This document shows, piece after piece, positions 1-64,000 of a DNA stretch of 64,000 bases. The position numbers and the translations under genes are program-made. The stretch comes from Chloroflexi bacterium HGW-Chloroflexi-2 (GTDB lineage Bacteria > Chloroflexota > Anaerolineae > Anaerolineales > Anaerolineaceae). Position 1 is the first letter of the stretch. The number at the start of each line of letters is the position of its first letter. Below the pieces are notes generated by a model. That model had not been told where the DNA came from and searched no databases. It worked only from the letters and a program-made list of their open reading frames with translations. The stretch lies in NCBI GenBank assembly GCA_002840735.1, contig PHBY01000012.1, positions 1 through 64,000 of the forward strand. Direction: 5' to 3'.

Positions 1-110
1 CCACAGGTTAAAACCTGTGTCTGCCAAAATCAAACCGATTGAAATCGGTTGCCATCCCCAACCATCTTGAGATGGTTTGAATCTTGACAGCCTGTGGTTG
101 AAACCACAGG
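1..110. repeat. Composite palindromic repeat, copy 1
   Basis: Two linked hairpins are visible. Bases 1-20 pair as a variable-arm hairpin centred on GGTTAAAACC. Bases 33-50 read AACCGATTGAAATCGGTT, with 8-bp perfect arms around a GA loop. A third hairpin, CCTGTGGTT-GA-AACCACAGG, lies at 91-110. The same arrangement (variable hairpin, about 10 bases, then the fixed AACCGATT hairpin) recurs at 14.68-15.07 kb and 31.46-31.51 kb. No coding potential is seen. This looks like a REP/MITE-like dispersed element. Confidence 0.8.
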
Positions 111-272
111 TGTCATTCCACCACGGCATCATCCACGGGCGGGTCTTATCATGCCCATTGGGTATGGACCCGCACCCTACGACGCACATCCGGTCCCCGG
201 TCAGCTGTCAGCCTTGATTATTTCCCTGTCCACTAGTCAACTATGGACGGTCAACGGTCATCCCGTCCCCCG
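111..272. other. Intergenic, low-complexity dispersed repeat
   Basis: No gene is seen. The stretch carries GTCAGCTGTCAG, GTCAACTATGG and CCCGTCCCCCGTCAGCC-like words. The same vocabulary recurs at 4.05-4.11, 12.83-12.88, 13.11-13.18 and 31.35-31.57 kb. It also has one TCATGCCCATTGGGTATG palindrome of the type seen at 31.7 kb. Confidence 0.5.
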
Positions 273-683
273 TCAGCCACGAGCCAATTGAGCAAAGATC
301 ATCACATCCACGCCAAACGGATCGGTCACCGGGAAGATACGCACCGGGGTATACATGAGCTGGTCCGAAGGTGAGGGTCCACTGGCGCCGGCTGCGATGA
401 AGACGCTCTGTAGTGCCTCGGCTTCCTGGACCGTTTCCAGCTCAAAGCTGATTTCCACATTTTGCGGGTTACCCTGCTTCCCTCGCAGGAATGTCAACCA
501 CCCGGCACCAATCCGCCAACCACGAGTGCTGTCCCCTTCCTGATAGCCGGCCGGTCCCAGGACCTGCTGGTAAAAAGCGACAGCTGCTTCGAAATCCTGG
601 TAATAGAGGGTTATGCCAAAAGAACCTGTATACTTAAAGCGTGCTTCCGGTTGTGGATTCAGAATCTGCCTTATGGTACTCAT
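273..683 (-). CDS. VOC/glyoxalase-fold protein
   Basis: A 136-residue protein with the single-module glyoxalase/bleomycin-resistance look. A beta-alpha start (GITLYYQDFEAAVAFYQQVLG) is followed by a second half ending TDPFGVDVMIFAQL, where the family has PFG and a strand. Many VOC proteins of this size are uncharacterised; metal-dependent lyase or dioxygenase activity is possible but no substrate can be named. I chose ATG at 683 rather than TTG at 686; no strong Shine-Dalgarno is visible for either. The gene stands alone, convergent with the repeats to its left and divergent from the LRR gene. Confidence 0.75.
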   Translation of the reverse strand: MSTIRQILNPQPEARFKYTGSFGITLYYQDFEAAVAFYQQVLGPAGYQEGDSTRGWRIGAGWLTFLRGKQGNPQNVEISFELETVQEAEALQSVFIAAGASGPSPSDQLMYTPVRIFPVTDPFGVDVMIFAQLARG

Positions 684-776
684 CAAAGTCCATGTCTTGC
701 TCCTCGACTCGAAAACTCCATATACATTGTAGCGAAGATTCTATAGATATGCCTAGAAAATACACCCTTTGCCTTA

Positions 777-806
777 TTGGTATTTTGGGGGTTTTTTTAA
801 TATACT
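777..806 (+). promoter_or_regulatory. Candidate promoter of LRR gene
   Basis: TTGGTA at 777-782 and TATACT at 801-806 are separated by 18 bp. They lie about 30 bases before the LRR start codon. The TATACT -10 matches those of other accessory genes in this window (4142, 8218, 13216). Confidence 0.5.
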
Positions 807-836
807 AAGAGTACCTTTCTCTGGCAGTCTCATCCA

Positions 837-1820
837 ATGAAAAAATTTCTACTCTATTTACTCGCTCTTTGCCTTCTGACTACCTGCCTGGTGCCGGGTT
901 CTGGCCGCATTGTCCAGGCGCAGGCTGAATTCCCCTTGCCGGATGGTGAAATCATGCCGAGTTCCGACGTAGATGTGGAAATCCAAACCCTGGCGGATGT
1001 GGAGTCCTTCAATTGCTCAGATGTGACGGATGTGTCCGTGAGTGAGTGCGAGGCTCTGGTGGCATTTTATTTGAGCACCAATGGGGCTGGGTGGTCATAC
1101 AATACCAATTGGCTGGAGAGCTCCACTGTCGGCACCTGGTTTGGCGTGACAGTTGAAGAAAGACATGTCACCATTCTGTCTTTATACAGTAAAAACCTGA
1201 CCGGTACGATCCCCGAAGAGATCGGCCAGCTACCCTATCTTGAATTATTAGAGCTCGCTGGCAACCAATTGACCGGGCCAATCCCGGAATCTCTGGGAAA
1301 CCTGACTTATCTTGTAGAAGCTTGCCTGACGAATAATTTGATAACCGGTCCGATCCCGGATACGTTAGGAGGGATGTCTTCCCTGCTTAAACTTTCATTT
1401 AATGATAATTTGATAGAAGGAGAAATCCCCGCATCTCTAGGGAATATATCTACGCTAACAAAATTTTCGTTGGGCAATAACCGATTAACCGGAACCATTC
1501 CGGATTCATTGGGTCAATTAATAAACGTAGATAGGTTAGAAGTATATAAAAATAATTTAAGTGGCGAGTTGCCCGAATCTCTGGGAAATCTCACGCTTCT
1601 GAAAGAATTCATAATTTTTGAGAATTCGTTTAGTGGCAGCATTCCGATTAGTTATACCAATCTGACGAGCGTGACCGCGTTCTACTTCTTCAACACCCAA
1701 TTGTGTGAACCAACCACCCCAGAGTTTCTTGCCTGGAAAGCCCTGGTGGGCGCAGGCTGGCACGGCAACGACCAGATCTGCATGGATTTTCACCATTATC
1801 TGCCTATCATTTACCGGTAG
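837..1820 (+). CDS. Exported leucine-rich repeat protein
   Basis: A 327-residue protein with a signal peptide (about residues 1-29, hydrophobic core LLYLLALCLLTTCLVPG). Next comes a cap resembling the plant LRR N-terminal domain (ALVAFYLSTNG..W..NTNWL). About seven plant-type 24-residue repeats follow, of the form LTGxIPxxLGNLxxLxxLxLxxN, roughly residues 110-280. The tail ends HHYLPIIYR. LRR solenoids bind proteins or glycans, so an extracellular recognition role is inferred. The YLPIIYR-like end resembles C-termini I recall on many Anaerolineae exported proteins and may be a sorting signal. No clear Shine-Dalgarno precedes the ATG. Some codons in 1500-1620 look AT-rich relative to the flanks. 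Confidence 0.85.
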   Translation: MKKFLLYLLALCLLTTCLVPGSGRIVQAQAEFPLPDGEIMPSSDVDVEIQTLADVESFNCSDVTDVSVSECEALVAFYLSTNGAGWSYNTNWLESSTVGTWFGVTVEERHVTILSLYSKNLTGTIPEEIGQLPYLELLELAGNQLTGPIPESLGNLTYLVEACLTNNLITGPIPDTLGGMSSLLKLSFNDNLIEGEIPASLGNISTLTKFSLGNNRLTGTIPDSLGQLINVDRLEVYKNNLSGELPESLGNLTLLKEFIIFENSFSGSIPISYTNLTSVTAFYFFNTQLCEPTTPEFLAWKALVGAGWHGNDQICMDFHHYLPIIYR

Positions 1821-1873
1821 GGGCAATCACAATATCCAAAGGGCATACTATACCCTTAGGGTATGTTCCGGGG

Positions 1874-2110
1874 ATTGCCCCTCCTCAAATTTCTAACCTG
1901 TTTTGTCCCGTAATAATTGCTGTAATCTCTTCAACAAGCGTTTGGGCAATTAACCGCTTGTTCTGCTTGCTTTTTGGAAATTAATCCAGCAACTTCGTAG
2001 ATGACCTTGTCTCTTTTTCGACGCATCTGATCAATAAGCCGAACGTGATTAGAAAATTCTTTGCCTAATCTTTCTTTGATAAAAACAATAAAAGTGCTTT
2101 GCTCCTGGCG
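1874..2110 (-). pseudogene. Remnant of a HEPN-protein gene 3' end
   Basis: On the minus strand this aligns by eye, base for base over long stretches, with the 3' part of the HEPN gene at 15109-15310 and its downstream flank. Shared words include GATTGCCCCT(A/C)CTCAAATTTC, TTAACCGCTTGTTCTGCTT, TTGGAAATTAATCCAGCAA and CTTTTTCGACGCATCTGATCA. Small deletions break the reading frame, and only about the last 65 codons are represented. It is a decayed duplicate, lying about 13.2 kb from its source. Its far end runs straight into the kelch fragment. Confidence 0.8.
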
Positions 2111-2116
2111 TTGTGC

Positions 2117-2636
2117 TATCTGGATTTATAAACCAACTGAAATGCAGCCGTCAGTTAGCCCTCATGGTCGCGATAGCCACCTGATGACATATGATGTAAA
2201 GGCAGACCGGATTCTCACTTTTGGTGGAGATATTACTTCAGATAACCTGATTGATGAAAGTTTATGGTCTTACGATTTTAATGCTGACTCCTGGCAAGAG
2301 TTAAAACCGGATGAGGCATCACACCCCTTGTCCCGCTTTTATTCCTCCCTGGCTTACGATACAGATTCTGACCGGACCATCCTTTTCGGAGGTTTACAAC
2401 TAGGCAAAGATTACGGAACCTGGGCGTATGACTATAACACCAATACATGGCAGGACATGAAACCCGCTGAAGATCCAGGACATGTTCAAAATCATTATCT
2501 GGCGTATATTTCATCAATAGACCGGGTGTTTCTCTTTGGCGGTGATGTCTGTGTCAAAAACTGTAATTTATCAAATGAAATCTGGGTTTATGATTTCAAC
2601 GCTAACACCTGGGAGAAAATAATTCCCCTTCCATAA
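2117..2636 (+). pseudogene. 5'-truncated kelch-repeat gene (three blades)
   Basis: Homology to the intact kelch gene downstream begins at IWIYKPTEMQP (about 2117) and continues through three blades with the GTWAYDYNTNTW and SDRTILFGG signatures. It ends NEIWVYDFNANTWEKIIPLP, matching the real C-terminus of the neighbour. The signal peptide and first three blades are missing. The open frame can be extended back to 2061, but those codons come from the HEPN remnant. An internal ATG at 2142 exists without a good ribosome site. I call it a truncated paralogue created by recombination; a cytoplasmic half-propeller product cannot be excluded. Confidence 0.7.
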
Positions 2637-2707
2637 CTACTGTATTGCACAATTATTAAAATTACGAGTGTCAAATCTTATTAATCATCAAAAGCAGATT
2701 GTGCAAA

Positions 2708-2729
2708 TAACAGAATTTCCTTTCTGTTA
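2708..2729. terminator. Small inverted repeat after kelch fragment
   Basis: TAACAGAA (2708-2715) and TTCTGTTA (2722-2729) form 8-bp arms around a 6-base spacer. No long T-tract follows, so it is at best a weak terminator or a protein-binding site. Confidence 0.35.
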
Positions 2730-2737
2730 ATGATCCT

Positions 2738-2779
2738 TGATCATTAAATGATACAAAAATGATAGCCACGATGTAAAGT
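2738..2779 (+). promoter_or_regulatory. Triple 11-bp direct repeat operator, kelch promoter
   Basis: TGAT starts recur at 2738, 2749 and 2760, exactly 11 bp apart. The units are TGATCAT, TGATACA and TGATAGC. Seven bases after the last unit comes TAAAGT (2774-2779) in the -10 position. The same array with the same 7-bp gap is found at 7546-7587. Streptomyces SARP (BTAD-family) regulators are known to bind heptameric direct repeats with 11-bp periodicity just upstream of the -10. Because two BTAD regulators sit beside these sites, I infer that these are their operators. Confidence 0.65.
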
Positions 2780-2904
2780 GTATTTAATCTTGGCGCGATA
2801 TTGTATTGCACCATTTTAAAACAGTTAAACCAGGTTTCGATTGAAGCATTCGATAATCAACCTGGAATCGTTAATTAATGTCATTTATTAAAGGAGAGAA
2901 TAAA

Positions 2905-3957
2905 ATGAAACACAATAAACGCATTTCCATCGTGGTTGTTCTTTTGATGATCGGAATCATGATTGTTGGCACTGTTGCAGCAGAAAGCTTGCTCCCTTCT
3001 CCGCGGGGGTATGTTTCGATGGCTTATGACAATCAATCGAAGCAAATCGTCCTGTTTGGCGGTCAGACCGGGCCGTGGCCTCTTAGAACCTCCATCAATG
3101 GGGAAACCTGGGCTTATAACGTGAAAAACAATACCTGGGCGCAGATGTTTCCAAAGAAGAAACCAAATGATAAAGCGGCAGCCTCATTAGCGTACGATAC
3201 AAAATCGGACCGGGTCATCATGTTCGGTGGGGGTAATACAGGGTTATTGGGGTTTATGACAAGTGAAACATGGGCTTATAACTATAATGCCAACACCTGG
3301 AAAAAAATGGCGTATGGTCCAATGGATTATCTCGGCGCCCGCCTGGTTTATGATTCCAATTCGGATCGCATGATTCTGTTTGGCGGATTGAATGTGTTGG
3401 ATTGGTATCTTCAAGATGGCACCTGGGTTTATGACGACGACACAAATACCTGGACAGAGATGAATCCGGCGGTCAGCCCTCCCGGACGAAACTACCAGGC
3501 TATGACCTATGATTCCAAAACAGATCGGGTACTCACCTGGGGAGGAATGTATATTGATGAATCCCCGCTACCTGAAAGCATGTGGGCCTATGATTACAAC
3601 ACAGATACCTGGGTGGAGTTCCCCGCGGTAGGTACTTATCCCCATAGCCGGGATTATGCCGCCATGGTTTATGATTCAGAGTCGGACCGTACAATCCTGT
3701 TCGGAGGAGTCCCAATCGCATATCCTGAAGAAGGGGTGGGAACCTGGGCTTATGATTACAATACACACACCTGGGAACAGATGAATCCTGATCCGGAACC
3801 CCCCTTCGTTTCACGCCACGCGATGGTGTACAGCGAGGCTACCGATCGGGTGATCCTTTTTGGTGGCGAGACAGACGATGGCGTTCTATTCACTTACACA
3901 AATGCTATCTGGGCTTACGACTTTAACACCAATACTTGGACGGACCTGACGCCGTAA
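2905..3957 (+). CDS. Exported six-bladed kelch-repeat protein
   Basis: A 350-residue protein starting at ATG 2905, seven bases after AAGGAGA; an upstream in-frame ATG at 2878 has no such site. A signal peptide (about residues 1-27, IVVVLLMIGIMIVGTVAAES) precedes six galactose-oxidase-type kelch blades. Each has the pattern R..AMxYDSxSDRxILFGG followed by TWAYDYNTNTW. Six blades fill the whole mature chain, so this is a bare beta-propeller without a catalytic domain. A binding role outside the cell is inferred. The triple direct repeat at 2738-2766 suggests control by the adjacent BTAD regulators. A truncated paralogue lies immediately upstream. Confidence 0.88.
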   Translation: MKHNKRISIVVVLLMIGIMIVGTVAAESLLPSPRGYVSMAYDNQSKQIVLFGGQTGPWPLRTSINGETWAYNVKNNTWAQMFPKKKPNDKAAASLAYDTKSDRVIMFGGGNTGLLGFMTSETWAYNYNANTWKKMAYGPMDYLGARLVYDSNSDRMILFGGLNVLDWYLQDGTWVYDDDTNTWTEMNPAVSPPGRNYQAMTYDSKTDRVLTWGGMYIDESPLPESMWAYDYNTDTWVEFPAVGTYPHSRDYAAMVYDSESDRTILFGGVPIAYPEEGVGTWAYDYNTHTWEQMNPDPEPPFVSRHAMVYSEATDRVILFGGETDDGVLFTYTNAIWAYDFNTNTWTDLTP

Positions 3958-3973
3958 AGCATTCGCAGGAGAT

Positions 3974-4042
3974 GTAGGGTGCATCCGTGATGCACCAATT
4001 TTCCATTGAACAATATAGGGTGCGTCAGCGACGCCACCCTAC
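3974..4042. repeat. GTAGGGTG/CACCCTAC palindromic element, copy 1
   Basis: The element begins GTAGGGTGCATCCGTGATGC and ends GCGTCAGCGACGCCACCCTAC-like, with inverted ends. It is the same family as the tandem array at 12882-13097 and the copy at 17856-17909. The rest of 3958-4119 is low-complexity text (TGTCCACTACAGATTGTCAA, CCCCCGTCTTCTGTCC) shared with other intergenic regions. No gene is seen. Confidence 0.75.
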
Positions 4043-4119
4043 TTTTCCTGTCCACTACAGATTGTCAACATCCCCCATCCCCCGTCTTCTGTCCCCGGTC
4101 AGCTCTATGCAACTCCCTC

Positions 4120-4147
4120 TTTACCTTTTTTTAATTCTTGCTATACT
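4120..4147 (+). promoter_or_regulatory. Promoter of first BTAD regulator
   Basis: TTTACC (4120-4125) and TATACT (4142-4147) are separated by 16 bp. The surrounding text CCTCTTTACC...ATTCTTGCTATACT is nearly repeated upstream of the second BTAD gene (8191-8223). So are the downstream leader words AGGTTCATAAGTT and GATGAGCCTTGG/GTTGAGCCTTTA. The leader is about 190 bases long. Confidence 0.6.
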
Positions 4148-4341
4148 AGAAATTAAATGGATCTCGCTTTTTTGCCGAATTCCTGACCTCATTCAACGAA
4201 TCCGGAAACAAAGGTTCATAAGTTGTTGAGACGCTAATTCACCCATCCCCTATCGCGGTAAATCCTGATGAGCCTTGGAAAGGATGGGTATATTAATGGT
4301 TTTTGGGATTCTCCGGGTGTTTGGTGTTGGGGATGGTTGTC

Positions 4342-7300
4342 ATGAATGATCATGCCCGTTCAGCTTTGCAGACCAATAAGGAGCTTGCTTCCCATTCGCC
4401 TTCAACACTGTATATCTCCTTATTAGGTGGATTCCATCTGGTCTACGGAGTCCATACCCTCTCAGCCGATCAGATCCACCTGCACAAAGCCCGTGACATG
4501 CTTAAACTATTGGCACTCTCCCCCAACCAGCGTCTCCATCGCGAAGAATTGCTTGAAATGCTTTGGCCCGAGCACGCTCCCCAACAAGCAGCCCATAATC
4601 TCAGCCAGACTCTGTATACCTTGCGACCTAAACTTAAAGCTTTGGATGCTTCGATCCGTCTGGATTTTGAGGATGAGTGTCTGAACCTTAAAGCCCCAGA
4701 CGGTATTACCTCGGATGTAGAAGACTTCGAACAGGCCGCTCGCTCTGTGCTCGGTTATACCGGTCGTATCAGCACCCAGACTACTGCCAATTGTCACGAA
4801 GCCATTTTGAAATACACAGGCGATCTCCTCCCGGAGGATGGTCCTTCCGATCTCTTTTACCAGCGCCGTGAGCAGTTGCGTCAGATGTACCTCGATTTGC
4901 TTATGCTTTTTGCCCATTACAATCTGGAATTAAAAGTCTATCTCCCGGCCATCGATGCGCTCCAGCAGGTGATTGCTGCTGATCCCGCCCACGAGGAAGC
5001 ACATACGTGTTTGATGCGCGCTTATGCCCTCAACGGTCAACGTCAGGCGGCCTTGCGCCAATTCCAGATCCTCACAGAAGTGCTCCAACGCGAGTTGGAT
5101 GTGGAACCCTCTCCAGAATGCACCTCTTTGCGCGATCGGATTCTTAATGGAGAACTGGTCGCAAAGCCCAGCCCTGCCTTACAGGAGTGGTTGGTTCGAC
5201 CCCGTCATAATCTGCCTTCCCTCGTGAGCAGTTTCATTGGGCGCGATGCTGAATTCATGCAAGTGCGCGATCTGGTTCAATCCCATCGCCTGGTTACGCT
5301 GATCGGCGCTGGTGGGGTTGGGAAGACCCGCCTGGCATTCAGGGTCGCGGAAGGTTTACTGGACGAATTTCAACAAGGGGTGTACTGGGTGGAATTGGCA
5401 TCCCTCTCCAATCCGGATATGTTGGCGAGCGCAATTCTCGATGTTTTCCGTCTACCCGAGCAAGACGGATGCAGTGAGATGGATCTGCTGTTGAATTTCC
5501 TGCGAGATCGCGACCTACTCGTGCTCCTGGATAACTGCGAGCATCTCCTTAATGGTTGCCCTGCGCTTGTGGATTTGCTCCTGAATACCTGCCCCTCATT
5601 GCACATTCTGATTACCAGCCGGGTGCGCTTGAATCTGCCGGGTGAGGTCACTTATTATGTTCCTTCTTTGAATACTCCGGATCATTCGCAATCAATCCCA
5701 TTAACCGATATCGCCCAATATGATGCCGTTCAACTGTTTGTCGAGCGATCTGCCAGTTTCTGCCCTGGGTTCGCGCTCTCCATGGCCAACGCCTGCTCTG
5801 TGACGCAAATCTGCCAGCGCCTGGATGGTATCCCCCTGGCGCTGGAACTGGCTGCAGCCCGTACGCGCATACTGACGGTGGAACAGCTTGCCTCCAAACT
5901 CGATGATGTGTTTCACCTTTTGATCGGCGGTAGCCAGGCTGCATTGCCACGCCATCGCACCCTGCAGGCTTCCTTTGAGTGGAGTTATGCTTTGCTTTCC
6001 AAACAGGAACAGATTTTACTACAACGCTTATCCGTATTTGCCGGAGGATGTACGCTGGAAGCAGCGGAGGCTGTTTGTGCCGGAGAAGAGATTGAAGCTT
6101 TTGAGGTACTGGATTTGTTGTCCTGTCTGGCGGATCAATCGTTAATCTATGTTAAACACCTCTCCGAGGGAGAGTCGCGTTACTATCTACTGGAAACCAT
6201 CCGCCAGTTTGCGCATCAACGCCTGCAGGAAAGTGGTGCATTACCCAGGCTTCATCAACGTCACCTGGTTTACTTTCTCCAGCTGGCGGAAGAAGGAGAT
6301 CAGCAGATACGTGGACCACAACAGTTGATCTGGATAAAGCTTTTGGAGAAGGAGAAAAATAATTTTACGATTGCCATCGAGAGAGCTTTTGAATCATCCA
6401 CCAATTTAGAGGTGGGCGTGCAGCTGATTTGTGCATTAACCTGGTTCAGGTACCGAACTGGGGACTTCAATCTACAATTAAATTTTATTCAAAAAGCCTT
6501 GTTCATTGGGAAAGAAAATATTTCCACTTATACCCAGGCAAAGCTTCTTTTCCATGTTGGTTTTTCATCGAATTGGTTGGGGAGGTGTCTATTAGGAGAA
6601 GAAATCGCGACCCTTCTCGAAAAAAGTATAACGATCTGGAAAGAATTAGGGCCAAAGTATGTGTTGGAAGAATCTCAAAGCAAGTTGATTTTAGGATTCA
6701 ATTATTTGTTTCTATTTATGAACAGCGGCCAGGGAAGCCAATTAATCAAGGAGAGTATAAGTGTTTTTCAAAAAGCAGATAATGTTTGGTGGCATGCCTA
6801 TGCTTTAAATTTATTATTAACGACAGATCTTATGGACAGAGATGCAGAGGCTGCTTTATCAATCCTCCAGAAAGAAACTATTCTCTGGCAAAAAACTGGT
6901 GATCTTTGGGGACAGGCACTGTCAATATGGGATTACGGTTTGTTTTATTTGATCCATGGGGATTTTGTGAAAGCTCAGGGATATCTCCAAAAAAGTCTGG
7001 AAATATTCACAAAATTCGGCTCGATCAGTATTACGTGCCGGATCATGAGAGAATTGGGAAAGATAGCCTATACGCTACATGAATATGACCAGGCAAAAGC
7101 ATATTTGGAAAACAGCTATCTTCTGGCAAAGGAGGTTGGATATTATGACACCTGTGCATCCATCCAATGTGTTCAGGGATTTTTTTCAATTCACAAACAA
7201 GATATCAAAAATGCTGAATTGCTTCTTTCGGAGGCTTTAAGAAACGCACAAAAGTTGGCTAATATCGACATTCTTATTCATTGTATTGCTGGATTTGCTG

Positions 7301-7548
7301 CCATCAACCTGCTTTGTAAACAATTGGATATTGCTGTCCAATTATTCAGTGTCTGTGACGCTCATTTGGATGCTATTCGGAGCCCTGCTACGCCTTACAA
7401 AAGCATTGATATTGATCCTTACGTGGAACAATGTCGACAACAACTTGAAATAGATGTCTTTGATCAAGCCTGGGCGGAAGGCAGCGCTCTGTCTCTCGAT
7501 CAAGCCGTACAAATCGTTCAGGAATCGTTGAATCTCATTCCCCACTGA
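4342..7548 (+). CDS. AfsR-like BTAD regulator with NB-ARC ATPase and TPR
   Basis: A 1068-residue cytoplasmic regulator. In order it has a winged-helix domain (about 23-97, HKARDMLKLLALSPNQRLHREEL), the BTAD helical domain (about 105-255), and an NB-ARC/STAND ATPase. The ATPase has Walker A GAGGVGKTRL near 322, Walker B LLVLLDNCEHLL near 392 and the arginine-bearing ILITSRVRLNL near 421. A TPR-like helical C-terminus occupies about 650-1060. Family knowledge: the TPR sensor unlocks ATP-driven oligomerisation and the wHTH-BTAD half binds direct repeats at promoters. ATG 4342 follows GGGGATGG; the second paralogue has the same start context. Other starts (4303) are possible. The likely target sites flank the gene at 2738 and 7546. 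Confidence 0.9.
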   Translation: MNDHARSALQTNKELASHSPSTLYISLLGGFHLVYGVHTLSADQIHLHKARDMLKLLALSPNQRLHREELLEMLWPEHAPQQAAHNLSQTLYTLRPKLKALDASIRLDFEDECLNLKAPDGITSDVEDFEQAARSVLGYTGRISTQTTANCHEAILKYTGDLLPEDGPSDLFYQRREQLRQMYLDLLMLFAHYNLELKVYLPAIDALQQVIAADPAHEEAHTCLMRAYALNGQRQAALRQFQILTEVLQRELDVEPSPECTSLRDRILNGELVAKPSPALQEWLVRPRHNLPSLVSSFIGRDAEFMQVRDLVQSHRLVTLIGAGGVGKTRLAFRVAEGLLDEFQQGVYWVELASLSNPDMLASAILDVFRLPEQDGCSEMDLLLNFLRDRDLLVLLDNCEHLLNGCPALVDLLLNTCPSLHILITSRVRLNLPGEVTYYVPSLNTPDHSQSIPLTDIAQYDAVQLFVERSASFCPGFALSMANACSVTQICQRLDGIPLALELAAARTRILTVEQLASKLDDVFHLLIGGSQAALPRHRTLQASFEWSYALLSKQEQILLQRLSVFAGGCTLEAAEAVCAGEEIEAFEVLDLLSCLADQSLIYVKHLSEGESRYYLLETIRQFAHQRLQESGALPRLHQRHLVYFLQLAEEGDQQIRGPQQLIWIKLLEKEKNNFTIAIERAFESSTNLEVGVQLICALTWFRYRTGDFNLQLNFIQKALFIGKENISTYTQAKLLFHVGFSSNWLGRCLLGEEIATLLEKSITIWKELGPKYVLEESQSKLILGFNYLFLFMNSGQGSQLIKESISVFQKADNVWWHAYALNLLLTTDLMDRDAEAALSILQKETILWQKTGDLWGQALSIWDYGLFYLIHGDFVKAQGYLQKSLEIFTKFGSISITCRIMRELGKIAYTLHEYDQAKAYLENSYLLAKEVGYYDTCASIQCVQGFFSIHKQDIKNAELLLSEALRNAQKLANIDILIHCIAGFAAINLLCKQLDIAVQLFSVCDAHLDAIRSPATPYKSIDIDPYVEQCRQQLEIDVFDQAWAEGSALSLDQAVQIVQESLNLIPH

Positions 7549-7587
7549 TCAAAAAATGATACAAAAATGATAGCCTATCATTAGAAT
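7546..7587 (+). promoter_or_regulatory. Triple 11-bp direct repeat operator, second copy
   Basis: TGAT starts recur at 7546, 7557 and 7568 (units TGATCAA, TGATACA, TGATAGC). After seven bases comes TAGAAT (7582-7587) as -10. The first unit uses the TGA stop codon of the preceding regulator. A 22-base stretch is identical to the kelch-promoter copy, and the unit-to-minus-10 spacing is the same. The downstream gene is the small ORF at 7811. The rest of 7588-7810 shows no further gene. Confidence 0.65.
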
Positions 7588-7810
7588 ATAAATAGTTACA
7601 AACCATTACTGACATTCGCTTCATCCATTGTTAGCAAGCATCAAATGGATCGCCAGGCAACCATAATGTCAACCATCTGAATCAGAAGCTTTTACTCCCT
7701 CAAACAATGGACGCAGAGGGTTCCTGTGTCACCCCCAAAGCACGGTTCCAGTGGACAGGATTAACGACAACAAGTTTGTACCCCTTTCTCAATCAAAAAA
7801 GGAGGTCGTG

Positions 7811-8032
7811 ATGTTCAACCCACTCAATAATATTGAAACCAGTTGGAGAATTTCAAACATGGATGATGAACATTTTTATAAAATGGGATTCTGGGCACCT
7901 CAAAAAAAGCAAAATCTCGTTGATCTGTGCCTGTTTGGATCATGCAAATTTTTAAAGCTCCTGGCAAAAATTCTCGAAACCCGCTATGAATTACGCTATC
8001 AGGTCCGGCAACACAAATACACTCACCCATAA
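7811..8032 (+). CDS. Small hypothetical protein, possibly BTAD-controlled
   Basis: A 73-residue protein of no recognised family: N-terminal MFNPLNNIETSWRISNMDDE, a middle GFWAPQKKQNLVDLCLFGS, and a basic C-terminal helix (LAKILETRYELRYQVRQHK). No signal peptide or membrane segment is convincing. It is listed because ATG 7811 is preceded by a very strong GGAGGT five bases upstream, and because the transcript from the direct-repeat promoter at 7546-7587 would reach it first. A longer in-frame start (7751) lacks a ribosome site. It might be a substrate, leader or target of the flanking regulators; nothing in the sequence decides. Confidence 0.5.
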   Translation: MFNPLNNIETSWRISNMDDEHFYKMGFWAPQKKQNLVDLCLFGSCKFLKLLAKILETRYELRYQVRQHKYTHP

Positions 8033-8066
8033 TCAATGCCACTCAATAAACATTTTCAAAAGGAGC

Positions 8067-8120
8067 GAAGCATGCGAACAGATCCCCGATCATCAACGGG
8101 CTCATTTGCTCGCATGCTTC
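8067..8120. repeat. GAAGCATGCGA inverted repeat
   Basis: GAAGCATGCGA (8067-8077) and TCGCATGCTTC (8110-8120) are perfect 11-bp arms. The same arms occur at 14561-14572 and 14604-14615, with single arms at about 14784 and 14946. An open frame starting at 8072 begins inside the left arm and is therefore not called as a gene. The rest of 8033-8194 is low-complexity intergenic text. Confidence 0.65.
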
Positions 8121-8194
8121 CCCTTGTGTTCCAACTAATTTTTCACGAACCTTCCGCATTGAGCCTTGAGCAGTCAGCCGTCAGCTATTCCCTC

Positions 8195-8223
8195 TTTACC
8201 TTTTTTTTCATTCTTGCTATACT
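8195..8223 (+). promoter_or_regulatory. Promoter of second BTAD regulator
   Basis: TTTACC (8195-8200) and TATACT (8218-8223) have a 17-bp spacer. The block is nearly the same as the promoter at 4120-4147, and the following 200-base leader is also conserved (AAGGTTCATAAGTT, GGGGATGGTTATCATGAA). Confidence 0.6.
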
Positions 8224-8423
8224 GGAAAGTAGAAATTCTTTTTCTCACCTTATTACCTGGTACCTGCATTCTCTCAAAGGGTTGGGAAATAAGGTTCATA
8301 AGTTACAGAATCATAATTTCGTCCTTGCTCCATCGTGATAAAACCTGTTGAGCCTTTACAAGGATTTGATCATTTGATCCGCTTTCTGGTCATGGCTGTT
8401 CCTTTGCTTTGGGGATGGTTATC

Positions 8424-11400
8424 ATGAACGAACTTACTCACCTATCTCATCATATTGCGATGAAGAATGATATCCAACCTGCGATTAAGTTGCGTTTTTC
8501 CCTGCTGGGTGGCTTTCGCCTGCAGTGTGGAGAACACTCACTCACGGAAGATAAAATTCATCTGCGTAAAGCCCGTGACCTGCTCAAGCTCTTAGCCCTT
8601 GCTCCCAACCACCGCCTGCATCGTGAAGAGGTTTTGGTTTTGTTGTGGCCGGAGCATTCTCCCCAGCAGGCTGCCCATAATCTCAGCCAGACCCTGTATA
8701 CCCTGCGACCCAAACTGACGGAGCTGGACACTTGCATCCATCTGGCGTTTGATGAGGAAAGCCTGTTCCTGCTGCCTGCGGATGGCATTTCAAGCGACGT
8801 GGAGGCGTTCGAGAAAGCAGCCCGATCCGCACTCAGTCGTTCTGGCCAGATCAACAACCAGACGATCACCTGCTGCCAGGAGGCCATCCGGATGTACACG
8901 GGTGATCTCCTCCCGGACGATGGTCCTTCCGATCTTTTTTACCAGCGTCGTGAGCAGTTGCGCCAGTTGTTCACTGATTTACTATTGTTTTTCGCGCATG
9001 CTAATCTGGAGTTAAATTCATTTACACCAGCCATTCAAGCGCTCCAGCAGGTGGTTGAAATCGATCCCGCTCACGAGGAAGCGCATTTCCAATTGATGCG
9101 CGCCTATGCGCTCAATGATCAGCGACAGGCTGCCTTGCGCCAGTATCAGTTACTGGCGGATGCCCTCCACATTGAGCTTGGTGTAGAGCCTTCCCCGGAA
9201 AGTACACTGTTACGGGATCAGATCCAGAAGGGAGATTCGATCGTTGCGCATCTCCGGATAGCCAGAAAAATTGGCATGTGTCCTTATCGGGGTTTGTTCG
9301 CCTTTCAGGAAGTGGATGCGCCTTTTTATTTTGGTCGCATAGCTATTGTCGATGCGTTGAAAGAAGCCCTTCAGGCAAAGAAACTGGTGGTTGCGATTGT
9401 TGGCTCTTCGGGCTCGGGTAAATCCTCAGTTTTGTATGCCGGACTGATTCCCCGATTGCGCAAGCAGGGAGGGTGCCAATTTGTCTCCTTCCGCCCTGGC
9501 AACCAGCCCTTCTTTGCCCTGGCGGATGCGTTGCTTCCACTGATGAAAGCTAATTCAAGTAAAGCCGATCTCTTGGTGGAAACCTCAAAAGTAGCCGACC
9601 AATTGCAAACTCAGAAACTACACCTGACGCAGATCGTTGATCAGATATATGAGAATTCCCTGGATTCACAACAACTCCTGCTGGTAATCGATCAATTTGA
9701 GGAACTCTACACCCTTTGTCCGGATTTCGATCATCAGAAAGCCTTTGTGGATGAGCTACTGGCATGCGTGGCAGGGACTAAAGCACAGAAGACCGCCGGG
9801 GTGGCGATCCTGATCGCCCTTAGAGCGGATTTCATGGGACAGACGCTGGCGCACCGTCCGTTTGCGGATATCTTGCAGGATGCTTCCTTATTAATGGGGC
9901 CGATGAACCGTGAGGAATTACGCCTGGCCATTGAGAAGCCGGCGGAGTTGCAGGGAGCAGCCTTTGAACCCGGGCTGGTGGAACGCATTCTGGATGATGT
10001 CGGCGAAAAACCTGGCAACCTGCCTTTGTTGGAGTTCACCCTGACCCAGTTATGGGAGCAGCAGACAGATGGCTGGTTGACCCACAGTGATTACGAAGCT
10101 ATGGGTGGCGTGGAAGGAGCGCTGGCTGCGTATGCGGATCAGGTCTATGCCGATCTGCGGGAAGAAGAACGCGAAAGAGCCCGCCACGCGCTGGTGCAAC
10201 TGGTGCAGCCTGGTGAAGGCACCGAGGACACTCGCCGTATTGCCACGCGTGAAGAGTTGGGCGACGAAAGCTGGCAGCTCATCCAGTATCTGGCAGATAA
10301 ACGGCTGGTGGTGACTGAGCGGGATGCGCAGGGGCGCGAGACCACCGAGGTGGTGCATGAAGCCTTGATCCGCAAATGGAACCAGTTCCAGGAGTGGATG
10401 GAGAGCGACCGCGCGTTTCGCGCCTGGCAGGAACAGTTACGCACGCATGTACGGGGTTGGCAGGAGAGCGGTCAGGACGAAGGCGCTTTGCTGCATGGTG
10501 TCCCGTTGGGGGTGGCACAGACCTGGTTGGGTGAACGTGGGGAACAGGTCAGTCAGACAGAAAAAGATTATATTGACGCCAGCCTGGCATTGCAGGAGAG
10601 ACTGCAGAAAGAACGCCATCGCAGACGCCAGCGGACGGTGATGGGACTGGTCAGTGGATTGGTGATTGCTATCTTATTGGCTGCCTTTGCATTGATTCAA
10701 CGATCCGATGCACAGAAAGAGCGACAAAATGCTTTAATTCAAGCAAGCATTGGTCTGGCATCCCAGGCACAACTGGAACTCAATGGAACAACTCCCGAAC
10801 GATCGGTGCTTTTAGCTTTAGATGCCCTGGAAAATTATCCTTATACCTGGCAGGCGGAAAAGGCATTAGGGCAAATCGTCAGAGAGTTCAGACTGCAGGA
10901 TATTTTATCCGGGCATCGCGATACAGTACTGACAGCTGCCTGGTCTCCGGATGGATCTAAGCTTGCTTCATCTGGCTACGATGGCACTCTCAGGATTTGG
11001 GATGGAATAACCCACATTGAATTGTCCACCATAAAAGCGCATTTTGCCTTAAATGTTACACAAGCAGGCGTATCAAAATTGGCCTGGTCATCCGACTCTA
11101 CCCGGATTGCCACGGCTGGCATCGATAGGTATGCCAAAGTATGGGATGTGCAGACAGGCCAAGAAATCGTCACTTTCAACGGTCATCATGATATTTTATC
11201 CGCAATAGCCTGGTCTCCCGACGGCAATTGGATTGTTTCTTCAAGCAAAGATGGGGTTGTGAAGGTCTGGAATGCCCACACAGGAGAGGAAATTTTTGAT
11301 TTGGTCGGGCACGATGGCTGGGTGATGAGCGTCGATTGGTCACCGAATGGGCTGTATATAACCACTGCCGGTGACGATGATACAGCCAGAATTTGGGATG

Positions 11401-12821
11401 CATCTACAGGTGAAGAATTACTGATACTGTCAGGACACACCAACTGGGTTTGGAGTGTTGACTGGTCTCCCGATGGAAAAAAAATCGCAACTGCCAGCGA
11501 GGATGGTACGATCAGAATCTGGGATGCGCTGACAGGGGCTGAACGTTCGGATATTCGCCTGGCAAACCCGGTTTGGCAGGCCTCCTGGTCCCCGGACGGG
11601 TTGAGTCTGGCAACGACAAGTGGCTCAGGATTGGCTCAAGTCTGGGATGTCTCCAGCGGGAAGCAAGTTTTTTCCCTTCAAGGCATTACAGAGGAACAAT
11701 TTGACATCGCCTGGTCTCCAGATGGAAAATCATTGGTCACGACGGGTGGAAAAGCGGCTTCGGTACGGATTTGGAATGCATTACCCATCCATCTGACCCT
11801 CCCGGATGGGCCAGGACAAGCCTGGTGGGTATCATGGTCACCCGACGGAAGTCGGATTGCTGTCGTATATTCCTTTGAAAGAACCGTTATTATCTGGGAT
11901 TCCTGGACAGGTGAAAAAATACTCACTATAACCGGTCATACCAATGAAGCCCAAATCGAGGATGCCTGGTGGTCACCGGATGGTACAAAAATTGTGACGA
12001 CAGGGTGGGGAAATCTGGCAAAAATATGGGGTGCAAACACAGGGGAGGAACTGCTTACCTACACTGGGCATTTAGGAGAACCTGAAATAAAATTTGCTGG
12101 TCAAACAGCTCTATCTGGTGGGGGTTGGTCGCCTGATGGTTCCAGAATTTTAACATCAGGATATTCGATACAGGTTTGGGATGCCAATACCGGAAAGCAG
12201 ATCACCAAAATTATTCCTACAACCGATTTATATATTTACGCGCGTTGGTCCCCTGATGGAAAGCATCTGGCGTCCTGTGCACCGCCTGAGGTTCTCCAAA
12301 TTTGGGATGCAGCCACAGGTGCAGCAATGCTGGGTGGATATGTTCACAATACAGCTGATAAGGAATTTGGAGATGCTATAGATAACTGCATGGGTGTTGA
12401 ATGGTCACCAGATGGCAAATATGTCCTCACAACCAATGTATATGGTAGTAGAGCCACGATTTGGGATGCAGAGACCGGTCATAAAATCCTGATTTTCAAA
12501 GGTCACCCAGGCGCACTTTTGATACCAGCCTGGTCGCCCAATGGGATGCGTGTGGCAACCGGGGATACGACCGGCGGTGTAAAAATATGGGACGCGGAAA
12601 CCGGGTCTGTTTTGTTAGATTACTCCATACCGATTGGTGATTTTCTTTTTCAGATAGCCTGGTCTCCAGATGGCACCCGTCTGGCTGGAGGAGCAGCCAT
12701 GAAATCAATCGAGATACATCGTGTCTGGCAGAGCACCGAGGAGCTGATCGATTATGCCAAGGAGTGCTGCGTCTTCCGCGAGCTAACGGACGCAGAGAGA
12801 ACGCAATTTGGATTGGATTGA
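8424..12821 (+). CDS. BTAD regulator fused to STAND ATPase and WD40 propellers
   Basis: A 1465-residue multidomain protein. A winged helix (about 20-100) and BTAD (about 105-255) are closely similar to the upstream paralogue. Next comes a STAND/NACHT-like ATPase with P-loop GSSGSGKSS near 326 and Walker B LLLVIDQFEELY near 418. A single hydrophobic segment near 739-758 (MGLVSGLVIAILLAAFALI) is followed by 14 WD40 repeats from about 827 to 1425 (WSPDG...RIWD), enough for two seven-bladed propellers. The N-terminal half must be cytoplasmic to bind DNA, so the propellers would lie across the membrane if the helix is a true TM segment. The start follows GGGGATGG, as in the paralogue. Confidence 0.9.
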   Translation: MNELTHLSHHIAMKNDIQPAIKLRFSLLGGFRLQCGEHSLTEDKIHLRKARDLLKLLALAPNHRLHREEVLVLLWPEHSPQQAAHNLSQTLYTLRPKLTELDTCIHLAFDEESLFLLPADGISSDVEAFEKAARSALSRSGQINNQTITCCQEAIRMYTGDLLPDDGPSDLFYQRREQLRQLFTDLLLFFAHANLELNSFTPAIQALQQVVEIDPAHEEAHFQLMRAYALNDQRQAALRQYQLLADALHIELGVEPSPESTLLRDQIQKGDSIVAHLRIARKIGMCPYRGLFAFQEVDAPFYFGRIAIVDALKEALQAKKLVVAIVGSSGSGKSSVLYAGLIPRLRKQGGCQFVSFRPGNQPFFALADALLPLMKANSSKADLLVETSKVADQLQTQKLHLTQIVDQIYENSLDSQQLLLVIDQFEELYTLCPDFDHQKAFVDELLACVAGTKAQKTAGVAILIALRADFMGQTLAHRPFADILQDASLLMGPMNREELRLAIEKPAELQGAAFEPGLVERILDDVGEKPGNLPLLEFTLTQLWEQQTDGWLTHSDYEAMGGVEGALAAYADQVYADLREEERERARHALVQLVQPGEGTEDTRRIATREELGDESWQLIQYLADKRLVVTERDAQGRETTEVVHEALIRKWNQFQEWMESDRAFRAWQEQLRTHVRGWQESGQDEGALLHGVPLGVAQTWLGERGEQVSQTEKDYIDASLALQERLQKERHRRRQRTVMGLVSGLVIAILLAAFALIQRSDAQKERQNALIQASIGLASQAQLELNGTTPERSVLLALDALENYPYTWQAEKALGQIVREFRLQDILSGHRDTVLTAAWSPDGSKLASSGYDGTLRIWDGITHIELSTIKAHFALNVTQAGVSKLAWSSDSTRIATAGIDRYAKVWDVQTGQEIVTFNGHHDILSAIAWSPDGNWIVSSSKDGVVKVWNAHTGEEIFDLVGHDGWVMSVDWSPNGLYITTAGDDDTARIWDASTGEELLILSGHTNWVWSVDWSPDGKKIATASEDGTIRIWDALTGAERSDIRLANPVWQASWSPDGLSLATTSGSGLAQVWDVSSGKQVFSLQGITEEQFDIAWSPDGKSLVTTGGKAASVRIWNALPIHLTLPDGPGQAWWVSWSPDGSRIAVVYSFERTVIIWDSWTGEKILTITGHTNEAQIEDAWWSPDGTKIVTTGWGNLAKIWGANTGEELLTYTGHLGEPEIKFAGQTALSGGGWSPDGSRILTSGYSIQVWDANTGKQITKIIPTTDLYIYARWSPDGKHLASCAPPEVLQIWDAATGAAMLGGYVHNTADKEFGDAIDNCMGVEWSPDGKYVLTTNVYGSRATIWDAETGHKILIFKGHPGALLIPAWSPNGMRVATGDTTGGVKIWDAETGSVLLDYSIPIGDFLFQIAWSPDGTRLAGGAAMKSIEIHRVWQSTEELIDYAKECCVFRELTDAERTQFGLD

Positions 12822-12881
12822 AGTAGGGTGCGTCCACTGTCCACTGAAGACTGTCATCATTTCCCCCGTCTCCCATCACCG

Positions 12882-13097
12882 GTAGGGTGCATCCGTGATG
12901 CACCTCTCTGGTGCGTCAACAACGCCACCCTACTTTCGCATTTCCCCCCGTCTCCCATCACCGGTAGGGTGCATCCGTGATGCACCACTATGGTGCGTCA
13001 ACAACGCCACCCTACTTTCGCATTTTCACCCGTCTCCCATCACTGGTAGGGTGCATCCGTGATGCACCACTATGTTGCGTCAGCGACGCCACCCTAC
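12882..13097. repeat. Tandem array of three GTAGGGTG elements, 82-bp period
   Basis: Three 52-bp units (12882-12933, 12964-13015, 13046-13097) each start GTAGGGTGCATCCGTGATGC and end CGCCACCCTAC. They are separated by 30 bp of CTTTCGCATTT...CCCGTCTCCCATCAC. A half unit GTAGGGTGCGTC follows the stop codon of the WD40 gene at 12823. The inverted ends allow a hairpin in RNA or cruciform DNA. No gene is seen in 12822-13193. Confidence 0.85.
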
Positions 13098-13193
13098 TTT
13101 CGCATTTTCCCTTTCCACTGTCCACTGCAGACTGTCAACTTTTTTCCGCCCTGTCTCCGGTCATCATTCAGCCATCAACCAGGTTTTTTTAAG

Positions 13194-13221
13194 TTGACTC
13201 TCATCCCAAATGTGCTATACT
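13194..13221 (+). promoter_or_regulatory. Sigma70-type promoter with long leader
   Basis: TTGACT (13194-13199) and TATACT (13216-13221) with a 16-bp spacer. The only downstream coding frame with an export signal starts at 13561, giving a leader of about 330 bases. Confidence 0.7.
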
Positions 13222-13560
13222 AATTACAAACACGGGGTAAATACCAACTATTCTACACACCTGGGGGCTTAGATTTTACCAGGCAACGAGGTTCACCCGT
13301 TAGCATATCGTGTTAATGGACAACTTAATTTTTATCACCAAAAGTATCTTTTGGTCTTATCGTCAACCCGAGAATTTCAATTCTCAGCGGATTGGTTACT
13401 CATGGGATAGCAGGCGCGCCGGGACAGCGCACCGCAGATCTGAATCAGGTAAAGGAGGTTCAACAAGATTCGATCCAAAATCCAAAATAAAACAAACACC
13501 GGGGATTTCATTGTTAACGGAGTAATCAACTTTTTTTAGAATTGAAGATAGGGAGATGAA
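13222..13560 (+). other. Long 5' leader, no gene seen
   Basis: This stretch is transcribed if the promoter at 13194 is real. It contains possible stems (CCTGG at 13260 with CCAGG at 13280; GAGAATT with AATTCTC around 13370-13387) and an unused AAAGGAGG at about 13452. A 71-codon frame at 13310-13525 has no family resemblance and no ribosome site, so I do not call it. A cis-acting RNA is possible; I could not match a known riboswitch by eye. Confidence 0.4.
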
Positions 13561-14463
13561 ATGAAAATTAAATATTCGTTTGTATTGATTGCCTTATTGG
13601 CATTGATGCTAGGAGCGACTGGGGTGTTGGCTACTACGATAACGCCTGAAGCAAGACCTAACATTAATTATGGCGATGCGGCTCACTATTGTGTTACAAC
13701 CTTAGGTTATGACTGGGGTCTGAAAATCGAAGCTTGGGGTGGTCCGGGTGGTGATCGTGACATGAATGGATCATATAGTGGAGCATATGATAGTAAAGGA
13801 AAGCTTGAGAAAGACTTTTAGAATGTGATTACCATCTCAAAAGCTACCCGCTATACCTTCGATTGGAAATCTTCACCTTACGCAATCGGCGCTGTAGTTG
13901 TTCAGGGCGGACCCATGGATAATGTTTTCTTCTATGATCCTGCAGTAAATAGTGATACTGAACTTTATCCATACGACAGTGGAACCAAGAAAAAAGAAAC
14001 AATAAGCCACATTTCCTTCTGTTGGAATAAAACCGACGATAACGGTGATGATGAGTGCTATCAGGAAGAGACTGCCTGGGCAGCAGGTTTGCCGTATGTT
14101 GGCGCAAATCAATGGGCAATGTATGTTCCTTATTTTGGGGAAGCATTAACCGTCAATTTGTTAGCTGGACAATATATGGATGCCGGTACTATCACCTTCT
14201 CAGCACCTGTGGGTGGTTATGTAACCATCACTGTAAATCTCGAGAATGGCTTTGTATTCTACTATGATCTGGCTGACGAAGAAGAAGATGACAACCTCAA
14301 GGTTCAGGATTATGAATTTCCGCCTGAAGGTAACCCCGCCATCGGAAAATTCGATTGGAAAACCTTTATTCCTGGCGGCAGCACAACCGGCACTATTGTT
14401 GTACCAGTAAACAACTACTACGGTGTCCATCTGGATGTAGCATACCCGGTAGAGTGCGAATAA
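13561..14463 (+). pseudogene. Exported protein gene with in-frame amber codon
   Basis: The frame encodes a signal peptide (MKIKYSFVLIALLALMLGA..), then a chain that runs to codon 86, where TAG stands at 13819-13821. The same frame continues without interruption to a stop at 14461-14463 (IGAVVVQGGPMDNVFFYDP, then ETISHISFCWN). The part after the TAG resembles a widespread exported domain that normally has VIVKGG..NVYYYDP and ISHISFCY, so the two pieces are one gene of about 300 codons. One base change explains the break. Gene remnant, assembly error or stop readthrough are the alternatives. The ribosome site GGGAGATGAA is intact, and a strong terminator follows. Confidence 0.75.
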
Positions 14464-14491
14464 CGATTTCGAATTATTAAAATTGAATATC

Positions 14492-14536
14492 AAAAGAGTA
14501 ACCCCCGGCAACACCAACCGGGGTATTACTCTTTTT
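14492..14536 (+). terminator. Rho-independent terminator
   Basis: AAAAGAGTAACCCCCGG pairs with CCGGGGTATTACTCTTTTT across a 9-base loop. This is a long GC-rich stem with A and T flanks, 30 bases after the stop at 14463. Confidence 0.85.
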
Positions 14537-14551
14537 CTACACACAACACCC

Positions 14552-15066
14552 GTAGGGCGCGAAGCATGCGAGTAGAGACCCGTCCATAAACCGAATTTCT
14601 GTTCTCGCATGCTTCGCCCTGCGTGGCAAGCATACATCCATATGGCTATCCATCGACCCGACCACCGTCCACCGCGGGTTGAAACGCCGCGTCTGCAACC
14701 TTCAAACCGATTGAAATCGGTTGCACCGCAAGGGCGGGTAACCACATATCCGGGTGGTGCACCACAAACGCAACCCCCTGCTCGCATGCTTCGCCCTGGG
14801 TGGCAATAACACATCCATGTTCCGCCTTCACATCACCCCGCGGGTTAAAACCACGCGTCTGTAAATTTCAAACCGATTGAAATCGGTTACGCCGCAAGGG
14901 CGGGTAACCACATATCCGGGTGGTGCACCACAAACGCAGCCCCCTTCTCGCATGCTTCACCCTGGGTGGCAAGCATAAATCCCCAATGTGTGGACATCGC
15001 CCTGACCGCCGTCCACCGCGGGTTAAAACCACACGTCTGTAAATTTCAAACCGATTGAAATCGGTT
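14552..15066. repeat. Tandem mosaic of palindromic repeats
   Basis: It starts with a GAAGCATGCGAG/CTCGCATGCTTC hairpin (14561-14615). Three successive units of about 165-180 bp follow, each with CGCGGGTT(A/G)AAAC, then AACCGATTGAAATCGGTT (14705-14722, 14871-14888, 15049-15066). After the first two of these come GGGCGGGTAACCACATATCC, GGTGGTGCACCACAAACGC and CTCGCATGCTTC. The fixed hairpin matches copies at 33-50 and 31494-31511. No coding sequence is seen in 14464-15108. Confidence 0.85.
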
Positions 15067-15108
15067 GTCCCTCTGCCAGGTCGGGCAACCACGAGAGATT
15101 GCCCCTAC

Positions 15109-15552
15109 TCAAATTTCTAATTTGCTCTGTCCTGTAATTATTACTGTTATCTCTTCAACAAACTTTTGTGCAAAATTAACCGCTTGTTCTGCTTCTTTTT
15201 TGGAAATTAATCCAGCAATTTCGTAGATAATCTTGTGTCTTTTTCGACGCATCTGATCAAAAAGCTGAACCTGATCAGAATAATCTTTACCTAATCTTTC
15301 TTCAATAAATTCAACAACTGTTGCGTGTTGATCTCCCCCACGGGGACGATAACCATCATTAAACATTAATGCTCTTCCTGACTGAAGAATGGAGTTGTAA
15401 GCAATGCTATAAGCCCAATCTGGTGATTCTTCAAGATTTCTTTTTGCAGCACTTAAATCACGTTTGGCTAATTGTAATAATTGATTTATATCATTTCTAT
15501 TACTTTGAATTGCTTTTATTCGGTTTGCTTTGATCAGCCTCTCAAATGGCAT
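15109..15552 (-). CDS. HEPN-domain protein, toxin of HEPN/MNT pair
   Basis: A 147-residue all-helical protein with the HEPN hallmarks: LLQLAKRDLSAAKRNLEE and WAYSIAYNSILQSGRALMFNDGYRP in the first half, and the RxxxxH-type MRRKRHKIIYE near residue 105. HEPN proteins of this kind act as RNases or as targets modified by the partner MNT enzyme, so a toxin role is inferred from family and context. Its start overlaps the end of the nucleotidyltransferase gene by 11 bases, so the two are translated as a pair. A decayed copy of its 3' end lies at 1874-2110. Confidence 0.85.
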   Translation of the reverse strand: MPFERLIKANRIKAIQSNRNDINQLLQLAKRDLSAAKRNLEESPDWAYSIAYNSILQSGRALMFNDGYRPRGGDQHATVVEFIEERLGKDYSDQVQLFDQMRRKRHKIIYEIAGLISKKEAEQAVNFAQKFVEEITVIITGQSKLEI

Positions 15553-16111
15553 TGTTACTCCCTATAATGTAAATTTTCGATGACTCATTTACGTTTACCC
15601 AGAAAGAATCTTTTTCCTTTTCTTTATTTTTCCATTCCTCTTTCGAGTATATAACATAATTTATGGGGCGATTTATTTCTTTTTCCAAGTTTGATATAGT
15701 TGGCGAAAACTTTTCGAGATCAACATCGCCAATAATCATTAGATCAATATCGGAACGGTCATCTGCCTCTCCTGAAGCGTAGGATCCAAAAATAAATGCT
15801 TTGTGGATATTGTTCATTTCCTGAAGAGTGGACTTAATGGCAGTTCCAATACCTTCTGTCTTTATTACAATTGATCTTAATTCATTCACAATTGGACAAC
15901 TATTATTAATATGATACTCTTTTGAATTTCCATGCATCTGGCTGGAAAGAATTCCTATCTTTTCAAGTTTCACCAATTCTTTCCAGACGGCGCTGTAATG
16001 TTCGTCAATGGTATGGGACAATTCATTGGCATTGCGAGGTTCTCCTGGCGAAAGAAATAAGGCGGAGAGAACCTTTGCTCTTACACGTGATGAAAATAGA
16101 ATTTCAAGCAT
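15542..16111 (-). CDS. wHTH-MNT nucleotidyltransferase, antitoxin and autoregulator
   Basis: The N-terminal winged helix (MLEILFSSRVRAKVLSALFL, then YSAVWKELVKLEKIGILSS) is followed by a minimal nucleotidyltransferase domain with FGSYASGEADDRSDIDLMI near residue 115, the GS...DxD catalytic signature. Known MNT partners adenylylate HEPN toxins. The start is placed at the second ATG (16111). TATAAT lies directly before the first ATG (16117), so a transcript starting six or seven bases on would be leaderless at 16111, and no ribosome site precedes either codon. The wHTH half presumably binds the two palindromes just upstream. Confidence 0.82.
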   Translation of the reverse strand: MLEILFSSRVRAKVLSALFLSPGEPRNANELSHTIDEHYSAVWKELVKLEKIGILSSQMHGNSKEYHINNSCPIVNELRSIVIKTEGIGTAIKSTLQEMNNIHKAFIFGSYASGEADDRSDIDLMIIGDVDLEKFSPTISNLEKEINRPINYVIYSKEEWKNKEKEKDSFWVNVNESSKIYIIGSNNAI

Positions 16112-16117
16112 AGCCAT

Positions 16118-16161
16118 ATTATATCACTTTTAGTGATATAATTATCACAAATTGTGATAAT
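16118..16161 (-). promoter_or_regulatory. Twin palindromic operators and -10 of HEPN/MNT operon
   Basis: TATATCACT-TTT-AGTGATATA (16120-16140, 9-bp arms) abuts ATTATCACAA-A-TTGTGATAAT (16141-16161, 10-bp arms). Both share the half-site TATCAC. Read on the minus strand, the first ends in TATAAT immediately before the coding region, so a bound dimer would occlude the -10. Confidence 0.75.
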
Positions 16162-16232
16162 TATATTGTTATCTTCCAGCAATACTGTTCTGTACCTACG
16201 ATATTTTAACAACCTCTTCTCATTGTCATATT

Positions 16233-17330
16233 CTAAGGCTCAATCGTTTCGAAAATTTCAAAACCCTCATAAGCAATCAGAAAAGCATAGTCATGCATGG
16301 CGGTACACGATGCAATCAATCCCTCAGGAAATCCTTGGATGGATTCAGGCGCATTGATGACTTCATACATATTTTCTGACTTGATCGTCCAACCAAACCA
16401 GTAGATCTGATCACCAACGACCCGAAACTCCCTGACCACGTGCCCTGCCGTTCTCCAGACTTGTTGGGGCTGATCGGGATCGCTGATGTCATACGCTTCA
16501 ATGGCTTTGTAACTCAGATACAGCCGCTCCCCGATAACCTGCAGGCTGAAGGGTTGTAATGGGTTGACCGGCGTGGACTCTATCACCAGGTTAGCCTGGG
16601 TGAGTTCGCCAGGAGCAGGCAGCTGGATGTGGCACAACCCTCCCTGGTAGCCTTCCGCCCCGGCGAACAGACTTCCCTCCGCCAATCCCAGACTTAATGG
16701 AAACTCCGGCATTTCGATGCTTTCGATAATATTCATTTGTCTCTGTGAGGTAATTTCAATGGCCGAAATAAATCCTGTATTTTTTTCAACCCTTCCACCG
16801 GCATACAGAATATTTGATTGCGGATCAAATATCATGGCTGTCAGGCTTCCCGTTAATTCCACCTGCTGGATGGGAGTGAACATATTCTGGTTGGAAATAT
16901 CCAAAATCACCAGATACCTGTCCGCATTCACCAGAAGAAATGGGTCGGGTTCACCCGGAATGAGGAGCAACAGCGCTACATCACCTGGCAGAGACTCGCT
17001 CTGGCTGATGGCCCACGGATTTTCATGCTGGCTGATATCAATCGCCGCTACCGTCTGATCCAATCCAACATAAGCAACATCACCACTCAATACGATGCCA
17101 TTGATATTTTCTTTCAACTGGGAAACCTGCCTGAGCGCCGCTGGCGGATGGACCGAAGCGCCGGGCAAGGGCGCAGAAGTTGGGATGGTTATCGCTGTAT
17201 CAGTTGGGTTGGGATGGGTTAGTTTTGGGATAGGTGGGTTGGTTTTCTCCAGAGGAACTGTTTGCGTGGGTTGAGCCGGCACACAGGCAACCAGCCAGAC
17301 AGTGATCAGGAATATGAGTAGTTTTTTCAT
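16233..17330 (-). CDS. Lipoprotein with LVIVD-like beta-propeller repeats
   Basis: A 365-residue protein with lipobox LVAC at residues about 13-16, then a proline/threonine-rich linker to about residue 65. A propeller of 45-residue repeats follows with patterns such as GDVAYVGLDQTVAAIDIS and ERLYLSYKAIEAYDISDPDQPQQVW. These match the LVIVD type found in bacterial surface proteins. It is anchored outside the cell membrane and probably binds a ligand; no enzymatic motif is visible. GAGGGTGA precedes the ATG. It is transcribed toward the HEPN/MNT operators and is followed by no obvious terminator. Confidence 0.75.
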   Translation of the reverse strand: MKKLLIFLITVWLVACVPAQPTQTVPLEKTNPPIPKLTHPNPTDTAITIPTSAPLPGASVHPPAALRQVSQLKENINGIVLSGDVAYVGLDQTVAAIDISQHENPWAISQSESLPGDVALLLLIPGEPDPFLLVNADRYLVILDISNQNMFTPIQQVELTGSLTAMIFDPQSNILYAGGRVEKNTGFISAIEITSQRQMNIIESIEMPEFPLSLGLAEGSLFAGAEGYQGGLCHIQLPAPGELTQANLVIESTPVNPLQPFSLQVIGERLYLSYKAIEAYDISDPDQPQQVWRTAGHVVREFRVVGDQIYWFGWTIKSENMYEVINAPESIQGFPEGLIASCTAMHDYAFLIAYEGFEIFETIEP

Positions 17331-17493
17331 TCACCCTCTCTTTCCAGAGATTGGCAAATCCAACACTGATGAGTAACCCCATTATATGATTTTTCAACCC
17401 AAAAATAAATAACAACAAATTCTACAAAGATTTCATTCTATAATCTTTATTGGTATGATCATATTGATACCCTATTTGCCAGAAAGGTAATCC

Positions 17494-17859
17494 ATGGAGA
17501 AACCAAAAACCATCACCGAATACATACAATCCGCGCCAGAATCAGCCCAATCCAAATTATGGGAGTTGCTGGAAATCCTGCGCAGAGCAGCCCCCGGCGC
17601 CGAGGAATCCCTCAAATGGGGTCAACCCGCCCTGTCTTATCATTGGATCCTCTTCCAGTTTGCCGGTTTCAAACAGCATGTAGGCTTATATCCCCACCCG
17701 AATGTGGTCAAAGCCTTTCAAGATCGCTTGACCGAATATAAAACTTCCAGCAGCACCATCCAATTTCCGCTGGATAAACCTTTACCATCCGACCTCATCT
17801 TCGAGATCGCCGTCTATCGTGTGCGCGAAAGCAAGGAAAAAGGCATTAAGTGGATGTAG
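17494..17859 (+). CDS. DUF1801 (YdhG/YdeI-like) protein
   Basis: A 121-residue protein with the DUF1801 layout: ITEYIQSAPESAQSKLWELLEILRRAAPGAEESLKWGQPALSY near the start, HVGLYPHP in the middle and STIQFPLDKPLPSDLI toward the end. Members are iron-chaperone-fold (frataxin-like) proteins of unsettled function. GAAAGGTAATCC precedes the ATG. The stop codon TAG at 17857-17859 lies inside the GTAGGGTG repeat that begins at 17856, so the present C-terminus (GIKWM) was fixed by repeat insertion. Confidence 0.85.
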   Translation: MEKPKTITEYIQSAPESAQSKLWELLEILRRAAPGAEESLKWGQPALSYHWILFQFAGFKQHVGLYPHPNVVKAFQDRLTEYKTSSSTIQFPLDKPLPSDLIFEIAVYRVRESKEKGIKWM

Positions 17860-17909
17860 GGTGCATCCGTGATGCACGAATCTTAGGTGCGTCAGCGACG
17901 CCACCCTAC
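17856..17909. repeat. GTAGGGTG/CACCCTAC element supplying a stop codon
   Basis: A single 54-bp copy of the element seen at 3974 and 12882-13097, here overlapping the last codon of the DUF1801 gene. Confidence 0.8.
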
Positions 17910-17940
17910 TTGCTTTTGCCCTGTGCCTTTCGCCTTTTTC

Positions 17941-20211
17941 CTATCTCTCCCCCATCATCCACATCTGCTTGCCATCCGTGATAATCTCAATCCTGCCTGT
18001 CTTTTGCGTGCTGATTTGCCCGGGCATGTCACCTTCCATATATTCATGGTGGAATAAGACCTGTGGTTGCCAGGTTAGCTCATTAATATCCACCTCTAAT
18101 CTCGGTCTCACCAGCACGGCAGATCCATCCATCATCTGCAATCCATCACTGCTTCTGACAACTCCATCCAGCAGCATCAAACGAAAATCACCATAAGTCA
18201 GCAGAAAGGATATGCCTGTTTTTTCAAGCGAATACTTTTCCAAAAACACTCCATCTCCACAATCCACCAGCTGCCCGGCAGTCAGAATACCAGTTTGGAT
18301 CTGTCGCTCCTGCAACACCTCCAGCATGGTTTGGGCTGTTTTCGAACCTGGAATTATCTCTCCCCACAGGAATTGTTGCAGCTTGAATCGCTCCAGAATC
18401 GTGGGGTATGCCGTGTAGGTGCTGGCATTTGGATAGGTTAATAAAGCCAGATCAATTTTCCGATCCAGCACCGGTAGATGCTGATTGAGTTCGCTGCTCA
18501 AGGAATTAGCCCGTTCTCCGGCATTGATCAGAATTCGTTTGCCAGCGGGCGTCTTTACCAGCACCACGCCAGCATTGGGATCGTCCAATATCCATATATG
18601 CAGCTGTCCATCCGGCCTGAGCAGTACAGCATTCCACACCAGAAAGACGGCTGTCACCATCACACCTAAAAGCAAGATAGGTTTCCGTTGTTCCAGAATT
18701 CCCGGATCTTTCTTCTTAGACGCCAGGAAAAAGATCAGCAGGTACATACCCACTACAGTGAGCAAACTGACCTCTCCCAGCACCACCACACCCCCTGGAA
18801 AACCAGCCAGCCAGGTCACAATCTGATTGGTAAAGTACAGTGGCACCCACACAATGTAAGACAATAGCTGCCCCAGCGGCGCGATGACCAGACCCACGAT
18901 CACCGCAATACCTCCCAGGATCATCACCAACGGTTGCACCGGCAGGATCAAAGGGTTCGCCAAAAGGGTGGTAAGCGATAAACGCTCAAAATGATATAAC
19001 ACCACCGGCAGGGTCATCACCTGCGCGGCCAGGGTGAACAGGAAATAATCACTTACCGGTCCGGTGATCCGTTCCACCACTTGTTCCGGTAAAAATTTAC
19101 CCGCCAGATTGCGAAACCAGTTCATCAGACGATCGGCATACAACACCAGTCCGAGCGTGGCTGTCACCGAGAGTTGAAAGCCAGCATCCCCAATCAAGAG
19201 TGGATTGAACAGGCACATCACCGCCGCCGTCAGCGCCAAAGTGTACATGCCGGATTGTCCCCTGCCGATCAGGCTGGCGCTCATCGCCAGGCAGCTCATC
19301 ACAGCTGCCCGGGCAACCGCTGGCGCGCCGCCCACCAGCACGGTATACAACGCCATTGCCAGGATGGCCAGAACTGCCGCCCACCAGATTGACAGATATT
19401 TACGAAAACCCTTCAGAAAAATACCCGCCAGGATGGCCATATTGAAACCGGAAATAGCCACAATATGCGCGGTACCGGTATCCTGAAAGGCTTTTTCCAG
19501 TTCGTAAGGGATATCGGTCTCAATTCCCAGCAGAATACCCGAGAGCAAGCCTGCTTCCGGTTGTGGCAGAAAATCCTGGATGAGATGGTATGCCTTTTGT
19601 CGTAGAGCAAACAAGCCCGATTTTACCCAGCCCGCCTGACCAGACGCAATCCATTTCACATATGGGTATTCCATCAATGAATGGATCCCGCGCTGTGCCA
19701 GATAATCTTTATAAGAAAATTCTTCGTTTTCACCAGGTGTCTGGGGCATACCATAGATAGTGACTCTGTCCCCATATTTCCATTCCCCGTTGCGCTGAAC
19801 GACGAGCACCTTTCCTTTTAATTTGCGTTGTTCCGGTCGTTCCATCTGGTCGACGCAAAGGGTGAAACGGATGGACCTCTCATTATGTTGCGGATCAGAA
19901 CACACCACCCCGCTGATGCTTACTTTTTCCTGGTCGTTATAATAAGCGATATCGTTTGGCGTAAAAGGTTTCTGCTGAATTGCGGTGTAACGCCAACCTC
20001 CACCAGCCAATACTGCCAGAAGCAGGAACACAGGCAGACTTCGCTTCTTAAATCCAGACCATTTTCGCCTTACCAGATAATCCGGTACCAATAATCCCAG
20101 ACATACGAAAAAGCTGATGCGCCAGAAATCCGCCGAAACAGGCAAGAATAGCGCAACTGCAATGCCCAGCAGAAAAGCGGAAGATATCCAGAATAATGGG
20201 ATTCTTCTCAT
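17941..20211 (-). CDS. comEC: ComEC/Rec2-family DNA channel with degenerate lactamase domain
   Basis: A 756-residue polytopic membrane protein. It has N-terminal hydrophobic helices, a DUF4131/OB-like segment (KVSISGVVCSDPQ..RFTLCVDQ), and the Competence core with GILLGIETDIPYELEKAFQDTGTAHIVAISGFNMAIL and about ten helices. A C-terminal region follows, where the metallo-beta-lactamase domain normally sits. That region keeps the fold outline (KTPAGKRILINAGE, IDLALLTYPNASTY) but lacks the THxDxDH metal ligands, so nuclease activity is unlikely. Known role: passage of single-stranded DNA in transformation. It lies 55 bp behind ssb on the same strand, probably co-transcribed. Confidence 0.9.
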   Translation of the reverse strand: MRRIPLFWISSAFLLGIAVALFLPVSADFWRISFFVCLGLLVPDYLVRRKWSGFKKRSLPVFLLLAVLAGGGWRYTAIQQKPFTPNDIAYYNDQEKVSISGVVCSDPQHNERSIRFTLCVDQMERPEQRKLKGKVLVVQRNGEWKYGDRVTIYGMPQTPGENEEFSYKDYLAQRGIHSLMEYPYVKWIASGQAGWVKSGLFALRQKAYHLIQDFLPQPEAGLLSGILLGIETDIPYELEKAFQDTGTAHIVAISGFNMAILAGIFLKGFRKYLSIWWAAVLAILAMALYTVLVGGAPAVARAAVMSCLAMSASLIGRGQSGMYTLALTAAVMCLFNPLLIGDAGFQLSVTATLGLVLYADRLMNWFRNLAGKFLPEQVVERITGPVSDYFLFTLAAQVMTLPVVLYHFERLSLTTLLANPLILPVQPLVMILGGIAVIVGLVIAPLGQLLSYIVWVPLYFTNQIVTWLAGFPGGVVVLGEVSLLTVVGMYLLIFFLASKKKDPGILEQRKPILLLGVMVTAVFLVWNAVLLRPDGQLHIWILDDPNAGVVLVKTPAGKRILINAGERANSLSSELNQHLPVLDRKIDLALLTYPNASTYTAYPTILERFKLQQFLWGEIIPGSKTAQTMLEVLQERQIQTGILTAGQLVDCGDGVFLEKYSLEKTGISFLLTYGDFRLMLLDGVVRSSDGLQMMDGSAVLVRPRLEVDINELTWQPQVLFHHEYMEGDMPGQISTQKTGRIEIITDGKQMWMMGER

Positions 20212-20266
20212 CGTGGTCTACGAACCATCCATTCGTAATAGGATAAATTTTGTGATCCGAAAAGAT

Positions 20267-20635
20267 TTACTCGGTTTCTTCAACCACATCCATTTCGGGT
20301 TCTTCTTCACGCCAATCTAAGAATTGAATATTATCGATAATTGTTTTTGTGAAGTACTTTGTTTCACCATTGCTTTCATATCTCTGAGTACGCAATTGTC
20401 CTTCAATAAAAACCAATCTTCCTTTTTGTCCATATTTCTCACAAATATCAGCCGTTTTACCCCAGGCTTCCATATTAAACCAGTCCGTTTCCTTCTTGAC
20501 CTCTCCCGACCTGTCCTTCCATCGACGCTCTACAGCCAGTGTAAAAGTACACAGATGTTTGTCGTTGGCAGTTGTTTTGGATTCCGGTTCTCTCCCAACA
20601 CGACCAATTAACTGCACTCGGTTCAATGATGCCAT
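20267..20635 (-). CDS. ssb: Single-stranded DNA-binding protein
   Basis: A 122-residue OB-fold protein beginning MASLNRVQLIGRVGREPE, with TFTLAVERRWKD, DWFNMEAWGKTADICEKYGQKGRLVFIEG and RTQRYESNG in standard order. The tail EEEPEMDVVEETE is acidic but lacks the usual DDIPF tip, and the linker is very short. AGGAGGT precedes the ATG. Being upstream of comEC in the same direction suggests a link to DNA uptake. It could equally be the housekeeping copy, since no other ssb is in view. Confidence 0.92.
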   Translation of the reverse strand: MASLNRVQLIGRVGREPESKTTANDKHLCTFTLAVERRWKDRSGEVKKETDWFNMEAWGKTADICEKYGQKGRLVFIEGQLRTQRYESNGETKYFTKTIIDNIQFLDWREEEPEMDVVEETE

Positions 20636-20816
20636 ACATACCTCCTGGTGTTTTTATGTTATTTAGTTTTTGTGATTTTTGTAGGATGAGGCTGTGATGA
20701 ATCGGATGATTTTCCAACCCCAATCGGTGTTCATTTTTGAGCATGAATACCTTAAAATAGTTTATAGTTAATTATCTGACTGTCAAGCAAAATTTAATCA
20801 TAATCAGGAGCCAGTT

Positions 20817-21449
20817 ATGTATATTTCAATTGAAGGCGTGATTGGCGTCGGGAAGACTACCCTCGCCCGCATGTTACAACCTGCCTTTGAATCCAATTTA
20901 CTCCTTGAAGTTTTTGAAGAAAATCCATTTCTGAGTAATTTCTACGTCAACCGCGAATTATATGCCTTCCAGACCCAGATGTTCTTCCTGCTTTCCCGCT
21001 ACCGCCAGCAAAATCAACGCGTACCGGAATTATTAGCCGCCGATCAACACCTGATCAGCGATTACACATTCGATAAAGATGCTCTCTTTGCCAGAATCAA
21101 CCTCAAAGGGGATGAGTTGGAGATGTATTACAAGATTCATGAGGCGCTTGCCGAGAAGATTCCACCCCCCGATCTGATGGTCTACCTGCGGGCGGATACC
21201 GATGTGCTCATGCAGCGCATCGCCATGCGAGACCGTCCGTACGAACGTACCATGCAGCGTGATTACATTCACGAACTGAATCTGGCTTATGACGATTATT
21301 TTCTCAATCAGGAACACAAAGCCAAAGTGCTCATCCTGGATTGCAATGAACTCGATTTTGTGCGTCATCCTGATCAACTGGAGTGGATTGAAAATCGCAT
21401 CCGTCAGGTCTTGCAACTCTCCCCGTACCAACCCACCTTACCCATTTAG
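20817..21449 (+). CDS. Deoxynucleoside kinase (dNK family), paralogue A
   Basis: A 210-residue P-loop kinase: Walker A GVIGVGKTT at residues 7-15, EENPFLSNFY for substrate pocket, HLISDYTFDKDALFA in place of the usual DRS element, and the arginine-rich lid RDRPYERTM. Family role: 5'-phosphorylation of deoxynucleosides for salvage. The DYxFDKD version is typical of the smaller bacterial dAK/dGK branch, so a purine preference is a reasonable guess. It is 26 bp upstream of the next gene. A second, divergent paralogue lies at 23388. Confidence 0.88.
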   Translation: MYISIEGVIGVGKTTLARMLQPAFESNLLLEVFEENPFLSNFYVNRELYAFQTQMFFLLSRYRQQNQRVPELLAADQHLISDYTFDKDALFARINLKGDELEMYYKIHEALAEKIPPPDLMVYLRADTDVLMQRIAMRDRPYERTMQRDYIHELNLAYDDYFLNQEHKAKVLILDCNELDFVRHPDQLEWIENRIRQVLQLSPYQPTLPI

Positions 21450-21475
21450 CCAACTCGCCCGAAAGGATCCGATCC

Positions 21476-22498
21476 ATGCGCATTACCCGTGATATTCTAC
21501 TAAAAGCAGCCAGAACCGTCGTCCAGCAACGTACCATGCGTGACAAACATATTTTATGCGTCTATCTGACCGGCTCTGTGATTGATGATCTTCCTCTGCT
21601 GGGAGGTACTGCGGATATCGATTTGATCTTTGTGCATGATCATGTTCCACCACAACCACGTGAAATCATCCGACTGACCCCGGATGTACATCTCGATCTA
21701 GCACACCATGACCAGTCCATCTACAATCAGCCACGTGAATTGCGCATTGATCCCTGGATTGGATCGTTTTTATTGAAAAATCCCATCGTACTGCATGGAA
21801 CCCAGCACTGGTTTGAATTTATTCAGGCTACTGTGAATGCCACCTTTCACCAACCCGAAACCGTCTTACAGCGTTCTTTACCGCTCGCGGAAAAAGCGCG
21901 TCAGACCTGGCTGGATTTTCAGCTAGACCCGCAAGACCCTGACCCGCAGCGTATCTGGGCTTACCTTCAGTCACTCGAGCAGGCAGCCAACGCTCTGGCA
22001 ATTCTCGAAGGTCCACCGCTCACCGAACGCCGTTTCATGCTGCAGTTTCCGGAACGCGTCGCTGATCTTGGGTACCCGGGCATGGTTTCGGGATTGGTGG
22101 ACCTGATCGCCCCGCAGATGCCTGACACAGATACGATTCTGCGCTGGATCACGGATTGGAAGGACACCCTCGCGAAAGTGGGTCAAAGGGAAGATTGTCC
22201 ATTGGGACTCAGCCCCATCCGGCATGGCTATTACGCCCGCGCGGCTGAAGCCCTCACTAACGATGAACCAGCTGCTGCCCTATGGATTCTGCTTCATACC
22301 TGGACGCGTGCTATCACCAGTTGCCAGGCTGACCCGGAATCACTGGAGAATTGGAGTGCCTGCCTGACCGAACTGGGCATCTATGGCGAGCATTTTCAGA
22401 ATTGCATGAACAGATTCGATCAATTTCTGGATCAGGTAGAAGAAATCACCGAAAAGTGGGCAGACCATAACGGGATAGATCTCAGTTCTATTCATTAA
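21476..22498 (+). CDS. Nucleotidyltransferase-fold protein
   Basis: A 340-residue protein with an N-terminal pol-beta-type nucleotidyltransferase core, LTGSVIDDLPLLGGTADIDLIFV near residue 30-52 (GS and DxD). A long alpha-helical C-terminal half (about 115-340) resembles the four-helix substrate-binding domains of such enzymes. I do not recognise a characterised family. Aminoglycoside-type adenylylation, tRNA or small-molecule modification are all open. GAAAGGATCC precedes the ATG. It probably forms an operon with the upstream kinase. Confidence 0.65.
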   Translation: MRITRDILLKAARTVVQQRTMRDKHILCVYLTGSVIDDLPLLGGTADIDLIFVHDHVPPQPREIIRLTPDVHLDLAHHDQSIYNQPRELRIDPWIGSFLLKNPIVLHGTQHWFEFIQATVNATFHQPETVLQRSLPLAEKARQTWLDFQLDPQDPDPQRIWAYLQSLEQAANALAILEGPPLTERRFMLQFPERVADLGYPGMVSGLVDLIAPQMPDTDTILRWITDWKDTLAKVGQREDCPLGLSPIRHGYYARAAEALTNDEPAAALWILLHTWTRAITSCQADPESLENWSACLTELGIYGEHFQNCMNRFDQFLDQVEEITEKWADHNGIDLSSIH

Positions 22499-22526
22499 TA
22501 TTGTCTTATCCTGTGAATGTCATCCC

Positions 22527-22864
22527 TGTGGATACCTATCCTGTGGATAAACACGGAAAAACTGTGGATATTATCCTTTGTATAAGCGACTCATCCTGTG
22601 GAGATAATAGGATAACTTTTCAATGAAATTTGTTTCGTTTTCTTTTAAAATCCAATATATGGGATACTTTTGAAATGTACCCCTATATATACCTATTTTC
22701 TAAATTTAGCCCAGATTTACACAAAAAAAGTTTTGCCAACTTTTCCCAATTTATATACACCTGGTCGTGGAGAAAAAATGACCATCAAATCACTACATAT
22801 GGGATTAAAATGTCTTCCAAAATCCATATGTAGTGGTTTTTCAACTTCTATCCACATATCCACA
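22527..22864. other. DnaA-box cluster 1 and AT-rich region
   Basis: TGTGGATAA at 22542 is a perfect DnaA box (complement of TTATCCACA). TGTGGATAC at 22527 and TGTGGATAT at 22563 differ at one base. On the other strand CTATCCACA (22848) and ATATCCACA (22856) also differ at one base. Between them lies an AT-rich stretch with an imperfect hairpin CACTACATATGG...CCATATGTAGTG (22791-22835). No gene is seen in 22499-23116. With cluster 2 this is a candidate replication origin or DnaA-binding locus. Confidence 0.6.
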
Positions 22865-23116
22865 GTCCCTACTATTAATACGACTCTATAAAAACATAAA
22901 TAGATATGTGATAGGAATACCGACGTTCCAATAAAGTCGTAAATCATAAACCATTTCAGTACATTGGATAGAAAAGATTTACGTTCCCAAAACTTGTTTT
23001 TTGTATTTATTTCTTGTACAATCAATTTAACTTTTATCGATATTATCTAAAAAATTTGTTTGCTTATCGTTGACTACTGGAAGCTATAATTAAAATCATG
23101 GCAAGGGAGAAAAACA

Positions 23117-23377
23117 ATGGACATCATTAAAGTAAAAGCAAACTCACGTACAGCTGCGGTTGCGGGGGCTATAGCCGGGGTTGTGAGAGAACATCATCGT
23201 GCAGATGTGCAGGCAATCGGTGCTGGTGCCATCAATCAGGCGGTTAAAGCGTTGGTTCTGGCAAAAGGATACCTGGCAGAAGATGGTATCAATGTCATCT
23301 TTATTCCTGAATTTGTGGATGTAGATATTGATGGAAAGGTTCGAACAGCGATCAAATTATCCGTAGAACCCCGATAA
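23117..23377 (+). CDS. spoVS: Stage V sporulation protein S (SpoVS) family
   Basis: An 86-residue Alba-like protein almost entirely made of the SpoVS signature: IKVKANSRTAAVAGAIAGVVREH, then VQAIGAGAINQAVKALVLAKGYL and FIPEFVDVDIDGKVRTAIKLSVEPR. SpoVS is found in many non-spore-formers as a nucleic-acid-binding regulator. GGGAG precedes the ATG by eight bases, and TATAAT at 23085-23090 is a plausible -10. It stands alone between two DnaA-box clusters. Confidence 0.93.
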   Translation: MDIIKVKANSRTAAVAGAIAGVVREHHRADVQAIGAGAINQAVKALVLAKGYLAEDGINVIFIPEFVDVDIDGKVRTAIKLSVEPR

Positions 23378-23387
23378 TTTTCACTTT

Positions 23388-24050
23388 TTAATTGGAAGCC
23401 TGAATGACTTCATCCGGGTAGAATACTACTTCGTCCTTACCGGTTAATTTTTCCTGGACTTTTGCAATGATCAGGTCAAGATGACGGGGGTGTTTCACAA
23501 AATCCAGCGAATCGGCCGGAACCATTAATACCGGGCAGAATGTGAAATGATCAATCCAACTTTCATAGAGCGTATTCAACTGTTCCAGATAATCATCCGG
23601 GATAGTCTGCTCATAAAAACGGTCGCGCTGTTTGATGCGCTGCACCAGGGTGGGAACTGACGCTCGTAGATAAATCACCAGATCCGGCGGAGTCAGAAAC
23701 TCAGTCAGGGTCTCATACAGGGCATGGTATGTCTGGTAATCGCGTTCATCCATCTTGCGCTGCAGGAACAAATTGCGTGCAAAGATCTCGGCATCCTCAT
23801 AGATGCTGCGGTCCTGAATCACCGAACCAGGGTTCAGAATCAATTGCTGGTGCAATCGGATGCGGTGAGTGAGAAAGAATATCTGCGAATGAAAACTCCA
23901 GGTATTCATATCGGCATAGAAATCAGCCAGGTAGGGATTCTCGGTGACCGGCTCGTAAAACGGCTGAAATCCCATACGTTGGCAGATCATCTCCACCAGG
24001 GTGGACTTTCCAACACCGATGTTTCCGGCAACTGCAATATATTTTTTCAT
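23388..24050 (-). CDS. Deoxynucleoside kinase (dNK family), paralogue B
   Basis: A 220-residue kinase with Walker A GNIGVGKST, substrate motif EPVTENPYLADFY, the canonical VIQDRSIYEDAEIFA element and lid RIKQRDRFYEQ. This version keeps the DRS arginine that paralogue A lacks, so the two may differ in nucleoside preference. It is convergent with spoVS (10 bp between stops). AAAAGGAG precedes the ATG. Confidence 0.9.
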   Translation of the reverse strand: MKKYIAVAGNIGVGKSTLVEMICQRMGFQPFYEPVTENPYLADFYADMNTWSFHSQIFFLTHRIRLHQQLILNPGSVIQDRSIYEDAEIFARNLFLQRKMDERDYQTYHALYETLTEFLTPPDLVIYLRASVPTLVQRIKQRDRFYEQTIPDDYLEQLNTLYESWIDHFTFCPVLMVPADSLDFVKHPRHLDLIIAKVQEKLTGKDEVVFYPDEVIQASN

Positions 24051-24184
24051 TGAATCTCCTTTTAGTGTTGGTATTTTTCTGGCAATGAATGCGGATCAGT
24101 TCATGTTCGCTTTTATTTAATTAAACCATCAAATCAGAAAAGCATTTGTCTTAAACAGTAGCAATGTAGGAGACAGATATGTGG

Positions 24185-24434
24185 TGTGGATACCATCCTT
24201 GTGGATACCTATCCCTTGTGGATAAAATTCTGACAAATCGTTGAAAATTGGAAATTAATGTGGATAACTATGAAAAAAAACTGTGTTAATTGTGGATAAC
24301 TGCTAACAATCGGTGGATAAATCATGATTCCAGGGATTCAATGAAAAGAATAAACCGAATTGAATTACCAATTTGAGGAAAACTGTGGATAAGTACCCCT
24401 AAATCTGTGGATAACTGGTCTTAATTGTGGAAAA
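24185..24434. other. DnaA-box cluster 2 (candidate origin or titration site)
   Basis: Five perfect TGTGGATAA boxes (24217, 24259, 24291, 24384, 24406) and four with one mismatch (24185, 24200, 24312, 24426) lie within 250 bp, all in the same orientation. Local AT content is high. The spacing of some pairs is near two helical turns (21-22 bp). No gene is seen in 24051-24496. Density and uniform orientation are typical of DnaA-binding regions such as oriC. Confidence 0.7.
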
Positions 24435-24445
24435 CTCGTTCTAAA

Positions 24446-24474
24446 AATGAAAAGAGACTGGATTTCCAGTCTCT
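24446..24474 (-). terminator. Terminator of ferredoxin gene
   Basis: AGAGACTGGA (24453-24462) pairs with TCCAGTCTCT (24465-24474). On the minus strand the stem is followed by TTTTCATTTTT, giving a standard rho-independent terminator 22 bases after the ferredoxin stop. Confidence 0.85.
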
Positions 24475-24496
24475 CTCGATTATTAATTGTTGAATG

Positions 24497-24670
24497 TTAT
24501 GCCGGGCGAATTGCTTCGTTCGGACAAACGTCTACACAGGAACCACAATCCTGACAGAGTTCGGTATCGATTACATAGTAGCCGTTACACTCAGAAATTG
24601 CATTGTCTGAACATTCTGGTTCACATGCCCCACACATTAAACATTCATCAGCGATAATTACGTGTGCCAT
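24497..24670 (-). CDS. Small 2x[4Fe-4S] ferredoxin
   Basis: A 57-residue protein that reads MAHVIIADECLMCGACEPEC and continues to CQDCGSCVDVCPNEAIRPA. It has two CxxCxxCxxxC-type clusters: CLMCGACEPEC near the N-terminus and CQDCGSCVDVCP near the C-terminus. Such ferredoxins carry electrons in anaerobic metabolism. GAAAGGAAA precedes the ATG, and a clear terminator follows, so it is a monocistronic gene. Confidence 0.93.
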   Translation of the reverse strand: MAHVIIADECLMCGACEPECSDNAISECNGYYVIDTELCQDCGSCVDVCPNEAIRPA

Positions 24671-24814
24671 CGTTATTTCCTTTCAGCCATGTTGGATAAA
24701 ATCAAAGTTTTCTGTTGCCAAGAACAGCATAATTTTAACCTTGTTGTAGCGGATTTTTGTCATCAAATGGACTGACAATTGACCAAAAATCAAGAAGGGG
24801 GAAGAGTTGGTCAA

Positions 24815-25828
24815 TCAATCCCAATGCAGAATCTGTCTGCGTAATTCGCCCCATTTGAGTGCATCGGCAATGCCCTGTTCGATGGATAGTTCTGCTTTCC
24901 AGTTCAATAAGCGCTGGGCTGTGTCTGAGTTGGCATAAGCGCCGGCAACATCCCCCGGACGGGGAGGCATATCGCGCTTCTGAATGGTCTGACCATAGAC
25001 CTTCTCAAAGGCTGTCACCAACTCGCGCACAGTTACGCCACGGCCAGTACCCAGATTGATCACCAGGTAGTTATTCTCTGGATTTCCGGCTCGTTCAAAG
25101 ACAGCATCGAAATCGGTCAGACCCAGCACGTGTGCGCGCGCCAGATCCCAGATGTGGATGTAATCACGGACGCCAGTACCATCGCGCGTCTCATACTCGG
25201 TGCCCGTGATGTGAAACTCCGGATTGACCCCCAACGCCGTATCGACCATCTTACCCAGTACCAGGCTTGGTTCTTTGACATGCAGTCCGGATCTCATTTG
25301 TGGGTCTGCGCCAATCGGGTTGAAATAACGCAGGGCAATGCCTTTCATTCCATACGCCGCACAGAAATCACTCAAAACCATTTCCATCATATACTTGGTG
25401 CGGGCATACGGGCTGAGGGGGTTCAGCGGAGATTCCTCCGTTACCATGAAGCCGGGCACCAGATCATATAGCGAGGCTGATGAACTAAAGACCACCTTAT
25501 CACAACCCAGTCTGTGCAGATTCATAAACAATTCTAACGATTTGGCAACATTCTCGTGGTAGTAGCGATAAGGTTCCGCAACCGACTCCGGTACCACAAT
25601 CAATGCTGCGCAATGCAGGCAGGCTTGAATATCCGGATGATCAGCAAAAATACGCGCCAAGGCACCAGCGTCGGCAATGTCATCCTGGTAGAAGATTCGA
25701 TTCTTAGTAAACTCGATTCGACCCGTAACCAACGAGTCCATAATGATCGGGGTGTGCCCTGCGTCTTCCAGGGCAGATGCCACCGTGCTGCCAATATATC
25801 CTGCCCCGCCTGTGATCAGAAATTTCAT
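24815..25828 (-). CDS. galE: UDP-glucose 4-epimerase
   Basis: A 337-residue SDR enzyme with NAD-binding TGGAGYIG at residues 6-13, catalytic Ser in FSSSASLYD and YARTKYMME (YxxxK) near 150, and the late motif RPGDVAGAYANSDTAQRLLNWKAE. It interconverts UDP-glucose and UDP-galactose. AAAGGAG precedes the ATG. It is nine bases behind the polytopic membrane protein and ends an operon begun by the GT2 gene, which points to building a galactose-containing envelope glycan. Confidence 0.92.
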   Translation of the reverse strand: MKFLITGGAGYIGSTVASALEDAGHTPIIMDSLVTGRIEFTKNRIFYQDDIADAGALARIFADHPDIQACLHCAALIVVPESVAEPYRYYHENVAKSLELFMNLHRLGCDKVVFSSSASLYDLVPGFMVTEESPLNPLSPYARTKYMMEMVLSDFCAAYGMKGIALRYFNPIGADPQMRSGLHVKEPSLVLGKMVDTALGVNPEFHITGTEYETRDGTGVRDYIHIWDLARAHVLGLTDFDAVFERAGNPENNYLVINLGTGRGVTVRELVTAFEKVYGQTIQKRDMPPRPGDVAGAYANSDTAQRLLNWKAELSIEQGIADALKWGELRRQILHWD

Positions 25829-25837
25829 ATTACTCCT

Positions 25838-27892
25838 TTATGGTTGTGCTTCGCATTGTAATGGTTCTGTCGCGTGTTGTATTGCCTTGGATTTTTCTTT
25901 GGAATTTTGTGTCTCTCGCTCTATTCTATCCCATAAATGACAAATTGCCGGGTGAATCACCGTGGAAACCTTTGCACTTTGTGCACTCATGGACACGGCT
26001 TCCTGCCACAGACCGAGATGTGCATAGCCTTCGATGAAAGGAAAACGTTCTGCCGGGTCGTTGGGCTGGTCGGCCAGTTGGAAGGCAATCTCGCCCAGCC
26101 TCTGCACCTCGTCCCAATCGCCCAGTTGACGCGCCAGATCAGCTTTCTGGAAGTAGTAGCACCAGCCATGGGTCGGTTCGGACCCGAAAATCGCGGGAGG
26201 AACATGCTGCGGTTCCGGCAGGATCACATTCCAATCGGTCAGGTGGATCGTCTCACGCACCTGTAAAGGCACCATCCAATTATCCGGCTCCAGTTCGGGA
26301 TCCAGCACACGCAGGCAAGCCGGTGGTTGGTAGAATAGCGCAATCGAATCACTGGTGTTGCCGTAAAAATCACCCACCAGCAGGTTTTGATGAACCGGCT
26401 CATCGGGTGTCAATGCCCTGACCGCCTGACCCACCCGCACCGTCGGGTAATACAACACATACGGGATGCTATTATCCTGCCGGTCCGGGTTGCTATAGAT
26501 CCAATTCAGCCCACCGGTCAGGGAATTATCGCTGAAGAATTGCAGTGGCAGTTCATGGGCGAAAATGATCGTGTTCTCCTCCAGTGCCGGGATACGCCAG
26601 ACCATTTGCCAAAAGAAACGCGTTTGTTGCTCCCAATCACGTTGGAACTGGACGCCCATGCGCAGTTGATATGCCCCCGAGAGTACCACCGCCAGCACTA
26701 ACAAACCCACCTGCATCCAGCGCCGTATCGGAATCAACATCATCATGCTTACCCAGAAGAGCGCTACCCCAAGGATGAAAGGCAGTGTAAAACGGTCGTT
26801 GGGGAAGGTGAGACCGATGGGTATCTGAGTCAGCCAGAAGGGAACCCCAGCCAGCAACAGCGCGACCAGGGCGATCCACAGGCTCTTCCAGTAAGGGCTG
26901 CGCTCCGGCTTTTCCGAAGGAGCGGATTGTCTCCCCAGCCAGAACATCACCAGACTAACAAAGACCAGCAATGCCAGGCTGATAACAGCCACGATTAACC
27001 AGGCTCGTGGACCAAATTCCTCAAAACGCGGGAACTGCAGCACCAGCCCCCAAACCTTCAACACAGTCTGCCACAGGTCCCACAGCACGGTACCCAGCAG
27101 GGTCAGAATCGTCTGTAGTGGATTGGTGCGCAGCATCTCCAGCAATCCCACCTCATAATTGTTAGTCTGATAGTCAAACAGGAAGGCGCGCCAGACTCCC
27201 GCCGCCAGAAAGACGAGCAGATACGGTAGCCAGCGTTGAAGAACCTTTACCAGCTGCTGGCGGACTGGCACACCGTCCTCCCTCATCACAACCCACATCA
27301 ACAGCGGACGCAGCAGCTCGAGCATGAAGAAGTACTCCATACTGAACAGATTCACCGCTGAGAGCAGCAGCGCCACAGCCTGCAACTGCCAACTGCGCTT
27401 GCGATCCAGCGTTCGGATCGCCATCAGGCTGAAAGTCAGTGAAAAGAAGAAGGCGCTCAGCACCAGGAAGAAATGCCCATATACCGTGGCAATATATTGT
27501 TGCACAAACCCCGGGTAGGTCAGGAAGATCAAAGCTGCCATTAGAGATGGAATCTTCTCTTTCCAGAGTTGTTTAGCCAGGCAATACAGCCCATACGCTG
27601 CCAGCCAGCGCCAGAAGATGGCAAACACCTGCCACTGCCAGGGATCATCCCCCAGCAGCGTGGTGCTCAGTTGATAGAACAATCCCCACACCGGACGATT
27701 GGTGGAGAAGTAATTCGCCAGCCCGGTCGTTCCCATACTCGCTGAGATCCACTGCAGCATCAGATCATCCCAGTAATAGCCCAGGAAAGGAATGAAGAAT
27801 CCATACACCAGCAACGTGGCAAATAGTAATGTGATGGCAGGCTGACTGACCAGACGCAGAAGTTGTGATGGCAGGCGTGAAAGTTGTTTCAT
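25838..27892 (-). CDS. Polytopic GT-C-like membrane protein
   Basis: A 684-residue protein with about ten membrane helices in its first 420 residues and a soluble C-terminal half. The first extracytoplasmic loop carries YYWDDLML, where GT-C glycosyltransferases keep their acidic catalytic pair. The context (GT2 enzyme upstream, galE downstream) fits transfer of a sugar from a lipid-phosphate donor outside the membrane. I cannot name the family by eye. The C-terminal part (LARQLGDWDEVQRLGEIAF, RFPFIEGYAHLGLWQEA) looks TPR-like. Confidence 0.65.
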   Translation of the reverse strand: MKQLSRLPSQLLRLVSQPAITLLFATLLVYGFFIPFLGYYWDDLMLQWISASMGTTGLANYFSTNRPVWGLFYQLSTTLLGDDPWQWQVFAIFWRWLAAYGLYCLAKQLWKEKIPSLMAALIFLTYPGFVQQYIATVYGHFFLVLSAFFFSLTFSLMAIRTLDRKRSWQLQAVALLLSAVNLFSMEYFFMLELLRPLLMWVVMREDGVPVRQQLVKVLQRWLPYLLVFLAAGVWRAFLFDYQTNNYEVGLLEMLRTNPLQTILTLLGTVLWDLWQTVLKVWGLVLQFPRFEEFGPRAWLIVAVISLALLVFVSLVMFWLGRQSAPSEKPERSPYWKSLWIALVALLLAGVPFWLTQIPIGLTFPNDRFTLPFILGVALFWVSMMMLIPIRRWMQVGLLVLAVVLSGAYQLRMGVQFQRDWEQQTRFFWQMVWRIPALEENTIIFAHELPLQFFSDNSLTGGLNWIYSNPDRQDNSIPYVLYYPTVRVGQAVRALTPDEPVHQNLLVGDFYGNTSDSIALFYQPPACLRVLDPELEPDNWMVPLQVRETIHLTDWNVILPEPQHVPPAIFGSEPTHGWCYYFQKADLARQLGDWDEVQRLGEIAFQLADQPNDPAERFPFIEGYAHLGLWQEAVSMSAQSAKVSTVIHPAICHLWDRIERETQNSKEKSKAIQHATEPLQCEAQP

Positions 27893-27914
27893 GAATAATA
27901 CAGGAGCAGAGATA

Positions 27915-28886
27915 TCACACTTCCGTGTCGTGCCTGCCCAGGATGCGCCGGATCAGGTACACCGGCCGCCCTTTGACCTCCTGAAAGATGTAGCCGAGAT
28001 AGATGCCGATGATACCCAGCGTGACCATGATGGTGCCACCCACAATCAGCAGCACAAACATCAGCGAACTCCAGCCTTGCGCCAGCCCGGATTCCAGACC
28101 CAGTACCCAGAAGCGCAGCACGTAGATCGCCTCTGCCAGCGCCAGCAACAGGAAGATGCCACCCAGCGAGATGGCAATATATAAAGGTACCAGCGAGAAC
28201 GAGAAAATGGCGTTCATCGCCAGCTTGAGCATCTTGCGTAGCGAGAACTTCGACATCCCGGCAATGCGTTTGGCAGGTGTGTAAGGTAAAATCACCGTGC
28301 GATAGCCCATCCAGGCCACCATCCCGCGCAGGAAGCGGTGATATTCATGTAGATTCTTCAGCGCCATCAGCGCATTGCGCCGGATCAGGCGAAAGTCACC
28401 CACCCCGGGTTGAATTTGCGTATCGCCAATACGGTTGATCAGCTTGTAAAAAGAATTCGAGGTCCAGCGCTTAAACCAGGATGCCTGCTGATCCTCCAGG
28501 CGTTGGGCCAGTACCACCTCATACCCGGACCTGGCTAACTCCAGCATCTCAGGGATCATCTCCGGCGGGTGTTCCCCATCCCCATCCATGGTGATGACCG
28601 CGTCCGCATGCGTAGCAGCCTGATCCAGCCCGGCGGTGATGGCAGCCTGATGCCCGAAGTTGCGACTGAGTTCAATCACCCGTACCCTATTATCCGCAGC
28701 ACACAGCATTTCCAACTGAGCCTGCGTACCGTCCGAAGAGCCATCATTGACATAGATAAATCCAAACTGATATGGTAGCCCATCCACCACAGCACGCAAC
28801 TGCTGATGGAACGCGCCAATCCCCACCTCTTCGTTAAAGACAGGGATAATGATTTCAACATTTTCAAGCGGATTCATCTCAGGCAT
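27915..28886 (-). CDS. GT2 polyprenyl-phosphate glycosyltransferase (DPM/ArnC-like)
   Basis: A 323-residue enzyme with a GT-A domain: VEIIIPVFNEEVGI, YVNDGSSDGT, ELSRNFGHQAAITAGLDQA and MDGDGEHPPEMI (DxD). Two C-terminal membrane helices follow (FSFSLVPLYIAISLGGIFLLL, SSLMFVLLIVGGTIMVTLGIIGIYLGYIF). This is the architecture of enzymes that load a sugar onto undecaprenyl phosphate. It is the first gene of the three-gene operon with the GT-C-like protein and galE. Confidence 0.9.
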   Translation of the reverse strand: MPEMNPLENVEIIIPVFNEEVGIGAFHQQLRAVVDGLPYQFGFIYVNDGSSDGTQAQLEMLCAADNRVRVIELSRNFGHQAAITAGLDQAATHADAVITMDGDGEHPPEMIPEMLELARSGYEVVLAQRLEDQQASWFKRWTSNSFYKLINRIGDTQIQPGVGDFRLIRRNALMALKNLHEYHRFLRGMVAWMGYRTVILPYTPAKRIAGMSKFSLRKMLKLAMNAIFSFSLVPLYIAISLGGIFLLLALAEAIYVLRFWVLGLESGLAQGWSSLMFVLLIVGGTIMVTLGIIGIYLGYIFQEVKGRPVYLIRRILGRHDTEV

Positions 28887-29095
28887 AAGCGTGAATTTTC
28901 ATTCCAGAATGCCTTAATCATACCGTTATTTTCCAATTCAAACAACGAAAATAAACCGTGAATACAACGAACACTGTAGATTTAATAAAACCCCTTTGCG
29001 CCTTATCTCTTAAAACTTTGCGCTTCTGCGTCCCAATCCTTTTTCTGTAATGAAGTGTCTCAGAATGAAATCTAAGCCCTGAATGAAGGGACCTG

Positions 29096-29123
29096 TTGAC
29101 TTATTGAAGTGATATGCTACAAT
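29096..29123 (+). promoter_or_regulatory. Promoter of small RNA gene
   Basis: TTGACT (29096-29101) and TACAAT (29118-29123) with a 16-bp spacer, directly upstream of a non-coding, hairpin-rich stretch that ends in a terminator. Confidence 0.75.
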
Positions 29124-29129
29124 AATGTC

Positions 29130-29263
29130 AGAGAGGTTTCGTAAAACCTGGTGACTTTGGCCGTCCGGAGGATGGTCCTAGCTGCTTCTGAAATGAAGCG
29201 GGTCAGAATGAAATCGGAACCCAGGGTGAGCCCTCAATATACCCCCGCATGGGGGTTTTTTTT
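29130..29263 (+). ncRNA. Candidate structured small RNA, about 130 nt
   Basis: Between a good promoter and a good terminator lie three stems: AGGTTT/AAACCT; an 8-bp stem GGCCGTCC/GGATGGTC with wobble pairs; and CTGCTTC/GAAGCGG. A closing helix CCTGG/CCAGG could join them into a multibranch fold. There is no open frame with a ribosome site. I could not match SRP, 6S, tmRNA, RNase P or a named riboswitch by eye. Part of its 3' half (ATGAAG..TCAGAATGAAATC) is also present upstream at about 29051-29072. Rest of 28887-29095: nothing else seen. Confidence 0.65.
29241..29263 (+). terminator. Terminator of small RNA gene
   Basis: ACCCCC-GCAT-GGGGGT followed by seven Ts (29257-29263). On the minus strand it could also serve the upstream neighbour weakly. 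Confidence 0.85.
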
Positions 29264-29264
29264 A

Positions 29265-29549
29265 TTAATCCTCATACCATGATTGTTTACTAACGATCTC
29301 TTCTTCAATTATTAAAGAGGAGATCATTTTATAAAATGAAACATCATTATGTTCGTATTTTTGATATAACGCCCAGGCTATAAAATCGACAGCCTGTAAT
29401 TCTTTTATGGAGATAGAATCTTCTTGCCTTATGACTACTATTTGTCGGGGGATATTAGAAATTTCGATTGTTCGTTCCGAGTGCAGCAACAATAAGAAAA
29501 TGGTTTTCACTTGAAAAAATGATATTACCAGTTTCATCGATGAAAGCAT
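29265..29549 (-). pseudogene. C-terminal remnant of a DUF3800-like gene
   Basis: The last 45 codons (SISIKELQAVDFIAWALYQKYEHNDVSFYKMISSLI) match the end of DUF3800 proteins, where a conserved LQ.VDF..WA..QKYE.GD..FY is expected. The preceding codons (MLSSMKLVISFFQVKTIFLLLL) do not look like that family, and the acidic N-terminal RNase-H-like motifs are missing. A frameshift or deletion near 29470-29530 is likely. Known members occur near restriction and defence genes. Confidence 0.5.
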
Positions 29550-29700
29550 AATGCATTAATTCAGTCATTCAAGGATAATTTTATAGTGAACCGAGATTTA
29601 ATGCCACCAGAACAGGATCAAAAAATTCTTTAATTCAACTTATTAATCCAAGAAACTTCGCGACTTTGCGCCCCAATTTTTTGCTTTTAGCTTTCAACTT

Positions 29701-30480
29701 TCAGCTTTCAGCTATCACTTCCATCATCTGCGGATGCAACGCCGGCGTCGACGCCACAATGCTATACGGCGGCTCGAGGACAATTGGCTTGCCGAACATA
29801 TCCGTCACAACGCCACCTGCCTCCTCCACCAGCAACATCCCGGCAGCAATATCCCAGGCGTTCAACTGCAATTCCCAGAATCCATCCAATCGCCCGGCTG
29901 CCACGTAGCACAGATCCAGCGCAGCGGACCCCAGACGTCTGACTGCCTGAGACTTGCGAACAAAATGGCTGAAATAATTCAGATTGTTTTCTTCCGTAGT
30001 ATGCACATCGTACGGAAAACCGGTGCACAGCATCGCCCCCACCAGCTTATCGACTGCCGAGACCTGCAAGCGCCGTTCGTTCAGGAAGGCACCTTGACCA
30101 CGCACCGCGCTGAAGCATTCATCCTGCATCGGATCATAGACCACACCCAGCATCACCTGACCTTTCTGGGCATACGCAATCGAAACCGAGAAGATCGGCA
30201 GCCCGTGCGCGTAATTGAGCGTCCCATCCAGCGGATCCACCAGCCATTGACCGGCCGTGCTGCTGCCATTATGAGTGCCACTCTCTTCGCCGGTGATCAT
30301 ATCCCCAGGGTGCATATTGCGGATCTTGGTGATTATATGATCCTCGGCCTGTTTGTCCACCTCGGTCACCAGGTCGATCACACCTTTCATCTTAATATCG
30401 TGCTGTTTGCCAAAGCCATCCTTCAGGATCTTGCCAGCGCCCTTTGCCAGGCGAATTAATTCATCGATTCTCGGTTGCAT
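29701..30480 (-). CDS. Inositol monophosphatase family protein
   Basis: A 259-residue Mg-dependent sugar phosphatase with all family motifs: ITGEES near residue 65, WLVDPLDGTLNYAHGLP near 80-96, and the late NAWDIAAGMLLVEEAGG. It dephosphorylates inositol phosphates or related sugar phosphates; SuhB-like, FBPase- or PAP-phosphatase roles cannot be separated by eye. The gene stands alone on the minus strand; a GAAGGAAGAAG run precedes the ATG. Confidence 0.9.
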   Translation of the reverse strand: MQPRIDELIRLAKGAGKILKDGFGKQHDIKMKGVIDLVTEVDKQAEDHIITKIRNMHPGDMITGEESGTHNGSSTAGQWLVDPLDGTLNYAHGLPIFSVSIAYAQKGQVMLGVVYDPMQDECFSAVRGQGAFLNERRLQVSAVDKLVGAMLCTGFPYDVHTTEENNLNYFSHFVRKSQAVRRLGSAALDLCYVAAGRLDGFWELQLNAWDIAAGMLLVEEAGGVVTDMFGKPIVLEPPYSIVASTPALHPQMMEVIAES

Positions 30481-30604
30481 CTTCTTCCTTCTTCATAAAT
30501 GATGATTTGATTGTATGCCGAAAAGGAAAAAGGCACAAGGAGCAAGGCTAAAGGAAGCAGGATTCAGGGATCAGAATTCAGGAGTCAGGCTGCTGTGTAG
30601 CTGC

Positions 30605-30658
30605 ACCCAAAGGGTATGATATACCCAAAGGATATGATATACCCAAAGGGTATGATAT
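30605..30658. repeat. 18-bp tandem repeat, three units
   Basis: ACCCAAAGGGTATGATAT is repeated at 30605, 30623 (one change) and 30641. ACCCAAAGGGTA is itself palindromic. Related singles occur at about 1837-1865, 30836 and 31717. The flanking 30481-31140 stretch holds partly repeated text (GGGGATTTACAGGAT at about 30678 and 30978; CGGCAGAAGT..GTTGCAC at 30776 and 30940). No gene is seen. Confidence 0.7.
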
Positions 30659-31140
30659 ACCTGAAAAAATCCGAATGGGGATTTACAGGATAAACAGCAT
30701 GCATCTTGCTTGGTGCATTGCACTTGGGGATTAATCAAAGACAACCATCCCGGAAGAAAACCTTGATAATCACTCCGGCAGAAGTTCGTTGCACTCTTCG
30801 GAAAAAACCCTGATCTGATTTGTGTGATTACATGATACCCAAAGGGTACAGGTGTGGACTTTGATGGCGATTTTGGTGCGATGCACTTAGGGATCAGAAA
30901 TTTACATACATGTGAAAAATTAATCCGATGAGAAATCCGGCAGAAGTGCGTTGCACCTTTCGCTGGTGGCAAGAAAGTCTGAACGGGGATTTACAGGATT
31001 TCTTGATTTGTGGTTTCCTGAATTAATTTGCGTGTGAGGATTGTTGATTTGCCGTGTTTGATGACAGGATTTCCTTCTCGGAGAACTTTCGGAGTCCTAC
31101 GGAAGGATGGACTCGTGCCCAAACGGGATTGTTAGCCGGC

Positions 31141-31214
31141 CGTAGGGGTGAAGGATCGGAGAACGGATTTTTGGGTGAAAAATCGCGGTTATTCTCCGAT
31201 CCTTCACCCCTACG
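31141..31214. repeat. 23-bp perfect inverted repeat
   Basis: Arms at 31141-31163 (starts CGTAGGGGTGAAGGATCGG) and 31192-31214 (ends CCTTCACCCCTACG) are perfectly complementary over 23 bp with a 28-base spacer. The GTAGGGGTG ends resemble those of the GTAGGGTG family, suggesting a related mobile or hairpin element. No gene is seen. Confidence 0.8.
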
Positions 31215-31460
31215 ACACCCATGGTCCAAACCCGCCATCATGGAAATTTTTTGATGTATTTTCCGTCGTTTCTTATATCACCCTGTGGGTTCTTTAACGG
31301 TCATTTGTTTATATTATGACCTTTGGTCATTCGTTTGCCATTCGTTGACGGTTCACCTCTCCCCCAGCATTTCCCTGTCAGCTGTCAACTATCAACTATC
31401 AACAAACCTCCCGTCCCACGTCCCCCGTCTTTTCAATCTCCCCGCGCCGTGAACCCTCTC

Positions 31461-31511
31461 CCCCGGGTTTGAACCCGGGGATACCCAAATTCAAACCAAT
31501 TGAAATCGGTT
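31461..31511. repeat. Composite palindromic repeat, last copy
   Basis: CCCCGGGTT-TG-AACCCGGGG (31461-31480) is followed by AACCAATTGAAATCGGTT (31494-31511), the same two-hairpin order as at 1-50. Flanks 31350-31440 and 31530-31600 are polypyrimidine low-complexity text (CTGTCAACTATCAACTATC, CCAGTCTCCAGTCTCCGG). No gene is seen up to 31910. Confidence 0.75.
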
Positions 31512-31910
31512 AAGGGCGTTGTGCGAGTGTTAGGTCCTCAGTCTCCCATCACCAGTCTCCAGTCTCCGGTCCAGAAATTCGTTTCCAAACAGTCCTTGCT
31601 CAGGATGTAGATTTTTCCATCCAGTCCAACAGGACGGGGTGAGATTGAATATGAGTAAACCCTGAACCATGATTTTGTTGATTACATGAAGGATTATGAT
31701 CCCATTATTCGTTTATATCATGCCCATTGGGTATTCGTTTCAAATTCGTTGACGGCCTTTAATTTCTAAACCACCTGTAAACTCTTCCCCTTCCCATCCG
31801 TTGTATAATTCTTAATAGGAATTTTCGTCTTTCACCCTTTATCAGCGGGAAATTTTTTACCTCTTTCCTTCATTAAACAGCTTTGCTGATTCTCTCTTTC
31901 TGGAGCCTTC

Positions 31911-33414
31911 ATGGATCAATCTCAATTAAGCTGGATCACCAATTTCTTCTGGGGAATTGCTGATGCTGTCTTGCGTGATCTGTATGTTCGCCGCCTGGAC
32001 ACCTCGCCCTTCACCATGCGTGATCAGCGCGCGCGTGCCAGCCAGCAGCAATTGAAGGCTGATTTTGAAGCTTATTTGAATGGGTTTTCACCGAATGTGC
32101 AGGATATCCTCGAGAAATTTGAGTTCCGCAATCAGATTCCGCGCCTTTTCAAAGCAGATGCCCTGGGCACATTAATCGAAAATTTCTTTCCCCAGAAATA
32201 AACCTTTCCCTCAATCCGGTCATGAATGGAAATGACACGATCAAGCAAATCGGTTTGGACAATCATGCCATGGGTACGATCTTCGAAGAACTGGCGCGGC
32301 GCTTCAATGCGGAAAACAACGAGGAAGCCGGCGAGCACTGGGCTCCCCGCGATGCGGTCAAGCTGATGTCCAAGCTGATCTTCCTGCCGATTGCCGATAC
32401 GATCGAATCGGGTACCTTATCTGCTCTATGATGGTGCCTGCGGAACCGGTGGCATGCTGTCGGTGGCGGAAGATACCCTGAAACAACTGGCAGCTCAAAC
32501 CGGCAAGCAGGTCTCCACCCATTTATATGGTCAGTAAGATAAAACATAAAACCGCACTCGGCAGCCGGATGGCTGAGGTGCATAATGGTTCCTCGCTTTT
32601 CACCGGGGATGCCGGGCAGGGTGAAAGCAATATCCGGCGTTGGATCAGCGAGAATGATTGGCTGGAAGCAATTGTGGCATTGCCTTTGAATATGTTCTAT
32701 CTCACCGGCATTGCCACCTACATCTGTGTGCTGAGCAACCATAAACCGGCGCACAGGCGTGGCAAGGTGCAATTAATCGATGCCACCCAGTGGTTCACGA
32801 CATTACGCAAAAACCTGGGCAAGAAGAATTGCTAACTCTCCGAGGAGAACAATCAACAGATTTGTGACACCTTCCTGCGCTTTGAAGAAAGCGACCAATC
32901 CAAAATCTTCCCCAATCAGTCCTTTGGCTACTGGAAGGTGACGGTCGAGCGGCCTTTACGCATGCGGGGGATCGACGCAGAGCGGGTGTATTCATCCAAA
33001 GAAATCAAGACACTCAAAGAAAATCATGAACGTGCTGAGGATGCGCCAGCGGTGATCAAGAAAATTCACAAACGCGGCACGCTGCCCGACCCGCTCAAAG
33101 GTTTATTTGAAACCATGGCGGATGGCAAGCCTTGCGCGGTGGAATACGAACCCGACCCTGACCTGCATGACTTGGAACAGATTCCTTTAATGGACGAAGG
33201 TGGCATCGATGCTTTCTTGAAACGAGAAGTGCTGCCATATGCTCCGGATACCTGGTACAGCGAGGAGAGTGTCAAAATCGGCTATGAGATCAGCTTCACG
33301 CGTTATTTTTATAAACCTCAGCCGATGCGTACTCTGGAAGAGATTCGGGCGGATATTTTAGCTTTGCAAAAAGAGACAGAAGGATTGTTGGATAAAATTC
33401 TTGGAGAAAAATAG
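31911..33414 (+). pseudogene. hsdM: Broken type I restriction methylase gene (hsdM)
   Basis: Pieces of an HsdM protein appear in order but in different frames. The N-terminal helical domain (QLSWITNFFWGIADAVLRDLY, 31911-32201) is followed by HAMGTIFEELARRFNAE..AGEHWAPRDAVKLM (32222-32400). After a frame change comes SAM motif I, YDGACGTGGML (about 32425-32455). A TRD-proximal segment (GNGSSLFTGDAG-like, 32527-32830) then ends at an in-frame TAA (32833), and the C-terminal part runs to 33414. The catalytic NPPY/F region and much between the pieces are deleted. It cannot make an active enzyme. Confidence 0.85.
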
Positions 33415-33560
33415 ATGAAAGCAGTAGAGGCAAGTTTTATAAAATTTTTACAAAAATCTCCTCAATTTGTCATTTCCATTTATCAGCGCACCTACAGTTG
33501 GCTGGAACGAGAGTGCTCACAACTTTGGAATGTTATTATTCGAACAGGTAGCAGGGACAA
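33415..33560 (+). pseudogene. 5' fragment of a DUF262 (GmrSD-like) gene
   Basis: The start overlaps the hsdM stop (ATAGATG). The first 45 codons, MKAVEASFIKFLQKSPQFVI, SIYQRTYSWLERECSQLWNV and IIRTG, match DUF262 N-termini (normally IPIYQRxYSW). Homology stops near 33550, where the aspartokinase fragment begins. DUF262 proteins are nucleases of GmrSD-type restriction, often placed beside type I systems. Confidence 0.7.
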
Positions 33561-33566
33561 AATTTC

Positions 33567-33917
33567 TGCACCGAGGCTTCTTCCGAACAGTCTTTATGTT
33601 TTGCAATTCCCTCGGATATGACTCAAGCCATGCTGGCAGTTCTGGAAAAATCGTTGGCGCAGGAAATTGAACAGCGCAATATTGACCGTATCTGGGCCAG
33701 CGAGGAGGTGGTGATTGTCACCGCCGTCTGCCCCCAGATGCGTTATTGCTGAGGTGTGGCGGGTAAGATCTTTACCGCGCTGGCAGAAAGCGAAGTGAAT
33801 GTACTGGCGATTGCGCATGGTTCATCGGAGGTTTCCATCAGCCTGGTCGTCAGCGCCGCTGATCTGGAGACTTCCATACAAGCCATGCATGGATTGACGG
33901 TGAATGGGGGTGGATAA
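33567..33917 (+). pseudogene. C-terminal ACT fragment of an aspartokinase gene
   Basis: EASSEQSLCFAIPSDMTQAM, ERIW-like DRIWASEEVVIVTAV, then GVAGKIFTALAESEVNVLAIAHGSSEVSISLVV are typical of the two ACT domains of aspartate kinase. A TGA at 33750-33752 interrupts the frame, and the conserved GxGM after VTAV has changed to CPQM. The kinase domain is absent. A terminator follows, presumably that of the lost gene. Confidence 0.75.
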
Positions 33918-33924
33918 GTAAAAA

Positions 33925-33957
33925 AAGAGCACTCAGCGAATGGAGTGCTCTTCTTGT
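33925..33957 (+). terminator. Terminator after aspartokinase fragment
   Basis: AAGAGCACTC (33925-33934) and GAGTGCTCTT (33943-33952) form a 10-bp stem with an 8-base loop. A and T runs flank it, so it could act on both strands. Confidence 0.75.
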
Positions 33958-34068
33958 CGCGGTCCCCTCAATGACTTCGTACAACAACGAATCCAATTCT
34001 TGTCCCATGATGGTTGAATTGAGCCTTCCGCAAAAGAAATATCAAATAGATGGATTTTCTTGATACTC

Positions 34069-34920
34069 TTATTTTATACCCGTATGCAAAAAGCTCTCAA
34101 CAAAGTGACGTTGGAAAATCAGAAAAATGATTAATAAAGGTATGATCACAATGAGTGTTGCAGCAGAGAGCAGCGGCCATTGCGCGCCGATCTCGCCCAA
34201 CTGGGTAAAGCGTACCAACCCAGCAGTGAGCGGACGGGCAGCGTCGCTGTTGGTTATGACCAGTGGCCAGAGGAATTCATTCCAGTGCCAGGTGATGGAG
34301 GAGAGACTGAAGGCAATCAATGAAGGGAAGGAAGGTGGCAGGTATATGTGCCAGATCAGTTGCCACCAGGAGCAACCGTCCATGGTGCCGGCGTCGACCA
34401 GATCGCGTGGCACATCCATAAATGCCTGACGCATCAGGAAAACACCAAAGGCAGAGCCAAAATAAGGAATGGCGATTGCCAGGCGGGTGTTGTATAAACC
34501 CAATATACGGATGGTGGCAAAATTCGGGGCTAACAGTGCAGTCGCCGGGATCATCATCTGGAGCAGAATGAAGAAGAAAATCCATTTCTTGCCAGCAAAA
34601 CGATAATTAGCGAAGGCAAAACCACCCAGCACAATGGTGACCAGTTGTACTGCCAGAATGGTCACTACAATCACAATTGTGTTAATGTAATATTGACCGA
34701 ATGGTGCTAAGGACCAGGCGCGCTCATAATTAGCAAACGTTAACGCTGAACCAAACCAGACATCGCCAATTTTCATGGGCTCTGACATCGGGCGAAAAGA
34801 GGCTACCAATGCCCATACCACGGGTATTGTCCAGAAGATGGCAATGACAGCGGTCAGCCCTGTCAGTAACCAGGCACCCACACGATTGAAAAGTCGTCCA
34901 TTAATCGCTTTTTCGTTCAT
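34069..34920 (-). CDS. Carbohydrate ABC transporter permease (MalG type)
   Basis: A 283-residue inner-membrane permease with six helices. The cytoplasmic EAA-like loop DAGTMDGCSWWQLIWHIYLPPSFPSLIAFSL lies near residues 175-205. It forms the second subunit of a CUT1-type sugar importer with the gene just upstream (1 bp gap). The substrate is unknown. It is the last gene of a four-gene operon led by a GntR regulator. Confidence 0.9.
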   Translation of the reverse strand: MNEKAINGRLFNRVGAWLLTGLTAVIAIFWTIPVVWALVASFRPMSEPMKIGDVWFGSALTFANYERAWSLAPFGQYYINTIVIVVTILAVQLVTIVLGGFAFANYRFAGKKWIFFFILLQMMIPATALLAPNFATIRILGLYNTRLAIAIPYFGSAFGVFLMRQAFMDVPRDLVDAGTMDGCSWWQLIWHIYLPPSFPSLIAFSLSSITWHWNEFLWPLVITNSDAARPLTAGLVRFTQLGEIGAQWPLLSAATLIVIIPLLIIFLIFQRHFVESFLHTGIK

Positions 34921-34921
34921 G

Positions 34922-35821
34922 TCAGTCCTCTTTCTCCGAGATCAGATAATTGGTAACCGTGAACACCAACAGAACCAGAACGAATATAACTGTTATGGCT
35001 GAAGAAAGACCGACATTCTGGTTTTCAAAACGTTCCTGCCAGAGTTGAAAGAGCAACACCGTGCTCGCCTGGCTGGGACCACCGGTGGTGAGTACGAAGA
35101 TGTGATCCACTGTTCGGAAAGCATCGATAAAAGCAATGGTGGTAATAAAAACGGTTGTGCGACGTAAGAGAGGAAAGGTAATTTTCCAAAGAATCTGCCA
35201 CCAGTTAGCGCCATCCAGTTGCGCGGATTCAAAGACATCGCCGGGTAGTTTTTGCAGCCCTGCCAGATAAAAAATCATATAATAGCCTGAGTTCTTCCAG
35301 ATGGCGACTATGATGACGGAAAGCAATGCCAGTCCGGGGTTGCCGGTCCAGTTTTCTGGTCCGGTATAACCCAGTACACGCAGTGCAGAATTCATGAGGC
35401 CATATCCGGGGGTGAAGAAAAATAACCAGATGGTAGCTGCACTGACCATCGGTAAAACCATGGGATGGAAGAGCGCCAATCGAAACACACCACGACCCAC
35501 CAGCTTGCGATTCACCAGCAATGCAAAAAAGAATCCAAGGAAAATGCTGATTGGTACTGTTCCTATCACATAGTTAACCGTATTTTTGATAACCTGAAGA
35601 AAATTTGGGTCAGAGAATAAAAAGGAGTAATTATCAAAACCAATAAAGGAGGGTTCACGAAATCTTGCGATATTCATGCGCTGCAGGAAAAAACTTTTGT
35701 AAATGGAGAGGATTACAGGCCACGCGGTGAATAAAGCCACAAAGATGATTGTTGGCAGTGTCAAAATATAAGGAAAAATGTTAAATTTTTGTCTTTTGGC
35801 ACTCGATTTGATCACACTCAT
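34922..35821 (-). CDS. Carbohydrate ABC transporter permease (MalF/UgpA type)
   Basis: A 299-residue permease with six helices and the EAA loop ESAQLDGANWWQILWKITFPLLRRTT near residue 205. It is the partner of the MalG-type permease at 34069 and follows the binding-protein gene. No ATPase gene is next to it. Confidence 0.9.
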   Translation of the reverse strand: MSVIKSSAKRQKFNIFPYILTLPTIIFVALFTAWPVILSIYKSFFLQRMNIARFREPSFIGFDNYSFLFSDPNFLQVIKNTVNYVIGTVPISIFLGFFFALLVNRKLVGRGVFRLALFHPMVLPMVSAATIWLFFFTPGYGLMNSALRVLGYTGPENWTGNPGLALLSVIIVAIWKNSGYYMIFYLAGLQKLPGDVFESAQLDGANWWQILWKITFPLLRRTTVFITTIAFIDAFRTVDHIFVLTTGGPSQASTVLLFQLWQERFENQNVGLSSAITVIFVLVLLVFTVTNYLISEKED

Positions 35822-35887
35822 TTCGGGTTCCTTTGGAATGGTGGGGCGCTCATCGAGCGCCCCTTATCAAAATTGTGTTAGGTAATT

Positions 35888-37291
35888 TTACTGGCAGAAA
35901 GGCACCAGCGCTGTTTCTGCTTCAGCCTGGGCTGCATCCATGGCATCCTGAGCGCTCATTTCTCCATTGAATGCTTTTTGAATGTAATTATGGAAAATGC
36001 TGCGCACCTGCCCTAGATTCTGGATAGCGAGTTCGGCTTCAGCATATTGCAATGCATCACGTGCCTGCAGTGCTTGTGGAACTTCATCTGTGTATTCCTG
36101 CATGGCCGGGGTGTCGAAAGCGCTAAATCGACTGGCAATGTAACCTGTGTTGATACTGTAATCAGCAGCTAATTCTGGAGAGGTGATGAATTCAATGAAT
36201 TTCCAGGCAGCATCCTGTTGTTCTTGAGGCGCACCTTTCATGATGTAGAAATTACCACCGCCGGGAACACTGGCAAAAGTGCCATCAGCTTTTCCAGGAT
36301 AGGGCATGATACCGAAATTGAATTGAGCCTGGTTAAGTATGCCGGTCAAACTGCCGGTGGTGTGAGCGATCATGGCTACAGATCCGCTGCTGAAATCGGC
36401 TGTATCGGTAGCCCAGGATGCCTGAACACCTTCTGGCATGGCACCATAGACTTTGGAGAGGTCAATATAGAATTGAACTGCTTCAACAACATCGGGGTCA
36501 TTGAAGGCCATGGTGCAATCATCCACAAATATGTTTTGTCCGCTCCCGATTGCCAAAGGTTGGAACAACCAATATGGCCAATCAGAGGAGAATTTAAGCC
36601 CCCAATTGGTGGTGGTTCCTTCTGTTGTGGTTAGCGCTTTGGCAGCATCAGCCCAGGATGCCCAACTGGTGGGAGGTTGCAGACCAGCGGCTTCAAATTT
36701 ATCCATGTTGTAATACATCACAACAGCACTGCGCTGGAAGGGAATACTCCATAATTGGTCATCATAATAAGAATTAGCCATAAAGGCTGGCAGGAAATCA
36801 TCCAGATATGCCTGTCCATTGGGCATGGCAGCAACATACTGGTCCATAGGCGCAATATAATCAGCATTGATCAGGTCATACAGGCTGGTGGCGAGTAATA
36901 CTGTCAGCGCGGGTGGTGTTCCTCCACCCTCAATGGTGGTCTGAATGGCGGTCTGTACATCGGCATAGCCACCGGAAAATACCGGTTCAACTGTAATGTA
37001 CGGGTAGGCGGTTTGAAAATCGGCGATGTAGCCATTCAAAATTGCAGCAATAGGCGCATCGACTGCCACTGGATAATACACCTGGATGGTGACCGGATCC
37101 ATGGCTGGTTCTTCCACCACGGGCACGTCTGTTGGAGCAACTTCTTCCACAGGGGCGGCAGGTTTATCGGTGGGTTTTTGTTCCAGCGGGGCTGGCTCAT
37201 TCTGGACGGGTTCGGGTGTTGCCGCCGGACCACAGGCAGAGAGCATCGCGAATAACATGATGACGATTAGATATTTTTTAAAGGTGCTCAT
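35888..37291 (-). CDS. Sugar-binding lipoprotein of ABC importer 1
   Basis: A 467-residue extracytoplasmic solute-binding protein (family 1). Lipobox LSAC near residue 17-20 is followed by a Pro/Ala/Glu linker to about residue 60, then a bilobed domain with VTIQVYYPVAVDAPIAAIL, PPTSWASWADAAKALTTTEG and AWKFIEFITSPELAADYS. It delivers a sugar or oligosaccharide to the two permeases downstream. The linker and lipobox are intact. Confidence 0.9.
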   Translation of the reverse strand: MSTFKKYLIVIMLFAMLSACGPAATPEPVQNEPAPLEQKPTDKPAAPVEEVAPTDVPVVEEPAMDPVTIQVYYPVAVDAPIAAILNGYIADFQTAYPYITVEPVFSGGYADVQTAIQTTIEGGGTPPALTVLLATSLYDLINADYIAPMDQYVAAMPNGQAYLDDFLPAFMANSYYDDQLWSIPFQRSAVVMYYNMDKFEAAGLQPPTSWASWADAAKALTTTEGTTTNWGLKFSSDWPYWLFQPLAIGSGQNIFVDDCTMAFNDPDVVEAVQFYIDLSKVYGAMPEGVQASWATDTADFSSGSVAMIAHTTGSLTGILNQAQFNFGIMPYPGKADGTFASVPGGGNFYIMKGAPQEQQDAAWKFIEFITSPELAADYSINTGYIASRFSAFDTPAMQEYTDEVPQALQARDALQYAEAELAIQNLGQVRSIFHNYIQKAFNGEMSAQDAMDAAQAEAETALVPFCQ

Positions 37292-37320
37292 TTTCTTTTT
37301 ATCCTTTCTTGATAAATCGG

Positions 37321-38058
37321 TTAGCTGGTGCGAATCATACGCACGGTGTTCATTTCAACAATATTAGAATTGAAGTAAATTCGACTGAATGCAACTGGTT
37401 GATTGTCCTCCTTAAATATGGTTGATCTCACATAGAGAATGGGTGTTCCACTTTCCAGTTCAAGATATTGAGAAAATTCCGGATGAAGCGCTGCAGCGCG
37501 AATTTGTGAGCGAATGTGATGCAAGGGCGTGTTTAAAGAAGTCGATAGGAACATCACCATATTTCCATCAAACGCATCCCAAACCAGGTTTTCCGATCCG
37601 CTGATGGGATTGATATAGTCCTCGATATACATCACTGGTTGGCCATCTGCCCGCACAACACGTTTGATCAGGCAGACCTGGACATCGGGAGGATTTAAAA
37701 AGGCAGTGTTTACTTCATTAGGGGGAACCACCTCACTGATGGAGATTGTTTCAAAGGTAGGGGTAAAGCCACTGTCATGGATCAATTGTGAAAAGGGAGC
37801 GAAATCATTCAGGGAATCGCGAATGACACGAGAATTCGACACAAATGTGCCAATCCCGTGCCGGCGGATGATGACGCCCTCATTCTCCAGTTCAATGTAG
37901 GCTTCGCGCAAGGTATTACGACTGACGCCCAGTGTTTTGGCGAATTCAGTTTCAGACGGCAATTGATCCTGCCCTTTAAGCTGGTTTTGGGTGATGTAAT
38001 TTAATAAATATTCTTTTACCTGTTTAATGCGGGGACCACTAGTAATTTCAGGACTCAT
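37321..38058 (-). CDS. GntR-family regulator with UTRA domain
   Basis: A 245-residue regulator with an N-terminal GntR winged helix (IKQVKEYLLNYITQNQLKGQDQLPSETEFAKTLGVSRNTLREAYIELENEGVIIRRHGIGTFV) and a C-terminal UTRA ligand domain (CLIKRVVRADGQPVMYIEDYI, YLELESGTPILYVRSTIF). Such proteins repress sugar genes until a phosphosugar binds. It heads the importer operon. The 26-bp palindrome at 38151-38176, about 90 bases upstream, is its likely operator. Confidence 0.9.
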   Translation of the reverse strand: MSPEITSGPRIKQVKEYLLNYITQNQLKGQDQLPSETEFAKTLGVSRNTLREAYIELENEGVIIRRHGIGTFVSNSRVIRDSLNDFAPFSQLIHDSGFTPTFETISISEVVPPNEVNTAFLNPPDVQVCLIKRVVRADGQPVMYIEDYINPISGSENLVWDAFDGNMVMFLSTSLNTPLHHIRSQIRAAALHPEFSQYLELESGTPILYVRSTIFKEDNQPVAFSRIYFNSNIVEMNTVRMIRTS

Positions 38059-38150
38059 ATCGATTTTCCCATTGAATAAATGAAATTGGCTGAGATGAAA
38101 AATTGAGGTATTGAATTTTAGGATGACATTGGTATAATGGTTTTAGCGTT

Positions 38151-38186
38151 GTAGTTGTTGGACGTCCAACAACTACATACTATAAT
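38151..38186. promoter_or_regulatory. 26-bp perfect palindrome, likely GntR operator
   Basis: GTAGTTGTTGGAC (38151-38163) and GTCCAACAACTAC (38164-38176) are exact complements with no spacer. TATAAT at 38181-38186 points toward the lactamase-fold gene at 38370; ATTATACC on the other strand (near 38133) points toward gntR. A dimer bound here could repress both. The rest of 38187-38369 is AT-rich with no gene. Confidence 0.7.
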
Positions 38187-38369
38187 AAAGAAAAATAAAT
38201 TAAAAGTCAATAGCCTTTTCTCGATTTATTGCATGAAAAACCTTAAAATTTTTGAATTGCATCCATTCCCCATTCTTTTCGCTCTTTTAAGTACTGCCAA
38301 AATGAGAGAAAACAAAAAAATAAATACCAATTAAGTAGAATAACCAATGTAAAATGGAATAGAGGTATT

Positions 38370-39224
38370 ATGAAAATCACTTTTCTTGGAACATCCGGAG
38401 CAAATGCATACCCAGAAGCTTTCTGTGACTGCCATAATTGTGAGCAGGCGCGCAGTCTGGGAGGGTCCAGCTTAAGAAAACGATCCTCAATACTGGTGAA
38501 TGATGATTTACTGATCGATCTGGGTCCGGATATCATGCCGGCTGCACAAATCCATGGTGTGCCATTAACAAACGTGCAATATTGCATTCAGACACACCCG
38601 CATGCCGACCATCTGGATGTGTCGCATTTCATTTCACGCAGTCCTATACTGGGCGTGAAGAATGCTCCCCGACTGCAATTTTTTGCCTCCGAGGAAACAT
38701 TGCAGCGCGCGGCTGAGACCTTCCTGAGAGATATTTGGGATCAGGATCTGTTGTCGCCTGAATTACAGGAATCTTTAAATCTATCCACCCATACCCTGCA
38801 AGCGTACTCTCCTACTCCCATCGGGTCATATACAATAACAGCTTTTCCAGCCAATCATGCACCAGGTTTGGGGGCAAGGGTCTATGCCATTGAGTCCAAT
38901 GGCAGCAGATTCTTTTATGGTACGGATACCGGTGTTTTTTTTGAAGAAACCTGGCAGTCCTTTCGAGATTTGAATATGAAATTTGATATGGTGGTTCTGG
39001 ATCACAGCTTTGGATTAACCAATTCAGGCACATTTCATATGAACGCCAAAGAGGTCATTGAACATTTCGCACGCTTCAAGCAGGAAGGATTGTTAAATCC
39101 AGGCGCGCGGACTTTCGCAACGCATATTGCGCATGATGCCAATCCGGTGCACCCGGAACTGGTTAGTTTCGCCAGCCATTATGGCTATGAGATCGCCTAT
39201 GATGGGTTGACGTTGGAAATTTGA
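38370..39224 (+). CDS. PhnP-like metallo-beta-lactamase-fold phosphodiesterase
   Basis: A 284-residue hydrolase with MKITFLGTSGANAYPEAFCDCHNCEQAR at the start, where the Cys residues recall the structural zinc site of PhnP. The metal motif THPHADHLD is near residue 75, followed by FPANHAP, FFYGTDTGVF and later ATHIAH. PhnP-like enzymes cleave cyclic phosphodiesters. The divergent arrangement with gntR and the shared palindrome suggest linked control with the sugar importer. A phosphosugar substrate is therefore possible but not shown. Confidence 0.8.
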   Translation: MKITFLGTSGANAYPEAFCDCHNCEQARSLGGSSLRKRSSILVNDDLLIDLGPDIMPAAQIHGVPLTNVQYCIQTHPHADHLDVSHFISRSPILGVKNAPRLQFFASEETLQRAAETFLRDIWDQDLLSPELQESLNLSTHTLQAYSPTPIGSYTITAFPANHAPGLGARVYAIESNGSRFFYGTDTGVFFEETWQSFRDLNMKFDMVVLDHSFGLTNSGTFHMNAKEVIEHFARFKQEGLLNPGARTFATHIAHDANPVHPELVSFASHYGYEIAYDGLTLEI

Positions 39225-39246
39225 TGCCTTTATCGCGATCCGGACT

Positions 39247-39729
39247 TTATACCTGCTGGTAAATTGTTTCCACGCCCTTCCATTCCAGACCTTCGGGGGT
39301 GATGCCATAATGGGTGATGACCAGTTCCCCATTTTCCTGAGGTTGAATCTCGGTGCGCCAACCCCAATCCGGGCTGTCCGGTCCGGTGGGGAAGCTACCC
39401 AGCACATTGAAGGGACCATCTTTTTTACCGCCATGCATGAACATGATCGCGGAGCCGTTGTGAAACGTATCCACCCAGGCCATCTCATAGCGTTGGTGGT
39501 GCGGATTGTAGCCCAGTAGCGCCATGCCCTCCAGTGTTTCGCCCTGTATGCTGCCCTGATAGGTGTATAACAAGAAGCTTCCACCCAGCACCAGTTTAAA
39601 CTCAGCCTGCCAGAGGGATTCGTCCGCCAGCTGATCTGGCTGGAACCAGGTACTGGTCATGCCGTGCCATTTACCCACCAGCGCTGCCAGATGCGGGTGT
39701 GATTGTTCAAGAAATTTGTTTTCTTCCAT
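39247..39729 (-). CDS. DUF1579-type protein
   Basis: A 160-residue protein with the DUF1579 layout: HLAALVGKWHGMTSTWFQPD, then KLVLGGSFLLYTYQGSIQGETLEGMALLGYNPHHQRYEMAWVDTFHNG and a basic-polar end. It is a lipocalin-like beta barrel of unknown function. It is convergent with the lactamase-fold gene (22 bp between ends). AAGGAGAT precedes the ATG. Confidence 0.8.
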   Translation of the reverse strand: MEENKFLEQSHPHLAALVGKWHGMTSTWFQPDQLADESLWQAEFKLVLGGSFLLYTYQGSIQGETLEGMALLGYNPHHQRYEMAWVDTFHNGSAIMFMHGGKKDGPFNVLGSFPTGPDSPDWGWRTEIQPQENGELVITHYGITPEGLEWKGVETIYQQV

Positions 39730-39862
39730 TTATATCTCCTTGAGGTACGTGATTAAATAACAATTCGTTATGATCCTCATTCGCAAATGAAAAACCCTAT
39801 ACCTCATACTATAATATTGATTGATAAATACAAAAAAAAATCGAAGGTCGTCCTTTAATCCG

Positions 39863-40287
39863 ATGCAATTACTTACCCAAATCTTCCATAAACCCGATCT
39901 GTCGCTCAGAGGGAAAACGGTCACCCGTGAAGCGGTGTGGGCCATCATCCTGCACGGGGATCAGATGCTGATGGTGTATTCAACACTGAATGGGGACTAT
40001 AAGTTCCCTGGTGGTGGTGTAAAGCGGGATGAAGCCCATGCGATCGCCCTCCAACGCGAGTTTGACTCTTCCGCATGAATTCATACGATTACCTATGTGA
40101 GGTGGAGGATGGCTTTGGCGCACAGAATCTGGATGAGTATGAAGATGAATATGGATTCACACCGGAATGGGTGACGCTCGAGCATGCCATTGCTGTCAAT
40201 CGCTCCTTGTTGGAAAATCCATCCCCCAACATCCAGCGCTGGGTGAGACATGAATGGTTTGTGCCGGATGTGCACGTCCACCATTAA
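39863..40287 (+). pseudogene. Frameshifted, internally deleted Nudix hydrolase gene
   Basis: The first frame gives REAVWAIILHGDQMLMVYST, then NGDYKFPGGGVKRDEAHAIALQREF and stops at 40078. In a Nudix box the REF should continue to x-EE-x-G, but those residues are gone. The second frame (from 40075) resumes with YDYLCEVEDGFGAQNLDEYEDEYGFTPEWV, the usual C-terminal part. About 30 codons and the catalytic glutamates are missing, so no activity is expected. Confidence 0.75.
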
Positions 40288-40369
40288 TGGGCATTCATGA
40301 TGCTGATTTATTTATATCGTGAAATTGAAAAATAATAGCCAGTTTGCCGAGAAGGCGCATTTACCCACC

Positions 40370-41407
40370 TCAGTTCGTTTCGGTTATTTTATGGATGCTG
40401 CGGGGTTGTTCGGTGTCGTATCCTTTTTCTACCGTGAGATGGTAGGTGAATAACTGCGCAGGGAGAATGCTGACCAACGGCGAGAGCCATTCGGGGATGC
40501 CAGCGGGGATCGCAATAGGAGATTGGGCCAGGTTAAGGGCGGCCTGATCATTTGAAATAATCACCAGCTCGGCATGAAAACCGTTCTTCAGCTTAGAAAG
40601 CATCTCAAGCGAGGGTTTATAAACCTCCCCAAGTGGTGAAATTACCATGACCGGGAAACCGCGTTCCACCAGGGCAATTGGGCCGTGTTGAAAGTCAGCA
40701 AAGGAATAAGGCACAGCCACGGTATAAGTCAATTCCTTGAGTTTTAATGCCCATTCAAAGGCCGTGCAATAATTGAATCCGCGCCCTAACACCACCGTAT
40801 GGTCGATATAGCGAAAACGGGGCACAATCTGAGCGATGCGATCATTTAATTGTAAGGACTGCTTCATCCAGTCAGCGACCCTGTCCAATTCCTGCCAATG
40901 CCTGTCACCTCCATCCAGCGCGGTGGCCAGCATAGCGACAGCCATTAATTGACTGGTGTAGGTTTTGGTGGCTGCGACTGCCTGCTCATCGCCTGCCTGA
41001 ATATCAATTACAAAATCAGCGGTGGTGGCTAAAGGCGAATCAGGCTCATTAGTGATCGCAATGGTCAGACAGCCCTGCCTTTTTCCTTCTTCCAGCACAC
41101 TGATGATGTCCGGCGACTGCCCGGATTGTGATATGCCCATTACCAGCGCATCTCTGAGAAGTGGTGGTTGACGGTAGTAGGTAAATAGGGAAGGGGTAGC
41201 CAGCGCCAGCGGGATACGATTCATGGATCCCAAGAGGTAGTTGGCGTACCTGGCGGCATTGTCGGAGGTTCCCCGCGCCGCCAGGAAGGCAAAGCGGATA
41301 TCTCGTTTTTTGATCTCCGCTGCGATTTTCTCAATGTTAGCGCGTTGTGCACGCAATAAATCATTCACACGCTGGGGTTGTTCCATGATCTCAGAATAAA
41401 GTGTCAT
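40370..41407 (-). CDS. SIS-domain glucosamine-6-phosphate deaminase (NagB-II type)
   Basis: A 345-residue protein with two SIS domains like the isomerase half of GlmS: LAARGTSDNAARYANYLLGS, VMGISQSGQSPDIISVLEEG, AVAATKTYTSQLMAVAML, and in the second domain GRGFNYCTAFEWALKLKEL. There is no glutaminase domain, so a deaminating/isomerising role (GlcN-6-P to Fru-6-P) is more likely than synthesis. It is the last gene of the amino-sugar operon, 24 bp behind nagZ. AgaS-type enzymes for galactosamine are an alternative. Confidence 0.82.
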   Translation of the reverse strand: MTLYSEIMEQPQRVNDLLRAQRANIEKIAAEIKKRDIRFAFLAARGTSDNAARYANYLLGSMNRIPLALATPSLFTYYRQPPLLRDALVMGISQSGQSPDIISVLEEGKRQGCLTIAITNEPDSPLATTADFVIDIQAGDEQAVAATKTYTSQLMAVAMLATALDGGDRHWQELDRVADWMKQSLQLNDRIAQIVPRFRYIDHTVVLGRGFNYCTAFEWALKLKELTYTVAVPYSFADFQHGPIALVERGFPVMVISPLGEVYKPSLEMLSKLKNGFHAELVIISNDQAALNLAQSPIAIPAGIPEWLSPLVSILPAQLFTYHLTVEKGYDTEQPRSIHKITETN

Positions 41408-41431
41408 CGTACCTCTTTCATACCGTTAATC

Positions 41432-43003
41432 TTACTTGAAGTTTACCGGTAAAGTTCCCGTTATTTTTATCTTACCAAATAAAGCTTTCGCCAGTGCTTT
41501 GATGGATGGGTCCAGAATACTGTAGGTGCACAGACAGGTATCCACCTGAGGAAACATCTCAAGATCATAGGGCAGGCGTAAGGCAATCACAATTACCCGA
41601 ATGTTTGTCTTCATCAGTTCGTGAACCAGGGCAGCCTGGTTGGGTGAAGTACAGGCATTGATGGTGCCCATGATGATGAGATCATAGGAAGCAAGTTTTG
41701 ATCGTAGATTTTCTCTTTCTTCACTATGGGGGGAAAGTGATACACTAAATCCATCCACCAGGGGGTGAAATTCACGCAGGGCTGCAGCAAGGTCAGGTTT
41801 GACATAGGATGAAGTATCTGCCGGTGTTAAATCTTGCGGCTCAGGCACGATCACAGCTATCCGTTGATCAGAAGCGAGTTGAATGGGGAGGATGTTCTGG
41901 TGGTTGCGCACGAGCGTGATGGAACGTTCTGCAATCTCCTCCGCAACTTGCAAGTGTTGTTCACAGCGAATTACACTGAGATCAGGTTGGGCGATATGAG
42001 AAGTAATCCAGTTTTTCAGGTTCATGATCCGGTTTACCGATTCGGAGACAGAAACCCTGGCCAATGAACCCGATTGGATGGCTTTGCTTAGAGCTACAAA
42101 AACGCGTTCATAATCCGCCGGATCATCCGCGAGCAGCAACAGGTCAACACCTGCCAGCAAAGCCTGGAGAGCATCTTCGCCTAACATCTGCCCCTGACGG
42201 ATGGCTTGCATATTCATGGCATCACTCACCACCACGCCGGAATAACCCAGTTCCTGCCGTAATAATCCGGTAATGATGCGCTTAGACAGGGTTGCCGGCA
42301 GCGGTTTCTCACCGTCGATGGCTTGTACACCGAGATGTGCTGTCATGACCATTTTTACCCCGGCTTGAATCGCGTTTGCAAAGGGAGGCAGCTCGACACG
42401 TCGCAATCTACTCATATCATGCGGGATGACCGGCATACCGATATGAGAGTCGGTAAGGGTATCGCCATGTCCGGGAAAATGCTTTACTGTCGCGGCAACC
42501 CCCTGTGATTGAATGCCGTATATGACAGCTGACGCCAGTTCTCCCACCAGAGACGGATCATCACTGAAGGAGCGTGTGCCGATTACCGGATTGTATGGGT
42601 TGATGTTCACGTCTGCGCTGGGGGCATAATTAACATTGATACCCAGGGCAGCTAATTCTTTTCCCAATACCACACCGGCTTTGTAAGCCAGCCCGGTTGA
42701 GCGAGTGGCCCCTAAGGCCATATTGCCTGGCAGTGGGGTGCAATCTCCCAGCGCCATGAGCTGCCCGCCTTCCTGATCGGTGCAGATCAAGAAAGGTGGA
42801 AGTTCGGCAGTTTTCGCCAGATGTTGCAGCGTGTCTGTCAGCTGTCTGACCTGCTCCAGGCTGCCAATATTCATGCTGCGGAACAAGGTGAATCCAGCAG
42901 GTTTGTATTTTTGGATTGACTCAATTATTTCCTGGGATGGCTGCTGTTTGCCATGAAAAGCCAGCAACAACTTTTGCCCGATCATTTCGGTTACCCTATC
43001 CAT
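41432..43003 (-). CDS. nagZ: GH3 beta-N-acetylhexosaminidase (NagZ type)
   Basis: A 523-residue glycoside hydrolase with KHFPGHGDTLTDSHIGMPVI (the NagZ loop supplying the His-Asp general acid) near residue 170 and the nucleophile in YSGVVVSDAMNMQAI near 250. Unlike the short NagZ of E. coli (about 340 residues) it keeps a C-terminal alpha/beta domain (ITLVRNHQNILPIQLASDQRIAVIVPEP). It has no signal peptide and so is cytoplasmic. It cleaves terminal GlcNAc from muropeptides or chitooligosaccharides brought in by the importer encoded next to it. Confidence 0.88.
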   Translation of the reverse strand: MDRVTEMIGQKLLLAFHGKQQPSQEIIESIQKYKPAGFTLFRSMNIGSLEQVRQLTDTLQHLAKTAELPPFLICTDQEGGQLMALGDCTPLPGNMALGATRSTGLAYKAGVVLGKELAALGINVNYAPSADVNINPYNPVIGTRSFSDDPSLVGELASAVIYGIQSQGVAATVKHFPGHGDTLTDSHIGMPVIPHDMSRLRRVELPPFANAIQAGVKMVMTAHLGVQAIDGEKPLPATLSKRIITGLLRQELGYSGVVVSDAMNMQAIRQGQMLGEDALQALLAGVDLLLLADDPADYERVFVALSKAIQSGSLARVSVSESVNRIMNLKNWITSHIAQPDLSVIRCEQHLQVAEEIAERSITLVRNHQNILPIQLASDQRIAVIVPEPQDLTPADTSSYVKPDLAAALREFHPLVDGFSVSLSPHSEERENLRSKLASYDLIIMGTINACTSPNQAALVHELMKTNIRVIVIALRLPYDLEMFPQVDTCLCTYSILDPSIKALAKALFGKIKITGTLPVNFK

Positions 43004-43004
43004 G

Positions 43005-43847
43005 TTACCCCTTTAGCCCGGATATCACGACACTTTCCAGAATAAAACGCTGGGTAAAAAAGAACACCACAATCAAAGGCACTGTGGTTAAAACAGCGGC
43101 TGACATGATGGTTGGCCATTGTTGTACGGTGTTGTTAATATTATATAAAGTGGATACATAGACAGGTAGTGTGTATAAATCAACAGTTTGCAAATACATC
43201 AGGGGGGTCAGCAGGCTATTCCAGAATCCCACGAAAAGAAAGGTGGCAACGGTGGCAATGGGCGCTTTTATCAGCGGCATGACAATTTCCCACCAGATTT
43301 GAATGTGATTGGCTCCATCAATAAAGGCTGATTCGTCCATCTCTTTGGGTATCTGCGCCATCGATTGTCGTAAAAGGAAGATCATGGCGGCTCCTCCGGC
43401 AAAGTACCCTGGAATAATGATCGGATTGAATGTGCCAATCCAGTTCAACTTATTAAAAAAGACATATTGAGGTACGATCAAGGCCTGTGGCGGGATCATC
43501 ATGGTAGAAAGCATCAGGAAAAAGACAAAATTTTTCCCGGGCCAATCCACCCGGCTGAAGGCATAAGAAACAACAGCAATGGAAATGAGCGTGCCAGCCA
43601 GGGCAAAGGTCACGAAAAATACGGAGTTAAAATACGAACGCAGGAAATTTTGATTTTGAAATATCGATAAATAAGCATCCCAGGTGATCTGCTTTGGAAT
43701 CCAGATAATGCCTGGCGAATTGGTTTCTTCCAGCGTTTTTAAGGAAGATGAAATCATCCAGAACAACGGGAAGCTCATCAGGATGGTTGCCCCTGTCAGC
43801 AAGAAATACATCAGAATGCTTTTCAATATCGACCAATATTGTTTCAT
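43005..43847 (-). CDS. Amino-sugar ABC importer permease (MalG type)
   Basis: A 280-residue permease with six helices and EAA loop DESAFIDGANHIQIWWEIVMPLIKAPIATVATF near 175-205. One base separates it from nagZ, and 11 bases from the upstream permease. Its place among nagZ, a deacetylase and a sugar kinase indicates GlcNAc-type or muropeptide cargo. Confidence 0.9.
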   Translation of the reverse strand: MKQYWSILKSILMYFLLTGATILMSFPLFWMISSSLKTLEETNSPGIIWIPKQITWDAYLSIFQNQNFLRSYFNSVFFVTFALAGTLISIAVVSYAFSRVDWPGKNFVFFLMLSTMMIPPQALIVPQYVFFNKLNWIGTFNPIIIPGYFAGGAAMIFLLRQSMAQIPKEMDESAFIDGANHIQIWWEIVMPLIKAPIATVATFLFVGFWNSLLTPLMYLQTVDLYTLPVYVSTLYNINNTVQQWPTIMSAAVLTTVPLIVVFFFTQRFILESVVISGLKG

Positions 43848-43858
43848 TTATCAATCTC

Positions 43859-45013
43859 CTAGTAAAGGTCGTAATTGACCCAGCGTTTTTGTAATCTGAA
43901 TTGAACCAGGGTAATGACCAGTATAATCACCAGAATCACCCACGAAATGGCTGACCCGTAACCAATCTCAAAATGGCTGAAGCTCTTTTGCCACAAGTAA
44001 TAGACCATGGAGATGGTGGATGAAACCAGTGGTTGATTGTCGCGGTAAAGGACGAAAATTGGTTCAAAAATCTGAAGTGAGTTGATCAACCCCACCACCA
44101 GATTATAAAAAACATACGGGGTTAATAAAGGAAACGAGATTTTCCAAAAACGCTGCCATTGGGAGGCCCCATCCACTTCTGCCGATTCGTGTAATTCTTT
44201 TGGCACGTTGTTTAAACCGGCCAGAAAGATCAACATCATTGCCCCACAACCCCAGATCATTAAAAGGATCACGGACATTTTCGACCAAAGCGGGCTTTGT
44301 ACCCACAACGGCACCCGGTTGGCTGCCGGAAAACCAGCTTCTATGACTTTATTGAGCAGGTTAAATTTGCCGGAACTTAACCCCAGAAAGAAAGCGGTAA
44401 TGATTTCCTGGATATAAATGATCCCGCGGTTTACATATCCCAATAAAGGAAAAGCATTGGTGATTGCGCGTATGATCTGATTGATGATCCCGGTGCCCGT
44501 ATTTAACATCAGTCGCCAACACAGTAAAACAGCCGTGTTGAAGCCCAAAATGACAGGCAAATAAAAACCCATTCTGAAGATGCGCTCACCACGGATTTTT
44601 CTATTGAGCAGGACTGCCAGAAAAAGAGCAACACCCATTTGTAGTGGAAGCCCGATAACGGTCAGGTAAAGCGTATTGATGATGGAAGCGCGAAAACCTT
44701 CGTCTTTGGTGAGCAGGGTGATGTAATTTTCAAGGCCGAGCCAATTGGCCGGATCTCGTGCGGTCACACGATAATCTGTGAAACTCCAGTAGAAAGAAAA
44801 TGTCAGGGGAATAATAATAAATATGATGAATCCAACAATCCAGGGTGCTGCAAAAAAGTAACCGGCAAATGCGCTTTCCTGATAAACCGGGGATCTACCG
44901 CGCTTCTTTGAAATCCATTTTGCCAACATCCCCAAACCAAAGCAGGCGGCAATGATAAAAATGACCGTTAATCCTGCTGTTAAAATCAGATCAAGATAGG
45001 GGTTCTTCAGCAA
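43859..45013 (-). CDS. Amino-sugar ABC importer permease (MalF type), TTG start
   Basis: A large permease (about 384 residues) with an extra N-terminal helix (LILTAGLTVIFIIAACFGLGML), the usual six helices, a periplasmic loop near 190-250, and EAA loop HESAEVDGASQWQRFWKISFPLLTPYVF near 285. Start choice: TTG at 45013, preceded by GAGGTGA with a five-base gap. A farther GTG at 45058 lies inside a hairpin and has no ribosome site. No in-frame ATG occurs before the first helix. Confidence 0.82.
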   Translation of the reverse strand: MLKNPYLDLILTAGLTVIFIIAACFGLGMLAKWISKKRGRSPVYQESAFAGYFFAAPWIVGFIIFIIIPLTFSFYWSFTDYRVTARDPANWLGLENYITLLTKDEGFRASIINTLYLTVIGLPLQMGVALFLAVLLNRKIRGERIFRMGFYLPVILGFNTAVLLCWRLMLNTGTGIINQIIRAITNAFPLLGYVNRGIIYIQEIITAFFLGLSSGKFNLLNKVIEAGFPAANRVPLWVQSPLWSKMSVILLMIWGCGAMMLIFLAGLNNVPKELHESAEVDGASQWQRFWKISFPLLTPYVFYNLVVGLINSLQIFEPIFVLYRDNQPLVSSTISMVYYLWQKSFSHFEIGYGSAISWVILVIILVITLVQFRLQKRWVNYDLY

Positions 45014-45036
45014 TAGCTTCACCTCATGAGAAATGG

Positions 45037-45063
45037 GTAGGGCGAGGAGAATCCTCACCCTAC
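45037..45063. repeat. Intercistronic hairpin GTAGGG/CCCTAC
   Basis: GTAGGGCGAGGA-GAA-TCCTCACCCTAC forms a 12-bp stem with one mismatch between the binding-protein and permease genes. Such a stem often protects the upstream binding-protein mRNA and keeps its level above that of the permeases. The end sequence is like that of the GTAGGGTG element. Confidence 0.65.
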
Positions 45064-45079
45064 TTTTATAGCATGTATT

Positions 45080-46483
45080 TTATTTCAGTGCTGTAATGTA
45101 TTCTGATTGAATTTTTTCAACCACATCCGCAGGTGTTAATTCATCAGTGATCAGTTTGCCAAGTGCATCCTGCATGATGGTGGACAGTTTGGCTGCTTCT
45201 TTGATGCCGGCGAATCCCACGCCATATTGAGCGGCTAGTTCAGCCTCGCGTTGCAGTTGAGGTGAATCGGTTACGTAGCCGAATTGTGCATCGTTTCTGG
45301 ACGGGATCAGACCCATGGTCTCATTCCATTTATGGTTGGCTTCTTTGCTGAAGGCTACCTTCAACCATTCGGCAGCCAGCTCTTTGTTTTTGCTATAATC
45401 TGCCACGGCGAGCCAATCATTGAAGGCCAACACGACCGGTTTGCTGTTGGGGAAATTGACCGGGTCACCGAAGAATGGATCAATACTGATATTCTCCCAG
45501 ATCGGTCGATCAAAAGCCGGAGCAGCCCAACCAGAGTGTGCCAGACAGACTGCGCCATTGTCTTTTCCGGAGGCATCATCTTTGTCGATCACGGAACCCT
45601 GACCGGTGGGCAAAGACCCAACGGCATTGACGGCAGGTCCATAAATCGCCTGACGCAGGTCATAAATGAATTCTGTGGTTGCCAGTGCTTCGGGTGAATC
45701 GAAATTGGGTGATCCATCAGCTTTGTACAATTCGCCGCCCAATGAATAGAAGACTAATAACCACCATTGCCAATCCGCCATAGAGCCTGCATCAACGGGG
45801 ACCAATGCCTGTTGGGTCAATGAGTTGGTGGCTTCATCAATGGTTGTTGCCTGAGTTGCGAATGTTTTCCACTCATCGAAGTTCTTTGGCGTTCCAGTTG
45901 ACCAACCGGAAGCTTCCATAAGGTCGGTACGGCAGAACACATAGCGGGGAGCTGTGAAGATAGGTAACCCGCGAATCTTGCCTTCGAATTTGGCATTTTC
46001 AAGCGCAGGTCCAAAATTCTTGATATCCGGCCAGGCGCTTTCACCCAGGTAGGCTTCCATGTCCGCCAGGCTTTCGCCGTAGAGTGTGTTCATCTCTGAG
46101 CCGAGATTAATGATATCGGGACCTTCACCAGCGGCAAAGAAACCACTGAAGGTGGTATCCCAACCAGACCATGAACCTTCGGTTATTTCAACTTTTACGC
46201 CTGGGTGAGCGGCTTCAAAAGCTGGATTAATTTCACTGTTTAACCAGGCAATGGTGTCAGGGGTATAGTCTAATAAATAAACCTTCAAAGTCACATCCTG
46301 GGCTGCAGCAGGAGCTTCACTGACGGGTTCGCTGGCAGGTTGCTCACTGGCTGGAGCTGCAGGGGCTTCTGGGGCTGACGGTGCATCTGAGGTGGTTGGG
46401 GCTGGTGGTGTGGATGTGCATGCTGACAGAATCACACCAAAGATGATTAATACAGACAAGATGATCGATAGTTTTTTTTGCAT
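45080..46483 (-). CDS. Sugar-binding lipoprotein of ABC importer 2
   Basis: A 467-residue solute-binding protein with lipobox LSAC near 19-22 and an Ala/Pro/Glu/Ser-rich linker to about residue 65. A family 1 bilobed domain follows (VTLKVYLLDYTPDTIAWLNSEINPAFEAAHPGVKVEITEG, GTPKNFDEWKTFATQA, ELAAEWLKVAFSKEANHKWNETMGLIPS). It is encoded between the deacetylase and the permeases, so it most likely binds GlcNAc-containing oligosaccharides. TCCTCTCC on the plus strand (GGAGAGGA) precedes the ATG. Confidence 0.9.
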   Translation of the reverse strand: MQKKLSIILSVLIIFGVILSACTSTPPAPTTSDAPSAPEAPAAPASEQPASEPVSEAPAAAQDVTLKVYLLDYTPDTIAWLNSEINPAFEAAHPGVKVEITEGSWSGWDTTFSGFFAAGEGPDIINLGSEMNTLYGESLADMEAYLGESAWPDIKNFGPALENAKFEGKIRGLPIFTAPRYVFCRTDLMEASGWSTGTPKNFDEWKTFATQATTIDEATNSLTQQALVPVDAGSMADWQWWLLVFYSLGGELYKADGSPNFDSPEALATTEFIYDLRQAIYGPAVNAVGSLPTGQGSVIDKDDASGKDNGAVCLAHSGWAAPAFDRPIWENISIDPFFGDPVNFPNSKPVVLAFNDWLAVADYSKNKELAAEWLKVAFSKEANHKWNETMGLIPSRNDAQFGYVTDSPQLQREAELAAQYGVGFAGIKEAAKLSTIMQDALGKLITDELTPADVVEKIQSEYITALK

Positions 46484-46587
46484 TTGTTCCTCTCCTTTAT
46501 TGATTGTTTTAATTGAAAATTCGGGTTGATAAAATTCGTGACTTTCTCTATCTTAAACTCCTTTCCATGGGATTGGGATAAAACGGG

Positions 46588-47436
46588 TTAACTCATCCTG
46601 AAAATTCGATTCATTACATCTCGTTCAAATCGATGGATAAACTCGTTTATGTAATGCGATGGATGAACGCTGGCATCGTTCATCAGAGGTGTGAGATCCA
46701 AGGCAAAAGATAATCCACTGGCAAAATCCACACCATGTGATTCAAAAAAGGTGGCATTGGCTTGCCTGCGGCTCATCGCTGCCAGATCATAGCGTTTACC
46801 ACCAGCAATTTGTGAATCAAAGACACCTAATAACGCGTTTTGTAAATTTGTGTGGTGAGAAACATTCAAGACCACTTTATCCGTGTCGTTCAACCAGTCC
46901 AATGAGCGCCACACTTCACAACCGTATACCTTCTCCGGTCGATCCTGGAGGTTCAAACTCCGCAATGCCTCAATGACCCGTAGCGCAACCGCTACATGGG
47001 TGTCATGTTTATCGGCAAGATTATGGGTGTAGACAAATTTGGGCTTTGTGAAATTGAAAATCTGTACAAGATCTTTCACACACACTGCTCTGGTTGCGTC
47101 TTTAATTTCCTTGCTGGGATAGTCCAGACAAACCAGGGCGGCATACTCACCGATGGTGGCTGCTTTTTTCTGTTCTTTGAGGCGGATTTCGCGCATTTCT
47201 TCATCCGTGGTGTGTTGATACATGCCTTCCCGTGGAGAACCGCGACCATCGGTCATTACCACACCGGTGAACCATTTTTGATCATGTTGAAAGCATTCAA
47301 GAATGGGTTGCGCAGCCATGATCTCGATGTCATCCTGATGAGCTGCAATACACAGGTGGGTAGTCCTGGCTAACGCTTCGGGTTGATTCTCGTCATCAGG
47401 GATAAAGATGAATGCATTTTCTTGCTTAAATCTCAT
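46588..47436 (-). CDS. PIG-L family deacetylase
   Basis: A 282-residue protein with the LmbE/PIG-L zinc motif AHQDDIEIMAAQPI near residue 33 (HxDD) and the third ligand in DKHDTHVAVALRVIEAL near 140. Family members remove acetyl from GlcNAc-bearing lipids, mycothiol precursors, bacillithiol precursors or chitobiose. Here, inside a GlcNAc-catabolic operon that lacks NagA, it is the best candidate for the deacetylation step. Confidence 0.88.
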   Translation of the reverse strand: MRFKQENAFIFIPDDENQPEALARTTHLCIAAHQDDIEIMAAQPILECFQHDQKWFTGVVMTDGRGSPREGMYQHTTDEEMREIRLKEQKKAATIGEYAALVCLDYPSKEIKDATRAVCVKDLVQIFNFTKPKFVYTHNLADKHDTHVAVALRVIEALRSLNLQDRPEKVYGCEVWRSLDWLNDTDKVVLNVSHHTNLQNALLGVFDSQIAGGKRYDLAAMSRRQANATFFESHGVDFASGLSFALDLTPLMNDASVHPSHYINEFIHRFERDVMNRIFRMS

Positions 47437-47449
47437 ATTGAATCCTTTT

Positions 47450-48835
47450 TCACTCCGGTAGATAAGGTAAACTGGCGGCTGCCACCGCTTGACCTACGCG
47501 ACGAATGGTTTCATCGGGCAAATGAAGCTGAATACTTTGCAATAATTCTGGAAATTCAGCCTGAAAAACACGTTCAACACCTTCCAGCAGCAAATTACCA
47601 CCTCGACCGGATGTACAGCGCCCCAGGATGAGAACATGTTTGATCTCGTAGAAGTCGGCGTAATGCGCAATACCATAACCCAGATACACGCCCATGCTTT
47701 TCCATATATTGACAGCGGCAGGATCGTCAGCTTCTAATTTTGATTGAACATATTTTAGTTTTTCGGCATCCTGTAAATCATCTGGAATTGAAATGCCCGC
47801 CACCTGAGCCAGCCTGAATACACTTTGCTGTGAAAAATATGAGACACCACAACCTCTATCACCGGACCACTCATCAATAGGAGCTGCCGGATTGTAATCC
47901 ACCGGGGCAAAGGCCAATTCGTTCAGCCACCCCATGATGTTCCCATCGGTATTCACATATCCAACCGCTTCACTTGAACCCAGGGCAATTCCTAAAACCC
48001 CATTTTCTCCAATCGCCATGGAGCCAGCCAACGCGGTTACATCCCCATCGTTAATCACCTCCAGTGGCACTTCCAGCTCTTCCCGGATTCGCAAAAAGAG
48101 ATTTTTTACCTGACCATAATCACATTCCGGTACACCACGGAACAAGGAAGCCACCATCGGCCGGTTGTCAATGATAATTCCAGCGGAACTCCCACCAATA
48201 GCATCAATTCGTTCAAGTTTGGAGCCAGCGGTTTTGATGGCATTCATGATCTCACGGTAGTGATATTCCGGGTCTGCATTTTTTCGTGGTTCCCAGATTG
48301 TTTCCTCGCTAAAAACAGGTTTGCCATTTACCACAGCACTCACTTTGCGGTCAGAAGCGCCCAGGTCAAATCCAATGCGGTATCCATTCAGGTGTCCACC
48401 CAATCGTTTTCCGGCTAATGTGGCAGGCGGGATATCTTTCTCCTCACAGATGATCAGCTGAAATGGTTTTTCATACACTTTATCCCCGAAAAATTGGTGG
48501 TCAAAAGCACGTTCTCCATCATGAGCGTAAATTTTTGATAGATAAACGGCAATTCTTTCGGGACCGGAAAAATAAATTGTGTGTCCACCATGTTGCCATA
48601 GCAGGAATTTCACAATCCTTTCAACATACTGGTAATTACGCTCAAATTGCGGATGATTTTCCGCAAAAAGCAGGATATCGATCCGTGAAATTTCATGCTC
48701 ATTGCGTTCCAGACCGATTACCGATCGCACACCACAGAATTGCATATCCTGCCGAAAAACACGGTTAAATAAAACCGCAGGAGCAAAATTCGGATCAAGA
48801 GGTGGAATCACCCGGGGAACGATCGTGGTAGACAT
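47450..48835 (-). CDS. ROK-like sugar kinase with N-terminal extension
   Basis: About 461 residues. Residues 1-150 are an extension with no recognised domain. The ASKHA kinase core follows: phosphate-1 motif YRIGFDLGASDRKVSAVV near 153, GGSSAGIII, catalytic VINDGDVTALAGSMAIG near 263 and the adenosine motif LGRCTSGRGG near 400. It presumably phosphorylates the imported amino sugar. ATG 48835 stands three bases after the stop of the repressor; GTG 48838 is a possible alternative. The extension is unusual for ROK kinases. Confidence 0.75.
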   Translation of the reverse strand: MSTTIVPRVIPPLDPNFAPAVLFNRVFRQDMQFCGVRSVIGLERNEHEISRIDILLFAENHPQFERNYQYVERIVKFLLWQHGGHTIYFSGPERIAVYLSKIYAHDGERAFDHQFFGDKVYEKPFQLIICEEKDIPPATLAGKRLGGHLNGYRIGFDLGASDRKVSAVVNGKPVFSEETIWEPRKNADPEYHYREIMNAIKTAGSKLERIDAIGGSSAGIIIDNRPMVASLFRGVPECDYGQVKNLFLRIREELEVPLEVINDGDVTALAGSMAIGENGVLGIALGSSEAVGYVNTDGNIMGWLNELAFAPVDYNPAAPIDEWSGDRGCGVSYFSQQSVFRLAQVAGISIPDDLQDAEKLKYVQSKLEADDPAAVNIWKSMGVYLGYGIAHYADFYEIKHVLILGRCTSGRGGNLLLEGVERVFQAEFPELLQSIQLHLPDETIRRVGQAVAAASLPYLPE

Positions 48836-48838
48836 CAC

Positions 48839-49987
48839 TCAGTAATCTTTCAAATATAAAAGGGAATAATCATCGAGCATTAAAAATGCAGCTGCCCCTA
48901 ACACACAGGCGTCATATCCAAGCTTGCCTAGTTCGAGGGTGGTGTTTTGTGACATTAACGTCAGAGCCGATTCTTCCATGGAGGATCGCACGCTGCTTAA
49001 CCATTCGGCACCAAAGCGTGCCACATCTCCGGTGAGGATGATCTTGTGGATATTCAACAAGCCAATCATATTGGCCAGTGAGATCCCCAGATAATGAGCT
49101 GCTTTCAGCACAACTTCTCGGGTTTTTGAATCCTGTTCAGCGAAGGCGCTCAGCGCTTCTTCAATAGATGTCTGGTCGATCTGCCTGAGGATGGCTTTCA
49201 TGCTGGCGATTGTCTCCAGGCATCCGCGTTTACCGCAGCGGCAGAGCTCTCCATTCTCGATGGCTACCACATGACCAATTTCACCGGCGCCACCGCCATC
49301 TCCCTGGAACAGGCTTCCATTGATCAAAATACCTGCACCAATTCCCTGGTTGATGTTCACGACGATATAATTTTCTTCCTGACCATGATTGCCCGAGTAC
49401 ACATATTCGCCGATGGCAGATGCCTGGCTATCGTTCAGGATGGAAACTGGAATTTTATACTTTTTTTCGAGAAGATTGCCCAATTTCAGGTTGTGCCAAT
49501 CCAGATTGACGGCATTGATCACCACACCTTCCCGCGAGTTGATCAAACCAGGCGCGCCTACACCAATACCCACAATCGGCGTATGATCCAGATTTATTAA
49601 GGTATCCAGGATCTGATACACCGAATCCAACGCTTTTTCGCCATTGTTATCATTGACATTTAATTCAATTTTTTCAATGATTTCGCCGCGCAAATTTACA
49701 ATCGCCCCAACAAATTTGTTTTGCGCCAGGTTCAACCCAATCAGATAACGCGAATTGGGTGCAATACTCAATAAGATCGGGTTTTTACCGCCTATCGATT
49801 CCCCTTTGCCCACTTCTTTAACCAGGTCTTCCTGCAGCAATCCGGTCACCATGTCGGAGACGGTTGTCCGGGTGAGATGGGTGACCCTGGCCACATCAGC
49901 TCTGCTGATGGAGTTGTTCGCAAAAATTGTTCGTAATACCAGGTCGCGATTATGAAGCTTGGTATGCAAAGACGTTGCTTTTTTCAT
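48839..49987 (-). CDS. ROK-family transcriptional repressor (NagC/XylR type)
   Basis: A 382-residue regulator: N-terminal MarR-like wHTH (ISRADVARVTHLTRTTVSDMVTGLLQEDLV), then a ROK domain with GIGVGAPGLIN, NDSQASAIGEYVYSG, GIGAGILINGSLFQG and the zinc motif CRCGKRGCLE. It senses a sugar or phosphosugar and controls the operon it heads. A palindrome at 50028-50064 lies 40 bases upstream of its start and is a good autoregulatory operator. Confidence 0.92.
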   Translation of the reverse strand: MKKATSLHTKLHNRDLVLRTIFANNSISRADVARVTHLTRTTVSDMVTGLLQEDLVKEVGKGESIGGKNPILLSIAPNSRYLIGLNLAQNKFVGAIVNLRGEIIEKIELNVNDNNGEKALDSVYQILDTLINLDHTPIVGIGVGAPGLINSREGVVINAVNLDWHNLKLGNLLEKKYKIPVSILNDSQASAIGEYVYSGNHGQEENYIVVNINQGIGAGILINGSLFQGDGGGAGEIGHVVAIENGELCRCGKRGCLETIASMKAILRQIDQTSIEEALSAFAEQDSKTREVVLKAAHYLGISLANMIGLLNIHKIILTGDVARFGAEWLSSVRSSMEESALTLMSQNTTLELGKLGYDACVLGAAAFLMLDDYSLLYLKDY

Positions 49988-50027
49988 ATGGGAATTACCT
50001 TTACGATTGAATGGGGGATAATGCAGA

Positions 50028-50064
50028 AATAACTTTGTAAATCCATTGGACTTACAAAGTTATT
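50028..50064 (-). promoter_or_regulatory. Inverted-repeat operator of amino-sugar operon
   Basis: AATAACTTTGTAA (50028-50040) and TTACAAAGTTATT (50052-50064) are perfect 13-bp arms with an 11-base centre that is itself partly symmetric (TCC/GGA). The position right before the ROK repressor gene fits NagC-type autocontrol. Confidence 0.75.
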
Positions 50065-50136
50065 ATACAAAGAATTTTAAAAAAATCAAGAGGTTTTTAG
50101 AAATTCGTTTACTTTTCTTAATTAGTCACCCAACAC

Positions 50137-50391
50137 TCACGAATTTTTTGTTTCACTACTCCTCTTCTTGCGTTGTCCTTTAACAATATAGGGCAGTAAA
50201 AACAAGTAAGCGCCTGTGAGCGCCATCACCAGCATTAATATGGAAGGAACTTTATCCAATCTCTCCCACGTGGCTACCAGTTCTTCGCTTCCTACCAGTT
50301 TGATGATGACTGCTGCTGGAATAGCCAGAGCGGTCGGCACAGCAATCCAGCGATGAATTTTTCGAAACCATTTTGAAAATACTTTTGTCAT
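50137..50391 (-). CDS. Small two-helix membrane protein
   Basis: An 84-residue protein with two hydrophobic segments (AVPTALAIPAAVIIKLVG and ILMLVMALTGAYLFLLPYIV) and a basic tail GQRKKRSS. The N-terminus FRKIHRWIAVPTALAIP resembles PepSY-associated membrane helices, which sit near haem or iron proteins. No function can be assigned. It is encoded in one direction with the BON and four-helix proteins. Confidence 0.6.
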   Translation of the reverse strand: MTKVFSKWFRKIHRWIAVPTALAIPAAVIIKLVGSEELVATWERLDKVPSILMLVMALTGAYLFLLPYIVKGQRKKRSSETKNS

Positions 50392-50409
50392 TTTTTTACC
50401 TCTTCAATT

Positions 50410-50685
50410 TTAATTTTTTTGATTTAAGTCCAGATTCACGGTTCTTGCCGGGCTGGGAGCTCCGGGGCATTCAATCCGGTTCACCACACCACGAATACCG
50501 GGTACATGCTGTGCGAGTGCTTCTGCCAGATCGCGTTTCGATAAATCGTCCACTTTCCCTGCCAGGTGCGCAATCGAGTTCAGCACGCCAACTCTCAGAT
50601 GGTCTGCAGCGATGCGATTGTCAGCGGCAAATGCAGCCAGAATTGCTTCACGCAGGGTCTCATCGGCGATAACAGAATCCGTCAT
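50410..50685 (-). CDS. BON-domain protein
   Basis: A 91-residue single BON domain (DETLREAILAAFAADNRIAADHLRVGVLNSIAHLAGKVDDLSKRDLAEALAQHVPGIRGVVNRI) without a signal peptide. BON domains bind phospholipid surfaces and are common in stress-response proteins. Its start is four bases after the stop of the four-helix membrane protein, so the two are co-translated. Confidence 0.85.
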   Translation of the reverse strand: MTDSVIADETLREAILAAFAADNRIAADHLRVGVLNSIAHLAGKVDDLSKRDLAEALAQHVPGIRGVVNRIECPGAPSPARTVNLDLNQKN

Positions 50686-50689
50686 CGGT

Positions 50690-51094
50690 TTAAGATTTTG
50701 CCACTGTGGTCAGACGCTGAGCCTTTTTATCCTTTTGAGATTGGGCGAACATCAAAACCAGAATAATCGCCCAGGCAATCATACGTATGGTCATGGCGCG
50801 GATGCTATCCACCGCGACAACATCTCTGTGCACAGTCTGCAGGAGGATCATCACCAGTGTGTGCAAACTGAACGTGGTGATGGCTGCAAACCAGGCGTGC
50901 TTACTTCCGCGCCAGATCAGGATGGCGGTAATAAAAACGGTTAGAATGCCTGCCGTGTAGTTATACACAGGAACCCAGTTGATAACATAATACCCCGGAT
51001 CGTTGCCCAACAACACTTGCGCACCAGCAAAAACTGCCATTGCGCCAATAATGAAGGCAAGAACTGCCGCGATTTTCGTCAGGATTGATTTCAT
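50690..51094 (-). CDS. Four-helix membrane protein, unknown
   Basis: A 134-residue protein with four membrane helices (IAAVLAFIIGAMAVFAGAQVLL, VYNYTAGILTVFITAILIW, AWFAAITTFSLHTLVMILL, IRMIAWAIILVLMFAQS). I do not recognise a family. The order suggests a three-gene unit with the BON protein and the small membrane protein downstream. Confidence 0.65.
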   Translation of the reverse strand: MKSILTKIAAVLAFIIGAMAVFAGAQVLLGNDPGYYVINWVPVYNYTAGILTVFITAILIWRGSKHAWFAAITTFSLHTLVMILLQTVHRDVVAVDSIRAMTIRMIAWAIILVLMFAQSQKDKKAQRLTTVAKS

Positions 51095-51352
51095 TGGAAT
51101 TCCTATTCTTTCAATTTGTTTACTGTATTGAACTGAGTATAGGTTCTTTTCACCGGTTCTGGAACGACTTAAGTCGTGTTTGCTGCAAGAGATGTTCGTC
51201 AGCGAACCGGAATGATCCTGTGAGTTGAAAGTGTGATCTCAAACCCGACAAAAGTCGTAGCGCAAATGGTTCCCGAAAGGTACGATCTATCTGAAATGGT
51301 TGGTCAATGATTGATAAGTGATATTCCACCAGGCATAAGAAGGAGAACGAGC

Positions 51353-51580
51353 ATGCAAATAACAAAAGAGACACGTATTTCAGATATTTTATTGAACTAT
51401 GGTGATATTGCCGAAGTAATGGAAGTTTTCGGGGTTCAACGTGTGGGATCATCCCTGCGCATGTTTCTTGCCAAAGCGCTCAATGTGGAATGGGCAGCCC
51501 GCATTCACAAAGTGCCACTGGATGAATTTCTTGAAATCCTGCACAAAGCAGTTGCAAAAAAGGAAAGCATACTCGAATGA
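51353..51580 (+). CDS. DUF1858-domain protein
   Basis: A 75-residue protein with the DUF1858 pattern ITKETRISDILLNYGDIAEVMEVFGVQ at the start, where many relatives have a Cys-Gly-x-Cys after the helix; here that site reads FGVQRVG, so the cysteines are missing. ATG 51353 follows AAGGAGAAC. Its stop overlaps the start of the next frame (ATGA). Related domains occur beside haemerythrin or NO-related regulators. Confidence 0.7.
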   Translation: MQITKETRISDILLNYGDIAEVMEVFGVQRVGSSLRMFLAKALNVEWAARIHKVPLDEFLEILHKAVAKKESILE

Positions 51581-51734
51581 ATAAACCCGCAGGTACACCA
51601 GCAAGGCTTAGAAAGAAAGTGATCAGCATCTTCTCACTCGCTTTGCTTATGCTGGTCGCTGTTGAAGTTGGGATCGTTTGGTTGTTGGGCTCATGGGGTA
51701 GTTTCGAATTCGGATGGTGGCACCAGGTTATCGG
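51577..51734 (+). pseudogene. Truncated gene, N-terminal membrane segment only
   Basis: It begins with ATG overlapping the DUF1858 stop, then MNKPAGTPARLRKKVISIFS and a helix LALLMLVAVEVGIVWLLGSW. The open frame continues to 51951, but from 51735 onward it lies antisense to the AI-2E gene end and reads as nonsense. The likely explanation is loss of the 3' part by a rearrangement that joined it to the AI-2E gene. A real 124-residue protein with antisense overlap is the alternative. Confidence 0.45.
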
Positions 51735-52919
51735 TTATTCATCCACCATCAATCCTGCCTGCAAAACAGGTTCTGCTTCATTGAGCAGGTTGGTTATTCG
51801 TTCAATACTGTTGGTTATCACAGGCAAATGCGGCTCCTCCATTTCGTTGACTGCGGCTCTCAAGTGTTCCGCACGTTCTTGCAGGTCGGACAGGAGATTA
51901 GCAGCACCTGTTTTTGTGCGACGTTTGATCAACCGGTTCCACAGAATTTGACAGACAACCGATAAAGGTGGCGCGATGATGATTCCAATGATACCCAGTG
52001 CGTCTGCAAGGGCAACCATGATTACCAGAGTCAGAATTGGATTATCCCATTGGCGGTTGATTAGCCTGGGTTTTACCCAGAAACCAAGAGCTGTCAGAAT
52101 AACAATCGTATATAGGACGGTAAAAAGACTGAGCTGAGCGCTGGTTAATAAACCCAACAACATGGTGGTGAAAACGACCAGAAACAACCCGACCACCGGG
52201 ATCAAGCTGCCTATGGTTCCTACCAGGGCAAGCAGCGCGGGGGATGAGGATCCAATCAGCCAATAACCCAGCCCAAGTGTTATCCCCACCAGGATACTGT
52301 GAAGGATTTGCCCTCTTACGTATGCACCAATCGTTGCTTCAATTTTCCGCCAGATACTACGCACTTGTTTTCTGTGATCCGGAGGTAGTAATGATAACCA
52401 CAGCCGTTCAAAGTGGATCTGGTTCATGCTCCAATAAACGCTCAGAACCAGAATGATCGCGATGGCAGCAATCATACCGCCAATACCCTGAACGATCCCC
52501 AACAAAGCTGGACCAACAAGCTCTCCTTCATTCCCGATAATCGCCTGAAACAGAACACTGGGCGTCGGTAATCGTTCAAATAAAGATTGTAAACCAGCAC
52601 TGTTTGACCACAAAAGCAGAGTCCACTTATCCTGTGCGGAGACACCCTGAGCCACTGTTTGCAATTCTGTGACAGAAGTCTGGACTGCAAATATGAATAA
52701 GTAACCAATAGCACAGAAAACGAGTATGTAAATTAGAATCCAGACCATGCGGTCAAATTTTTTCTTGCCATCCAGCCGTGAAAAAAGAGGTCGGATGGAG
52801 GCAGCCAGGATGAGTGAAATCAAAACATATAAGACAGCTGTCCGAAATTGCCACAAAATCACAATTGCCAATAGTGTGGTCAATACAGCAAATCCAATTC
52901 TTGTAATATTCTTAATCAC
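51735..52919 (-). CDS. AI-2E family transporter, paralogue A
   Basis: About 394 residues with seven or eight membrane helices in the AI-2E pattern: IRPLFSRLDGKKKFDRMVWILIYILVF near the start, and later ALLALVGTIGSLIPVVGLFLVVF and WDNPILTLVIMVALADALGIIGIIIAPPLSVV. Family members export autoinducer-2 or act as Na+/H+ antiporters. I place the start at GTG 52919, eight bases inside the upstream AI-2E gene end; the 73-base overlap from ATG 52985 would be unusual. A C-terminal helical tail of about 70 residues follows. Confidence 0.82.
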   Translation of the reverse strand: MIKNITRIGFAVLTTLLAIVILWQFRTAVLYVLISLILAASIRPLFSRLDGKKKFDRMVWILIYILVFCAIGYLFIFAVQTSVTELQTVAQGVSAQDKWTLLLWSNSAGLQSLFERLPTPSVLFQAIIGNEGELVGPALLGIVQGIGGMIAAIAIILVLSVYWSMNQIHFERLWLSLLPPDHRKQVRSIWRKIEATIGAYVRGQILHSILVGITLGLGYWLIGSSSPALLALVGTIGSLIPVVGLFLVVFTTMLLGLLTSAQLSLFTVLYTIVILTALGFWVKPRLINRQWDNPILTLVIMVALADALGIIGIIIAPPLSVVCQILWNRLIKRRTKTGAANLLSDLQERAEHLRAAVNEMEEPHLPVITNSIERITNLLNEAEPVLQAGLMVDE

Positions 52920-54195
52920 GGGAACCTGCCTCGGGGACCTGAGAGAGAAGAAGATCCAGGTTCTTGGTGATTGCCTCGATTTCATCCATCACTTTATCGA
53001 TCTGTGTCACCATGATATCTGATCCGTTTTTATCATGTCGTGCCTGGCTTTGAAGATCTTTCATCAATTCCTGTGCTTCATATCTCAAACGACTCGTAAA
53101 ATCACGACCAGCAAAGGTTTCGTTATCAATATCACCTGGACGAAAAACAAAACGATCCAATAGAAGTTGAATAATGGCAGCCATTGGAATGGCCATGAGC
53201 GCCCCAGCCAGACCAAACAACGTACTGAAGGCGAAAATTGCTAATAAAGAAACAAAGGGATTGACCCCAACCGCCTTCCTCATAATGCGTGGAACCAAAA
53301 AATTATTCTCAGCGATTTGGATAATAACTGTAACAATAATTACCCAGACTAATAAAGAAGGAGATATCGATAGGGCAATCACACCAGCCGGGATGGCACC
53401 CAGGGTCGGCCCGACCATCGGAACGGCTTCAAATGCTCCAGCGATGAGTGCAAGGACAAAAGCGTTGGGTAACCCGATCGCCATGTAACCAACTAAAGCC
53501 GTTGTGCCAACGACCAGACACAAAGCTCCTTGACCGGCGATAAAATAAAAAATTTTTGATTCTATTGCCGTTATAAGTTCAGAATGACTAGCACGATGGT
53601 TCTTCGGAATCCAAAAAAGTAAAGATTGAATGGTGCGTGGTCCATCCAGAGTCCAATGGAAAGTTAATAATAAAGTAACCAGGCCGATAAAAAAGATCTT
53701 GAAAATGAAAGAGATATAGCCCAATGCCAGCTCGGTAGATTCTAACATCTCCTGGTCAGTCTGAATGACAATTCCCGTTCCTGGAAGTTCATCCGGCAAA
53801 TATTGGTAAATACTTTTTATCAGTTGATTGGGTGAATGCTGCACCCAAGTTCTAATTTCCTCATAATAATCCGGGATGCCTGAGATAATGGCCGCACCCT
53901 GTTCAAAGATCAGAGGAAATAATAAAAGCAAAAATCCGGCCAACAGGGCGAACAATACGACATAAACAATGACAGCACCGGTCACTTTTGACAAACCCCG
54001 GCGATTCAACCAAAGCACGATCGGCCGGATAACGGTTCCCAAGATAATAGAGATGAATAAAACAAAAAACGCTTGATAGAATCGAAAAAGAAGCCAGAAA
54101 CCAAATCCGACACCTACCAGGGCGAGCGTGGCTACAATTATTTTTCTAAACGTCCATTGATTTTGTTGAATTGTTGGCTGAATTTCCATAGACAC
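52912..54195 (-). CDS. AI-2E family transporter, paralogue B
   Basis: A 427-residue paralogue of the downstream gene: IRPIVLWLNRRGLSKVTGAVIVYVVLF, then ALIAGAFEAVPMVGPTLGAIPAGVIAL and AVGVNPFVSLLAIFAFSTLFGLAGALMAIPMAAIIQLLLDRFVF. It also ends with a coiled cytoplasmic tail (DKVMDEIEAITKNLDLLLSQ). Two adjacent copies suggest a heteromer or duplicated exporters. Confidence 0.88.
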   Translation of the reverse strand: MSMEIQPTIQQNQWTFRKIIVATLALVGVGFGFWLLFRFYQAFFVLFISIILGTVIRPIVLWLNRRGLSKVTGAVIVYVVLFALLAGFLLLLFPLIFEQGAAIISGIPDYYEEIRTWVQHSPNQLIKSIYQYLPDELPGTGIVIQTDQEMLESTELALGYISFIFKIFFIGLVTLLLTFHWTLDGPRTIQSLLFWIPKNHRASHSELITAIESKIFYFIAGQGALCLVVGTTALVGYMAIGLPNAFVLALIAGAFEAVPMVGPTLGAIPAGVIALSISPSLLVWVIIVTVIIQIAENNFLVPRIMRKAVGVNPFVSLLAIFAFSTLFGLAGALMAIPMAAIIQLLLDRFVFRPGDIDNETFAGRDFTSRLRYEAQELMKDLQSQARHDKNGSDIMVTQIDKVMDEIEAITKNLDLLLSQVPEAGSRD

Positions 54196-54207
54196 TCAAT
54201 TGCGAGA

Positions 54208-54627
54208 TCATTTTGAGTTAGCTTTGGTGACTGGTTTTCTAAGAAAACGTTGCTGGATTTTAAGTGCCAGTTGGCGATTCGTCAATTCAGCAACAGTTTC
54301 AATTCCGACAACACGCGCACCAAAACCTGCCGTTCGAAGCCGATCTTCCAGCTCTACTTTTGCGTCATCTGGCCCAAATATCCAGATTGATTCCGCATCA
54401 CTGATGAGTGAAATGATCACGTTGTAATATCGATCAAGCAGAATCTCTGATTTTGGGTTACGAAGATCCTCAGACTTCTCCACTGGAGAATCGACACTGT
54501 CACTTATTAGTGGACGGCTTTGTTTCTCAATATTCGAAATGATTTCACGAATATAGATTTTCTTATTTGCTATGGACACAATCACAGCCTTGAGATGGTT
54601 GATCCATAAACCTACTTTTCTTTCCAT
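54208..54627 (-). CDS. eRF1/host-factor-like domain protein
   Basis: A 139-residue protein starting MERKVGLWINHLKAVIVSIA, after AAAGGAGC, with YYNVIISLISDAESIWIFGPDDAKVELEDRLRTAGF near the C-terminus. This pattern occurs in small bacterial proteins that look like the eRF1 C-terminal (ribosomal L7Ae-like) domain. Many sit in stress cassettes with Dps and GlsB proteins, as here. Ribosome-related function is inferred only from the fold. An earlier ATG (54663) would overlap the next ORF and lacks a ribosome site. Confidence 0.65.
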   Translation of the reverse strand: MERKVGLWINHLKAVIVSIANKKIYIREIISNIEKQSRPLISDSVDSPVEKSEDLRNPKSEILLDRYYNVIISLISDAESIWIFGPDDAKVELEDRLRTAGFGARVVGIETVAELTNRQLALKIQQRFLRKPVTKANSK

Positions 54628-54662
54628 AAGCCGCTCCTTTGGTTTTCCATTAACCAATCCCA

Positions 54663-54791
54663 TTAATTCTTAGGATTCACAATAATGGCTTCCTTACGCT
54701 CAGCCTGCTTCAACCGGCGCGTGTGTTTCCGTTGACCTTTTGGTAGTCGCTTGACTTTTGTTTTTTTCTCTTGGATCTTTTCTTCTGTCAT
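54663..54791 (-). CDS. 42-residue basic protein
   Basis: Reads MTEEKIQEKKTKVKRLPKGQ on to HTRRLKQAERKEAIIVNPKN, with 14 Lys/Arg. The ATG follows CAGGAGTAATAAA, a good ribosome site. A short basic peptide like this would bind nucleic acid or ribosome. It is one of several ORFs under 60 codons in this stress cassette. Confidence 0.55.
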   Translation of the reverse strand: MTEEKIQEKKTKVKRLPKGQRKHTRRLKQAERKEAIIVNPKN

Positions 54792-54961
54792 TTTATTACT
54801 CCTGGTAAATTTTTATTTTTTGAACAACGAAACTTCAAGCCATCAGATTTTTTAACCTGACCCATCAATTGTCACCAATGTGCAATTACGACTGGCATGT
54901 TTCAGCGCTATAAAGCTATATTGGCGGCAGCTACGAATCCGTCTGCGCTCAAAAACACACA

Positions 54962-55399
54962 CTAATCATTGTTTTCTTGCGAAATATCCTTCACCACTTC
55001 AGCTGTTTTTTCGGGCTGGTTCATGCGTGTTGCCAGGTCTGCCTGAGAAATGATTCCCTCTACAGTATTGGCATTATCCACTATGACGATCCGGCGTATT
55101 TGGTGATCGGACATTAATTTCAAGGCAATCGTTAATTCATCATCAGCGCGACAGGTCACGACTCTGCGAGTCATCACCGCTTCAACCCGGGTGGATCTGG
55201 GATCACGAGCTTCGCCTACGATCTTCATCGCCAGATCACGATCCGTAATAATTCCGATTAATTTTTGAGATTCTGTATTATCAATTACGGGCATTGGTCC
55301 TATATTTTCGCGCTTCATGATCTGAGCGACTGATTTTACGCTATCGCCTGGCAGACAACAAACGGGGTTGGGGGTCATTACATCTTTACAGGTTTTCAT
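54962..55399 (-). CDS. Tandem CBS-domain protein
   Basis: A 145-residue protein of two CBS motifs: MTPNPVCCLPGDSVKSVAQIMKRENIGPMPVID...LIGIITDRDLAMKIV and MTRRVVTCRADDELTIALKLMSDHQIRRIVIVDNANTVEGIISQADLA. Such stand-alone pairs bind adenine nucleotides as energy sensors. The region 54792-54961 between it and the basic peptide shows no gene. Confidence 0.92.
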   Translation of the reverse strand: MKTCKDVMTPNPVCCLPGDSVKSVAQIMKRENIGPMPVIDNTESQKLIGIITDRDLAMKIVGEARDPRSTRVEAVMTRRVVTCRADDELTIALKLMSDHQIRRIVIVDNANTVEGIISQADLATRMNQPEKTAEVVKDISQENND

Positions 55400-55608
55400 T
55401 TTTTTCTCTTTGCCTGGAGAGTTCTTCAGTCAGGGTAAGAACTGTCCAAATATGATGATCGTCATTCTATCCATATCGGAAAAGCGATGACGATATTTAA
55501 CAATCTGACCGGCCCGGATCATATCCGGGCGGCAGATTGTTTTCCAACATGGTTAAAAAATTGACTTTTTGTTTTTCTTACTTGTTTTTATTCAACCAAA
55601 CCAGGGTA

Positions 55609-55764
55609 CTAAATCACCCCAAGTAAAGTCAAAATGACAAGTATGATAGCAATGACGAGTAAAGTATGAATCCAGCTTCCAGTTTTTGGGAATTTTGGAC
55701 TGATACTCCCGCCGAAAAAGCCAAGCAGCCACAAGACGAACAAGATAATGATAATGGTCCACAT
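55609..55764 (-). CDS. lmo0937-type small membrane protein
   Basis: A 51-residue two-helix protein beginning MWTIIIILFVLWLLGFFGGS and ending TLLVIAIILVILTLLGVI. It matches the lmo0937/DUF5670 family of tiny membrane proteins found in stress operons. TTGGAGAAA precedes the ATG. Confidence 0.8.
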   Translation of the reverse strand: MWTIIIILFVLWLLGFFGGSISPKFPKTGSWIHTLLVIAIILVILTLLGVI

Positions 55765-55850
55765 AATTTTTTTCTCCAAAATTATTATTTTTAATTTTCA
55801 ACTTTATTGATCTCAACGAACCAGGTTCTCCCATAAAAAATCGGGTTTTC

Positions 55851-56024
55851 TTACTCTTTGAAGGATTTGTTACGCAAATAGATTCCTGCTTCGATTTTTT
55901 CTTCATCCGTTAGCGTAAAAAATGACGTTAACTTGTTAATGAAACCCAGGGCGGAATACCAAATGCTTCGTAAATAAACCCTATAAGCGGTTTTCGATTT
56001 AAGTTGATTAATTGAGTTATCCAT
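55851..56024 (-). CDS. 57-residue hypothetical protein
   Basis: Reads MDNSINQLKSKTAYRVYLRS, then IWYSALGFINKLTSFFTLTD and EEKIEAGIYLRNKSFKE. It has no recognised domain. The helical pattern and the gene order (between lmo0937-type and GlsB genes) suggest another small stress protein. The ribosome site is weak, so confidence is moderate. Confidence 0.45.
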   Translation of the reverse strand: MDNSINQLKSKTAYRVYLRSIWYSALGFINKLTSFFTLTDEEKIEAGIYLRNKSFKE

Positions 56025-56058
56025 TGGATATCCATTTCATCCATTGAAACAATCGCTT

Positions 56059-56313
56059 TTAACGTCCTCGACGTATTAAGCGAACAATTGCAATCAAGAT
56101 GACTGCACCCAATAATGTCACCAACATGGTTGGCAGGGTAATGGCATCGTTGATTGTTCCAACACCAAACAACGGGCTGAGGAAATAACCAGCCAGAAAT
56201 GCGCCGATGACAGCTATAACAATATTAAGTAAGAGATTGGAGCGGTCATGCATGAGGGATGTTGCCACCCATCCGATGACTGCTGCAGCGATTAAGTAGA
56301 TAAGTATGTTCAT
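56059..56313 (-). CDS. GlsB/YeaQ/YmgE family membrane protein
   Basis: An 84-residue protein with three helices and the family glycines: YLIAAAVIGWVATSLMHDRSNLLLNIVIAVIGAFLAGYFLSPLFG, then a final helix LVTLLGAVILIAIVRLIRRG. These proteins are induced by acid, starvation or general stress. AAAGGAGAA precedes the ATG. Confidence 0.9.
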   Translation of the reverse strand: MNILIYLIAAAVIGWVATSLMHDRSNLLLNIVIAVIGAFLAGYFLSPLFGVGTINDAITLPTMLVTLLGAVILIAIVRLIRRGR

Positions 56314-56417
56314 ATTTTCTCCTTTTGTTTATTGCGTTTTACGAATTTTTTGATCCTTTCCCCCTTCTCTTTGAAGAAGCAGGAAAGGGTATTACCTGTC
56401 AGGCTACAAAAAACTAT

Positions 56418-56528
56418 TTAAGTTAGTGATTCAACTACGCGTCTGCGTTGTGCTTCTACCATCCGGCTGGCAAACCAGCCAATGATTGCTCCGGCAAAAA
56501 GCCATACAATGAAATTTACAAAATTCAT
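56418..56528 (-). CDS. 36-residue membrane peptide, half-GlsB-like
   Basis: Reads MNFVNFIVWLFAGAIIGWFA then SRMVEAQRRRVVESLT. The helix and IGWFAS motif match the N-terminal third of GlsB proteins, but the rest is absent. AAAGGAGTAATTAA precedes the ATG, a strong site, so translation is likely and the truncated size may be functional. Confidence 0.65.
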   Translation of the reverse strand: MNFVNFIVWLFAGAIIGWFASRMVEAQRRRVVESLT

Positions 56529-56595
56529 TTAATTACTCCTTTCACATAGATCCAACATCAGGTTTTTCAGATAAACCGTAATGAATAAAGCCTTA

Positions 56596-57063
56596 TTAAA
56601 GGTCATTCGTTGTTTGGGAATCTTTATGTTCCGTAACGGTTGTGGTGCTGACATTTGTAGGTGTTTGCGGTGGGGCTTTATCAACCACTATTCTCTGTTG
56701 AGTACTCACACGTCCACGCGGGCGATAGAAAAGGACATACACCAGCCTTTCTAATGCCCAACCAATCAACGCATAGATGATCATGGCAATCAGTGTCGAA
56801 AATTCAAAAGTCATGCCTGCTGTTGATGGAGCTCCAATTAAACTGGCAAACGGTGCTAAGAATAGATCTGTCAATCCATACAGGAAGGATGCAAATGTAT
56901 TCGCTTCATTCACTCCAATCAATTTGAACAAGAAGCGTAATGCGAGCGCTGCTTCTAAGATACCTAGAAACAACCAGATCAACTGTGTGAATTTAAAAGT
57001 CGCGACACGACCATCCTGTCCTTGCTCATGCTGAGAAGTTGTTACTTCTTTATATGATGTCAT
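56596..57063 (-). CDS. YggT-family membrane protein
   Basis: About 155 residues, with two helical pairs typical of YggT (LIWLFLGILEAALALRFLFKLIGVNEANTFASFLYGLTDLFLAPFASLIG, then STLIAMIIYALIGWALERLVYVLF), and a polar Thr-rich tail with QTPTNVSTTTVTEHKDSQ. The start at 57063 follows AGAGGAC and overlaps the stop of the 29-residue ORF (ATGA), so the two are coupled. Confidence 0.8.
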   Translation of the reverse strand: MTSYKEVTTSQHEQGQDGRVATFKFTQLIWLFLGILEAALALRFLFKLIGVNEANTFASFLYGLTDLFLAPFASLIGAPSTAGMTFEFSTLIAMIIYALIGWALERLVYVLFYRPRGRVSTQQRIVVDKAPPQTPTNVSTTTVTEHKDSQTTNDL

Positions 57064-57149
57064 TTTGTCCTCTTTTCCCATTCTTCTTCAGCTTGTTCCC
57101 GGGTATAACCATACTTTTCCTGGAGTAAGCCGATTAATTTTTCATTCAT
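57060..57149 (-). CDS. 29-residue CsbD C-terminal-like peptide
   Basis: Reads MNEKLIGLLQEKYGYTREQA then EEEWEKRTK. CsbD stress proteins end with a closely similar segment (LQ..YGYS.EEAE.E). Only this half is present, and the stop overlaps the YggT start. A Shine-Dalgarno AAAGGAAAT lies about 10 bases upstream. Leader peptide or functional microprotein both remain possible. Confidence 0.55.
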   Translation of the reverse strand: MNEKLIGLLQEKYGYTREQAEEEWEKRTK

Positions 57150-57153
57150 CTTT

Positions 57154-57756
57154 TTATTTCCTTTTCTGGCTTTCGCCGATAACTGGTTCATTCTCAATGT
57201 ATGCCCGCAGCATCCAAGCCATTTTTTCATGAAGTCTCATGACACCGACGAGCAATTCAACTGTGCCTTCATCTTCATATTCTTCACTGCACTTTCTGAT
57301 ATCGTCCCGCAGGGAACGAATGATGGTTTCATGGTCTGCTAATAGATGTAAATTATCAGGAATTTCTGCGCTATGTTCAGATATGCGGGTATGTTTTATA
57401 AATTCTTCGAAACTGGCAATGGTGACACCACCTAACATTCTTACCCGTTCTGCAATTTTGTCTGAAATTTCATTTAATTGTTTGTATTGGGTTTCGAACA
57501 GGATATGTAATTCGAAGAAACTCGTTCCACTGACATTCCAATGTGCACCGCGTGTTTTTTGCGTTAATATAGCCTCATTAGCAAGACTGGCATTCAGGAT
57601 TTCGATAACCGGTTTACGGACATCGATTTCTAAACCAATATTGGGCTGGATGAAGCGTTTTTTCAGAGGGAAAAGTCCATCTTTTCCTGGTTCTGCATCT
57701 ACCAAATTGATTGCTTGGGACTCTGTGTTGAGGACGTTATTTCGATTGCGTCCCAT
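57154..57756 (-). CDS. dps: Dps-family ferritin-like protein
   Basis: About 200 residues, Dps core from residue 35: LTQKTRGAHWNVSGTSFFELHILFETQYKQLNEISDKIAERVRMLGG carries the ferroxidase His, Asp and Glu positions. Later ADHETIIRSLRDDIRKC and LHEKMAWMLRAYIEN follow. It oxidises Fe2+ with peroxide and protects DNA. ATG 57756 follows AAAGGAGC. An N-terminal extension of about 40 residues (KDGLFPLKKRFIQPNIGLE) is longer than in E. coli Dps. Confidence 0.9.
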   Translation of the reverse strand: MGRNRNNVLNTESQAINLVDAEPGKDGLFPLKKRFIQPNIGLEIDVRKPVIEILNASLANEAILTQKTRGAHWNVSGTSFFELHILFETQYKQLNEISDKIAERVRMLGGVTIASFEEFIKHTRISEHSAEIPDNLHLLADHETIIRSLRDDIRKCSEEYEDEGTVELLVGVMRLHEKMAWMLRAYIENEPVIGESQKRK

Positions 57757-58102
57757 ATCGGCTCCTTTCACTAGAGATTTTGCCTACATAACATGCTAAC
57801 CGGTGAGGGCTATCAATGTCCTGAACACAATCTGTTAAATCTATTAATTATTTTCTAATTAATTAAGAAAAGGGAAGGCAAACCGGTCGCCTTCCCCATC
57901 CCTTTGGGTCACATCCAGCGAAAGCAGACAAAATTACCCGAAAAAAAGCAGGCAATTCAGAGAGGGACAACCAGCTGAATGTTAGTTATTTAAGAATGTA
58001 TTCCACTTAATGATCATAAACAATGGATCCTCTCAGTGTCCCAAAAAGAATCTGAATAAATTCTATAAGAATCCGTTATCACCTCAATAAATCGGGTTAA
58101 GC

Positions 58103-58140
58103 GGGTGTTTTTGGCGTGCGCTCGCACGCCAAAAACACCC
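58103..58140. repeat. 18-bp perfect palindrome with CT centre
   Basis: GGGTGTTTTTGGCGTGCG (58103-58120) and CGCACGCCAAAAACACCC (58123-58140) are exact complements with a 2-base loop. No T-tract follows on either strand, so a normal terminator is unlikely. The rest of 57757-58179 holds a poor hairpin near 57880-57900 and no gene. Confidence 0.8.
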
Positions 58141-58179
58141 TGACGGCTAATTTTTAAACAGCCCAAAATCAAACCCTGA

Positions 58180-58863
58180 TCAGTAAATTTTCGTGGAATG
58201 TAAGTTGTATCCCATACCAGGAACTGTCTCGAGCAGATCGCCGAATTCCCCCAGTTTTTTTCGCAAGCGACCAAGGTATGTGTGCAAATAATGGTTCGAT
58301 CCACGATACTCCGGACCCCAAACCTGCGCCAGCAATTCATCATGGGTTACGATCCCATTCAGATGCTGGGCAAGCACAGCCATAATGGCATACTCTGTGC
58401 GGGTCAGGTGCAGGTCACTCTCATTGATTAAAACACGACGGGCTTCCAGATCGATTGTGAGATCGCCAATGTGAATTTTATTATCATCGCTTTTTGCTGT
58501 CACATAGGACCGGCGCAGGAAGGCGCGCACCCGCGCTAATAATTCTTCTGAATTAAATGGCTTGGTTACATAATCGTCTGCACCTGCATCCAGAGCGGCC
58601 ACTTTCAGGTCCTCTTCCAGACGGGCAGATAAAATGATGATAGGTACTTCGGAGCGGGCACGAATCCAGGCACAAATATCCACCCCCGATAGTCCGGGCA
58701 GGACTAAATCCAGAAGCACCAGATCGACTGGCACAGATTGAAATAATGTGAGTGCCTGGTGACTATCTTCAGCTTCACTGACTGTATAACCTCGTTTGGC
58801 AAGATTTACCCGCACAAGCTTACGGACATTCGGATCATCCTCAACAATTAAAATATTTCCCAT
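58180..58863 (-). CDS. OmpR/KdpE-type response regulator
   Basis: A 227-residue protein. The receiver domain has ILIVEDD at the start, phospho-acceptor D52 in VDLVLLDLVLPGLSG, ILSARLEEDL and DYVTKPF. The C-terminal winged helix has LDLEARRVLINESDLHLTRTEYAIMAVLAQHLNGIVTHDELLAQVWG and YLHTYLGRLRKKLGEF. The A of its ATG is shared with the kinase stop (TAATG), so the two are translationally coupled. Confidence 0.94.
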   Translation of the reverse strand: MGNILIVEDDPNVRKLVRVNLAKRGYTVSEAEDSHQALTLFQSVPVDLVLLDLVLPGLSGVDICAWIRARSEVPIIILSARLEEDLKVAALDAGADDYVTKPFNSEELLARVRAFLRRSYVTAKSDDNKIHIGDLTIDLEARRVLINESDLHLTRTEYAIMAVLAQHLNGIVTHDELLAQVWGPEYRGSNHYLHTYLGRLRKKLGEFGDLLETVPGMGYNLHSTKIY

Positions 58864-60767
58864 TATGATACCTCCGCAGCGTTTATCATCACATTTTCTG
58901 GCTTAAACGGGAGAGTGAAAGAAATGGTTGTCCCTGGGGTCGTTTTTCGATTAATCCAGATCCGGCCGTTATGGGCATCTACCAACCCTTTGCAGATAGC
59001 TAATCCTAATCCAGCGCCTTTAAGTAATCCATTGTCTCCTAAAGCCCCGCGCTGAAAAGCTCTGAATACTCTTTTGTGATCAGAAGGAGGTATACCTGGA
59101 CCCTGATCGATCACATTAATTTTCAGGAACCCTTTCTGGATATTGGCTGTAATTTTTATTTCAGTTCCACGAGGAGAATAAGCTGCGGAATTACGCACCA
59201 GATTGACCAGGACCTGAGAAATTCGTTTTTTATCTGCATAAACCGGAGGGAGGTTGGATGGCAATTGAATTGTCAATGATTTTCCGGTGGTTAATGTATG
59301 CAATTGGGGCAAAGCATCTTCCATAATTTCATGTAGCGAAACAGGTTCTGGTGATATCGGCAAAATCCCGGCTTCCAAACGGGAAAGATCAAGCAGGTGA
59401 TCGATCAATTCCTGAAGTCGGAAACCTTCTGACTGAATTGTTTGAATAAAGTCCAGTTGTTCTTCTGGTTCCCAATGAACATCTTCTGCCAGCATGGTGG
59501 TGGTAAAGCCGATAATAGAAGTTAATGGGGTGCGCAGCTCATGAGATATCATCGCCAGAAATTGTGACTTAATCTCATTGGCACGTTCTGCCTCCCGGCG
59601 TAAATCCTCTTCAGCAAGCAGTAATTTGAGATTATAAAGCGTGATCGAAGCTTGATCGACAAGCACTTTTAGATGGCGCAGATCGACATGATTAAATTGA
59701 TGCTCTTGCTGATAATAAACAAACAAACATCCGACCCAATTTGCTATGGCTACCAATGGAAAGATGATTAATGTCTGGAAATTCTCTTCCATCAGGATCT
59801 CTCGCACCTGCGGGTAAAGACGCGGGTCGGATTGAATGGTATTGATAATAACAGGTCTCTTCGGTTGAACCAAATCCCAAAGTTCCGCCTCTTCATAAAA
59901 ATTGGATTCGTTCAACCACACATGATGATTACGGTTTGTCTGCCAGGTGGCTAATAATTCTACACCACTGGTAGGACCTAATTTTGGGGAGTCAAAAAAT
60001 ATGAGAGCTGCTCGCTGGGCAGAACGCAACTCCTGCGCGGACATCAGGGTTTTCAGGACGGTTTCGGGTTTACGAGCCAGGCTCATCTTGCGGCTGAGGG
60101 CAAATTGTTCGTGCGTGCGGTCCAGTGTCTTTCTCAAAGTTAATTCCGTACTCTTCTGCTCTGTGATATCTTCAGCAATACAAAAATGGCAATAAGGTTT
60201 CCGGTTTTCATCACGAATTAAAAATGTACGAGAAAATATCCAGCGCAGAGTGCCTTCCGGTCGCAGAACCCGATAAACCTGGTTGATGGGCTTGTATTCA
60301 TAGTGCGACATGGAAACCAGTACCTGCACCCGGTCTTCCGGATGAACACTATCAATCAGAATCTTCGGGTCCGCATACAGGCTATCACACGAAAGCCCCC
60401 AGATTGTTTCAAAAGCAGGACTAACATAAAGGATGCGACCTGTTTTTAACTCGCGTATCCAGATCGCCTGCTCAATTTTTTCTGCTACCTGTCTGAGTTG
60501 AGGTACAGTAGAAAACAGGGCGTGGAAATCGTTTGGGGAAACACTTTCTTCCCCCGTCTTAAAATCAGATATCAATGCATCTGCTACAGCCTGCACGGCT
60601 TCTGGTTGAAGGTCTGAGTCGTTAGATACAGAAATAGATTCTTCTTGTTGTTTTGCCCACTGTAAGAGCTGAATCAAAAAGATTTTCTGAGATTGTGTTG
60701 TTGCCTGGTTAACTGAAGACTGCAAATCTTGGAAAATAGTATCCAGGGTATTTTGCTTATCTTCCAT
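58863..60767 (-). CDS. PAS-GAF sensor histidine kinase
   Basis: A 634-residue kinase without membrane helices. Its order is N-terminal helical region (1-85), PAS (about 90-205, AIWIRELKTGRILYVSPAFETIWGL), GAF (about 220-370), and HisKA with MISHELRTPLTSIIGF (phospho-His405). The ATPase domain has N-box VNLVRNSAAYSPRGTEI and GAGLGLAICKGLVDAHNGRIWI. It is a cytoplasmic sensor, possibly binding a small ligand through PAS or GAF. It signals to the regulator encoded right after it; their target genes are not evident. The subtilase is divergent and could be one. Confidence 0.92.
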   Translation of the reverse strand: MEDKQNTLDTIFQDLQSSVNQATTQSQKIFLIQLLQWAKQQEESISVSNDSDLQPEAVQAVADALISDFKTGEESVSPNDFHALFSTVPQLRQVAEKIEQAIWIRELKTGRILYVSPAFETIWGLSCDSLYADPKILIDSVHPEDRVQVLVSMSHYEYKPINQVYRVLRPEGTLRWIFSRTFLIRDENRKPYCHFCIAEDITEQKSTELTLRKTLDRTHEQFALSRKMSLARKPETVLKTLMSAQELRSAQRAALIFFDSPKLGPTSGVELLATWQTNRNHHVWLNESNFYEEAELWDLVQPKRPVIINTIQSDPRLYPQVREILMEENFQTLIIFPLVAIANWVGCLFVYYQQEHQFNHVDLRHLKVLVDQASITLYNLKLLLAEEDLRREAERANEIKSQFLAMISHELRTPLTSIIGFTTTMLAEDVHWEPEEQLDFIQTIQSEGFRLQELIDHLLDLSRLEAGILPISPEPVSLHEIMEDALPQLHTLTTGKSLTIQLPSNLPPVYADKKRISQVLVNLVRNSAAYSPRGTEIKITANIQKGFLKINVIDQGPGIPPSDHKRVFRAFQRGALGDNGLLKGAGLGLAICKGLVDAHNGRIWINRKTTPGTTISFTLPFKPENVMINAAEVS

Positions 60768-61069
60768 TTGCGCAATTCACTTTCTTTATAATTCAATAAG
60801 AGTCTATCACAACAATTTCACCGGGAGGCATTTTTCAAAAAAAGTCCGATGACCAGTGTAACAAAAAAGCAAACAAATCTGATTGAAGTTGAGGATTCAT
60901 AATCTATTCAGGATCAGGTTATTAATATTATACAAAAAACCACAAGCTATACCATTATTGTCCTTCACAGGATTATTTCCATCTTTTTTTATAAAGCTTA
61001 TGCCGGAAAATTCTATCCATTTTCAGGTTATCAAAAAGAAAATGATGTCTAAACAAATAAAAATGGTTA

Positions 61070-61098
61070 TTGTTTTGACCACAAAGAGTGTATATAAT
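61070..61098 (+). promoter_or_regulatory. Candidate promoter of subtilase
   Basis: TTGTTT (61070-61075) and TATAAT (61093-61098) with a 17-bp spacer, giving a leader of about 125 bases. A TTGACC at 61075 also exists, but its spacing (12 bp) is too short. The rest of 60768-61229 has no convincing gene. Confidence 0.6.
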
Positions 61099-61229
61099 GA
61101 AGTAGAAAAATTTATTCATTATTTTGATACTTTTGGACGAGGAGTTTTTGAACGGGGGAAGTGGGGTGGAACAATTGAATTTGATTTTAGAAACCGTTTT
61201 TGGTGTTATAGATCCTTAAGGAGAGGGAC

Positions 61230-63305
61230 ATGAAAAACAAAATCTTTATATCTACCAGTATTATTTTGATCTTTATGATCACATCTACATTTGGCACAGC
61301 TTTTGCATCTGCAAACCCAACAGCCGAAACCTATATCATCGTGTTCAAAGACACGGTGAATCCGAGTGTTGAAGTGCCTGCTTTTGCAAAAGCTTACGGA
61401 TTACAACCCGGTTTTGTTTACGAGCACGCGCTCAAAGGAATGTCGGCTATTATTCCGGAAGGGAGATTGGTCGCTCTTCAGCATGATCCACGGGTAGCCT
61501 ATGTTGTGAAAGATCTGGAGCGTACGATCAGCGCACAGACCGTACCCACCGGCATCCAGCGCATTTTTGCGGATGATAATACAACGATTGATATAGATGG
61601 CAGTGATGATTATCGGGTGGATGTGGATGTCGCCGTCATTGATACGGGCATTGACTTCCAGCATCCGGAATTGAACGTGATGGGTGGTATTAATTGTACA
61701 CTTGGAAACTTGTTCTCTGCTGTCTGTGATGCAGGGGGGGATGATGACCATTACCATGGCACGCATGTTGCCGGAACGATTGGCGCTATCGATAATGGCT
61801 CAGGAGTTGTGGGGGTGGCACCCGGTGCTCGTTTATGGGCCGTCAAAGTGCTCAATAAACGCGGTAGTGGCTATAGCTCCTGGATTATTGCCGGTATTGA
61901 CTGGGTGGCAGCAAATGCCGCAACCATCGAGGTTGCCAACATGAGTCTGGGGGGTGCAGGTTTCAGTCAGGCAGAATATGATGCCATTCAGGGTGCAGTT
62001 GATGCAGGTGTTGCTTTTGCAGTGGCTGCCGGCAACGAGGATGATGACGCCAACAACTACAGCCCGGGAGGGTTCGACAATGTACTCTCGGTTAGTGCAC
62101 TGGCTGATTTCAATGGACTTCCTGGCGGCGGGGCGCCTTATACCTGCTACAACGATGTCGATGATACACTGGCTGGGTTCAGTAACTGGGGTCCGGAAGT
62201 GGATATCGCCGCGCCTGGTGTATGTATCTTATCCACTTACCCATTGGAAAAAGGTGAATATGGCACCATCAGCGGTACCTCCATGGCCAGTCCGCATGTG
62301 GCCGGTGCATTGGCTTTATTGGCAAGTAGTAATAACCCTGGTGATGCAGCTGATGTCTATAGTTTATACAATCAGATCAAAAGCACAGGCAATTTCAACT
62401 GGACAGATGACTCGGGTGATGGCATCAAAGAGCCATTGCTGGATGTGAGTAATGCAACCCTCTTCGCCCCTGTTCTTATCCCTGGTTCAAGTGGTCCTAC
62501 CAACCAACCACCAGTCGCGAGCTTTACCTACTCAGCATGTGATCTGACAGTAGCCTTCACGGATGCGAGCACAGACCCGGATGGTACGGTTGTGGCATGG
62601 AGCTGGGACTTTGGCGATGGTAGAACATCAACCGCTCAAAATCCATCACACACCTATGCAGCTGGAGGTACCTTTTCAGTCAGCCTGACGGTGACGGATG
62701 ATGATGGTGCAACTGGTTCGATCAGTAAGAGTGTTTCGGTGACCAGTGGAACTACAAATCAACCACCAACAGCCAATTTCACTTTCACTACGACAGACCT
62801 GACAGCTAACTTCACCGATGCGAGCTCAGACTCAGATGGTACAGTTGTAGCATGGAGTTGGAACTTTGGTGATGGCGGAACTTCAACAGATCAAAATCCA
62901 TCACACACCTATGCAGCTGAAGGTAGCTACACGGTCAACCTGACGGTGACGGATGATGAAGGCGCGACAGGTTCGACCAGTAAATCGGTGACCATAACTT
63001 CACCAACCAGTGATACTGTGACGGTTGCGTCCTTAACAGGCAGTAGCTATACGATCAACAAAAACTTCTGGAAAGCGACAGTAGTTGTGATTATCGATCC
63101 CGCTTTGTCTGGCGCTGTGATTAGCGGTTTATGGAGTAGTGGAACCAATACAACCTGTACCACAGACACATCAGGCCAGTGTACTTTTACGCTCAATGTC
63201 AGAACAAAAACAACCTCCATCGAATTCACTTTAAATGATATAACTTTGGCTGGATACGATTACGTTCCTCCTGATGAAACCAGCGTAATAGTTTATAAAC
63301 CTTAG
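61230..63305 (+). CDS. Secreted subtilisin-like protease with two PKD domains
   Basis: A 691-residue protein: signal peptide (1-27), an I9-type propeptide (about 30-95, TYIIVFKDTVNP), an S8 catalytic domain with AVIDTGID (Asp), HYHGTHVAGTIG (His), the oxyanion Asn in VAAGNEDD and GTSMASPHVAG (Ser). Two PKD domains follow (about 425-505 and 515-590, AWSWDFGDG and AWSWNFGDG), then a C-terminal beta domain with two cysteines (TCTTDTSGQCTFTLNV). The enzyme digests extracellular protein. GGAGAGGGAC precedes the ATG. Confidence 0.95.
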   Translation: MKNKIFISTSIILIFMITSTFGTAFASANPTAETYIIVFKDTVNPSVEVPAFAKAYGLQPGFVYEHALKGMSAIIPEGRLVALQHDPRVAYVVKDLERTISAQTVPTGIQRIFADDNTTIDIDGSDDYRVDVDVAVIDTGIDFQHPELNVMGGINCTLGNLFSAVCDAGGDDDHYHGTHVAGTIGAIDNGSGVVGVAPGARLWAVKVLNKRGSGYSSWIIAGIDWVAANAATIEVANMSLGGAGFSQAEYDAIQGAVDAGVAFAVAAGNEDDDANNYSPGGFDNVLSVSALADFNGLPGGGAPYTCYNDVDDTLAGFSNWGPEVDIAAPGVCILSTYPLEKGEYGTISGTSMASPHVAGALALLASSNNPGDAADVYSLYNQIKSTGNFNWTDDSGDGIKEPLLDVSNATLFAPVLIPGSSGPTNQPPVASFTYSACDLTVAFTDASTDPDGTVVAWSWDFGDGRTSTAQNPSHTYAAGGTFSVSLTVTDDDGATGSISKSVSVTSGTTNQPPTANFTFTTTDLTANFTDASSDSDGTVVAWSWNFGDGGTSTDQNPSHTYAAEGSYTVNLTVTDDEGATGSTSKSVTITSPTSDTVTVASLTGSSYTINKNFWKATVVVIIDPALSGAVISGLWSSGTNTTCTTDTSGQCTFTLNVRTKTTSIEFTLNDITLAGYDYVPPDETSVIVYKP

Positions 63306-63357
63306 CAGTAATCTGTTAAGACAGACTAAATACTGAATTCCTCTTTTTTGTCAAACT

Positions 63358-63388
63358 TACCGGTGGTGATTAACGCTCACCACCGGTA
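63358..63388 (+). terminator. Terminator of subtilase gene
   Basis: TACCGGTGGTGA (63358-63369) pairs with TCACCACCGGTA (63377-63388) across a 7-base loop and is followed by GTGGTTTGTTTT. Confidence 0.75.
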
Positions 63389-63496
63389 GTGGTTTGTTTT
63401 ATCTATTCTATAATCTTAAATGAATAAATTTAGGGAATCCTTACGGTTCTTTCCTTTAAATATATCCGATTATTTCGATGGAATGAGCTTAAATAA

Positions 63497-64000
63497 TTAG
63501 GAGGATTGATCCATTCCGTTAATGCGGGCTTCTTCCTTATCGGTGACTTTGAACTTGAACCAGACCGGGATGATGCTGAGCAGCGATGCAATTGAGGTGA
63601 TCAGAAACGGGGTTTGTGGGCTGAAATTTTCCCATAAAAAGCTGCCAATCACCGGTGCTGGCAGGGAGACCAATCCCAGGCTGGTGCTGAACAAACCAAA
63701 TGCCACCCCACGCAAACGCGCCGGGACTGCTTTGCTGATCAACGATTGGTAAGCTGGTGTGGCCAATCCCACCCCAATGCCGGCGATCACCCAGCCCAAT
63801 CCATAAATCCAGGCAGCGCTACCTGGAGGCACGGTCGCAATCATACCAATCGAGAAAGCCATGAACACGAAGGAAATGGCAATATTGACCCGTTCGCCGA
63901 CCTTATCCGCCAGCCAACCGGAGGGAATCATGACCGCCATCATCGCCACCCCAAAAATACTATTCATGATACCAATCTGGCTGATCGAAAGCAGGGCAAT
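63497..64000 (-). CDS. MFS transporter, C-terminal half (cut by window edge)
   Basis: The minus-strand frame is open to the last base. The visible part holds about five helices with the MFS loop PSGWLADKVGERVNIAISF (GxLaDrxGrr type) and the later PARLRGVAFGLFSTSLGLVSLPAPVIGSFLWENF. The drug-efflux or sugar-exporter branch cannot be told from this half. The gene continues beyond 64000, so its start is not seen. It is convergent with the subtilase. Confidence 0.85.
   Translation of the reverse strand: MALLSISQIGIMNSIFGVAMMAVMIPSGWLADKVGERVNIAISFVFMAFSIGMIATVPPGSAAWIYGLGWVIAGIGVGLATPAYQSLISKAVPARLRGVAFGLFSTSLGLVSLPAPVIGSFLWENFSPQTPFLITSIASLLSIIPVWFKFKVTDKEEARINGMDQSS

Follow-up and report, generated by a model that had tools for sequence, protein, structure and literature searches.

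In the sections of the published work that we draw on, SARP-type activation on 11-bp repeats has so far been worked out in Streptomyces. The available text on AfsR describes two 11-bp repeats that occupy -40 to -19 and cover a poor -35 element, with the SARP protomers side by side and sigma region 4 resting on them, and it gives 8 bp as the distance between the -10 and the 3' repeat at SARP sites (PMC10936776). For PimR, the available text gives an operator of three heptamers with 4-nt spacers (PMC5930380). A literature search over titles and abstract openings found no operator for BTAD/SARP-type proteins in Chloroflexota among the matches listed. The locus described here comes from Chloroflexi bacterium HGW-Chloroflexi-2, a member of the Anaerolineaceae within Chloroflexota, and was analysed in a 64,000-nt stretch of its assembly (GCA_002840735.1, contig PHBY01000012.1; hereafter the window). 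It offers a concrete candidate operator, a candidate protein and two candidate target genes, all open to direct testing.

Two arrays of TGAT-led heptamers lie in the window (Table 1), and the first TGA of array B (7546) is also the stop codon of the regulator gene BTAD1. An earlier note made from the letters of this DNA had reported TGAT starts at 2738, 2749 and 2760 and again at 7546, 7557 and 7568, nearly the same three heptamers at both loci (TGATCAN, TGATACA, TGATAGC), and a -10-like hexamer seven bases past the last unit, and we found each of these as described. The two genes that it named as possible targets, for an exported kelch protein and a 73-residue unknown, do lie just downstream of the arrays. 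The exact 11-bp period that it gave holds for both window arrays and for the full three-unit layout at four of the five sites now known in three species; it fails at the kelch site of the related genome G007, where unit 1 stands 12 bp from unit 2. All five sites have units 2 and 3 at 11 bp and a TANNNT hexamer whose distance from the 3' repeat is 7 bp, with unit borders uncertain by 1-2 bp. After TGAT the units vary in a conserved manner, which simple repeats need not do. The arrays occupy the place where a -35 would be expected, and a consensus scan listed no plus-strand sigma-70 match for their hexamers, as a poor -35 would have it. The SARP geometry proposed in the note also agrees with published sites as far as the available text describes them, namely the 11-bp repeats and the three heptamers of PimR (PMC10936776, PMC5930380).

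Table 1. Coordinates of the main features of the locus, counted from the first letter of the window
Feature	Position	Strand	Remarks
Array A	2738..2766	+	Heptamers TGATCAT, TGATACA, TGATAGC; 11-bp period; upstream of kelch gene
Array A -10-like hexamer TAAAGT	2774..2779	+	7 nt past array A; kept in G007; 4/6 to TATAAT
Kelch beta-propeller protein, 350 aa	2905..3957	+	Pfam Kelch families; hydrophobic N-terminus (by eye); proposed target
BTAD1 sigma-70-like promoter	4120..4147	+	TTTACC-16-TATACT; without array; from promoter scan
BTAD1, 1068 aa	4342..7548	+	AfsR-like wHTH-BTAD-STAND ATPase-TPR (Pfam; PDB match AfsR); proposed activator
Array B	7546..7574	+	Heptamers TGATCAA, TGATACA, TGATAGC; 11-bp period; 29/29 identical in G006 and G007
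Array B -10-like hexamer TAGAAT	7582..7587	+	7 nt past array B; TACAAT in G006
Basic small protein, 73 aa	7811..8032	+	90% identical in G007, 84% in G006; proposed target
BTAD2 sigma-70-like promoter	8195..8223	+	TTTACC-17-TATACT; without array; from promoter scan
BTAD2	8424..12821	+	wHTH-BTAD-nSTAND1-WD40; recognition-helix sequence same as BTAD1

Arrays A and B agree at 27 of their 29 positions and have the extended sequence TGATCANNAAATGATACAAAAATGATAGC in common, and in 100 Markov resamplings of the regions compared (2600-2904 versus 7500-7811) the best 29-mer match was 22, with a mean of 18.3. The bare pattern TGAT-N7-TGAT-N7-TGAT occurs twice in the source genome (G000; 4.1 Mb, 40 contigs), at arrays A and B; since about 3.4 copies would be expected genome-wide from the TGAT frequency of the window, this count shows no enrichment and says nothing, and we dropped it as evidence. 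No third copy of the 29-mer with up to 3 mismatches was found in the same genome. What is not due to chance is the 27/29 match, the placement on either side of one AfsR-like gene, and the conservation. A palindrome at array B, ATGATAGCCTATCAT, was dropped as a candidate because neither G006 nor G007 keeps it.

A search of the source genome and 100 relatives for the 29-mer (up to 3 mismatches) returned 3 of 101 genomes, the source itself plus G006 and G007, which are two further species of its genus and have one exact copy each. Both copies are syntenic with the window, in the order BTAD1 gene, array, 73-aa gene, BTAD2 gene. The earlier note had named as counter-evidence a repeat that is missing from orthologous loci, or one common across the genome with no tie to promoters or BTAD genes; what we saw was the array at the loci of G006 and G007 and the repeat at two places in the genome. 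In a three-way alignment (window 3958-9300), array B is invariant at 29 of 29 columns, and the longest invariant run of the compared 5.3 kb is the 30 bp at 7545-7574 that hold it. The corresponding share of invariant columns is 68% for the N-terminal part of BTAD1 and 66% for its remainder (the proteins are 65-71% identical between the species), 60% for the leader at 7626-7810 and 80% for the small ORF. Directly past the array B hexamer, 35 of 38 columns (7588-7625) are invariant in the three species, above the rest of the leader, and this stretch may include the start site or a further operator.

Across the 101 genomes, the three with the 29-mer are also the three in which the small protein was found, and among the 8 of the genus they are the three with the BTAD pair; because this is one linked locus in three genomes, the co-occurrence of array and BTAD pair is weak proof. 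No arrays were found in the five genus mates that lack the BTAD-pair locus, and a looser 29-mer search over 301 genomes of the order returned G000 and G006 only, G007 being outside that sample. In the near relative G001 (96% complete; 89-95% identity in two further BTAD proteins) neither the small protein nor the BTAD pair was found, which makes the distribution of the module patchy. A scan of a genome collection for the BTAD pair, with narrow peptide patterns and possibly without the window's own record, gave two loci, in the Anaerolineaceae MAGs KA20 and E6_concoct.bin.151. For a two-unit core pattern, written to fit the five known sites, every further match in the eight genus genomes had at least 2 mismatches. 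With up to 3 mismatches it gave 115 matches in these genomes versus 42 for a reversed control, an excess seen in 8 of 8, including the 5 without the locus; we attribute this excess to A-rich composition and do not count the loose matches as regulon members.

The note had also proposed a DNA code for a Chloroflexota BTAD-STAND signalling unit; as a code for BTAD proteins in general, this found no support in a co-occurrence scan. We searched 38 sequences (37 loci plus the opening 13 kb of the window; 43,530 non-coding bp), covering 35 BTAD loci other than the BTAD pair, some of which end at contig ends, for three heptamers at periods of 8-15 and, 5-10 nt further on, a TANNNT. At period 11 there were 5 clusters, of which 4 belong to the array A/B family, and periods 8, 9, 10, 12, 13, 14 and 15 gave 0, 0, 1, 0, 4, 0 and 1. 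Because a comparable 11-bp triplet stood at 1 of the 35 other loci of the genus, convergent to its gene, BTAD genes follow no general rule and we rejected such a code. The scan missed the G007 kelch site since it is blind to shifted units. The single triplet found elsewhere (locus L023, ~7010-7054, minus strand) reads ACATCAA/ACATACA/ACATTAT at 11-bp steps, with a TANNNT downstream and directly after the BTAD gene; it is possibly chance.

The flanking genes, which the note took for BTAD proteins, encode wHTH-BTAD-STAND proteins, the first of them closest to AfsR; the source genome has eight BTAD matches. In Pfam, BTAD1 matches Trans_reg_C at residues 49-100 (26.5 bits, cut-off 26.2) and BTAD at 125-268 (76.3 bits, cut-off 22.1), which is the N-terminal winged HTH and following BTAD of the SARP family. 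TPR_12 lies above its cut-off, and AAA_22, AAA_16 and NB-ARC within 298-419 are significant and under their curated cut-offs, giving the STAND/NOD ATPase and TPR that follow BTAD in large SARPs. BTAD2 matches BTAD, nSTAND1 and WD40. Among solved structures the best match of BTAD1 is AfsR (8k60, E = 4.1e-17, and 8jke; 8hvr at 6e-5), in an alignment that spans BTAD1 residues 51-635, and Foldseek with the first 277 residues, in a poor model (pLDDT 58), put AfsR (8k60/8hvr) and EmbR on top at TM 0.34-0.41 by query length. A six-domain profile run against PDB sequences returned no SARP and nine proteins, all of them designed TPR-type, so the AfsR match rests on single-sequence and fold searches. 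BTAD1 falls outside the NCBIfam AfsR equivalog NF053617 (96.5 bits, cut-off 1430), and PADLOC gave one weak TPR match, to BTAD1, and zero for the other three proteins.

The helix sequence NLSQTLY[T/V]LRP is identical in the six proteins of the BTAD pair from three species, and it is absent from the 22 (of 35) other genus BTADs whose N-terminal parts were compared. The nearest other BTADs in the class came from 17 of 396 genomes (E up to 1e-35, source genome included), and NLSQTLY was found in 0 of the 11 readable helices at 18 non-window loci of the class. Natural variants of the recognition helix, T or V at one position, adjoin the same DNA site. In an ungapped hand alignment from W75/W74, using DNA contacts from the available text on AfsR (PMC10936776), BTAD1 keeps W74, P79, Q81 and R94, has Q and T/V at the base-contacting T88 and R92, and loses six further contacts (S46, Q48, S80, R87, S91 and K95); because HMMER places gaps in that stretch, we infer these residue pairings rather than observe them.

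The BTAD genes have promoters of their own. Single matches of the promoter scan mean little because 16 were found against 10.8 +/- 3.3 in shuffles, near background overall, and the two BTAD promoters gain weight because their hexamers are kept in all six leaders compared (6/6). Between promoter and start of both genes lies an 81-nt conserved leader element, AAGGTTCATAAG...CTGATGAGCCTT (4210-4290 and 8290-8370), in which a helix of ~11 pairs is possible and a second, downstream AAGG could compete for CCTT. A search of 151 genomes (E up to 0.01) with a model built from its six copies finds those six alone, two in each of three genomes, and the 38 locus sequences gave one further weak match (E 0.94, locus L024); the element has no Rfam match, and its covariation is too small to prove an RNA.

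The small protein has a pI of 9.3 and no Pfam or NCBIfam family. Its homologs were found in 3 of 400 genomes of the order, the three already known, and none in viral contigs; its best PHROGs match (a tail protein, E 0.026) we took as chance, and its model is helical and, at pLDDT 62, not interpretable. No structured RNA was found in its leader (z = 0.50), nor any Rfam match at E up to 1 over 2000-8500. Between the small gene and BTAD2, a perfect inverted repeat, GAAGCATGCGA/TCGCATGCTTC, of two 11-bp arms around a 32-nt loop (8067-8120) is kept in G006 and G007; no T-run follows it, and from its sequence it could end the small-gene transcript.

The kelch gene has an ortholog in G007, 85% identical and ahead of BTAD1, and G006 gave no kelch match at E up to 1e-40. 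Upstream of the G007 gene stand TGATCG, then TGATACA and TGATAAC at 11 bp, and TAAAGT 7 nt further, unit 1 being shifted by 1 bp. This site came from alignment and was not returned by the 3-mismatch 29-mer search: blastn of G007 against the window starts at 2746, within the array and directly ahead of unit 2, and extends beyond the start codon with 145/165 identical, and upstream of unit 2 no extended match was found. Just upstream of array A lies a kelch fragment (2061-2636; 49% identity to kelch-protein residues 174-350) that looks like what is left of a duplicated kelch gene. A leucine-rich-repeat protein with a signal-like N-terminus (by eye) is encoded beside the kelch genes, at 837-1820.

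Since the arrays flank an AfsR-like gene and are kept in relatives, they are probable on-switches for the small and kelch proteins. We put at roughly 0.6 the probability that they are SARP-type activator operators through which BTAD1, perhaps with BTAD2, switches on these two genes. OmpR/PhoB-type regulators, which have the winged helix as well, likewise bind direct repeats of 11-bp period in place of a -35, and the main rival to our reading is that the arrays are operators of such a response regulator encoded elsewhere. Their period, A/T-rich spacers and position are the same as in the pho box. The available text on Streptomyces describes an afsS site common to PhoP and AfsR (PMC10972967). 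From a global regulator, however, scattered sites would be expected, whereas the two sites in 4.1 Mb both flank one regulator gene and none was found in the five genus mates without the locus, and we regard this explanation as unlikely.

A promoter scan also allows the arrays to be read mainly as -10-like hexamers (TATCAT) of a minus-strand promoter, or as the promoter of another sigma factor: TTTACA-18-TATCAT over array A (10/12) is the joint best match of the scan, and the G007 kelch promoter again shows both hexamers with the 18-nt spacing. This seems quite improbable given that the scan listed no such match at array B, that nearby minus-strand ORFs are short and overlap plus-strand genes, and that the kept plus-strand sequence downstream leads to conserved genes. 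Least probable among the alternatives is that array B arose by recent copying of array A, or is a leftover of recombination, with no regulatory role. The 27/29 match and the patchy locus, with nothing of the module found in G001, would suit such an origin, but the mutual identity ends beyond ~30 bp and both arrays are separately kept in another species at the same promoter position.

Our preferred reading is a SARP-type operator confined to this locus, with a sequence code of its own that one or both tandem BTAD proteins probably recognise. From the arrays, their conservation and exclusivity, the gene order and the AfsR-like sequence, all of which are observed, we infer binding, activation and signal gating as follows. 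Monomers of BTAD1, and perhaps of BTAD2 with its same recognition-helix sequence, would sit side by side on the TGAT heptamers along one face of the DNA. Once bound, they would compensate for the missing -35 and recruit RNA polymerase to the hexamer that follows 7 nt later, in the way of AfsR at afsS, so that array B would drive the 73-aa protein and array A the kelch protein. The -35/-10 promoters of the BTAD genes would supply the activator, gated by signals through ATP and TPR/WD40. Tentatively, the locus may represent a full AfsR-AfsS-like circuit outside Actinobacteria, with two tandem STAND sensors (TPR and WD40) that share a recognition helix and a private TGAT-based SARP code and act on just two neighbour genes, one for a new small protein and one for an exported kelch protein; the module would be gained or lost as a unit in one Chloroflexota genus.

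AfsS is a small protein encoded beside afsR, and the closest known system is AfsR-afsS of Streptomyces coelicolor (SARP-NOD-TPR). BTAD1 resembles AfsR in its domain order, wHTH-BTAD-STAND ATPase-TPR; the promoters share 11-bp direct repeats, a poor -35 and a -10 or -10-like hexamer near the last repeat, as far as the available text describes afsS; and the gene order is likewise regulator, 11-bp-repeat promoter and small-protein gene, here the proposed target. With the AfsR -10 taken to occupy -12 to -7, T-26 of its CGTTTATCG lies 14 nt before the -10, as does the first T of TGATAG here, and this alignment of TTATCG with TGATAG is consistent with an AfsR-like placement, though no proof of it. 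Unlike those of AfsR, for which the available text gives CGTT(T/C)ATCGNN, the repeats here are TGAT-based and number three instead of two, the T88 and R92 positions differ in the hand alignment, the small protein has no known family and the phylum is another one. PimR and other three-heptamer SARP operators, in the text available, share the three heptamers and 4-nt spacers, whereas PimR is a SARP-LAL with the heptamer CGGCAAG, an operator that does not overlap the -35 and a target that is an antibiotic-cluster regulator, unlike the targets proposed here. The pho box of the OmpR-type PhoB/PhoP also combines 11-bp direct repeats with activation from the -35 region; it usually has many sites per genome and other repeat sequences, unlike the two sites at one locus described here.
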